The translations under genes were made by a program, and so were the position numbers. Below, in pieces: positions 1-35,015 of a stretch of DNA of 35,015 nucleotides. Source of the DNA: Promicromonosporaceae bacterium (GTDB taxonomy: Bacteria > Actinomycetota > Actinomycetes > Actinomycetales > Cellulomonadaceae); the NCBI GenBank assembly GCA_009783295.1, contig WRHK01000041.1, positions 1-35,015 of the forward strand, in the 5' to 3' direction. Numbering within the stretch: position 1 is the first letter of the stretch; the number at the start of each line of letters is the position of its first letter. Under the pieces are notes generated by a model. It did no database searches. It saw only the letters and a list, made by a program, of their open reading frames with translations, and had not been told where the DNA came from.

Positions 1-864
1 CGCGTCACGAACACGACCACCGCACCCAAGGCGACCTTCGGCGTCTCCAAGGTGCTCGACGGTCCCGCCGCCGGCGTCGTCCCCGCCGGCACCGAGTTCA
101 CCGTCGGCTACACGGTCGACGGCGTCGCGGCCACGCCCCTGAAGGTCAAGGTCGGCGCTCCCGTCACCGGGATCTCGGTGCCCGACGGCGCCACGGTCAA
201 GGTCACCGAGACCACCTTCCCGACCGTCCCGGGCGTCATCTGGGGCTCCCCGACGATCACCTGCGGGAGCGCCGACCCGTGCGGCTCCTTCGTCGCCTCG
301 GCCGCGGGCACCCCCGTCGTCGTGACGGTCACGAACCACGCCGGCTACCCCGACGTACTGATCCAGAAGGTCGGCCCCGCCGAGGGCGGCACTCCCCCGC
401 CGCTCGACGGCGCCGAGTTCGCCCTGCTCGCCGACGACGGCGGCCGGCCGGGCGCGCAGATCCCGGACGCGGTCGTCCCGGTCGCCGGCAATGGAGCGCC
501 CGTCGGACGGTTCGCCATCCGCTCGCTGGCCCCCGGCACCTACTGGCTGCTCGAGACCAAGGCCCCCGACGGCTACGCCCTGCTCGCCGAGCCGGTCCGG
601 TTCACGGTGACGAACGGGACCGTCACCACCACGGCGATGCCCCAGGTGCGCGTGCTGCCCGACGGGACCGTCGAGGTCACCGACCTGCCGCGCCTCCCGC
701 TGCCCTTCGCCGGATCGGACGAGGACGCATGGCGCACCTTCAACCGGATCGCCCTCCCGCTGCTCGCCCTCGCGCTCGCGGCCTCGCTCGCAGCGCCTCG
801 CCGCCGCGGCCGACACCACACCTGGAGCGTCTGGTCGCCGCCCTCGGGAAGGGGGTGCACCTGA
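1..864 (+). CDS. Partial LPXTG-type surface/pilus tip protein (DUF5979 and SpaA-like domains), 3' end only
   Basis: The frame is open from base 1, so the gene begins left of the window; a GTG at 52 is internal, not a start. The visible part has the end of one DUF5979-like repeat (RVTNTTT), a full repeat (roughly codons 20-115, with EFTVGYTVDG and VTVTNHAGY), then a SpaA/Cna-B-like prealbumin domain with an E-box-like segment (YWLLETKAPDGY, from codon 181) of the kind that forms intramolecular isopeptide bonds. The C-terminus resembles a cell-wall sorting signal: LPFAG at 700-714 in place of a canonical LPXTG, then a hydrophobic stretch and an Arg-rich tail. The tail runs on about 20 residues past the RRRGR, which is longer than usual. 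It lies 59 bp upstream of the major pilin. By analogy with Spa/FimP-FimA clusters it is probably the tip or accessory pilin; that role is inferred from position and domains. Confidence 0.8.
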   Translation, partial: RVTNTTTAPKATFGVSKVLDGPAAGVVPAGTEFTVGYTVDGVAATPLKVKVGAPVTGISVPDGATVKVTETTFPTVPGVIWGSPTITCGSADPCGSFVASAAGTPVVVTVTNHAGYPDVLIQKVGPAEGGTPPPLDGAEFALLADDGGRPGAQIPDAVVPVAGNGAPVGRFAIRSLAPGTYWLLETKAPDGYALLAEPVRFTVTNGTVTTTAMPQVRVLPDGTVEVTDLPRLPLPFAGSDEDAWRTFNRIALPLLALALAASLAAPRRRGRHHTWSVWSPPSGRGCT

Positions 865-923
865 TCCGCCGGACCGCTACGCACCGACGCACGCCTGACG
901 ACACTCCCGAAGGAGAGATCACG

Positions 924-2540
924 ATGTTCACCACCACACGAACTAGCCGGGTCGGGTGGGCCGGCGTCGCCGTCGGAGCCTTGCTCCTCGGCGCCGGCGC
1001 CCTCGCCGCACCCGCATCCGCCGACGTCAACCCCGCGACCGTCGACCCTGCCCAGACCGCGACGCTGATCGTCCACAAGCACGAGACGTCCGCCAACGCG
1101 GGCACCCCCGCCGACGGGCTGCTCAAGACGCCCACATCCGAACCGATCGATGGGGTGACGTTCAAGGTCGAGAGGATCGACGGCGTCGACCTGAGCACGA
1201 ACGCCGGATGGCTCGCGGCCAGCAGCATGATCGTCGGCCAGGCGCTCCTCGCCGCCAAGACCACCACCGAGACGGGTGTCACCGGGGAGGCAGAGGACGA
1301 CGGCCCGGGCATCGTCACCTTCGCGGGCCTGCCGCTCGGGCTCTATCTCGTGACGGAGACCGCGCAGCCCGACGGCGTCGTCCCGTCGCAGCCGTTCCTC
1401 GTGACGCTGCCGCTCACGGACCCGGACGAGGCCTCGTCGTGGCTCTACACGGTCCACGTGTACCCGAAGAACGAGAAGCTCGGCGTCCGCAAGGCCGTCG
1501 ACGACTCGACCGCGTCCGGGCTCGGCGACACGGTGGGCTGGTGGCTTCGCGCCGACGTGCCGGACGAGCAGGTCACGTCCTACCAGGTCACGGACACCCT
1601 GGACACGCGCCTCACGTACACGGGCGCGAGCGTGTTCATCGGGGCCAACGGCTGGCACCTTGTCGAGATCCTCGAGGGGACGACCGGCTCTGGGTACGAC
1701 GCGACCTACCCCGCCACGGCGCAGCCGGGCGACGCCGGCTACGACCCCTACCGGCTCGTGGCAGGCGTCGACTACGCCCTCACCTCACCGACGGGAGCGG
1801 GCGGCACGGTCACGGTGGAGTTCCTCCAGCCGGGTCTCGACAAGCTCGAGGCGGCCAAGGCAGATCTTGACGCGTGGGTCGGGAAGGGCAACACGGTGCC
1901 GGCCGACGCGGATGCCGACGACACTGCCGCCTCCGAGGTCGGCCACCTCCACGTGCGCCTCACCCTCGCCACCAAGGTCACGGACGTCGGCGACGGCACG
2001 ATCACCAACACGGGGACGCTCCTCACCAACGGCGGCACAGTTACCTCGAACACGGTCAAGACCGTGTGGGGCGGCGCAAGGTTCCTCAAGACGGCCGACA
2101 AGGACAACCTCGACACTGCCCTCAACGAGGCTGACCACCTCGAGGGCGCAGTCTTCGAGATCTACACCGACGCCGCGCACGCCAACAAGGTGACGGTCGA
2201 CGGGAAGTCTCGGTGGACGTCCGGCCAGGACGGCAGCTTCACCGTCGACGGCCTGCGGGCCAAGAACCAGGACGGCTCCGCCGTGACGTACTACCTCGTC
2301 GAGGTCACGGCGCCGGAAGGCTACGAGCTCCTGGCCCAGGCAGTGCCCTTCACGGTCGCCCCCGGCCCGGCATCCGAGACCGGCTGGACCGCCGTCATCG
2401 TCAACGTCGAGAAGAACGCCGGCTTCACCCTCCCGCTCACGGGTGGTTCCGGCACGGCACTCCTCACGCTCGGCGGCCTGCTGGTGCTCGCCTCCGCGGG
2501 CGTGCTGGTGTTCCGTTCCCGTCGTCAGCCGCAGCGCTGA
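924..2540 (+). CDS. Major pilin backbone subunit, sortase substrate (LPLTG)
   Basis: A 538-residue secreted pilin. ATG 924 follows a good Shine-Dalgarno (AGGAGAG, 911-917); longer readings of this frame run into the previous gene and are not used. Residues 1-33 are a signal peptide (hydrophobic core GVAVGALLLGAGALA, cleavage probably after ASA). A pilin motif, VHVYPKN (Tyr180-Pro-Lys182-Asn), supplies the Lys that a class C sortase joins to the next subunit. A Cna-B/SpaA-like C-terminal domain carries an E-box (YLVEVTAPEGY, Glu460) expected to form an internal isopeptide bond. The sorting signal is LPLTG at 503-507, then a hydrophobic span and RSRRQPQR tail. The two sortases directly downstream complete the assembly set. 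Family knowledge (SpaA, FimA) says the subunits polymerise covalently into fimbriae; the adhesion target is unknown. Confidence 0.93.
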   Translation: MFTTTRTSRVGWAGVAVGALLLGAGALAAPASADVNPATVDPAQTATLIVHKHETSANAGTPADGLLKTPTSEPIDGVTFKVERIDGVDLSTNAGWLAASSMIVGQALLAAKTTTETGVTGEAEDDGPGIVTFAGLPLGLYLVTETAQPDGVVPSQPFLVTLPLTDPDEASSWLYTVHVYPKNEKLGVRKAVDDSTASGLGDTVGWWLRADVPDEQVTSYQVTDTLDTRLTYTGASVFIGANGWHLVEILEGTTGSGYDATYPATAQPGDAGYDPYRLVAGVDYALTSPTGAGGTVTVEFLQPGLDKLEAAKADLDAWVGKGNTVPADADADDTAASEVGHLHVRLTLATKVTDVGDGTITNTGTLLTNGGTVTSNTVKTVWGGARFLKTADKDNLDTALNEADHLEGAVFEIYTDAAHANKVTVDGKSRWTSGQDGSFTVDGLRAKNQDGSAVTYYLVEVTAPEGYELLAQAVPFTVAPGPASETGWTAVIVNVEKNAGFTLPLTGGSGTALLTLGGLLVLASAGVLVFRSRRQPQR

Positions 2541-2612
2541 CGGCCCGAGGGGCGGGGTGCGGTCCGTCGCCCGGCGGACCGCACCCTTCCTCCGCCGCGC
2601 AGGGAGGTGCCC

Positions 2613-3479
2613 GTGTCCCGTAGAACGATCGCCCTCATGGTGCTCGTCGCCGTGGGGCTCGGGCTCCTCCTGTACCCGGGGGCGTCCAACTGGTTCGCCG
2701 AGCGCGTGCAGAGCTCCGAGCTGACGGGTTACGCGCACGCCGTGGCCGCGCTTCCCGGCCCGGCTAAGGACCAGATGCTCGCGGAGGCCGAGGCGTACAA
2801 CGCCCGGCTCGCGGCGGGGACCACCGGCGCGAGCGACGCCACCTACGGCGAGTACCGCTCGCAGCTGTCCCCCCAGCCGGGCGACGTGATGGCCGAGCTC
2901 ACCGTCCCGTCGCTGCGCCTGACGCTTCCCATCTATCACGGCACGTCGGACGACGTGCTGCTGCGCGGCGTCGGGCACCTGTTCGGCACCGCCCTGCCGG
3001 TGGGAGGCGTCGGCACGCACGCCGTGCTCTCCGCGCACTCGGGGCTCGTGACAGCCGAACTGTTCACCCATCTCGAGAACCTGAAGCCGGGCGACTTCTT
3101 CTCGCTCGACGTCGTCGGCCGGCGCCTGGTCTACGCGGTGGACCACATCGCGCGGATCCACCCCGACGACGACTCCCAGCTCCAGCCCGACCCCACCCAG
3201 GACTACGTCACGCTGCTGACGTGCACGCCCACCGGCGTGAACTCCCACCGGCTGCTGGTGCGGGGACACCGTGTGATGCCCGTCGAGCAGGAGCAGGAGG
3301 ACCAGGTGATCGCCGGACGCCGCGTCGACCCGGGCTTCCCCTGGTGGGCGGTGGAGTGGGCCGGCGGGGTCGCGGTGGCGGCGGCCGTCGGCGTGCTCCT
3401 GGACCGGAGGAGGTCGCGGGGCCTGGCGGCCTCGGCGGCCGAGCAGGTCCCGGCGATGCGAGGGAGGCACCATGCCTAG
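2613..3479 (+). CDS. Class C (pilin-polymerising) sortase
   Basis: A membrane transpeptidase that joins pilin subunits by cleaving LPXTG and attacking with the pilin-motif Lys. I prefer GTG 2613, five bases after AGGGAGG (2601-2607); GTG 2607 overlaps that site. The protein is 288 residues. It has an N-terminal TM segment (about 5-20), the sortase beta-barrel with His142 (SAHSGL), Cys204 in TLLTC and Arg213 (NSHR), and a second TM segment near the C-terminus (about 245-263) followed by Arg residues. The two-TM layout and the TLxTC-x8-R spacing are class C traits. The usual class C lid motif (Asp-Pro-Trp/Phe) is not visible; the matching region reads LSPQPGDVMAEL. It ends 8 bp inside the next gene, so the two sortases are probably translationally coupled. 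Confidence 0.9.
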   Translation: MSRRTIALMVLVAVGLGLLLYPGASNWFAERVQSSELTGYAHAVAALPGPAKDQMLAEAEAYNARLAAGTTGASDATYGEYRSQLSPQPGDVMAELTVPSLRLTLPIYHGTSDDVLLRGVGHLFGTALPVGGVGTHAVLSAHSGLVTAELFTHLENLKPGDFFSLDVVGRRLVYAVDHIARIHPDDDSQLQPDPTQDYVTLLTCTPTGVNSHRLLVRGHRVMPVEQEQEDQVIAGRRVDPGFPWWAVEWAGGVAVAAAVGVLLDRRRSRGLAASAAEQVPAMRGRHHA

Positions 3480-4227
3480 ACCCCGTCGCCGCGACCCGGT
3501 CCGCATCGTCGCCTCCGTCGTCCTGCTGGCGGGCCTGGCCCTTGCCGCCACCTGGGCGTGGGACTACTACGGCACGTCCTGGCAGGCCAACCGCACCGCG
3601 GCGGCGGCCCTCCGCGACTTCACGCTGGCGAACCCCCTGCCCACCAACCTCGTCTCTGCCCTGCGCACGGACCTCGAGAACGCCCCCACCCGGCCCCGAG
3701 CCACGGACGGCGCCGTCATCGGCACGCTCTGGGTCCCGTCCTGGGCGGGCAAGGCCGGCACGCGCGGCGACGTCAACGACGGCCGCACCCCCGTCAAGGA
3801 GGGCGTCACGGTCCGCGTGCTCGACTCCGGCGCGGCGGGGCGCTTCGCGGAGGGTCAGCAGCCCGGCGAGGTCGGCAACGTCAGCCTCGCAGGCCACCGC
3901 CGCACCTACGGCGACAACTTCCTGCACGTCGACGCGCTCGTGCCCGGCGACGTCGTCGTCATCGAGACGCCCGACGCCTGGTTCGTCTACGAGGTCGAGG
4001 TCCCCGGCTACCTCGTCGCCCCGCAGGACGGCGCCGACGTGATCGGCCGCGCCCCGCACGGCCTGCCCGACGGCGGCCGGTACCTGACCCTGGTGAGCTG
4101 CCACTCCGTGGTCGACGGCGCGTGGGGCAACGACCACCGGATCATCGTGCACGCCCGCGCCGTGGGCTGGCTCCCCCACGGCGACGGGCTGCCTCCCCAG
4201 CTCGCCGGCCTCGCCGTGCCGGGCTAG
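3472..4227 (+). CDS. Class E-like sortase, probable pilus anchoring or accessory sortase
   Basis: A 251-residue membrane-bound sortase. ATG 3472 follows GGGAGG and overlaps the previous sortase by 8 bp. It has one N-terminal TM segment (about 12-29) and no C-terminal TM. Catalytic residues seen are His142 (SLAGHRRTYG), Cys210 (TLVSC, with Ser in place of the usual Thr before Cys) and Arg223 (NDHR). The AGHRRTYG and PGDVVVIETPDAWFVYEV stretches resemble actinobacterial class E sortases. In related systems a second, non-polymerising sortase attaches the finished pilus to peptidoglycan; that role here is inferred from the pairing. The product could instead serve as a general housekeeping sortase encoded in this locus. 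Its TAG stop shares the palindrome CTAG with the stop of the convergent membrane-protein gene. Confidence 0.85.
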   Translation: MPRPRRRDPVRIVASVVLLAGLALAATWAWDYYGTSWQANRTAAAALRDFTLANPLPTNLVSALRTDLENAPTRPRATDGAVIGTLWVPSWAGKAGTRGDVNDGRTPVKEGVTVRVLDSGAAGRFAEGQQPGEVGNVSLAGHRRTYGDNFLHVDALVPGDVVVIETPDAWFVYEVEVPGYLVAPQDGADVIGRAPHGLPDGGRYLTLVSCHSVVDGAWGNDHRIIVHARAVGWLPHGDGLPPQLAGLAVPG

Positions 4228-4643
4228 CGCGAGGGCCCGGACCGCCGCCCCTGCAGCTGCGGCAGCCCCGCCGCCACCCACGCGCACACGGCGGCGAGCG
4301 GCAGCTCGATCGCCACGGCCAGCACGATCGCCGTGGTCAGCTCGCGCCCGGGGGCGGCGGTCGTCATGTCGAGCCACGCGTCGACGAACAGCAGGGTGGC
4401 CGTCGCCGCGGCCGTCTGGCGGTAGGCGGGGTGCCGGCGGTGCACCAGGACGGCGGTGGTGATGAGCCCGATCGCCTCGAGGGTGTCCAGGCCGATCCAC
4501 GCGGCCGCCCAGTGCCGCGCCTGGGCGGTCTCCGGGAGCTGCGTGGCGAGGAACACCATCCAGGGCACGAGCGCGATGCCGCAGACCAGGAACAGCGTGC
4601 GGGCCCACCGGCCGTCGGTGCGGGTCAGGGTCGTGGAGGTCAC
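4224..4643 (-). CDS. Small four-TM membrane protein of unknown function
   Basis: A 139-residue hydrophobic protein. I chose GTG 4643 because GAAGG lies 9 bases upstream and the protein then starts VTSTTLTRTDGRW just before the first TM segment. Reading further upstream adds a Pro/Gly/Arg-rich stretch that overlaps coaE and looks non-coding. Four membrane segments are visible (FLVCGIALVPWMVFLA; AAWIGLDTLEAIGLITTAVL; ATATLLFVDAWLDM; AIVLAVAIELPLAAVCAWVA). I do not recognise a named family; it resembles uncharacterised small actinobacterial integral membrane proteins. It converges on the sortase gene and shares four bases with it, leaving no room for a terminator between them. Confidence 0.65.
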   Translation of the reverse strand: MTSTTLTRTDGRWARTLFLVCGIALVPWMVFLATQLPETAQARHWAAAWIGLDTLEAIGLITTAVLVHRRHPAYRQTAAATATLLFVDAWLDMTTAAPGRELTTAIVLAVAIELPLAAVCAWVAAGLPQLQGRRSGPSR

Positions 4644-4762
4644 GTCGAGCAGCCTTCGCCCGACGCCGGCCGGGGTCACTCGGTGATGCCCCCCGTTCTC
4701 GGCGGGCGTCGACGGGCCGGGCGGGGGTTCATCCCTAGGGGGACGCCGCAGGCCCGCCACCG

Positions 4763-5389
4763 TCACTCCGCCCCTGACTCCTCCGCGACCGCCTCCGCCA
4801 CGCACCGTTCCCACAGGGCGTCCACCTGGGCCCGGAGGTCGTCGTCGGAGTGCGTGCCGTCCAGCACGACGTCGGCCGCAGACCGGCGCTCGTCGTCGGA
4901 CGCCTGCGCGGCGACCCGCGCGCGGGCCGACTCCTCGTCCATGCCGCGCGAGGTCACGAGCCGCTGCACGCGCAGCTCGACGGGCGCGTCGACCACCACG
5001 AGCAGCCCGAAGTGCCCGGCCTGCCCGGTCTCGACGAGCAGCGGGATGTCGTGCACGACGACGGCGCGGTGGTCGCGGGCGACGGCGTCGGCCTCGTGCT
5101 CGGCGGCCAGGCGGCGCACCTCGGGGTGCACGATCAGCTCGAGGATCCTGCGGGCGGAGTCGTCCGCGAACACGCGGGCGCCGAGCGCAGGCCGGTCGAG
5201 CGACCCGTCCGACGCGATGACGCCCGGACCGAACGCCTCCGCGACGCGCTCCAGCCCCACGGACCCGGGCGCGACGGCGTCCCGCGCCAGCTGGTCGTGG
5301 TCGACGACGACGGCGCCCAGGTCGGCGAACCGTCGCGCGACCACGGACTTGCCGGCGGCGATCCCGCCCGTGAGGCCGATGCGGAGCAT
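4763..5389 (-). CDS. coaE: Dephospho-CoA kinase
   Basis: It catalyses the last step of coenzyme A synthesis, ATP-dependent phosphorylation of dephospho-CoA at the 3'-OH, in the cytoplasm. The P-loop is GLTGGIAAGKS (residues 5-15), followed by VVVDHDQLARDAV with the conserved Asp pair of the CoaE family and a VVVHDIPLLVETG segment typical of the CoA domain. The length of 208 residues matches single-domain CoaE. Two ATGs lie close together; 5389 is preferred because GGGGGAGG sits about 9 bases before it but abuts the one at 5398. In mycobacteria coaE lies next to rpsA; here four genes separate them. Confidence 0.95.
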   Translation of the reverse strand: MLRIGLTGGIAAGKSVVARRFADLGAVVVDHDQLARDAVAPGSVGLERVAEAFGPGVIASDGSLDRPALGARVFADDSARRILELIVHPEVRRLAAEHEADAVARDHRAVVVHDIPLLVETGQAGHFGLLVVVDAPVELRVQRLVTSRGMDEESARARVAAQASDDERRSAADVVLDGTHSDDDLRAQVDALWERCVAEAVAEESGAE

Positions 5390-5413
5390 GGGGTTCATCC
5401 TCCCCCGTCGTGA

Positions 5414-5432
5414 GGTTTCGACAAGCTCAACC
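5414..5432. repeat. Dispersed-type repeat GGTTTCGACAAGCTCAACC
   Basis: This 19-mer spans the marR stop codon (its reverse complement reads GGTTGA...) and the start of the marR-coaE gap. The ends GGTT/AACC are complementary. From memory, this sequence (often extended to GTGG...CCAC) is a very common intergenic repeat in Micrococcales genomes. That is recollection, not a search result, and only one copy occurs in this window. Confidence 0.45.
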
Positions 5433-5870
5433 GGCGTGCGGGGCGTCGACGACGCGGCGAAGCAGGCTCAGCAGCTCGGCCCGCTCCTCGGGCTCGAGCC
5501 GCTTGAGCCGCTCGGCGGCGCCGGGCCGGCGCCCCACCCACATCTCGTGCAGGGCCTCGCGCCCGGCGTCCGTGAGCTCCACGAGCCGTGCGCGCCGGTC
5601 GGTGGGGTCGGGCAACCGGCGCACGAACCCGTCCGCCTCGGCCTGGTCCACCTTGGTGGTCACGGACCGGGGCGCGACGTCGAGCGCGTTCGCCAGGTCG
5701 ACGGCACGCAGCGGCGAGCCGGCCCGGTGCAGCACGCGCAGCAGGCGGGCCTGACCGGGCGTCAGCCCGCCGTCCGCCTCGGCAGCCTCCCGGCGCAGGG
5801 CACGCATGAGCGTGTGCACCAGCTCGACAAGGGAGGCGGCGTCGTCGCGCAGCTCGTTCACCGGGGTCAC
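5427..5870 (-). CDS. MarR-family transcriptional regulator
   Basis: A 147-residue winged-helix repressor. The fold is visible as a helical N-terminus (VNELRDDAASLVELVHTLMRAL), a recognition region AVDLANALDVAPRSVTTKVDQAEADG (about 57-81), and the wing with the family signature DPTDRRA (88-94). The start is probably GTG 5870, which has TAGGGT exactly 7 bases upstream (leaderless pattern); GTG 5879 is possible, and further upstream extension would cross the operator. It is divergent from an ABC exporter and a perfect 10-bp inverted repeat lies in the gap. MarR proteins typically repress their own gene and a neighbouring exporter until a ligand binds, which is the likely role here. The ligand cannot be inferred. 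Confidence 0.9.
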   Translation of the reverse strand: MTPVNELRDDAASLVELVHTLMRALRREAAEADGGLTPGQARLLRVLHRAGSPLRAVDLANALDVAPRSVTTKVDQAEADGFVRRLPDPTDRRARLVELTDAGREALHEMWVGRRPGAAERLKRLEPEERAELLSLLRRVVDAPHAG

Positions 5871-5877
5871 AAGGGTC

Positions 5878-5883
5878 ACCCTA
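5878..5883 (-). promoter_or_regulatory. Candidate leaderless -10 element of marR
   Basis: TAGGGT on the minus strand, then GACCCTT, then GTG 5870. A TANNNT hexamer 7 bases before the start codon is the geometry of leaderless actinobacterial transcripts. No convincing -35 is visible. Confidence 0.4.
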
Positions 5884-5890
5884 CCCGAGC

Positions 5891-5925
5891 TACTGAGCAT
5901 GCGACATCGTGACGTATGCTCAGTA
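5891..5925. promoter_or_regulatory. Inverted-repeat operator between marR and the ABC exporter
   Basis: TACTGAGCAT (5891-5900) and ATGCTCAGTA (5916-5925) are perfect reverse complements separated by 15 bp. The right arm overlaps a -10-like TATGCT (5915-5920) and ends 3 bases before the exporter ATG at 5929. The left arm lies upstream of the marR start, over its expected promoter. A dimeric repressor bound here would block both promoters, so this is the best candidate MarR operator. The arm-to-arm centre distance (25 bp) is longer than many MarR sites, so two dimers or looping are possible. Confidence 0.65.
5915..5920 (+). promoter_or_regulatory. Candidate leaderless -10 element of the ABC exporter
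   Basis: TATGCT is followed by 8 bases and ATG 5929. There is no Shine-Dalgarno between them. The hexamer is embedded in the right arm of the inverted repeat, so occupancy by a repressor would mask it. Confidence 0.45.
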
Positions 5926-5928
5926 ACC

Positions 5929-7851
5929 ATGACGATGCACACCCCGGGCGCCGGTCTCGGCATGGGCGGCGGCCGAGGGCTGCGGTCCTACATGCAGGAC
6001 TCGTCCGTCACCGACCACCACCTCACACGCGAGACGCTGCGCCGCGTGATGGGGTTCGCGCGCCCGTTCCGCGGCCGCCTCACGATCTTCATGGGCCTGC
6101 TGGTGATCGACGCGGCCGTCGGGGCCACCACCCCGATGCTGTTCCGCGTCCTCATCGACCACGGCATCGCGAAGCACGACACGCCGCTGGTCGTCTGGCT
6201 CGCGCTCGCCGCCGCCGTCCTGGCCCTCGTCTCCGCCGGCCTCTCCGTCGCGGAGCGCTGGCTGTCGGCCACCGTCGGCGAGGGGCTGATCCTCGACCTG
6301 CGCACCGCCGTCTTCGACCACGTGCAGCGCATGCCGCTCGCCTTCTTCTCCCGCACCCGCACCGGGGCGCTGGTCCAGCGCCTCAACGGCGACGTGCTGG
6401 GCGCCCAGCAGGCGTTCACCAGCACGCTGCAGAACGTCGTCTCGAACGGCCTGACCGTGGTGTTCACGCTCGGCGCGATGTTTGCGATGTCGTGGCAGCT
6501 CACCCTGCTGGCGCTCGTGCTGGTGCCCGCCTTCGTGCTGCCCGCGCGGTTCGTCGGCGGCCGGCTCGCCGACCTCGCCCGCCAGGGGTACGAGCTCAAC
6601 GCCGACGCCGGCCAGCTCATGAACGAGCGCTTCAACGTCGCCGGCGCCCACCTGGCCAAGGTGTTCGGCGACCCCGACCGCGAGGCGCGGCTCTACGCCG
6701 ACGCCGCCGGCAAGCTCCGCGACGTCGGCGTGCGCCAGGCGCTGTTCGCCACGTGGTTCCGCGTCGGGCTCATCACGGTCGCGTCGATCGCGATCGCCCT
6801 GGTCTACGGCCTGGGCGGCGTGCAGGCCATCCGCGGCCAGCTCACCGTGGGCATCGTCGTCGCCATGACCAGCTACCTCGGGCGGCTCTACGGGCCGCTC
6901 ACCGCCATGAGCAACGTGCAGGTGGACGTCATGACGGCGCTCGTCTCGTTCGAGCGCGTGCTCGAGGTGCTCGACCTGGTCCCGACCGTCGCCGACAAGC
7001 CCGACGCCGTCTCGCTGCGCCCCGCCGTCGCGGCGCAGGGTGCGTCGGTCGCCCTCGACGGCGTCACCTTCCGCTACCCGCGCGCCGACGAGGTGTCGCT
7101 CGCGTCCCTCGAGTCGGTGGCGGCGCTGCGCCACGACCCGACGTCGGACACGCTCAGGTCCGTGTCCTTCGCGGTCCCGGCGGGCGCGATGGTGGCGCTG
7201 GTCGGCCCGTCCGGCGCCGGCAAGACGACCATCTCGCAGCTCGTCTCGCGCATGTACGACCCGACCGAGGGCTCGGTGCGGATCGCCGGCCTGGACCTGC
7301 GCGACGTCACCCTCGCGTCCCTGCGCGACACCGTCGGCGTGGTCTCGCAGGAGGCCCACCTGTTCCACGACACCATCGCCGAGAACCTGCGCTACGCCCG
7401 GCCCACCGCCACCGACGATGAGCTCGAGACGGCGCTGCGCGCGGCCCGGATCTGGGACCTGGTCTCCGGCCTGCCCGAGGGCCTCGACACCGTCGTCGGC
7501 GACCGCGGCTACCGCCTCTCCGGCGGCGAGCGGCAGCGCCTGGCCATCGCCCGCCTGCTGCTCAAGGCGCCGGACGTCGTGGTGCTCGACGAGGCGACCG
7601 CCCACCTGGACTCCGAGTCCGAGGCGGCCGTCCAGGCCGCGCTCGACGAGGCCCTCACGGGACGCACGTCCCTGGTCATCGCCCACCGCCTGTCGACGGT
7701 GCGCGACGCCGACCTCATCGTCGTCCTCGAGGACGGCCACGTGGTGGAGCAGGGCACGCACACGGAGCTGCTGGCGGCGGACGGCCTGTACGCGGAGCTG
7801 TACCACACGCAGTTCGCGGACGTCCCGGCGGTGCCCGCGGACCGCGCCTGA
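5929..7851 (+). CDS. ABC exporter half-transporter (fused TM and ATPase domains)
   Basis: A 640-residue type IV ABC exporter half, with six membrane segments in residues about 40-330 and a nucleotide-binding domain from about 365. ATPase motifs seen: Walker A GPSGAGKTT (426-434, Lys432), signature LSGGERQR (from 530), Walker B VVVLDEATAHLD (Asp554, Glu555) and the H-loop His586 (IAHRLS). All catalytic residues are intact, so a homodimer could be active. The start is ATG 5929 (MTMHTPG); earlier in-frame codons would run through the operator into marR. An insert between the A-loop region and Walker A (SLASLESVAALRHD) lengthens the NBD N-terminus. The MarR-controlled layout suggests efflux of a toxic compound or metabolite; the substrate is not readable from sequence. 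It abuts the convergent epimerase gene with no gap. Confidence 0.92.
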   Translation: MTMHTPGAGLGMGGGRGLRSYMQDSSVTDHHLTRETLRRVMGFARPFRGRLTIFMGLLVIDAAVGATTPMLFRVLIDHGIAKHDTPLVVWLALAAAVLALVSAGLSVAERWLSATVGEGLILDLRTAVFDHVQRMPLAFFSRTRTGALVQRLNGDVLGAQQAFTSTLQNVVSNGLTVVFTLGAMFAMSWQLTLLALVLVPAFVLPARFVGGRLADLARQGYELNADAGQLMNERFNVAGAHLAKVFGDPDREARLYADAAGKLRDVGVRQALFATWFRVGLITVASIAIALVYGLGGVQAIRGQLTVGIVVAMTSYLGRLYGPLTAMSNVQVDVMTALVSFERVLEVLDLVPTVADKPDAVSLRPAVAAQGASVALDGVTFRYPRADEVSLASLESVAALRHDPTSDTLRSVSFAVPAGAMVALVGPSGAGKTTISQLVSRMYDPTEGSVRIAGLDLRDVTLASLRDTVGVVSQEAHLFHDTIAENLRYARPTATDDELETALRAARIWDLVSGLPEGLDTVVGDRGYRLSGGERQRLAIARLLLKAPDVVVLDEATAHLDSESEAAVQAALDEALTGRTSLVIAHRLSTVRDADLIVVLEDGHVVEQGTHTELLAADGLYAELYHTQFADVPAVPADRA

Positions 7852-8748
7852 TCAGACCAGCGACGCCAGCGCCTCCCCCAGGTCCGGGTGCCTGAAGCCG
7901 TAGCCCGTCCGCGCCAGCACCTCCGGCACCACGCGCTGGCTCGCGAACAGCAGCGAGTCCACCAGCGGCCCGACGCCGAACGGCGCGAGCGTCGCCAGCC
8001 GCGGGATCACCAGCCGGGCGCGACGCCCGAACGAGCCCGCGAACGCCCGGGCGAACTCGGCGTTGGTCACGGGCTCCGGAGCGGTCAGGTTCACGGCCCC
8101 GGCGACGCCGTCGTGCTCGAGCGCGTGCCGGATCGCGCCGACCTCGTCGTCCAGGTGGATCCACGACAGCCACTGCGAGCCGCGGCCCGCCCGCGCGCCC
8201 AGGCCGGCGCGGAACAGGGCCCGCTGCGGGCCGAGCGCTCCCCCGCGCGACGACAGCACCATGCCGGTGCGCACGTGGACGGTGCGGACGCCCGCCGCCT
8301 GCGCGGCCGCGGTCGCCTCCTCCCAGGCGACGCAGACCGCGGCCAGGAAGTCGTGCCCCGCGGTCGACGCCTCGGTCAGCAGCTCGTCGCCGCGGGTGCC
8401 GTAGTACCCGATCGCGGAACCCGAGACGAGCACGTGCGGCGGCCGGTCCAGCCCGGACAGCGCCGTCGCGAGCAGGGTGGTCCCGTCGACGCGGCTGCTC
8501 AGCACGGCGTCCCGGTGCCGCTGCGTCCAGGGCCGTGCCGCCACGCCCTCCCCGGCGAGGTGCACGACGGCGTCCACGCCCGCGAGCGCGCGGGCGTCGA
8601 TGGTGCCGCGCTCGGGGTCCCACGCGATCCCGTGGCCCGGGCGGCCGGGCCGCAGCAGCGGCAGCACCTGGTGCCCGTCGGCCTCGAGCGACGCGCGCAG
8701 CGCGCTCCCGATCAGGCCCGACGCACCCGAGACGGCGACCCTCGTCAC
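7852..8748 (-). CDS. TIGR01777-family NAD(P)-binding epimerase-like protein (SDR fold)
   Basis: A 298-residue extended SDR-like protein. The N-terminus VTRVAVSGASGLIGSAL holds the Rossmann motif GASGLIG (8-14). SGSAIGYYGTRGDE and WLSWIHLDDEVGAI are hallmarks of the YfcH/SulA-like TIGR01777 family, and the C-terminal half matches the family's DUF1731-type end (GFRHPDLGEALASL). The substrate of this family is not established. GTG 8748 overlaps the NUDIX stop by four bases (GTGA), so the two are probably translationally coupled. Its stop directly abuts the convergent ABC exporter stop. Confidence 0.88.
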   Translation of the reverse strand: MTRVAVSGASGLIGSALRASLEADGHQVLPLLRPGRPGHGIAWDPERGTIDARALAGVDAVVHLAGEGVAARPWTQRHRDAVLSSRVDGTTLLATALSGLDRPPHVLVSGSAIGYYGTRGDELLTEASTAGHDFLAAVCVAWEEATAAAQAAGVRTVHVRTGMVLSSRGGALGPQRALFRAGLGARAGRGSQWLSWIHLDDEVGAIRHALEHDGVAGAVNLTAPEPVTNAEFARAFAGSFGRRARLVIPRLATLAPFGVGPLVDSLLFASQRVVPEVLARTGYGFRHPDLGEALASLV

Positions 8749-9296
8749 CGGAACCGGCCCAGGTGGATGCCCGCCAGCATGAGCGCCGCCATCGTCTCCC
8801 CGTCCCGGACCCGCCCGTCGGCGAGCATGCCCAGCACCTCGCCGAACGGCACCCAGCGCGTCGCCGCGATGCCCTCCTCGGCGCGCGTGGCGGCGAGCGC
8901 CTCGGCCGTCACCGCCGGGGTGAGCCCGCGAGCCACGAACACGACCTCCGGCGCCACGCAGACCCCGTTGAGGGCGTCCATCTGCCCCACCTCGACCCAT
9001 TCGGCGGCCTCGAGCCCGGCCTCCTCGCGCAGCTCGCGGCGTGCGGCGACGAGCGGGTCGTCGCCGTCGCTCCCGCCCGCCACGACTTCGAGGGAGCGCC
9101 CCACGGTGTGCCGGTCGACGTCGACCAGCAGCACGCGGTCGTCGTCGTCGAGCGCGACGACGAACACCGACGCGTGCTGCATCTCCACCACGCCGTAGGT
9201 GCCGTCGTGCCCGTCGGGCAGCACCACCTGGTCCTCGCGCACGCGGATCCAGCGGTTCTCGTACACGGTGCGGGAGCTGCGGGTGGCCCAGGGCAT
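8745..9296 (-). CDS. NUDIX hydrolase (ADP-ribose pyrophosphatase-like)
   Basis: A 183-residue NUDIX protein. The metal-binding core RELREEAGL (87-95) is intact. The front of the NUDIX box, AGGSDGDDPLVAAR, is one residue shorter than the usual G-x5-E-x7 pattern and has Asp where Glu is usual. The overall pattern (TVYENRWIRVREDQVVLPDG, then NUDIX box, then MDALNGVCVAPEVVFVARGL) resembles ADP-sugar pyrophosphatases, but substrate choice is inference. ATG 9296 has TAGGGT six bases upstream, and the gene lies just past the rpsA terminator, so it needs its own promoter. Followed by the epimerase gene with a GTGA overlap. Confidence 0.88.
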   Translation of the reverse strand: MPWATRSSRTVYENRWIRVREDQVVLPDGHDGTYGVVEMQHASVFVVALDDDDRVLLVDVDRHTVGRSLEVVAGGSDGDDPLVAARRELREEAGLEAAEWVEVGQMDALNGVCVAPEVVFVARGLTPAVTAEALAATRAEEGIAATRWVPFGEVLGMLADGRVRDGETMAALMLAGIHLGRFR

Positions 9297-9302
9297 GAGC
9301 CC

Positions 9303-9308
9303 ACCCTA
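9303..9308 (-). promoter_or_regulatory. Candidate leaderless -10 element of the NUDIX-epimerase pair
   Basis: TAGGGT on the minus strand, then GGGCTC, then ATG 9296. The upstream rpsA hairpin (9313-9353) implies that transcription must restart here. The corresponding -35 position would fall inside the hairpin and shows no TTGACA-like sequence. Confidence 0.4.
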
Positions 9309-9312
9309 GACA

Positions 9313-9353
9313 CACGAAGGCCCGTCACCCCGAGGGGGTGACGGGCCTTCGTG
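9313..9353 (-). terminator. Strong hairpin terminator after rpsA
   Basis: A perfect 19-bp stem (9313-9331 with 9335-9353) closes on a 3-base loop. It begins 39 bases beyond the rpsA stop on the minus strand. No T-run follows, as is common for terminators in high-GC actinobacteria. Confidence 0.8.
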
Positions 9354-9391
9354 CGATCAGGCGATCTTCCGAGCCGTTGGCTGCTCGGTGA

Positions 9392-10861
9392 TCAGTTGCC
9401 CGTCAGCTTCTCGCGAAGAGCCGCGAGTGCCTCGTCCGAGGCGAGCGTGCCCGTGGCCTCGGCGGCCGGGGCGGCCGACGAGTAGGACGACGCGCCGGCC
9501 GGAGCCGAACCAGCGTCGGCAGCCGCGTCGGCGTCGGCGGCGTAGGCCGCACGCACCTGCTCGCGGTGAGCCGTCCAGCGCTCGTGCGCCTTGGCGTACT
9601 CGGCCTCCCAGGCCTCGCGCTGCGCCTCGAAGCCCTCGAGCCACTCGTTGGTCTCGGGGTCGAAGCCCTCGGGGTACTTGTACTCCCCGTTCTCGTCGTA
9701 CTCGGCGGCCATGCCGTAGAGCGCGGGGTCGAAGTCCTCGGACTCCGGGTCCACACCCTCGTTGGCCTGCTTGAGCGACAGCGAGATGCGGCGGCGCTCC
9801 AGGTCGATGTCGATGACCTTGACGAACACCTCCTGGCCCACCGTGACGACCTGCTCGGGCAGCTCGACGTGGCGCACGGCCAGCTCCGAGATGTGCACGA
9901 GGCCCTCGATGCCGTCCTCGACGCGCACGAACGCACCGAACGGGACGAGCTTGGTGACCTTGCCCGGCACGACCTGGCCGATGGCGTGGGTGCGGGCGAA
10001 GGTCTGCCACGGGTCCTCCTGCGTCGCCTTCAGCGACAGGGAGACACGCTCGCGGTCGAAGTCGACGTCCAGGACCTCGACCGTGACCTCCTGGCCGACC
10101 TCGACGACCTCGGACGGGTGGTCGATGTGCTTCCAGGACAGCTCCGAGACGTGCACCAGACCGTCGACGCCGCCGAGGTCCACGAACGCACCGAAGTTGA
10201 CGATCGACGAGACCACACCGGGGCGGACCTGGCCCTTCTGCAGGGTCTGCAGGAAGGTCGAGCGCACCTCGGACTGCGTCTGCTCGAGCCAGGCACGGCG
10301 CGAGAGGACGACGTTGTTGCGGTTCTTGTCGAGCTCGATGATCTTCGCCTCGATCTCCTTGCCGACGTACGGCATGAGATCGCGGACACGACGCATCTCC
10401 ACGAGCGAGGCGGGGAGGAAGCCGCGAAGACCGATGTCGAGGATGAGGCCGCCCTTGACGACCTCGATGACGGTGCCGGTGACGACGCCGTCCTCCTCCT
10501 TGATCTTCTCGATCGTGCCCCAGGCGCGCTCGTACTGGGCGCGCTTCTTGGACAGGATCAGGCGACCCTCCTTGTCCTCCTTCTGGAGGACCAGGGCCTC
10601 GACGACGTCACCGAGGTTCACGACCTCGGACGGGTCGACGTCGTGCTTGATGGACAGCTCGCGCGAGGGGATGACACCCTCGGTCTTGTAGCCGATGTCG
10701 AGGAGGACCTCGTCACGGTCGACCTTGACGATCGTGCCCTCGACGATGTCACCATCGTTGAAGTTCTTGATGGTGGCGTCGATGGCGGCAAGAAGGTCGT
10801 CCTCGGTGCCGATGTCGTTGACGGCGACCTGGGGGACGGACTTCGTGGTGGAGATGGTCAT
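9392..10861 (-). CDS. rpsA: 30S ribosomal protein S1
   Basis: A 489-residue S1 protein that binds mRNA on the small ribosomal subunit. Four S1 (OB-fold) domains are visible at about 35-105, 122-188, 208-277 and 294-363. Domains 3 and 4 have the cleanest signatures (FGAFVDLGGVDGLVHVSEL; FGAFVRVEDGIEGLVHISEL). The last ~120 residues form an acidic, aromatic then Ala-rich tail, as in actinobacterial S1, which has four domains rather than the six of E. coli. ATG 10861 has GGAG 10 bases upstream. It is flanked by hairpins on both sides, so it is probably monocistronic. The polA-to-rpsA-to-coaE neighbourhood is conserved in Actinobacteria. Confidence 0.97.
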   Translation of the reverse strand: MTISTTKSVPQVAVNDIGTEDDLLAAIDATIKNFNDGDIVEGTIVKVDRDEVLLDIGYKTEGVIPSRELSIKHDVDPSEVVNLGDVVEALVLQKEDKEGRLILSKKRAQYERAWGTIEKIKEEDGVVTGTVIEVVKGGLILDIGLRGFLPASLVEMRRVRDLMPYVGKEIEAKIIELDKNRNNVVLSRRAWLEQTQSEVRSTFLQTLQKGQVRPGVVSSIVNFGAFVDLGGVDGLVHVSELSWKHIDHPSEVVEVGQEVTVEVLDVDFDRERVSLSLKATQEDPWQTFARTHAIGQVVPGKVTKLVPFGAFVRVEDGIEGLVHISELAVRHVELPEQVVTVGQEVFVKVIDIDLERRRISLSLKQANEGVDPESEDFDPALYGMAAEYDENGEYKYPEGFDPETNEWLEGFEAQREAWEAEYAKAHERWTAHREQVRAAYAADADAAADAGSAPAGASSYSSAAPAAEATGTLASDEALAALREKLTGN

Positions 10862-10965
10862 GAAGTGAATGCTCCGATGTGGACAAGGAGTCGTGCGGAC
10901 AGGGACTTGGAGGCCGGCTCCACCCTCGGTCACTCCTGAGAAGGACCCGTCAGCGGACGCACGGC

Positions 10966-10996
10966 ACCGCCGACCACCTTAGCGGTGGTCGGCGGT
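10966..10996 (-). terminator. Hairpin terminator after pfkA
   Basis: A perfect 13-bp stem (10966-10978 with 10984-10996) with loop TTAGC on the plus strand. It starts 20 bases beyond the pfkA stop and separates pfkA from the rpsA promoter region (10862-10965). I see no confident promoter motif in that region. Confidence 0.75.
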
Positions 10997-11016
10997 CTGA
11001 GCCAAACTCGTGTGCC

Positions 11017-12042
11017 TCAGGCGAGCGCGCGCGCCACGTCCAGAAGCTCGGTCGGCACGTGCTTGACCTTCCCGGCGATCTCCGAGAGCGGCACCAGCAC
11101 GACCTCTTCCCCGCGCAGGGCCGTCATCACGCCCGTCTCGCCCCGCGTGACGGCGTCGATCGCCGCGACGCCGAAGCGCGAACCGAGGATGCGGTCCTCC
11201 GGCGTCGGCGTGCCTCCGCGCTGGATGTGGCCGAGCACCGTGACGCGCGTGTCGAACCCCGTGCGCTCCGCGATCTCGTTCTTGAGGCGCTCGCTGATCG
11301 AGCCGGCGATGATCTCGCCGAACCGGCCCAGCTGCGTCTCGTACTTCATGGCCGTGCCCTCGGCCGGCACGGCGCCCTCGGCCACGACGATGATCGAGAA
11401 GCTCGCGTGCGCGCGGTGGCGGTGCTTGAGGAACTTGACGATCGTCTCGATGTCGAACGGCTGCTCGGGGGCCAGCACCAGCTCGGCGCCGCCGGCGATG
11501 CCCGCCGTCGCGGCGATCCAGCCGGCCGTGCGGCCCATGACCTCGACGATCATGACGCGGTTGTGCGACTCGGCCGTCGTGTGGATGCGGTCCACGGCCT
11601 CGGTGGCGATCGTCACCGCGGTGTCGAAGCCGATCGAGCGGTCCGTGCCCCAGACGTCGTTGTCGATCGTCTTGGGGATCGCGACGATGCGGATGCCCGC
11701 CTCGGCCACCTTGCTCGCCGCGTGCAGCGTGCCGTCGCCGCCGACGACGATCAGCGCCTCGATCCGCTCCGCCTCCAGCGTGGTCAGCACGGCGTCCATG
11801 CCGCCGTCCGCCGAGTGCGGGTGGTACCGAGCCGTGCCCAGCAGCGTGCCGCCGATGGGCAGCACGTTGCGGATCTGCTGGCGGCCGAGCGGCATGACGT
11901 CACCCTCGGCAAGACCACGCCATCCGTTGCGGAAACCGACGATCGAGTGGCCGTACTCGCCCTCGCCGCGCTTGACCACGGCACGGATCGCCGCGTTGAG
12001 GCCGGGGACGTCCCCGCCACCGGTCAGCAGTCCGACTCGCAC
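11017..12042 (-). CDS. pfkA: 6-phosphofructokinase (group III, ATP or PPi dependent)
   Basis: A 341-residue phosphofructokinase that phosphorylates fructose 6-phosphate in glycolysis. Signatures: GLLTGGGDVPGLNA (4-17), VVGGDGTLHAA (Gly104), IPKTIDNDV (Lys124, catalytic Asp128) and VMGRTAGWIAA. Gly104 with Lys124 marks the group III enzymes of actinomycetes. That group includes the PPi-dependent Amycolatopsis methanolica enzyme and the ATP-dependent Streptomyces coelicolor one, so phosphoryl donor cannot be assigned from these residues alone. GTG 12042 is chosen because the protein then begins VRVGLLTGG and GGAGG lies four bases upstream. A TAGGAT (12101-12106, minus strand) is a possible -10 giving a ~50-base leader. 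A strong hairpin follows the stop. Confidence 0.93.
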   Translation of the reverse strand: MRVGLLTGGGDVPGLNAAIRAVVKRGEGEYGHSIVGFRNGWRGLAEGDVMPLGRQQIRNVLPIGGTLLGTARYHPHSADGGMDAVLTTLEAERIEALIVVGGDGTLHAASKVAEAGIRIVAIPKTIDNDVWGTDRSIGFDTAVTIATEAVDRIHTTAESHNRVMIVEVMGRTAGWIAATAGIAGGAELVLAPEQPFDIETIVKFLKHRHRAHASFSIIVVAEGAVPAEGTAMKYETQLGRFGEIIAGSISERLKNEIAERTGFDTRVTVLGHIQRGGTPTPEDRILGSRFGVAAIDAVTRGETGVMTALRGEEVVLVPLSEIAGKVKHVPTELLDVARALA

Positions 12043-12185
12043 AGGTCCTCCAGGGGTTCGAGGGTGTTGACGGGCGGCGCCTCGCACATGCGCCCTGGCG
12101 ATCCTAACCAGGTGGTCAGGCCACGTCGTGCCGGTCGGCGCACGGTGCGGCCGACCTGGGCCGAAGGTCACGGGAAGATGGGCCC

Positions 12186-12998
12186 ATGAGCGACGTCGAC
12201 TCCGTGGGATACCAGCATGTGCCCGACGCCGAGGGCGGCGCCGCCGGGCGCACCTGGTGGGACGCGAACGCGGTCGAGTACCTCGACGAGCACGGCGCGT
12301 TCCTGGGCGGCGCCGGGTTCCGCTGGGGCCCCGAGGGGCTCACCGAGGCCGAGGCCGGGCTGCTGGGCGACGTCGCCGGGAAGCGGGTGCTCGAGGTCGG
12401 GGCGGGGGCGGCGCAGTGCTCCCGCTGGCTCGCGGGGCGGGGCGCCGACGTCGTCGCCACCGACGTGTCGCACGGGATGCTCGCCGGGGGTGCCGCGCTC
12501 GACGCCGCCGCGGGCGTCCGGGTGCCCGTCGTGCAGGCGGACGCGCGCGACCTGCCGTTCGCGCACGAGAGCTTCGATGTCGTCTTCACGTCGTTCGGGG
12601 CGATCCCCTTCGTGCCCGACGGAGTGCGGGTGCACGCCGAGGCCGCGCGCGTGCTGCGCCCCGGCGGCCGGTGGGTGTTCTCCGTGACGCACCCGCTGCG
12701 GTGGGCGTTCCCCGACGACCCGAGCCTGCGCGGGCTCACGGCGACGCGCTCGTACTTCGACCGCCGGCCGTACGTCGAGCGGGACGCGGCGGGCCGGGTG
12801 CTCTACGCGGAGTACCACCGGACGCTCGGCGACCACGTGCGCGAGGTCGTGGCGGCGGGGCTGCGGATCCTCGACGTGGTGGAGCCGGAATGGCCGTCCT
12901 GGAACGACGAGGTCTGGGGCGGCTGGGGCCCGGAGCGGGGGGCGTACCTGCCGGGGACGGCGATCTTCGTGACGGAACGCCCGCCCCTCGCGAGATAG
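12186..12998 (+). CDS. Class I SAM-dependent methyltransferase
   Basis: A 270-residue methyltransferase. Motif I is VLEVGAGAAQCSRWLA (68-83), followed by the acidic residue of strand beta2 (ATDVS, Asp93), DARDLPFAHESFDVVFTSFG (motif II region) and ARVLRPGGRWVFSVTHP (motif III region). The C-terminal third (EYHRTLGDHVREVVAAGLRILDVVEPEWP) resembles ubiquinone/menaquinone-type and small-molecule methyltransferases of Actinobacteria. The substrate is unknown. ATG 12186 has GGGAAG nearby upstream. The last two codons and stop (GCG AGA TAG) are the first unit of the CGCGAGATAG array, including the rare codon AGA. Confidence 0.88.
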   Translation: MSDVDSVGYQHVPDAEGGAAGRTWWDANAVEYLDEHGAFLGGAGFRWGPEGLTEAEAGLLGDVAGKRVLEVGAGAAQCSRWLAGRGADVVATDVSHGMLAGGAALDAAAGVRVPVVQADARDLPFAHESFDVVFTSFGAIPFVPDGVRVHAEAARVLRPGGRWVFSVTHPLRWAFPDDPSLRGLTATRSYFDRRPYVERDAAGRVLYAEYHRTLGDHVREVVAAGLRILDVVEPEWPSWNDEVWGGWGPERGAYLPGTAIFVTERPPLAR

Positions 12999-13193
12999 CG
13001 CGCTCGCCCGCGAGATAGAACCCTGGAGCGCGAGATAGCGCTCCGGGCCGCGAGATAGAGCGTCGCCGCGCGAGATAGAGCGCTCGGGGCCGGGATGGTG
13101 GCTCTATCTCGCGACCCAGCGCTCTATCTCGCGGGCGCTAGCGCTATCTCGCGAGCGCACGCGCTATCTCGCGGTCACACGCTCTATCTCGCG
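12989..13193. repeat. Symmetric inverted tandem array of CGCGAGATAG, exact 20-bp period
   Basis: Five perfect direct copies of CGCGAGATAG start at 12989, 13009, 13029, 13049 and 13069; a degenerate sixth (GCCGGGATGG) lies at 13089. Five perfect inverted copies (CTATCTCGCG) start at 13104, 13124, 13144, 13164 and 13184. Period is exactly 20 bp (10-bp unit, 10-bp variable spacer) in both halves, and all ten copies are mirror-symmetric about 13091. Many units extend to CGCGAGATAG(A/C)GCGC. The array is the whole 3' space between two convergent genes; its outermost units encode Ala-Arg-stop of both. Folded as RNA from either strand it gives about five 10-14-bp helices separated by internal loops. 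I do not recognise it as a described element. It could be a two-way terminator, a protein-binding array or an expanding repeat. Confidence 0.9.
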
Positions 13194-14281
13194 GGGTTGC
13201 GCGTCGTGATCGCCGGGACCGTGATCGCGGCCAGCGTCAGGGCCACGCCGATCAGCGTCGTCACCGCGGGGGTGCCGCCGCCGGCGAGGTCCAGCAGGAG
13301 CGCCCCCGTGATCTGGCCCGCGATCAGGGACAGCGCGAGCAGCAGGGCACCGATGCGGTGCACGACGGCAGCCGCAGTTCCGATGAAGACCACGCCGAGC
13401 GCGCCGCCCGTGTACATCCACCACTCGGACGGGAAGCCGCCCGACGGCAGGCCCTGGATCAGCAGCGAGACGCCCAGGGCGACCAGCAGCACCACCGTGC
13501 CGGCGAGGAAGTTCACGAACGTCGCGGCCAGGGCGCCTGCGCCGCGGTCGACGCGGTCGCCGAACCGGGCGTGGCTCGCCGTCGTCTCGACGCGGCCGTT
13601 GACCGCGTGCTGCGCGGCGACGAACACGCCGGCCACCACGGGCAGGGCGACGAGCCCGAGGTTCTGGCCCGAGCCGAGGTTGCGCCAGTGGCTCACGAGC
13701 ACGGCCGCGACGGCGAGCGCCGGGCCGACGGCGCGGCCCAGCGTGATCGCGCGCTTGCCGCCCGGGGCGAAGCCGAGGCGGTCGCAGAACAGCGAGCTGA
13801 CGGACTGGCCGGCGGTCACGGCGACGACGAACAGCGCGACGCCCAGCGACCCGACGGTGATGCCCTGGGCGGTGACGAACAGGCCGCCGGCGGCGCCGCC
13901 GATCACCTGGAACCACCGCAGGCGGCCGATGCCGGCCACGCCGGGGTGGGCGGCCTTCATGGCGTCGCTGGCGCCCGGGCGGCCGGCGCGCAGGCTGTCC
14001 CACACACGGACCAGGCCGTTGCGAGCCTTGGGCGAGAACGCGACGAGCACGCCGAGGATGGCGAGCGCCGAGGCGAAGTTGATGGTGGCCGCGAGGAAGC
14101 CGTTGCCGAGCGCGGCGCCGAACGAGCCGTTGACGCGGCTCTGGACGGAGGAGACGAGGCCGGCGCCGAGCGCGGCGGCGACGCCGGCAGCGCGGACGCG
14201 GTCGAAGCGGCGCGAGGCGCCGGAGGTGAGGGTCGCGTCGGCCTGCGAGGTCGTGGTGCGGGAGGGCGCGGTGGTGGTCAC
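13184..14281 (-). CDS. DMT-superfamily transporter with two DUF606 (YdcZ-like) halves
   Basis: An integral membrane protein of about 365 residues made of two DUF606/YdcZ-like halves, each with about five TM segments. The first half begins AALGAGLVSSVQSRVNGSFGAALGNG, the second VAGVFVAAQHAVNGRVETTASHARFG; the repeated Q-x-x-V-N-G motif shows the internal duplication. Single-domain members normally pair as two small genes, so this is a fused form. The substrate is not known. I favour GTG 14281, since TACCCT sits eight bases upstream (leaderless pattern) and the protein starts VTTTAPSRTT; GTG 14302 would add seven residues but abuts its only SD-like sequence. The final codons (GCG AGA TAG) come from the last unit of the repeat array. 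Confidence 0.85.
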   Translation of the reverse strand: MTTTAPSRTTTSQADATLTSGASRRFDRVRAAGVAAALGAGLVSSVQSRVNGSFGAALGNGFLAATINFASALAILGVLVAFSPKARNGLVRVWDSLRAGRPGASDAMKAAHPGVAGIGRLRWFQVIGGAAGGLFVTAQGITVGSLGVALFVVAVTAGQSVSSLFCDRLGFAPGGKRAITLGRAVGPALAVAAVLVSHWRNLGSGQNLGLVALPVVAGVFVAAQHAVNGRVETTASHARFGDRVDRGAGALAATFVNFLAGTVVLLVALGVSLLIQGLPSGGFPSEWWMYTGGALGVVFIGTAAAVVHRIGALLLALSLIAGQITGALLLDLAGGGTPAVTTLIGVALTLAAITVPAITTRNPAR

Positions 14282-14289
14282 GAACGCCC

Positions 14290-14295
14290 AGGGTA
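14290..14295 (-). promoter_or_regulatory. Candidate leaderless -10 element of the DMT transporter gene
   Basis: TACCCT on the minus strand lies eight bases before GTG 14281. The only SD-like AGGGAAG is 20 bases away from that start, so a leaderless mRNA explains the start better. Confidence 0.35.
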
Positions 14296-14355
14296 GGAAC
14301 ACCTTCCCTAGCGGTCCCGCGCCGAGGCGGGCTGCGCGCGGGTCCGCGGCGCGGA

Positions 14356-14709
14356 TCAGCCGCGCAGGATGCTGGTCATCTTCTTGCCGCGGGCGACCTC
14401 GTCGACCAGCTTGTCGAGCCAGCGCACCTTCTGGTGCAGCGGGTCGGCGATGTCCTCGACGCGGTAGCCGCAGATGACGCCCGTGATGAGGCTCGCGTTC
14501 GGGTTCATCGCGGGCGCCTGCTCGAAGAGCTGGGCGAAGGTGCGCCCGTCGGCGACCGCGTCGGCGATGCCGGCGTCGTCGTACCCCGTGAGCCAGCCGA
14601 TGACGGTGTGGAGCTCCTCGACGGTGTGGCCCTTGCGCTCGACCTTCTGCACGTACATCGGGTAGATGCTCGCGAAGGTCATGGCGGCGACGCGGTCCTC
14701 TGCGCTCAT
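14356..14709 (-). CDS. DUF2200 family protein
   Basis: A 117-residue soluble protein that I place in DUF2200 (pattern MTFASIYPMYVQKVERKGHT, then VIGWLTGYD, then NPNASLITGVICGYRVEDI). The family has no assigned function that I know of. Lys/Arg-rich C-terminus KVRWLDKLVDEVARGKKM. ATG 14709 overlaps the stop of the upstream DUF368 gene as ATGA, so the two are probably translationally coupled; the pairing is the main clue to function here. Confidence 0.85.
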   Translation of the reverse strand: MSAEDRVAAMTFASIYPMYVQKVERKGHTVEELHTVIGWLTGYDDAGIADAVADGRTFAQLFEQAPAMNPNASLITGVICGYRVEDIADPLHQKVRWLDKLVDEVARGKKMTSILRG

Positions 14710-15554
14710 GCGGCGGCTCCCTTGTACTTCGCCTCGAGGCGTGCGGTCCACAGGCCCAGCCCGAGTCCGGCCGCGAGGGCGATGACGGATGCCACCACGG
14801 TACCGACGCCGGCGCCGGTGTAGTCGATCGCCTCGGCGCTCTGCGTGGGCACCACGATGAGGACGGTGCTGGCCAGGACCAGCCCGATGATGAAGTGGTA
14901 GACGCGCGAGTGGTGGCGGTCGATGAGCCGCTCCATGAGCTTCGAGAAGGCCAGGAGCGCGGCGACGGCGCCGAGCGCGATCGGCAGGAAGGTGCCCACG
15001 AGGTCGCGGTCGCGGAAGCCCTGGAGCATGGGCGTGAAGAGCCCCAGGATCAGCAGCAGGTTGGACGGGCTGAGCCCGGGCACCAGCACGCCGAGCGCGA
15101 TGAGCGCGCCGGCGAGCACGAACCCGAGGAAGTTGGCGGGCACGTTGCCTGCGGCCGCGGGCAGCAGGTACAGCGCGACGCCGCCCACCACGAACGTGCC
15201 GAGCAGCCAGACGACGTCGGTCCGGTCGCGCCGCCCGCGGGAGACGGACTCGCGCAGCAGCGCCGGAAGCGTGCCGACGATCGCGCCGGCGAAGCCCCAG
15301 AGCACCACCACCTGCCACCGGTCGAGCAGGTACTCGAGCGGGTTGCTGAGCAGCACCAGGCCCAGCACGCCACCGATCGCGACCGGCAGGAAGAACAGGA
15401 AGTTGCCCTTGAAGTCCCTGGTCACGTGGGCGAGGAAGTGCAGCATCCTCTCGTAGAGGCCGAGGATCGCGGCGAGCACGCCACCGGACACGCCCGGCAG
15501 GATGAAGCCGAGCGAGATGACGACGCCCTTGATGACGCGGATGAACCAGCCCAT
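14706..15554 (-). CDS. DUF368 membrane protein, PopT-type polyprenyl-phosphate transporter
   Basis: A 282-residue polytopic membrane protein of the DUF368 family, with about eight or more TM segments. The paired family motifs are visible: FILPGVSGGVLAAILGLYE (about 18-36) and VLVPGLSPSNLLLILG (second repeat, about 157-172), suggesting an inverted-repeat fold. DUF368 proteins (PopT) have been shown to recycle undecaprenyl phosphate across the membrane for cell-wall synthesis, alongside DedA proteins; assignment here is by family. ATG 15554 starts at MGWFIRVIKG; a TAGGCT lies 10 bases upstream. Its stop overlaps the DUF2200 start as ATGA. Confidence 0.88.
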   Translation of the reverse strand: MGWFIRVIKGVVISLGFILPGVSGGVLAAILGLYERMLHFLAHVTRDFKGNFLFFLPVAIGGVLGLVLLSNPLEYLLDRWQVVVLWGFAGAIVGTLPALLRESVSRGRRDRTDVVWLLGTFVVGGVALYLLPAAAGNVPANFLGFVLAGALIALGVLVPGLSPSNLLLILGLFTPMLQGFRDRDLVGTFLPIALGAVAALLAFSKLMERLIDRHHSRVYHFIIGLVLASTVLIVVPTQSAEAIDYTGAGVGTVVASVIALAAGLGLGLWTARLEAKYKGAAA

Positions 15555-15610
15555 AAGACCAGGGAGCCTAGGGAGCCACGCCGTCGGGCACGACGACTTG
15601 GCGCGCCGGT

Positions 15611-18310
15611 CTAGTGCCCCGCGTCGTGCCAGGTCTCACCTGTGCCCACCGACACATCGAGCGGCACGTCCAGCGCGTAGGCGGCGCCCATCTGGGTGCG
15701 CAGCACGTCCTCGGCCGCCTCGCGCTCGCCCGGGGCGACCTCGACGACGAGCTCGTCGTGCACCTGGAGCAGCAGGCGGGAGCGCAGGTCGCGGGCGTCG
15801 AGCTCGGCCTGCACCTTGAGCATGGCGAGCTTGATGATGTCCGCGGCACTGCCCTGGATGGGGGCGTTGAGGGCCATGCGCTCGGCCATCTGGCGGCGCT
15901 GCCGGTTGTCGCTCGTGAGGTCCGGCAGGTAGCGGCGTCGGCCCAGCACCGTGGCCGTGTACCCGGTGGCCCGGGCCTCCTCCACGACGCCGTCCAGGTA
16001 GTCACGCACCCCGCCGAAGCGGGCGAAGTAGTCGTCCATGAGGCCTTGCGCCTCGCCCGTGGCGATGCCGAGCTGCTGCGAGAGCCCGAACGCGGACAGG
16101 CCGTACGCCAGGCCGTAGGACATCGCCTTGACCTTGGACCGCATCGCCGACGTCACGCCCGACGGCTCGACGCCGAACACGCGCGAGCCCACGTAGCGGT
16201 GCAGGTCCTCACCGCTGCGGAACGCCTCGATGAGCCCCTCGTCGCCCGACAGGTGCGCCATGATGCGCATCTCGATCTGCGAGTAGTCGGCCGTCAGCAG
16301 CGTCTCGAACCCCTCGCCGACGCGGAATGCGCGCCGGATCTGGCGCCCCGCCTCCGTGCGGATCGGGATGTTCTGCAGGTTCGGGTCGGTCGACGAGAGG
16401 CGGCCCGTCGCGGCGATGGTCTGCTGGAATGTCGTGTGGATGCGGCCGCCCGGGGACACCGACTTGAGCAGCCCCTCGACGGTGACGCGCAGCTTGCTGG
16501 CGTCGCGGTGGGCGAGCAGGTGCTCCAAGAACGGGTGGCCCGTCTTGGCGTAGAGCTCGGCGAGCGCGGACGCGTCGGTGGTGTAGCCCGTCTTGGTCTT
16601 CTTGGTCTTGGGCATGTCGAGCTCGCCGAACAGCACCTCCTGGAGCTGCTTGGGCGAGCCCAGGTTCACCTCGTGCCCGATGGCGTCGTAGGCCTCCCCC
16701 GCCGCCTGTGCGACCTGGTCGGCGAAGCCGCGCTCCAGCTCGGTCAGGTAGTCGGTGTCGGCCGCGATGCCCGTGTCCTCCATGCGCGCCAGGACGCGCG
16801 AGAGCGGCAGCTCGACGTCGGTCAGCAGCTCGGACGCGCCGCGGTCGGCGAGCTGCCCCGACAGGGCCCCGGACAGGTCGAGGATCGCGGCCGCGCGCGT
16901 CGCCTCGCGCACCCCGTGCGCGCCGTCGTCGGCGAGGTCGAGGTCGAGGGCGCCCTGCGCGGAGTCGTCGGCCACGTGGAGCTCCCGGCCCAGGTGCCGC
17001 GCCACGAGATCGCCCAGGTCGTAGCCGCGCTGGTCCGGGTAGCACAGGTACGCGGCGAGCTCGGTGTCGAAGACGACGCCGTCGAGAGTCAGGCCGCGCG
17101 ACGCGAGCGCGTGCCAGGCGGTCTTGGCCCCGTGCAGCACCTTGGGCGCCGCCGGGTCGGCCAGCCAGGAGGACAGCGCGCCCTCGTCGGCGGCGCCGAT
17201 GTCGGCGAGGTCGTAGGCGACGCCCTCGCCGGAGGCGGCCAGCGCGATCCCCCAGGCGTCACCGGAGGCCGGCGTGCCCTTGCCGGTGACGTCGACGCCC
17301 ACCGTGACGCCGGACCGGGCCCCGAGCCAGGCGGCCAGGCCGCCGGCAGGCAGCTCGACGACGTCGAGGTCGAACCCCGCGGCCTCCGCCGCGGCATCGC
17401 CGGGCTCGTCGCTCGCAGCAGGGTCGACGGCGAGGAGGCGGTCGCGCAGCGCCCCGAACTGGAGCGTGTCGGAGACGCGGTGCAGCGCCTCGCGGTCGAA
17501 GCCGCGCAGCACCAAGTCGTCCGGGCCGAGCGGCAGCTCGACGTCGCGCAGCAGGGCGTTGAGCTCGCGGTTGAGGCGCACCTGGTCGACGGCGGCCCGC
17601 AGGTTCTCGGCCGCCTTGCCCTTGAGCTCGCCAACGTGGTCGAGCAGCGGGTCGAGGCCGCCGAACTGGGCGACCCACTTGGCGGCCGTCTTGGGTCCCA
17701 CGCCCGGCACGCCCGGCAGGTTGTCGCTCGTCTCCCCCACCAGTGCGGCCAGGTCGGGGTACTGGAACGGCGGCACGCCGTACTTGTCCTCGACCGTCGA
17801 CGGCGTGAAGCGGGCCATCTCCGACACGCCCCGCACCGGGTACAGCAGCGTCACGTCGCCGTCGACGAGCTGGATCGAGTCGCGGTCGCCGGAGCAGACC
17901 AGCACCTCCATGCCCGCGGCCGACGCCTGGCCGGCCAGCGTGGCGATGATGTCGTCGGCCTCGATGCCCTCCCGCTCCAGCGCCGGGACGCGCAGCGCCT
18001 CCAGCACCTCCTTGATCAGCGGCACCTGGCCGCGGAACGGGGCCGGGGTCTCGCTGCGCGTGCCCTTGTACTCCGGGAAACGCTCGGTGCGGAACGAGCG
18101 CCGGGACACGTCGAACGCGACCGCGAGGTGCGTGGGCTGCTCGTCGGCGAGCAGCTTGGTGAGCATCGACGTGAACCCGTACACCGCGTTGGTGACCTGA
18201 CCCGACGTCGTCGCCATCGTGTCGGGGAGGGCGAAGAAGGCCCGGTAGGCCATCGAGTGCCCGTCGATCAGGAGAAGGCGAGGCCGTGCGTTTGCCGCGG
18301 AGGTCGTCAC
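15611..18310 (-). CDS. polA: DNA polymerase I
   Basis: An 899-residue Pol I used in Okazaki-fragment processing and repair. Order: 5'-3' exonuclease/flap domain (1-~300; LLLIDGHSMAYRAFFALP, ADDIIATLA, SGDRDSIQLV, PGVPGVGPKTAAKW), a degenerate 3'-5' exonuclease domain (~310-490), and the polymerase domain (~490-899) with motif A DYSQIEMRIMAHLSGDEG (Asp675) and motif C QVHDELVVEV (His851-Asp-Glu853). In the middle domain the proofreading DxE is absent (VGVDVTGKG), and the second motif reads HGAKTAWHAL, so proofreading is probably lost, as in mycobacterial PolA. GTG 18310 has TAGGTT six bases upstream. Only 18 bp separate it from the divergent thioesterase start. Confidence 0.97.
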   Translation of the reverse strand: MTTSAANARPRLLLIDGHSMAYRAFFALPDTMATTSGQVTNAVYGFTSMLTKLLADEQPTHLAVAFDVSRRSFRTERFPEYKGTRSETPAPFRGQVPLIKEVLEALRVPALEREGIEADDIIATLAGQASAAGMEVLVCSGDRDSIQLVDGDVTLLYPVRGVSEMARFTPSTVEDKYGVPPFQYPDLAALVGETSDNLPGVPGVGPKTAAKWVAQFGGLDPLLDHVGELKGKAAENLRAAVDQVRLNRELNALLRDVELPLGPDDLVLRGFDREALHRVSDTLQFGALRDRLLAVDPAASDEPGDAAAEAAGFDLDVVELPAGGLAAWLGARSGVTVGVDVTGKGTPASGDAWGIALAASGEGVAYDLADIGAADEGALSSWLADPAAPKVLHGAKTAWHALASRGLTLDGVVFDTELAAYLCYPDQRGYDLGDLVARHLGRELHVADDSAQGALDLDLADDGAHGVREATRAAAILDLSGALSGQLADRGASELLTDVELPLSRVLARMEDTGIAADTDYLTELERGFADQVAQAAGEAYDAIGHEVNLGSPKQLQEVLFGELDMPKTKKTKTGYTTDASALAELYAKTGHPFLEHLLAHRDASKLRVTVEGLLKSVSPGGRIHTTFQQTIAATGRLSSTDPNLQNIPIRTEAGRQIRRAFRVGEGFETLLTADYSQIEMRIMAHLSGDEGLIEAFRSGEDLHRYVGSRVFGVEPSGVTSAMRSKVKAMSYGLAYGLSAFGLSQQLGIATGEAQGLMDDYFARFGGVRDYLDGVVEEARATGYTATVLGRRRYLPDLTSDNRQRRQMAERMALNAPIQGSAADIIKLAMLKVQAELDARDLRSRLLLQVHDELVVEVAPGEREAAEDVLRTQMGAAYALDVPLDVSVGTGETWHDAGH

Positions 18311-18315
18311 GGGGT

Positions 18316-18322
18316 CAACCTA
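18316..18322. promoter_or_regulatory. Candidate shared bidirectional -10 element, polA / thioesterase
   Basis: On the minus strand TAGGTT (18317-18322) sits six bases before polA GTG 18310. On the plus strand CAACCT (18316-18321) sits seven bases before ATG 18329. Both genes therefore could start leaderless transcripts from one overlapping -10 region. The plus-strand hexamer is weaker (no T at position 1). Confidence 0.4.
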
Positions 18323-18328
18323 CCTGCC

Positions 18329-18742
18329 ATGACCGACACTCCCCCGGCGGCCGCGGCGGTCCCGCTGCCCGACGTCACCGGGACGCTCATCGAGCGCATG
18401 AACATCGAGCTCACGGCCGTCGGGCCGGAGCGCACCTCCGGCACCATGCCCGTCGCGGGCAACACGCAGCCCTTCGGCCTGCTGCACGGCGGCGCGTCGG
18501 CGGTGCTGGCCGAGACCCTCGGGTCGTACGCCGCCCAGCTGCACGCCGGGCCGGGACGGGCCGCCGTCGGGGTGGAGCTCAACGTGACGCACCACCGCGG
18601 CGTGCGGGAGGGCGTCGTGACGGGCGTCGCGACGGCCCTCAGCCTGGGGCGCTCGCTCGCGTCCTACGAGATCGTCGTCACCGACGAGTCCGGCCGCCGC
18701 ATCTGCACGGGCCGGCTGACCTGCATGCTCATCGACGCGTAG
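18329..18742 (+). CDS. PaaI-type hotdog-fold thioesterase
   Basis: A 137-residue hotdog thioesterase likely to hydrolyse an acyl- or aryl-CoA. Family pattern seen: TSGTMPVAGNTQPFGLLHGGASAVLAETLGS, with the helix-starting LLHGG and catalytic-region Glu, then VGVELNVTHHRGVREG and ASYEIVVTDESGRRICTGRLTC. This resembles the 1,4-dihydroxy-2-naphthoyl-CoA/PaaI subgroup, but the substrate is not determinable. The start is ATG 18329; the much longer open frame upstream on this strand is an antisense shadow of polA. The stop is 3 bp from the convergent GNAT stop. Confidence 0.9.
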   Translation: MTDTPPAAAAVPLPDVTGTLIERMNIELTAVGPERTSGTMPVAGNTQPFGLLHGGASAVLAETLGSYAAQLHAGPGRAAVGVELNVTHHRGVREGVVTGVATALSLGRSLASYEIVVTDESGRRICTGRLTCMLIDA

Positions 18743-18745
18743 GCG

Positions 18746-19411
18746 TCACGACGCCGAGCGCTGCCCGTCCGGCTGCTGCTCCTGCAGCACGCGCAGGTCG
18801 AGCGCCCCCGTGGGGAGCCCGGCGTCCCGCGCGCGGCGGCGGCGGGCGATGAGGTCGTCGATCGCCGCACGCGTGGTCTCCCGGCGCAGGCGCGGGCGGG
18901 TGTCCCGCCAGGCGGGCGTGCTCTCCTGGGCCAGGCGGCGCAGCAGGACCGGCGTCGGGACCACGCGGTGGCCGGCGGCCGGGGCGAACCCCAGGCGGGC
19001 CAGGAAGCGCTGCATCGCGCGGTCCCCCGAAGGGGCGCCCGCGTAGACGTACGGCGAGCCGGCCTCCCCCGCGATCGCGGCGATCCCGGCGATGAGCGCG
19101 TGGCCCACGCCGCGGCGTCGCGTGTCCGGGGTGACGAACAGCGTGTCGACCACGATCGCGGGCTCGGTCGCGAACAGGTGCGGCTCGACCGTGCGCGCCA
19201 GCACGAACCCGACCACGTGCCCGTCGATGTCCGCGACGAGCAGCTGGCCGCCCGCGGCCAGGTAGACCGAGAGGTGGTTGCGCAGGGCCTCCTCGCCCCC
19301 GAGGTCCACCGTCACCTCGGCCGGCGAGGCAGGGCGCGCGGACGCGCTCAGCGCCGCGACGACCACGAGGTCGTCGCGGTCCGCCGGCCGCACCTGAGGC
19401 GTCGCGCGCAT
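18746..19411 (-). CDS. GNAT-family N-acetyltransferase
   Basis: A 221-residue GNAT. Acetyl-CoA-binding motif A is clear: VVDTLFVTPDTRRRGVGHALIAGIA (RRRGVG pyrophosphate loop), followed by AMQRFLARLGFAPAAGH (motif B region). The last ~55 residues (after RRLAQESTPAW) are an Arg-rich extension beyond the normal GNAT fold, DTRPRLRRETTRAAIDDLIARRRRARD, of unknown role, possibly nucleic-acid binding. The acceptor substrate is unknown. It begins five bases after the pdtaR stop with no clear SD, so it is probably co-transcribed with and coupled to pdtaR. Confidence 0.88.
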   Translation of the reverse strand: MRATPQVRPADRDDLVVVAALSASARPASPAEVTVDLGGEEALRNHLSVYLAAGGQLLVADIDGHVVGFVLARTVEPHLFATEPAIVVDTLFVTPDTRRRGVGHALIAGIAAIAGEAGSPYVYAGAPSGDRAMQRFLARLGFAPAAGHRVVPTPVLLRRLAQESTPAWRDTRPRLRRETTRAAIDDLIARRRRARDAGLPTGALDLRVLQEQQPDGQRSAS

Positions 19412-19416
19412 GTCTG

Positions 19417-20085
19417 TCAGGCCCCGCCGACCTGCTCGATGACGGCGTCCGCGACCTCGCGCATGGTGAGGCGGCGGTCCATCGACGTCTTCTGGATCCA
19501 GCGGAACGCCTCGGGCTCCGTCAGGCCCATCTTGGTCTGCAGCAGGCCCTTGGCACGGTCCACGCGCTTGCGGGTCTCGAAGCGCTCGGTGAGGTCGGCG
19601 ACCTCGGCCTCGAGCGCGCCGATCTGCTGGTAGCGCGAGATGGCGATCTCGACGGCGGGCAGCAGGTCCGCGGGGGTGAAGGGCTTGACGACGTACGCCA
19701 TCGCCCCGGCGTCGCGCGCGCGCTCGACCAGCTCGGTCTGCGAGAACGCGGTAAGCAGCACCACGGGGGCGGCGTGCGCCTTGCCGATCTTCTCGGCGGC
19801 GGTGATGCCGTCCATCTCGGGCATCTTGACGTCCATGACGACGACGTCGGGCTTGAGCTCCACGGCCAGCTCGACGGCGGTGGCGCCGTCGCCGGCCTCG
19901 CCGACCACCTCGAACCCGGCCTCGCGCAGCGTCTCGACGACGTCCATGCGGATGAGAGCCTCATCCTCGGCGACGACGGCGCGGCGCGCGGGACGCGCGG
20001 GTGCGGTGGGAACGGCGGGGGCCTCGGGCTCCAGCATGGGCGGCAGGTCCAGCGGCAGTGCGGGCTTCTCGGTCACGCCGATCAT
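19417..20085 (-). CDS. pdtaR: ANTAR-domain response regulator, PdtaR (Rv1626) type
   Basis: A two-component response regulator that acts on RNA (antitermination). The receiver domain (~36-150) has the acidic pair AEDEA (Glu40, Asp41), phosphoacceptor Asp85 (VVVMDVKMPEMDG) and Lys134 (VVKPF). An ANTAR RNA-binding domain (~155-215) shows LTERFETRKRVDRAKGLLQTKMGLTEPEAFRWIQ. It is strongly similar in layout to mycobacterial PdtaR, partner of the histidine kinase PdtaS, which is not in this window. The N-terminal ~35 residues are Pro/Ala-rich. Either ATG 20085 or GTG 20076 may be the start; TAGGAT (20084-20089) lies seven bases before GTG 20076, favouring a leaderless GTG start. The cluster with polA and pyk is conserved in M. 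tuberculosis. Confidence 0.93.
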   Translation of the reverse strand: MIGVTEKPALPLDLPPMLEPEAPAVPTAPARPARRAVVAEDEALIRMDVVETLREAGFEVVGEAGDGATAVELAVELKPDVVVMDVKMPEMDGITAAEKIGKAHAAPVVLLTAFSQTELVERARDAGAMAYVVKPFTPADLLPAVEIAISRYQQIGALEAEVADLTERFETRKRVDRAKGLLQTKMGLTEPEAFRWIQKTSMDRRLTMREVADAVIEQVGGA

Positions 20086-20089
20086 CCTA
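20084..20089 (-). promoter_or_regulatory. Candidate leaderless -10 element of pdtaR
   Basis: TAGGAT on the minus strand, then GATCGGC, then GTG 20076. It overlaps the alternative ATG 20085, so if this promoter is real the protein starts at 20076. Confidence 0.35.
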
Positions 20090-20214
20090 GTCCGGGATGC
20101 CGCTGCGACCAGCCACGCCGTCATCGCCCGCAGGCCGTCGCGGCGCGGTCTCACATGCGGGATGTGGTTCGATGGTGCCTCGGTCCCCCCGGCGACGCCG
20201 TGGGGACGAGCGTT

Positions 20215-20296
20215 GCCCCGGTGGCGGAACTGGCAGACGCGCCCGACTCAAACTCGGGTTCCGCGAGGAGTGTGGGTTCGAGTCCCACCCGGGGCA
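20215..20296 (+). tRNA. tRNA-Leu (anticodon CAA)
   Basis: A complete type II cloverleaf: acceptor GCCCCGG (20215-20221) with CCGGGGC (20289-20295) and discriminator A; D stem GCG/CGC; anticodon stem CCCGA/TCGGG with loop CTCAAAC, anticodon CAA at 20249-20251; a long variable arm (TTCCGCGAGGAG); T arm GTGGG-TTCGAGT-CCCAC. The long variable arm and discriminator A fit leucine. It reads UUG, a rare codon in this high-GC DNA. CCA is not encoded. A strong hairpin follows directly. Confidence 0.96.
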
Positions 20297-20303
20297 CGAC
20301 GCA

Positions 20304-20339
20304 CGAGAGGCCCGTGGGTTTTCACCCACGGGCCTCTCG
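20304..20339. terminator. Two-way hairpin terminator between tRNA-Leu and pyk
   Basis: A perfect 16-bp stem (20304-20319 with 20324-20339) with a four-base loop TTTC. It follows tRNA-Leu by 7 bases on the plus strand and the pyk stop by 15 bases on the minus strand, so it can serve both. No T-run on either side. Confidence 0.8.
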
Positions 20340-20354
20340 CGTCAGGCGGCTAGA

Positions 20355-21782
20355 TCAGCGGCCGGTGTCGGTCGAGCCGACCTTGTGCACGAGGATCGAG
20401 TTCGTCGTGCCGGGGACGCCCACCGGGGCGCCCGAGACGATGACGACGCGGTCGCCCGGCTCGGCGAGGCCGTTGGCCTGCAGGGTCGAGTCGACCTGGG
20501 CCACCATCGCGTCGACGGACTCGACGGAGGGGACCTCGTAGGCCTCGGTGCCCCAGCTCAGCGCCAGCTCCTTGCGGGTCGAGGCGACCGGCGTGAAGGC
20601 GAGCAGCTGGATCTGCGAGCGCAGGCGGGACATGCGGCGGGCCGAGTCGCCGGACTGCGTGAACGTCACGTAGTACTTGGCACCCAGCTGCTCGCCGATC
20701 TCCTTGGCGGCCTGCGTGATGACACCCGAGCGGGTGTGCGGGCGCGAGCCGAGCGGGGCGATGCGGTCCGCACCGAGCTGCTCGGTCGCCTCGATGATCT
20801 GGGCCATCGTCTCGACCGTGATGATCGGGAAGTCACCGACCGAGGTCTCGCCCGAGAGCATGACCGCGTCGGCGCCGTCGAGCACCGCGTTGGCGCAGTC
20901 CGAGGCCTCGGCGCGCGTCGGGCGGGGGTTGGTGGTCATCGACTCGAGCACCTGGGTGGCGACGATGACGGGCTTCGCGTTGCGGCGGGCCAGCTCGACG
21001 ATGCGCTTCTGGATCAGCGGGACCTGCTCGAGCGGCATCTCGACGGCGAGGTCACCACGGGCGACCATGAACGCGTCGAACGCGGCGATGACCTCCTCGA
21101 GGTTCTCGATCGCCTGCGGCTTCTCCAGCTTGGCGATGACCGGGACGACCCGGCCCTCCTCCTCCATGATCGCGCGGACGTCGTCGTAGTCCTTGGCGTT
21201 GCGCACGAAGGACAGGGCGATGAAGTCCGTGCCCATCTTCAGGGCCCAGCGGAGGTCCTCGATGTCCTTCTCGGACATCGCGGGGACGGACACCGCGGCA
21301 CCCGGCAGGTTGATGCCCTTGTTGTTCGAGATCGGGCCGGGGATCTCGGTCACCGCGTGGACGCGGGGGCCCTCGACGGAGGTGACGCGCAGGCGCACCT
21401 TGCCGTCGTCGATCAGCAGGGCGTCGCCCGCCTTCGCGTCGTCGGCGAGACCCTTGTGGGTCGTCGAGACGATCGACTGGTCGCCGGCGATGTCCTCCGT
21501 CGTGATCGTGAACTCGTCACCGACCTCGAGGTAGTACTTCTTGTCCTCCGCGAACTTGCCGAGGCGGATCTTCGGGCCCTGGAGGTCGACCAGGATGGCC
21601 ACGTTGCGACCGGTGGCCTTGGCGGCCGCGCGGACGTTGTTGTAGACGGCCTCGTGCTCCTCGAACGAGCCGTGGCTCCGGTTGATTCGGGCCACGTCCA
21701 TACCGGCCTCGATGAGCTTGCGGAGGTTCTCCGGCGAGCTCGTGGCGGGTCCGATGGTGCAAACGATCTTGGCTCTGCGCAT
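20355..21782 (-). CDS. pyk: Pyruvate kinase
   Basis: A 475-residue pyruvate kinase, converting PEP and ADP to pyruvate and ATP. Seen: N-terminal KIVCTIGPATSSPENLRKLIEAGMDVAR, the metal/substrate loop RINRSHG, DLQGPKIRLG, catalytic Lys in VIAKLEKPQAIENL, VARGDLAVEMPLEQVPL and PTRAEASDCANAVLDGADAVMLSGET, then the C-terminal allosteric domain ending SILVHKVGS. Two departures from common sequence: Arg follows Asn in RINRSHG (Phe or Met is usual), and Ala replaces the second Gly of ARGDLG. ATG 21782 has GGAG and GAGG upstream. A 189-bp region to gltD contains several hairpins and must hold its promoter. Confidence 0.96.
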   Translation of the reverse strand: MRRAKIVCTIGPATSSPENLRKLIEAGMDVARINRSHGSFEEHEAVYNNVRAAAKATGRNVAILVDLQGPKIRLGKFAEDKKYYLEVGDEFTITTEDIAGDQSIVSTTHKGLADDAKAGDALLIDDGKVRLRVTSVEGPRVHAVTEIPGPISNNKGINLPGAAVSVPAMSEKDIEDLRWALKMGTDFIALSFVRNAKDYDDVRAIMEEEGRVVPVIAKLEKPQAIENLEEVIAAFDAFMVARGDLAVEMPLEQVPLIQKRIVELARRNAKPVIVATQVLESMTTNPRPTRAEASDCANAVLDGADAVMLSGETSVGDFPIITVETMAQIIEATEQLGADRIAPLGSRPHTRSGVITQAAKEIGEQLGAKYYVTFTQSGDSARRMSRLRSQIQLLAFTPVASTRKELALSWGTEAYEVPSVESVDAMVAQVDSTLQANGLAEPGDRVVIVSGAPVGVPGTTNSILVHKVGSTDTGR

Positions 21783-21805
21783 GTCTCCAGCCTCGTCATC
21801 AGGGT

Positions 21806-21892
21806 GCCCCGGCTGGTGCCCGGGGCCTGCGCGGGCGCTGTTCACGCCCGTGGTCTGTACCGGCGGTGCGCCCCCGTCGAACGTGGGCGCAC
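21806..21892 (-). other. Hairpin-rich leader region upstream of pyk
   Basis: Three stems lie in the 189-bp gap: 21806-21812 with 21820-21826 (7 bp), 21832-21837 with 21845-21850 (6 bp), and 21866-21873 with 21885-21892 (8 bp). If the pyk promoter lies upstream of them, the mRNA has a structured leader. I see no recognisable riboswitch class or clear promoter hexamers. Confidence 0.35.
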
Positions 21893-21934
21893 GCACACCA
21901 CGCCCATCTAAGACGCTCCTGCCGCAATCTTGCT

Positions 21935-21963
21935 CGTTCGAGGCGCGTAGCGCGCCCCGAACG
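21935..21963 (-). terminator. Hairpin terminator after gltD
   Basis: A 13-bp stem (21935-21947 with 21951-21963) with loop TAG, starting 8 bases past the gltD stop. The single non-Watson-Crick position (21941/21957) is a G-U pair in minus-strand RNA but an A-C mismatch in plus-strand RNA, so the hairpin is best formed by the gltBD transcript. Confidence 0.7.
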
Positions 21964-21971
21964 GGCCACGC

Positions 21972-23435
21972 TCAGCCTCTCAGCGCGACCGTCCTCGGGC
22001 CCACCGGAGCAGGGAGCTCGGTCGACCCGCGCAGGCGCGCGTCGACGGCGGCCGCGGCGGCCCGGCCCTCGGCGATCGCCCACACGACGAGCGACTGGCC
22101 GCGGCCGGCGTCGCCTGCCACGTAGACGCCCGGGAGGTTGGTGGCGAAGTCCTCGCCGCGCTGGACCAGGCCGCGCTCGGTGAGCTCGATGCCGGACTGC
22201 GCGACGATCGCCTCGGTCTCCGGACCGGTGAAGCCCATGGCGATGAGCACCAGGTCGGCACGGATCACGTGCTCGGTGCCCTTCTTGGGCTCGCGGCGGC
22301 CGCCGGGGAGGTACTCGGTCTCGGCCACGCGCAGGGCGACGACGCCGCCCTCCTTGTCGCCGAGGAACTCGACGGTCGAGGCCAGGTAGGTGCGCTCGCC
22401 GCCCTCCTCGTGCGAGGTCGAGACCTCCCACACGAGGGGGTCGGTGGGCCACGGCTGGCTGTCGGGGCGGCTCAGCGGCGGCTTCTTGCCGATCGCGAGC
22501 GTCGTGACGCTGGCGGCGCCCTGGCGCAGGGCGGTGCCGACGCAGTCGGAGCCCGTGTCGCCGCCGCCGATGACGATGACGTGCTTGCCGGCCGCGTTCG
22601 GCGCGCCCTCGACGGTCTCGCCCCGCTGGACCTTGTTGGCCGGCGTGAGGAAGTCCATCGCGTAGTGCACGCCGCGCAGGTCGCGGCCCGCGAGCGGCAG
22701 GTCGCGCGGCACGGTCGCGCCGGTGGCCACGATGACGGCGTCGAAGCGACGGCGCAGGGCGTCCCACGGGATGTCCTTGCCGATCTCGACACCGGCGCGG
22801 AAGCGCGTGCCCTCGGCCTCCATCTGCTCGAGGCGCTTGTCGATGATGTGCTTCTCGAGCTTGAAGTCGGGGATGCCGTAGCGCATCAGGCCGCCGATGG
22901 CGTCGTCACGCTCGTACACGACCACGGTGTGGCCGACGCGCGTGAGCTGCTGGGCGGCGGCCAGGCCCGCGGGGCCCGAGCCGACGACGGCGATCGTGGT
23001 GCCCGTGAGGCGCTGCGGAACCTGCGGCGTCAGGCCGCGGGAGCGCTCCTCCTCGGCGATCGCGAGCTCGATGTTCTTGATCGTGACGGGCGGCTGGCTG
23101 ATGCCCAGCACGCACGCCGACTCGCAGGGAGCCGGGCAGACCGCGCCCGTGAACTCCGGGAAGTTGTTGGTCGCGTGCATGCGGTCGATCGCGTCGTCCC
23201 ACTGCCCGCGCCACACCAGGTCGTTCCACTCGGGGATGAGGTTGCCCAGCGGGCAGCCCTGGTGGCAGAACGGGATGCCGCAGTCCATGCAGCGCCCCGC
23301 CTGGTCCTTGAGGAACGGCTGGCCCTCCTCGAGGTGGGCGTGCACGTCCTTCCAGTCGCGCAGGCGGACCTCGACCGGGCGGTTCGGGGGGAGCTCGCGG
23401 TCACGGACCTTCAGAAAGCCACGGAAATCAGCCAC
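21972..23435 (-). CDS. gltD: Glutamate synthase small (beta) subunit
   Basis: A 487-residue flavoprotein that passes electrons from NADPH to the GltB subunit. The N-terminal domain has the iron-sulfur cysteines [17 protein letters not shown] and [11 protein letters not shown]. Then come the FAD-binding motif [25 protein letters not shown], the NADPH-binding motif [19 protein letters not shown], and the terminal FAD contact [21 protein letters not shown] 23435 overlaps the gltB stop by eight bases and follows GGAGG, which lies inside gltB, so translation is coupled to gltB. A hairpin follows the stop. Confidence 0.97.
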
Positions 23436-26400
23436 GAGCCACCTCCACGATGTTGTTCCACACGTTCTCGTCCCACTGGCCGTCGCCGTGGATCGCGATG
23501 CCGTCCGCCTCGGCCTGTGCCAGGGCGGCGCGCACGCGGGCCCAGCCCAGCGGCAGCACGCGCGAGAAGCGCGCGCGGGCGGCGTTGTCGGCCAGCAGCG
23601 CGGCGGCGACGTTCGAGCCCGTCTGCTCGACGTGGCGGCGCAGCAGCGCCTGGACCGTCTCCCAGTCGGCGTCGTCGAGCGGGCCGACCTCGAGCTCCCT
23701 GGACGTCACGGCGGCCGCGTTGACCGCCGAGGCGCGCAGGTCGAGCACGTAGGCCGTGCCGCCCGACATGCCGGCGCCGAGGTTGCGGCCCGTCGGGCCC
23801 AGTACCAGCACGGTGCCGCCCGTCATGTACTCCAGCGCGTGGTCGCCGACGCCCTCGACCACCAGGGTGGCGCCCGAGTTGCGGACGGCGAACCGCTCGC
23901 CCGCGCGGCCGCGCAGGTAGATCTCGCCCGACGTCGCGCCGTAGCCGATGACGTTGCCGGCGATGACGTTCGCCGCGCCCTCGAGCACCGACGCCTTGTC
24001 CGGGCGCACCACCACGAGGCCGCCCGACAGGCCCTTGCCGACGTAGTCGTTGGCGTCGCCGAACAGGCGCAGCGTGACGCCGTGCGGCAGGAACGCCGCG
24101 AACGACTGCCCCGCCGAGCCCGTGAGGGTCACGTCGATGGTGCCGTCCGGCAGGCCCTCGCCGCGGTAGCGCTTGGTGACCTCGTGGCCCAGCAGCGTGC
24201 CGACGGTGCGGTTGACGTTGCGGACCGGCAGCTCGATGGTCACGGGCGTGCCGTCCACGAGCGCCGGCTGCGCGAGCGCCACCAGCTGGTTGTCGAGCGC
24301 CTTGGCCAGGCCGTGGTCCTGCGCGTGGGTGCGGCGCAGCGCCGAGCCCTTGGCCGGGATGGGCTGCTCGAGCACGGGCGCCAGGTCGAGGCCGACCGCC
24401 TTCCAGTGCTCGACGGCCTTGCGGGTGTCGAGCACCTGCACCTGGCCGACGGCCTCGTCGATCGACCGGAAGCCGAGCGACGCGAGGTGCTCGCGCACCT
24501 CCAGGGCGATGAACTCGAAGAAGTTCACGACGAACTCGGGCTTGCCCGTGAACCGCTCGCGCAGCTCCGGGTTCTGCGTGGCCACGCCCACCGGGCAGGT
24601 GTCCAGGTGGCAGACGCGCATCATGATGCAGCCCGAGACCACCATGGGGGCGGTCGCGAAGCCGAACTCCTCGGCACCGAGCAGCGCCGCCACGACGACG
24701 TCGCGGCCGGTCTTCATCTGCCCGTCGACCTGCACCGTGATGCGGTCGCGCAGGTCGTTGAGGACCAGGGTCTGCTGGGTCTCGGCCAGGCCGATCTCCC
24801 ACGGCGTGCCCGCGTGCTTGAGCGACGTGAGGGGCGAGGCGCCCGTGCCGCCGTCGTGCCCCGAGATGAGGACGACGTCGGCGTGCGCCTTGGAGACGCC
24901 GGCCGCGACCGTACCCACGCCGAACTCGGAGACGAGCTTGACGTGGATGCGCGCGGCGGGGTTGGCGTTCTTGAGGTCGTGGATCAGCTGAGCCAGGTCC
25001 TCGATCGAGTAGATGTCGTGGTGCGGCGGCGGCGAGATGAGCCCGACGCCCGGCGTCGAGTGACGCACCTCCGCGACCCACGGGTACACCTTGGCCGGCG
25101 GGAGCTGGCCGCCCTCGCCGGGCTTGGCGCCCTGCGCGAGCTTGATCTGGATGTCGTCGGCCTGCGTGAGGTACTCGCTGGTGACGCCGAACCGGCCGGA
25201 CGCGACCTGCTTGACCCGCGAGCGGCGCTCGGGGTCGTACAGGCGCGCCGGGTGCTCGCCGCCCTCGCCCGTGTTGGAGCGCGCGCCGAGGCGGTTCATC
25301 GCGATGGCGAGCGTCTCGTGCAGCTCCTGGGACACCGAGCCGTACGACATGGCGCCCGTGTTGAAGCGCTTGACGATCTCGCTGACCGGCTCGACCTCGT
25401 CGATCGGGATCGGCTCGCGCTCCGGGGTGAAGCGCAGCAGGCCGCGCAGCGTCATGAGCCGGCGCGACTGCTCGTCCACCCGCCGCGTGTACTCGCGGAA
25501 GATGTCCATCCGGCCCGTGCGCGTGGAGTGCTGGAGCTTGAACACCGTCTCCGGGTCGAAGAGGTGCTCCTCGCCGTCGCGACGCCACTGGTACTCGCCG
25601 CCCGTGACCAGGCGCTTGTGCGGGTCGGGGTTGCCCGACGGCGGGTACGCCTCGGCGTGGCGCGCCGCGACCTCGGCCGCGACGACGTCGAGGCCGACGC
25701 CGCCCAGGCGGGAGGTGGTGCCCGCGAAGTAGTCGTCCACGAGCTCCTGCGAGAGGCCGACGGCCTCGAAGATCTGCGCCCCGCGGTAGGACATGATCGT
25801 CGAGATGCCCATCTTGCTCATGACCTTGAGCACGCCCTTGCCGAGCGCCTTGATGAGGTTCGCGACCGCCTTCTCGGGCGTGACGTCGAGGTAGCCGCGC
25901 ACGGCCAGGTCCTCGACGGTCTCCATCGCCAGGTACGGGTTGACGCACGCGGCGCCGTAGCCGATGAGCAGCGCGACGTGGTGCACCTCGCGCACGTCAC
26001 CGGCCTCGACCACGAGCGAGATCTGCGTGCGCGTGCGACGGCGCAGCAGGTGGTGGTGCACCGCGGACGTGAGCAGCAGCGACGGGATCGGCGCGAGCTC
26101 GGCGTTCGACTCGCGGTCGCTGAGCACGATGTGCGTCGCGCCCTTCTCGATCGCCTCGTCGACCTCGGCGAAGATCGCCTCGAGCCGGTCGTACAGGGCG
26201 GCGCCGCCACCCGCGACCGAGTAGAGGCCGCGCACCATGAAGGAGCGGAAGACGCCCTCGAGGCGCTCGTCCTTGGCGACGTGCACGATCTTGGCGAGCT
26301 GGTCGTTGTCGACCACCGGGAAGTCGAGCACGAGCTTGCGCGCGTGCTGGGCGTCGTCGGCGAGCAGGTTCGGCTCCGGGCCGATGGCGCTGCCGAGCGA

Positions 26401-27987
26401 CGTCACGAGCTCCTCGCGGATGGCGTCCAGCGGAGGGTTCGTGACCTGCGCGAACATCTGCGTGAAGTAGTCGAACAGCAGGCGCGGGCGGCTCGAGAGC
26501 ACCGCGATCGGGGTGTCCGTGCCCATCGCGCCCAGGGGCTCGGCGCCCGTGTTCGCGATCGGGGTCAGGATGACCTTGAGCTCTTCCTCGGTGTACCCGA
26601 AGGTGCGCTGGCGGCGTTGCACCGAGGCGGGGCTGTGGGCCACGTGCTCGCGCTCGGGCAGGGACTCGAGCGTGATCTTGTAGTCGTCGATCCAGCGCTG
26701 GTACGGCTGCTGGCCGGCGAGCTGGCCCTTGACCTCGTCGTCCTCCACGATGCGCCCGGCGCCCGTGTCGACCAGGAACATGCGGCCCGGCTCGAGGCGG
26801 CCCTTGCGCACCACGGTGGCGGGGTCGATGTCGAGCACGCCGGACTCCGACGCGAGCACGACCAGGCCGTCCTCCGTGACCCAGTAGCGCCCGGGGCGCA
26901 GGCCGTTGCGGTCCAGGACCGCGCCGATGAGCGTGCCGTCGGTGAACGTCAGGGCGGCCGGGCCGTCCCACGGCTCGATGAGGTTCGCGTGGTACTCGTA
27001 GAACGCCCGGCGCGCGGGGTCCATCTCGGCGTGGTTCTCCCACGCCTCCGGCACCATCATCAGCACGGCGTGCGGCAGCGAGCGGCCGCCCAGGTGCAGC
27101 AGCTCGAGCACCTCGTCGAACGACGCCGAGTCGGAGGCGCCGTCGGTGCACACCGGCAGCAGCGGGGCGAGGTCGCCCAGGGCCTCGCTGCGGAGCGTGC
27201 CCTCGCGCGCGGCCATCCAGTTGCGGTTGCCGCGCACCGTGTTGATCTCGCCGTTGTGCGCGATCTGGCGGAACGGCTGCGCCAGCGGCCACGACGGGAA
27301 CGTGTTGGTGGAGAAGCGCGAGTGGACCAGCGCGAGCTCCGAGGCGTACCGCGGGTCGCTCAGGTCGGGGAAGAACGGCTCGAGCTGCGACGTGGTCAGC
27401 ATGCCCTTGTACGTGATGGTGCGCGCGGACAGCGACGCCAGGTACAGGTCGAGCTCGTTCTGCGCCCGCTTGCGCAGGCGGTAGGCGCGGCGGTCCAGGT
27501 CGATGCCGCTCAGCTCGCGCGAGGGGTCGGCGACGACGACCTGGCGGAACAGCGGCATCGAGGCGCGCGCCGTCGGGCCCACGAGGTCGGCCGTGACGGG
27601 CACGTCGCGCCAGGCCAGGACCTCGAGCTTCTCCTCGGCGGCGATCTCGTCGAAGCGGCGTGCCACCGCGTCGGCGGTCGCGACGTCCTGCGGCAGGAAC
27701 GCCGTGCCGATGGCGTACCGGCCCGCGGGCGGCAGCTCGGCGGCGATCACGTCGCGCAGGAACGCGTCCGGGATCTGCGTGAGGATGCCGGCGCCGTCAC
27801 CCGAGTTCTCCTCGGCGCCGACGGCGCCGCGGTGGTCGAGGTTGAGCAGCGCAGTCAGGCCCGCGTCGACGATGTCACGTCCCGGGGTCCCGCGCAGCGT
27901 CGCCACGAAGGCGACGCCACAGGCGTCGTGCTCGGCCGTGGGGTCATACAGCCCCTGGCGGCCCGGCCGGTTCAGCGGCGTGCTCAT
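23428..27987 (-). CDS. gltB: Glutamate synthase large (alpha) subunit
   Basis: A 1519-residue enzyme that makes two glutamates from glutamine and 2-oxoglutarate. Start ATG 27987 follows AAGGA by 8 bases; longer readings add residues without support. A 22-residue propeptide precedes the catalytic Cys23 (HDACGVAF), which becomes the N-terminus after processing. Then come the class II amidotransferase domain (to ~430), a central domain, the FMN synthase domain ([51 protein letters not shown]), the 3Fe-4S cysteines [12 protein letters not shown], and a C-terminal Gly-rich beta-helix ([19 protein letters not shown]). It lies 107 bp after lgt and probably has its own promoter. Confidence 0.97.
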
Positions 27988-28006
27988 CAACACCGTCCTT
28001 ACAGAC

Positions 28007-28024
28007 GCGCCCGTCCCCGGGCGC
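28007..28024 (-). other. Short hairpin between lgt and gltB
   Basis: A 7-bp GC-rich stem (28007-28013 with 28018-28024), loop TCCC, 20 bases before the gltB start. A second 6-bp stem is at 28074-28089. Either may end the trp-lgt transcript or structure the gltB leader; neither is strong. Confidence 0.35.
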
Positions 28025-28094
28025 GACATCCTCGTCTGGCTTGCGGGACGTCGTCGGCCCTAGGTTCACACGTGCCCGTGGGTACGGGCGTTGG

Positions 28095-29072
28095 TCAGGC
28101 GCTGGCTGCCGGGTCGGGGTCGTGACCTGCAGGCTCGCCTGAGTCCGTCTTGTCGTCGCTGGTGGCGTCGGTCGGGGTGGTGGTCTCCGCGTCAGGTGCG
28201 TTCTCACCTTCCGCATCGGCCGGGATCCGACGCCGTGCGTCGGGCTCCCGCCCGGGCCTCAGACGCCCCACGACGACGAATGCTGCCAGAGCACCGAGCC
28301 CCACCACGATCGACGTCCACACGTTGAGCCGGAGGCCCAGGACGTGATTTGCAGTGTCGACCCGGAGGGCCTCGATCCAGCCGCGCCCCAGGGTGTAGAG
28401 CACGACGTAGGCCCAGAATACGCGACCGTGCCCGAGCCGGAACCGACGGTCCAACCAGAGAAGGACGCCCGCCATGGCGAGGTTCCACAACAGCTCGTAC
28501 AGGAACGTCGGGTGGAAGGTCGTGCCGACCGGGAACGTGGTGCCCGTCGCGGGGTTCGTGACCAGGTGGTCGGGGTCGATCCGCAGCCCCCACGGGAGCG
28601 TGGTCGGGGCGCCGTAGAGCTCCTGGTTGAACCAGTTGCCGAGGCGGCCGACTGCCTGCGCGACGAGCAGGCCGGGCGCCAGGGCGTCGGCGAACACGGG
28701 CAGGCGGATGTTCTGGCGGCGCGCGCCGATGTAGGCGCCCAGACCGCCCAGGGCGACGGCGCCCCAGATGCCGAGGCCGCCCTCCCAGATGTAGAGCGCA
28801 CGGATCGGGTCGCCGCCCGCGCCGAAGTACGGCTGCGGCGTCGTGATGACGTGGTAGAGCCGCCCGCCGACGATGCCGAACGGCACCGCCCAGAACGCGA
28901 TCTCCAGCACGTCGTCGAACGTGCCGCCCTCGGTGCGCTTGGTGAACCGCTTGGTGGCGATCCACACGGCCAGGACGATGCCGGCGAGGATCGCCAGCGC
29001 GTACGCGCGCACGGGGAACGCCCCGATGTGCCACACGCCCTGGGGCGGGCTCGGGATCGATGCGTGGAGCAT
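28095..29072 (-). CDS. lgt: Prolipoprotein diacylglyceryl transferase
   Basis: A 325-residue membrane enzyme that moves diacylglycerol from phosphatidylglycerol to the lipobox Cys of prolipoproteins. The family signature GRLGNWFNQELYGAPT is present, as are HPTFLYELLWNL and GRGWIEALRVDTA in the C-terminal half. About seven TM segments span residues ~15-265. The last ~50 residues are a hydrophilic Asp/Thr/Glu-rich tail, as in other actinobacterial Lgt. ATG 29072 shares its A with the trpA stop (TGATG), and GGAAGGA lies within trpA just upstream. Linkage to trpA is the same as in M. tuberculosis. Confidence 0.96.
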   Translation of the reverse strand: MLHASIPSPPQGVWHIGAFPVRAYALAILAGIVLAVWIATKRFTKRTEGGTFDDVLEIAFWAVPFGIVGGRLYHVITTPQPYFGAGGDPIRALYIWEGGLGIWGAVALGGLGAYIGARRQNIRLPVFADALAPGLLVAQAVGRLGNWFNQELYGAPTTLPWGLRIDPDHLVTNPATGTTFPVGTTFHPTFLYELLWNLAMAGVLLWLDRRFRLGHGRVFWAYVVLYTLGRGWIEALRVDTANHVLGLRLNVWTSIVVGLGALAAFVVVGRLRPGREPDARRRIPADAEGENAPDAETTTPTDATSDDKTDSGEPAGHDPDPAASA

Positions 29073-29902
29073 CACGCGTCCTTCCGCGAGCGCGCCACAC
29101 CGGCGGCGAGCTCGGCCGTGAGGGTCTGGAGGTCGTCGAGGCGCTGCGTCCAGGGGCGGTCCGTCTGGAGCGTCTTCACGAGCGCGGAGCCCACGATGAC
29201 GCCGTCGGCGTACGCGCCGACCTGCGCCGCCTGCTCCCCGGTCGAGACGCCGAGGCCCACGCACACGTGGTCGGCGCCCGCCGCCCGCGTGTCGGCGACC
29301 AGGCGCTCGGCGGCGGCGCCGACCGTCGCGCGCGTACCCGTCACGCCCATCACCGAGGCGGCGTAGACGAACCCGCGCGAGGCCTTGGCGGTGATGCGCA
29401 GGCGCTCGGGCGTCGAGCTGGGGGCCGCGAGGAACACGCGGTCCAGGCCGTAGGTGTCGGCGGCGGCGATCCAGTCGCGGCCCTCGTCCGGGATGAGGTC
29501 GGGCGTGATGATGCCCGCGCCGCCCGCGCCGGCCAGGTCGCGCGCGAACGCGTCGACGCCGTAGCGCAGGATCGGGTTCCAGTAGCTCATCACCAGCACG
29601 GGCGCGGCGGGAGCGTGGGCCTTGAGCGCCTCGACCACGCGGACCACGTCGCGCACGCGGGTGCCCGCGGCGAGCGCGGCCTCCCCGGCCCGCTGGACGA
29701 CAGGGCCGTCCACGCCGGGATCCGTGTACGGGACACCCAGCTCGACCGCGTCCGCGCCGGCGTCGAGCATCGCCGTGATCGCCTCGATCGCGAGGTCCGG
29801 CGTCGGCGTGCCCAGCGGGATGTACCCGATGAGCGCCGCGCGGCCGGCCGCCGCGGTGGCGTCCAGCATGGCGCCGGACTGCGAGGTCACGGTCGTGCTC
29901 AC
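29072..29902 (-). CDS. trpA: Tryptophan synthase alpha subunit
   Basis: A 276-residue TIM-barrel subunit that splits indole-3-glycerol phosphate to indole, which is channelled to TrpB. The catalytic Glu and Asp are in [15 protein letters not shown] (matching E. coli Glu49 and Asp60), with phosphate-binding GVTGTR and [13 protein letters not shown] downstream. GTG 29902 overlaps the trpB stop as GTGA, and the stop overlaps the lgt start as TGATG, so it is coupled on both sides. Confidence 0.96.
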
Positions 29903-31209
29903 TGGTCCCCCTCCGAGCCCGCCTGGGCGTCGTCGTCGAGCAGGCCGAACCACCGGGCGGCGGTCGCCACGTCCTTGTCGCCGCGGCCCGACAGGTTGAT
30001 GAGGATCACCTGGTCGCGCTTGCCCGCCGCGGCCAGCTCCTGGCCCACCTGCATGGCGCCGGCGAGGGCGTGCGACGACTCGATCGCAGGGATGATCCCC
30101 TCGGTGTGGCTCAGCAGGCGGAACGCCTCCATCGCCTCGTCGTCCATGATCGGGCGGTAGGTGGCCCGGCCCATGTCGTTCAGCCACGCGTGGGCGGGGC
30201 CGACGCTCGGGTAGTCCAGGCCGGCCGAGATGGAGTGCGTCGGCAGCGTCTGGCCGTCGTCGTCCTGGAGCACGTAGGACCGCGTGCCCTGCAGGACGCC
30301 GGGCGAGCCGCCCGAGAAGCGGGCCGCGTGCTCGCCGGGGCTGATCGCGCGTCCGCCGGCCTCGAAGCCGAAGATCGCGACGTCCGGGTCGTCGAGGAAC
30401 GCGTTGAACAGGCCGAGGGCGTTGGACCCGCCACCCACGCACGCGCACAGCACGTCGGGCAGGCGGCCGATCCGCTCCTGGATCTGCTCGCGGGCCTCCT
30501 CGCCGATGATGCGGTGGAACTCGCGCACCATCTCGGGGAACGGGTGCGGGCCCGTCACGGTGCCGAGCAGGTAGTGCGTCGTCTCGACGTTGGCGACCCA
30601 GTCGCGGAACGCCTCGTTGATCGCGTCCTTGAGCGTCCTCGAGCCGATCTGGACGGGGATCACCGTGGCGCCGAGCAGGCGCATGCGGGCCACGTTGAGC
30701 GCCTGGCGCTTCGTGTCCTCCTCGCCCATGTAGATCACGCACTCGAGGTCGAGCAGCGCCGCGGCGGTCGCCGTCGCGACGCCGTGCTGGCCAGCCCCGG
30801 TCTCGGCGATGACGCGCGTCTTGCCCATGCGCTTCACGAGCAGGGCCTGGCCCAGCACGTTGTTGATCTTGTGCGAGCCGGTGTGGTTGAGGTCCTCGCG
30901 CTTGAGGAACACGCGGTTGCCGGCCTCGCCACCGCAGTGCTGCGCGAAGCGCGTCACCTCGGTCAGCGGGGAGGGGCGGCCCACGTACTCGCGGTGCAGG
31001 CGGTCGAGCTCGTTGCGGAACGCCGGGTCGTCGAGGGCCTTGCGGTACTCGGTCTCGAGCTCGTCGAGCGCGGCCACGAGCGCCTCGGGCACGAACCGGC
31101 CGCCGAACTCGCCGAAGTACGGGCCGGGCTGCTCGGACAGCTTGCCGAGGACCTGGTGGGCCAGGGTCGACGTCAGGGCGTCGCTCACGGGGTGGTCAGG
31201 CTGGTTCAC
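29899..31209 (-). CDS. trpB: Tryptophan synthase beta subunit
   Basis: A 436-residue PLP enzyme that condenses indole with serine. The PLP lysine is in [21 protein letters not shown], the Gly-rich phosphate loop CVGGGSNA, and [19 protein letters not shown] are also present. There is an N-terminal extension of about 25 residues before [17 protein letters not shown] 31209 follows GAGAGG by six bases and lies 17 bases after the trpC stop. The TrpB type is the standard TrpB1 that pairs with TrpA. Confidence 0.97.
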
Positions 31210-31226
31210 GTCGGCCTCTCGGTGGT

Positions 31227-32054
31227 TCAGGACTGCGTGGCCGGCCGCACCGACCACAGCGACGGGTGCTGACCCGCGGCCACGAGGTCGGCGACGGAGC
31301 GGCGGGGGGCTTCTCCGGTGACCAGAGCCTCCCCCACGAGCACGGCGTGAGCGCCGGCCCTGGCGTAGTCCATGACGTCGTGGGGCCCACGGACGCCGGA
31401 CTCGGCGACCCGGACGACGTCGTCGGGGATGAGCGGCGCGAGCTTCGCGAACACGCCGCGGTCCACCTCGAGCGTCTTGAGGTCGCGGGCGTTGACGCCC
31501 ACGACGCGGGCGCCGGCGTCGAGGGCGCGCTTGACCTCGTCGGCCGTGTGCGCCTCGACCAGCGCCGTCATCCCGAGCGAGTGCACGCGCTCGATGAGCG
31601 ACTCCAGCACGGTCTGCTCGAGGGCCGCGACGATGAGCAGGACGACGTCGGCGCCGTGGGCGCGCGCCTCCCACACCTGGTACGGCGTCACGACGAAGTC
31701 CTTGCGGAGCACCGGCACGTCCACGCGGGCGCGGACGGCGTCCAGGTCGGCCAGCGAGCCGCCGAACCGGCGCTCCTCGGTCAGCACCGAGATCACGGAG
31801 GCCCCGCCGGTGGCGTACTCGGCGGCGAGGGCGGCCGGGTCGGCGATGGCGGCGAGCGCGCCCTTCGACGGGCTCGAGCGCTTGACCTCGGCGATCACGG
31901 CCACGGCGTCCTGCTTGCGCAGTCGGCCGACCACCTCGAGGGCGCCGGCGGCGCGCGCGGCGCGCTCCTTGAGCTCGTCCAGGCTCGTGGCGGCCTGGCG
32001 GACGGCGAGGTCCTCGAGGACGCCCGCGACGATGCCTTCCAGGACCGTCGTCAT
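31227..32054 (-). CDS. trpC: Indole-3-glycerol phosphate synthase
   Basis: A 275-residue TIM-barrel enzyme closing the indole ring of CdRP. Family signatures are [13 protein letters not shown] (catalytic Lys), [57 protein letters not shown] and [12 protein letters not shown]. It is a stand-alone enzyme, not fused to TrpF. ATG 32054 overlaps the stop of the upstream HGxxPAAW gene as ATGA. Confidence 0.96.
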
Positions 32055-32314
32055 GCGCGGGGCTCCCGCGCGGACTGCGACGGCTGGCCGTGGCCCATCG
32101 CGCGCAGCACCACGCCGGCGACGAGCGAGGCGACCACGATCACGGCCCCGACGATGATGACCCACAGCCACGGGCCGATGAACCCGGCCGCCGCGATGAT
32201 GGCCCCGAGCGTCACACCGATCATGGCGACCCACGCGGCGACGGTCTTGCCCTCGTTGTGGAAGGGGGCGGCGTCGGGCAGGTACGCGGTCTCGGTGCTC
32301 GTGTTCTCGGCCAT
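32051..32314 (-). CDS. Small two-TM protein, HGxxPAAW/DUF6704 family
   Basis: An 87-residue protein with a hydrophilic N-terminus containing [10 protein letters not shown] (the family's HGxxPAAW-like motif, here [10 protein letters not shown]), two TM segments (about 25-45 and 50-70) and a basic tail. Such proteins recur between trpE and trpC in Actinobacteria, but no function is established as far as I know. It starts 47 bp after the Trp-associated membrane gene and overlaps trpC by ATGA. Confidence 0.8.
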
Positions 32315-32361
32315 GGTGATTGTCGTGCCTCTCGTGGTGTGGCTGGCTCAGCAGGAGCAGC

Positions 32362-32964
32362 CTAGCGTTCCTGCGGAGCGGTCGGATCCGCGCCTCGGGT
32401 GAGCGCGTCCCAGGCGTCGTGGGTGTCGACGGGCGTGTCCTGCGCGGCGTCGGCCTGCGCGGGGACCGGGGCGGCGGCGTCGGCGCGCTCGTGCCGGCTG
32501 GACGTGGCGGTCCAGCGCCGCGCCGCCAGCCAGACCACGACCGCGGCGGCGACCGCGAGCACGCCGACGGCGGCGCTCAGCCAGGGCCAGGCGGTCACGG
32601 AGGCGGCGCGGGTCAGGTCGGTGACGTTCGCGGCGGCGACGGCGCCCTCCCGGGCGACGTCGGTGGGCGCGAGGGCGACGGAGACGGCGGAGAAGGCGAC
32701 CAGGGCGCCCGCCGCGGCGGCCACCACGAGCACGACCCTGCGCCCCACCCGGCCGGTGATCGCGAGCGCCAGTCCTGCCGCCACCAGCACGAACGCGGCC
32801 GCGTTCACGGCGGGCGCGGCGGTGCCGCCGCTCACGGCGACGGCCACGGTCGGGTCGATGGCGGTCGAGGTCTCGGCGCGCACCCACGTGGGCCCGGCCG
32901 TCACGGCGGAGAGCGCCCCGAGGAGGACGAGCAGGAGGGCGCTGCGCCCGCGGGTGGGGCTCAC
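32362..32964 (-). CDS. Trp biosynthesis-associated membrane protein (TIGR02234)
   Basis: A 200-residue membrane protein with four TM segments: near the N-terminus ([16 protein letters not shown]), [35 protein letters not shown] and [21 protein letters not shown] Thr/Trp-containing loop (GPTWVRAE) and a hydrophilic Ala/Asp-rich tail match the TIGR02234 family found in actinobacterial trp operons; function unknown. GTG 32964 overlaps the trpE stop as GTGA. Confidence 0.85.
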
Positions 32965-34514
32965 TTCTCCCCCAGGGGCCGGAACCGGGCCGCGAGCTGG
33001 ACCGCGCGCACGGCGGCAGCGGCCTTGTTGCGCGACTCGGCGTACTCGAGCGCGGGCACGGAGTCGGCGACGATCCCGCCGCCGGCCTGCACGGACGCGC
33101 GCCCCTCGCGCACGAACGCCGTGCGGATGGCGATCGCCATGTCGAGGTTGCCGCCGAAGTCGAAGTACCCGACCGTGCCGCCGTAGATGCCGCGGGAGGC
33201 GGGCTCGAGCTCGTCGATGAGGGCGATCGCGCGCGGCTTGGGCGCGCCGGAGAGGGTGCCCGCCGGGAAGGTCGCCTTGAACGTCTCCAGGGCCGTGCGG
33301 CCCGGGCGCAGCCGGCCGACCACCGTGGAGCACAGGTGCATGATGTGGCTGAACCGGCGCAGCTTCATGAACTCGACGACCTCGACCGACGTCGGCTCGC
33401 AGACCTTGACCAGGTCGTTGCGCGAGAGGTCCACGAGCATGACGTGCTCGGCGAGCTCCTTGGGGTCCTCGAAGAGGCCCTCGCCGAGGGCGACGTCCTC
33501 CTCGACCGTGGCGCCGCGCGGGCGCGAGCCCGCGATCGGGTACGTGGTCACGCGCCCGGCATCGACCTTGACGAGCGTCTCGGGGCTGGAGCCCACCACC
33601 TGGAAGTCGCGGCCCTGTGCGTCCTTGAGATGGAAGTAGTACATGTACGGCGACGGGTTGATGGTGCGCAGCGCGCGGTAGACGTCGAGCGGGTCGGCCG
33701 GGCAGTCCAGGTCGAGGCGCTGCGAGAGCACCACCTGGAACACCTCGCCGTCGCGGATCGCCTCCTTGCCGGCGTCGACCGCGGCCTCGAACTCCTGGCG
33801 CGTGGAGCGGAACTCGAGCGCGGGCTCCTTGGCGTCCGGGTCGAGCACCGTGGTGACGCGCGGCCCCGCGGCCGCGAGGCGCTCCTCCAGGGCGTCGAGC
33901 CGCGCGACGGCGTCGGCGTGCGCCCAGTCGACGCGGGCGTCGGTGTCGTCCATGTTGATCGCGTTGGCCACCAGCCACACGGACCCGGTGTGGTGGTCGA
34001 CGGCGACCAGCTCGGTCGCCAGGCACAGTGCGAGCTCGGGGGCGCCGAGCTCGTCGGGCGCGGTCGCCGGGAGCGTGGGCTCCCAGTGCCGCACGATGTC
34101 CCAGCCCATCGCGCCCGCCATGCCGCCAGTGAACGGGGGCAGCCCCTCGATCGGGTCGGTGCGCAGCGCCGAGAGCGTCGCCTCGAGCACGTCGACGACG
34201 TCGCCGTCGGTGGGGATGCCCGCCGGGACGTCGCCCGTCCAGACGGCCTGGCCGCCGTGGGAGACGAGCTGCGCACGTGACGCGACGCCGACGAACGACC
34301 AGCGGTCCCACGCCCCCGACGCGTCGGCGGACTCCAGCACGAACGAGCCGGGCACGCCGTGCGCGAGCGTCCGGTACAGGCCCACCGGCGTCGCGTCGTC
34401 GGCCAGCACGCGGCGCACCACGGGGATCACGCGGCGGCCGGAGGCCAGGTCGCGGAAGCCCTCGAGCGTCGGCCAGGTCTCGCCCCAGGGCAGGGTCGCG
34501 GGCGTGGCGCTCAC
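32961..34514 (-). CDS. trpE: Anthranilate synthase component I
   Basis: A 517-residue enzyme making anthranilate from chorismate with ammonia from the TrpG glutaminase, which is not in this window. The feedback-inhibitor motif is FVLESAD (LLES-type, tryptophan binding) and the chorismate-binding domain has [34 protein letters not shown] and [20 protein letters not shown] 34514 overlaps the hisI stop as GTGA. Because it overlaps hisI there is no room for a trp leader peptide directly upstream; control must come from a promoter at or before hisI, or from within it. Confidence 0.96.
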
Positions 34515-34888
34515 GCGGCGTCCCCCTCGCGCTCGCCGACGACCGCGGGCAGGTCGCCCCCCGCGAGGAAGCACGTGCGCTCCCCCGTGTGGCACGCGGC
34601 CCCCACCTGGTCGACCTTGACGAGCAGGGCGTCGCCGTCGCAGTCGATCGCCACGGACTTCACGTACTGGCGGTGCCCGGATGTGTCGCCCTTGCGCCAG
34701 TACTCGCTCCGGGAGCGCGACCAGAAGGTCACGCGCCCCGACGTCAGCGTGCGGCGCAGCGCCTCGTCGTCCATCCAGCCGAGCATGAGCACCTCGCCGG
34801 TGTCGTGCTGCTGGACGATCGCGGCGACCAGGCCGTGCTCGTCGCGCTTGAGGCGGGCGGCGGTCTGCGGGTCGAGAGTCTCGGGCAC
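34511..34888 (-). CDS. hisI: Phosphoribosyl-AMP cyclohydrolase
   Basis: A 125-residue enzyme opening the purine ring of PR-AMP (third step of histidine synthesis). Seen: [36 protein letters not shown], the metal site [13 protein letters not shown] and zinc ligands in CHTGERTCF. It is the single-domain form, without the HisE pyrophosphohydrolase. GTG 34888 follows GGAAGGA by about eight bases. In M. tuberculosis hisI likewise precedes trpE. The gene's upstream neighbour is outside the window. Confidence 0.96.
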
Positions 34889-34969
34889 GGGCCTATCCTT
34901 CCACGCGCGGTCGTCGTGTTTTCGCGACGCCGGTGCGGTGCAGGGCCGGGGCGGGGGTTCCCGGCCCCG

Positions 34970-35015
34970 GGCGGGGCCCGCCAGCCCCCACCCCCCCCCC
35001 CCCGCCCCCCCCCCC
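34970..35015. other. Low-complexity poly-C end, probable contig-end artefact
   Basis: The last ~30 bases are almost pure C, with single A and G interruptions. This is unlike anything else in the window and coincides with the window end. No gene is visible in 34889-35015. Confidence 0.7.

Follow-up and report, generated by a model that had tools for sequence, protein, structure and literature searches.

I-type terminators located near the stop codon are described for mycobacteria in an excerpt of PMC12288462, the reference list of which contains two titles that conflict on whether the mycobacterial polymerase needs a U-tract. For Streptomyces, an excerpt of PMC8269248 covers transcript ends that are U-poor, structured and bidirectional, the bidirectional ends being those of Streptomyces clavuligerus. 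As far as these excerpts go, the I-type terminators of GC-rich actinobacteria combine a stable GC-rich stem and little or no U-tract with a position near the stop codon, and these traits are shared by the repeat arrays described here. However, ordinary I-type terminators each consist of one hairpin, with sequences that are unrelated to one another, as also found in the congeners of the present organism, whereas the arrays carry one 13-bp sequence at dozens of loci, set on a 20-bp lattice with up to 13 units in the largest array. According to an excerpt of PMC3049150, pneumococcal BOX elements are built of modules, the internal ones varying in number, and SPRITE elements are terminator-like and enriched near gene 3'-ends. 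Both resemble the arrays in being dispersed repeats. In contrast to BOX with its distinct end modules (boxA, boxC), the modules of the arrays are all alike and form mirrored halves without special ends: each of 49 arrays inspected by eye starts and finishes with ordinary units.

The array first noticed lies in a window of 35,015 nucleotides from a Promicromonosporaceae bacterium (assembly GCA_009783295.1, contig WRHK01000041.1; "window" denotes this whole stretch). Between positions 12989 and 13193 it contains ten copies of CGCGAGATAG, five on each strand, which follow each other in steps of 20 bp and show no mismatch (Table 1). The arrangement is exactly mirror-symmetric about position 13091 (12989 + 13193 = 2 × 13091), and the number, orientation, step and symmetry of the units given by the sequence-only reading are thus confirmed to the base. 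The conserved unit, which that reading had put at 10 bp, comprises 13 bp, CGCGAGATAG[A/C][G/A]C. Elsewhere in the window, matches to CGCGAGATAG at up to one mismatch are limited to two lone sites (1343 and 19634), and the total of 12 such matches was reached by none of 100 shuffles.

Table 1. Coordinates of the array and its flanking genes in the window.
Feature	Positions	Strand	First position of CGCGAGATAG	Remarks
Methyltransferase-like flanking gene	12186..12998	+		Named from sequence reading; ends Pro-Leu-Ala-Arg-stop within unit 1
Unit 1	12989..13001	+	12989	10-bp core + CGC; contains TAG stop of methyltransferase-like ORF
Unit 2	13009..13021	+	13009	
Unit 3	13029..13041	+	13029	
Unit 4	13049..13061	+	13049	
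Unit 5	13069..13081	+	13069	Innermost direct unit
Centre	13082..13100			Class A (inward) array; start-to-start gap 35, commonest gap 24
Unit 6	13101..13113	-	13104	Innermost inverted unit
Unit 7	13121..13133	-	13124	
Unit 8	13141..13153	-	13144	
Unit 9	13161..13173	-	13164	
Unit 10	13181..13193	-	13184	Contains TAG stop of transporter-like ORF
Multi-pass transporter-like flanking gene	13184..14302	-		Convergent; named from sequence reading; ends Asn-Pro-Ala-Arg-stop within unit 10

The window array is one of dozens in this genome (3.98 Mb, 119 contigs) and not a one-off. The genome contains 101 exact unit pairs separated by 8–12 bases, 237 occurrences of the exact 13-mer CGCGAGATAGMRC and 124 matches to CGCGAGATAG-N{5,30}-CGCGAGATAG; all among the 100 matches listed for this gap-variable pattern are spaced 20 or 40. 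Stretches around the exact-pair matches (100 listed of 101; 100 listed of 124) yielded 49 arrays with 332 units, and further arrays, for example on C2 near 33000, C5 near 25900, C57, C63, C65 and C103, lie outside this set. Successive units on the same strand are 20 bp apart in 232 of 240 cases, a count with a slight bias to 20 because units with two mismatches were added at 20 or 40 bp only. Spacers of strict length and variable sequence, remarked on for the single array, are accordingly a genome-wide rule. A logo of 330 units displays 13 conserved and seven nearly information-free positions (73.5% G+C). The 10-bp core owes part of its conservation to the selection of units, for which as many as two mismatches were allowed; the three positions that follow the core are 68–95% conserved although they were not used in unit picking, and the next seven are near random.

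The 49 arrays comprise 28 inward (direct then inverted), 12 outward, six direct-only (two of them at contig ends) and three mixed layouts. The start-to-start gap at the centre of inward arrays is 24 in 9 of 28. In all 12 outward arrays the central units are offset by 6, forming the palindrome CTATCTCGCGAGATAG (16 bp), in some cases with one base changed. Within class A, the unit number of one arm is correlated with that of the other (r = 0.60, p = 0.0004, n = 28), and class B shows no such correlation (r = 0.26, p = 0.23). Arrays are found within about 100 bp of contig ends in C32, C38, C79 and C86; the assembly thus seems to break at arrays, and their true number is probably higher. On C5, exact 13-mers at 25833, 25914 and 25995 are 81 bp apart, which suggests a larger repeating block made up of four units and one extra base.

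The location of the arrays at gene 3'-ends, which the sequence-only reading had missed, is the main clue. By gene calls from our own codon-usage script instead of an annotation, with doubtful starts at L087 and L088, 77 of the 91 gene ends near arrays are 3'-ends, and 69 of these 77 lie inside an array or at most 32 bp from one. Where both flanks were called (n = 45), the genes are convergent at 31 arrays, tandem at 11 and divergent at three. Convergent pairs make up 31 of 44 array-bearing gene pairs versus 29 of 272 array-less pairs in the same stretches, which are centred on arrays and do not represent a random sample. Inward arrays lie between convergent genes in 22 of 26 cases and outward arrays in 5 of 12 (Fisher p = 0.017). 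In 22 cases the stop codon is itself the sense-strand TAG of a unit, namely of unit 1 in 20, of unit 2 in two and of unit 3 in none. Each 20-bp step shifts the reading frame, so that stops in random frames would be distributed across three units; the preference for unit 1 is compatible with selection for short tails or with growth of the array from the stop codon.

RNA from the + strand of the window array folds with a calculated -150.9 kcal/mol (z -9.4 versus shuffles), and the array is palindromic at the level of units, which bears out the earlier statement that either transcript can fold into a ladder. Among 39 two-armed arrays (up to 230 bases) the median folding z is -8.4, a value that is large by construction because the units are inverted. 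The feature that characterizes I-type terminators, a stable hairpin no more than about 50 bp downstream of the stop codon, is present at the arrays, as given by the folding of the window array and the short distances to gene ends. The classical intrinsic terminator, a stem-loop with a U-rich tract, is absent: a scan of window positions 12800–13400 detected no U-tract terminator on either strand. No Rfam family scored above its gathering score at the window array; four matches to microRNA families, all far below their gathering scores, were read as mere hairpin shape and discarded.

To judge from these sequence features and the comparisons below, there is about an even chance that the array represents a family-level modular 3'-end element in expanded form, most likely a bidirectional, U-tract-free terminator or a 3'-end stabiliser. 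The basic module would be a palindromic hairpin of two direct and two inverted 13-bp units on the 20-bp lattice, situated no more than about 30 bp from stop codons and in many cases common to convergent genes. In RNA from either gene a unit would pair with an inverted unit, the innermost first, and the resulting structure would act as a bidirectional I-type (U-tract-free) terminator or stabilise the 3'-end. In this species, additional 20-bp units would have been gained on both sides, which may strengthen or lengthen the stem through the units alone. We infer that the arrays terminate or trim transcripts.

CRISPR arrays consist of repeats and spacers of about 20–50 bp each and occupy one or few loci, and REP/BIME elements are dispersed palindromic intergenic repeats that often occur as inverted pairs. 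Short repeats and regular spacing would also suit these elements, an iteron or a partition site, but any such identity is highly improbable, given 13-bp units and 7-bp spacers at dozens of dispersed gene-end loci. The 49 arrays examined differ in these dimensions from CRISPR, in agreement with the initial judgement, and their single units, unlike REP/BIME, are non-palindromic. A REP/RAYT origin was rejected, as Y1_Tnp (PF01797) was found in none of 11 genus genomes (this one and ten congeners) and in 5 of 14 in the control rings. Nothing similar to the window array was found in plasmids or phages, which likewise speaks against these elements and against a phage or plasmid origin; a lone viral-contig match is not an array, and a match in Thiodictyon is a plain two-copy tandem that may be due to chance. 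Among the matches listed in searches of the open-access literature there was no description of such elements and, for GCGAGATAG, no paper on this subject.

The wider search of host and related genomes that the sequence-only reading had called for revealed the many arrays in the host; however, the exact unit pair was absent from all ten congeners, four of which are only 65–79% complete, and related pairs at one mismatch were detected in 21 of 221 family genomes and 7 of 25 genera, this genome included; a lone pair in any one genome may be due to chance. At three mismatches, four of the ten congeners gave a single match each. The core 11-mer CGAGATAGAGC is its own textual mirror, which made the reversed-pattern controls of the one- and three-mismatch searches invalid, and these were left unused. 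Cellulosimicrobium carries a fixed 69-bp form, in which a pair of direct units and a pair of inverted ones occupy the 20-bp lattice; it was found in 13 of the 17 genomes, in as many as 17 copies, and the reversed 69-bp pattern had no match in this genus. One copy in the present genome fits the 69-bp form without mismatch, and among 296 genomes sampled from the class this genome was the only carrier. The exact 9-bp pair did not occur in a sample of 395 other genomes of the order, which evidently failed to include known carriers.

The 27 distinct 69-bp copies (26 from Cellulosimicrobium, one from genus g10) lie between convergent genes in 15 cases, tandem genes in 12 and divergent genes in none, and 20 gene ends coincide with the TAG of a unit, the outer unit in 14 and the second unit in six. 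In other relatives, direct-only arrays with spacings of 20–22 were seen by eye, and at L109 and L110 in Isoptericola a direct-only array stands, again by eye, between the stop codon and a separate hairpin. The Cellulosimicrobium search and the stretches from relatives (including L100, L109, L110 and L120) were taken with the spacing fixed at 20. Genus g113 was taken to be Cellulosimicrobium by the identity of element sequences in L106, L107 and L117 with those in the named L044, L039 and L045, and g2 likewise to be Isoptericola from L110 and L042.

The two arms of the Cellulosimicrobium elements covary in their outer spacers, with pairing at 8.36 of 11 positions versus 6.54 in shuffles (reached in 0 of 5000; 36 non-redundant elements, derived from 114 places, of which 75 were listed and 67 entered after eight near-copies from G507 were left out). 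The five centre positions pair no better than shuffles (1344 of 5000), and the units pair marginally above them (250 and 398 of 5000). Among 441 similar pairs of elements, which overlap and include orthologues and paralogues, 308 of 482 two-sided spacer changes preserve Watson-Crick pairing. One-sided spacer changes (1257) are more common than two-sided ones, so that the covariation could also stem from inverted duplication. In the present genome, the innermost spacers pair at 3.74 of 7 positions versus 2.92 expected (0 of 5000 draws, n = 34). Together with the covariation in Cellulosimicrobium, this favours a hairpin core of nucleic acid. In contrast, the outer spacers pair at chance level (2.80 versus 2.73, n = 45), and unit variants show no significant concordance in register (p = 0.07, 0.09 and 0.14), which indicates that, over most of its length, a long array is under no selection for detailed pairing. 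An RNA ladder as selected feature of the whole array was rejected on these grounds. This points to a hairpin core as in Cellulosimicrobium, with extra units outside it whose sequence and spacing are maintained on other grounds.

A bound protein is a serious rival to the favoured hairpin. A DNA-binding array, in which a sequence-specific protein would recognise the 13-bp core and bind cooperatively along the 20-bp lattice, forming a transcription roadblock, an insulator or a nucleoid anchor, is in our estimate unlikely. It would account for units that are fixed in sequence and spacing while the spacers are free, for the unpaired outer spacers, for the occurrence of direct-only arrays and for the palindrome CTATCTCGCGAGATAG or its variant at the centre of every outward array. 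B-DNA has 10.5 bp per turn, so that 20 bp correspond to 1.9 turns and successive units rotate by about -34 degrees. The proposal that all units face the same side of the DNA hence holds for neighbouring units only; across five units nearly half a turn is spanned. Cooperative protein binding, as proposed along with it, is weakened by the pairing of the innermost spacers and by the covariation in Cellulosimicrobium, which suggests a hairpin and not units alone. Moreover, the spacing, which is 20 in nearly all cases in the present genome, loosens to 20–22 at L100, L110 and L120 in relatives (by eye); irregular spacing in relatives, which the sequence-only reading had named as counting against it, was thus observed in part. 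A scan of ten flanking proteins revealed no regulator beside divergent or tandem arrays: nine match enzyme, transporter or uncharacterised domains (one below cut-off), and one has no match.

Orthologous junctions in congeners allowed six usable comparisons over five junctions, with strong hairpins in the congeners at two and none at three. At the L059 junction, G001 and G010 carry a pair of unrelated perfect hairpins, about 20 bp in size, at the site of the array, and at the L069 junction G001 has a 12-bp stem. At the L058, L070 and window junctions the compared congener shows weak inverted repeats only; at the window junction in another congener (L128), a 12-bp stem was seen by eye. The methyltransferase-like gene has 84–87% identical orthologues in five congeners, where the same neighbour is kept and no array is present. 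Across 800 kb of two congeners, strong inverted repeats occur at 22 of 84 convergent junctions versus 3% of random windows, and in the present genome at 6 of 20 convergent junctions without array. The three junctions with no strong hairpin, the lack of a U-tract terminator, the unpaired outer spacers and the existence of direct-only and divergent arrays speak against the terminator reading.

Two other repeats were noted in these comparisons. The junction orthologous to the L069 array contains a lone 15-bp tandem of GAGCACCGCACG in G001 (C1, 2073124–2073195), which occurs in one of the 11 genomes of the genus. Another dispersed intergenic unit, GGTTGAGCCTGTCGAAACC, lies at 5413–5431 (- strand) of the window and is mostly single in the stretches of this genome; in G010 it forms arrays (G010a 55473, 104271 and 113273) with a looser period near 31 bp, several of them inward and at convergent junctions. 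No paper containing the exact GGTTGAGCCTGTCGAAACC string was found in the open-access literature.

Alternatively, the arrays could be selfish or neutral palindromic repeats that spread or grow locally and survive where they are harmless, in convergent gaps and after stop codons, with no gain to the host. We regard this as possible, if doubtful. The patchy presence among congeners and in the family agrees with it, as do the recent tandem duplication of some units (neighbouring 7-bp spacers agree at 6 or 7 of 7 positions in 24 of 143 cases) and the recurrence of single spacers between arrays (87 exact cases versus a mean of 42.6 in column shuffles). A location near gene 3'-ends is likewise reported for pneumococcal BOX, RUP and SPRITE, where an excerpt of PMC3049150 ascribes it to weaker selection. 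However, the REP-type transposase is missing from all 11 genus genomes, the arrays share no ends beyond the units (by eye), and the three positions after the core are conserved, unlike the seven near-random ones that follow. Moreover, at L059 the array replaced a hairpin instead of adjoining one. Mobility of whole arrays was rejected: single spacers recur, but spacer dimers match in 74 of 10019 comparisons between arrays (uncontrolled) without any long shared block. The congener junctions lack the array and are too diverged to reveal a target-site duplication, which along with terminal inverted repeats would mark a MITE.

With respect to array growth, the 119 adjacent spacers that are not near-identical have an identity of 0.413, versus 0.410 for spacers of different arrays, with no intermediate excess. 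Divergence from two congeners at fourfold sites amounts to 0.68 of saturation (41 and 38 orthologues), and duplication followed by drift since the split from the congeners would be expected to leave intermediate identities. Three accounts are conceivable: the arrays may predate the genus and have disappeared elsewhere, close copies next to each other may be rapidly deleted so that diverged ones alone survive, or units may be added with new spacers; the first two accounts are the more conservative ones. At 3905–4060 of L085, five near-identical 20-bp tandem units of the CTAACTCGCG variant are a sign of recent local amplification. That the spacers are bimodal, despite the absence of the exact pair from ten congeners and the 0.68 saturation, may be taken as a sign of a dedicated building process. 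Such a process might add 20-bp modules singly at gene ends, keeping the 13-bp core and supplying a fresh 7-bp spacer, and a core-specific factor might use them as bidirectional transcription barriers, a scenario that we consider improbable.

If the interpretation as an expanded 3'-end element is confirmed, the arrays would constitute a genome-wide, lineage-specific modular repeat that serves as a gene-end signal, in a setting where termination signals are poorly understood and disputed. Since one species has an array where its congeners have none, or at some junctions an unrelated hairpin, U-tract-free termination becomes directly testable, and the combination of a fixed 20-bp lattice with unrelated spacers raises the clear question of how the arrays grow.
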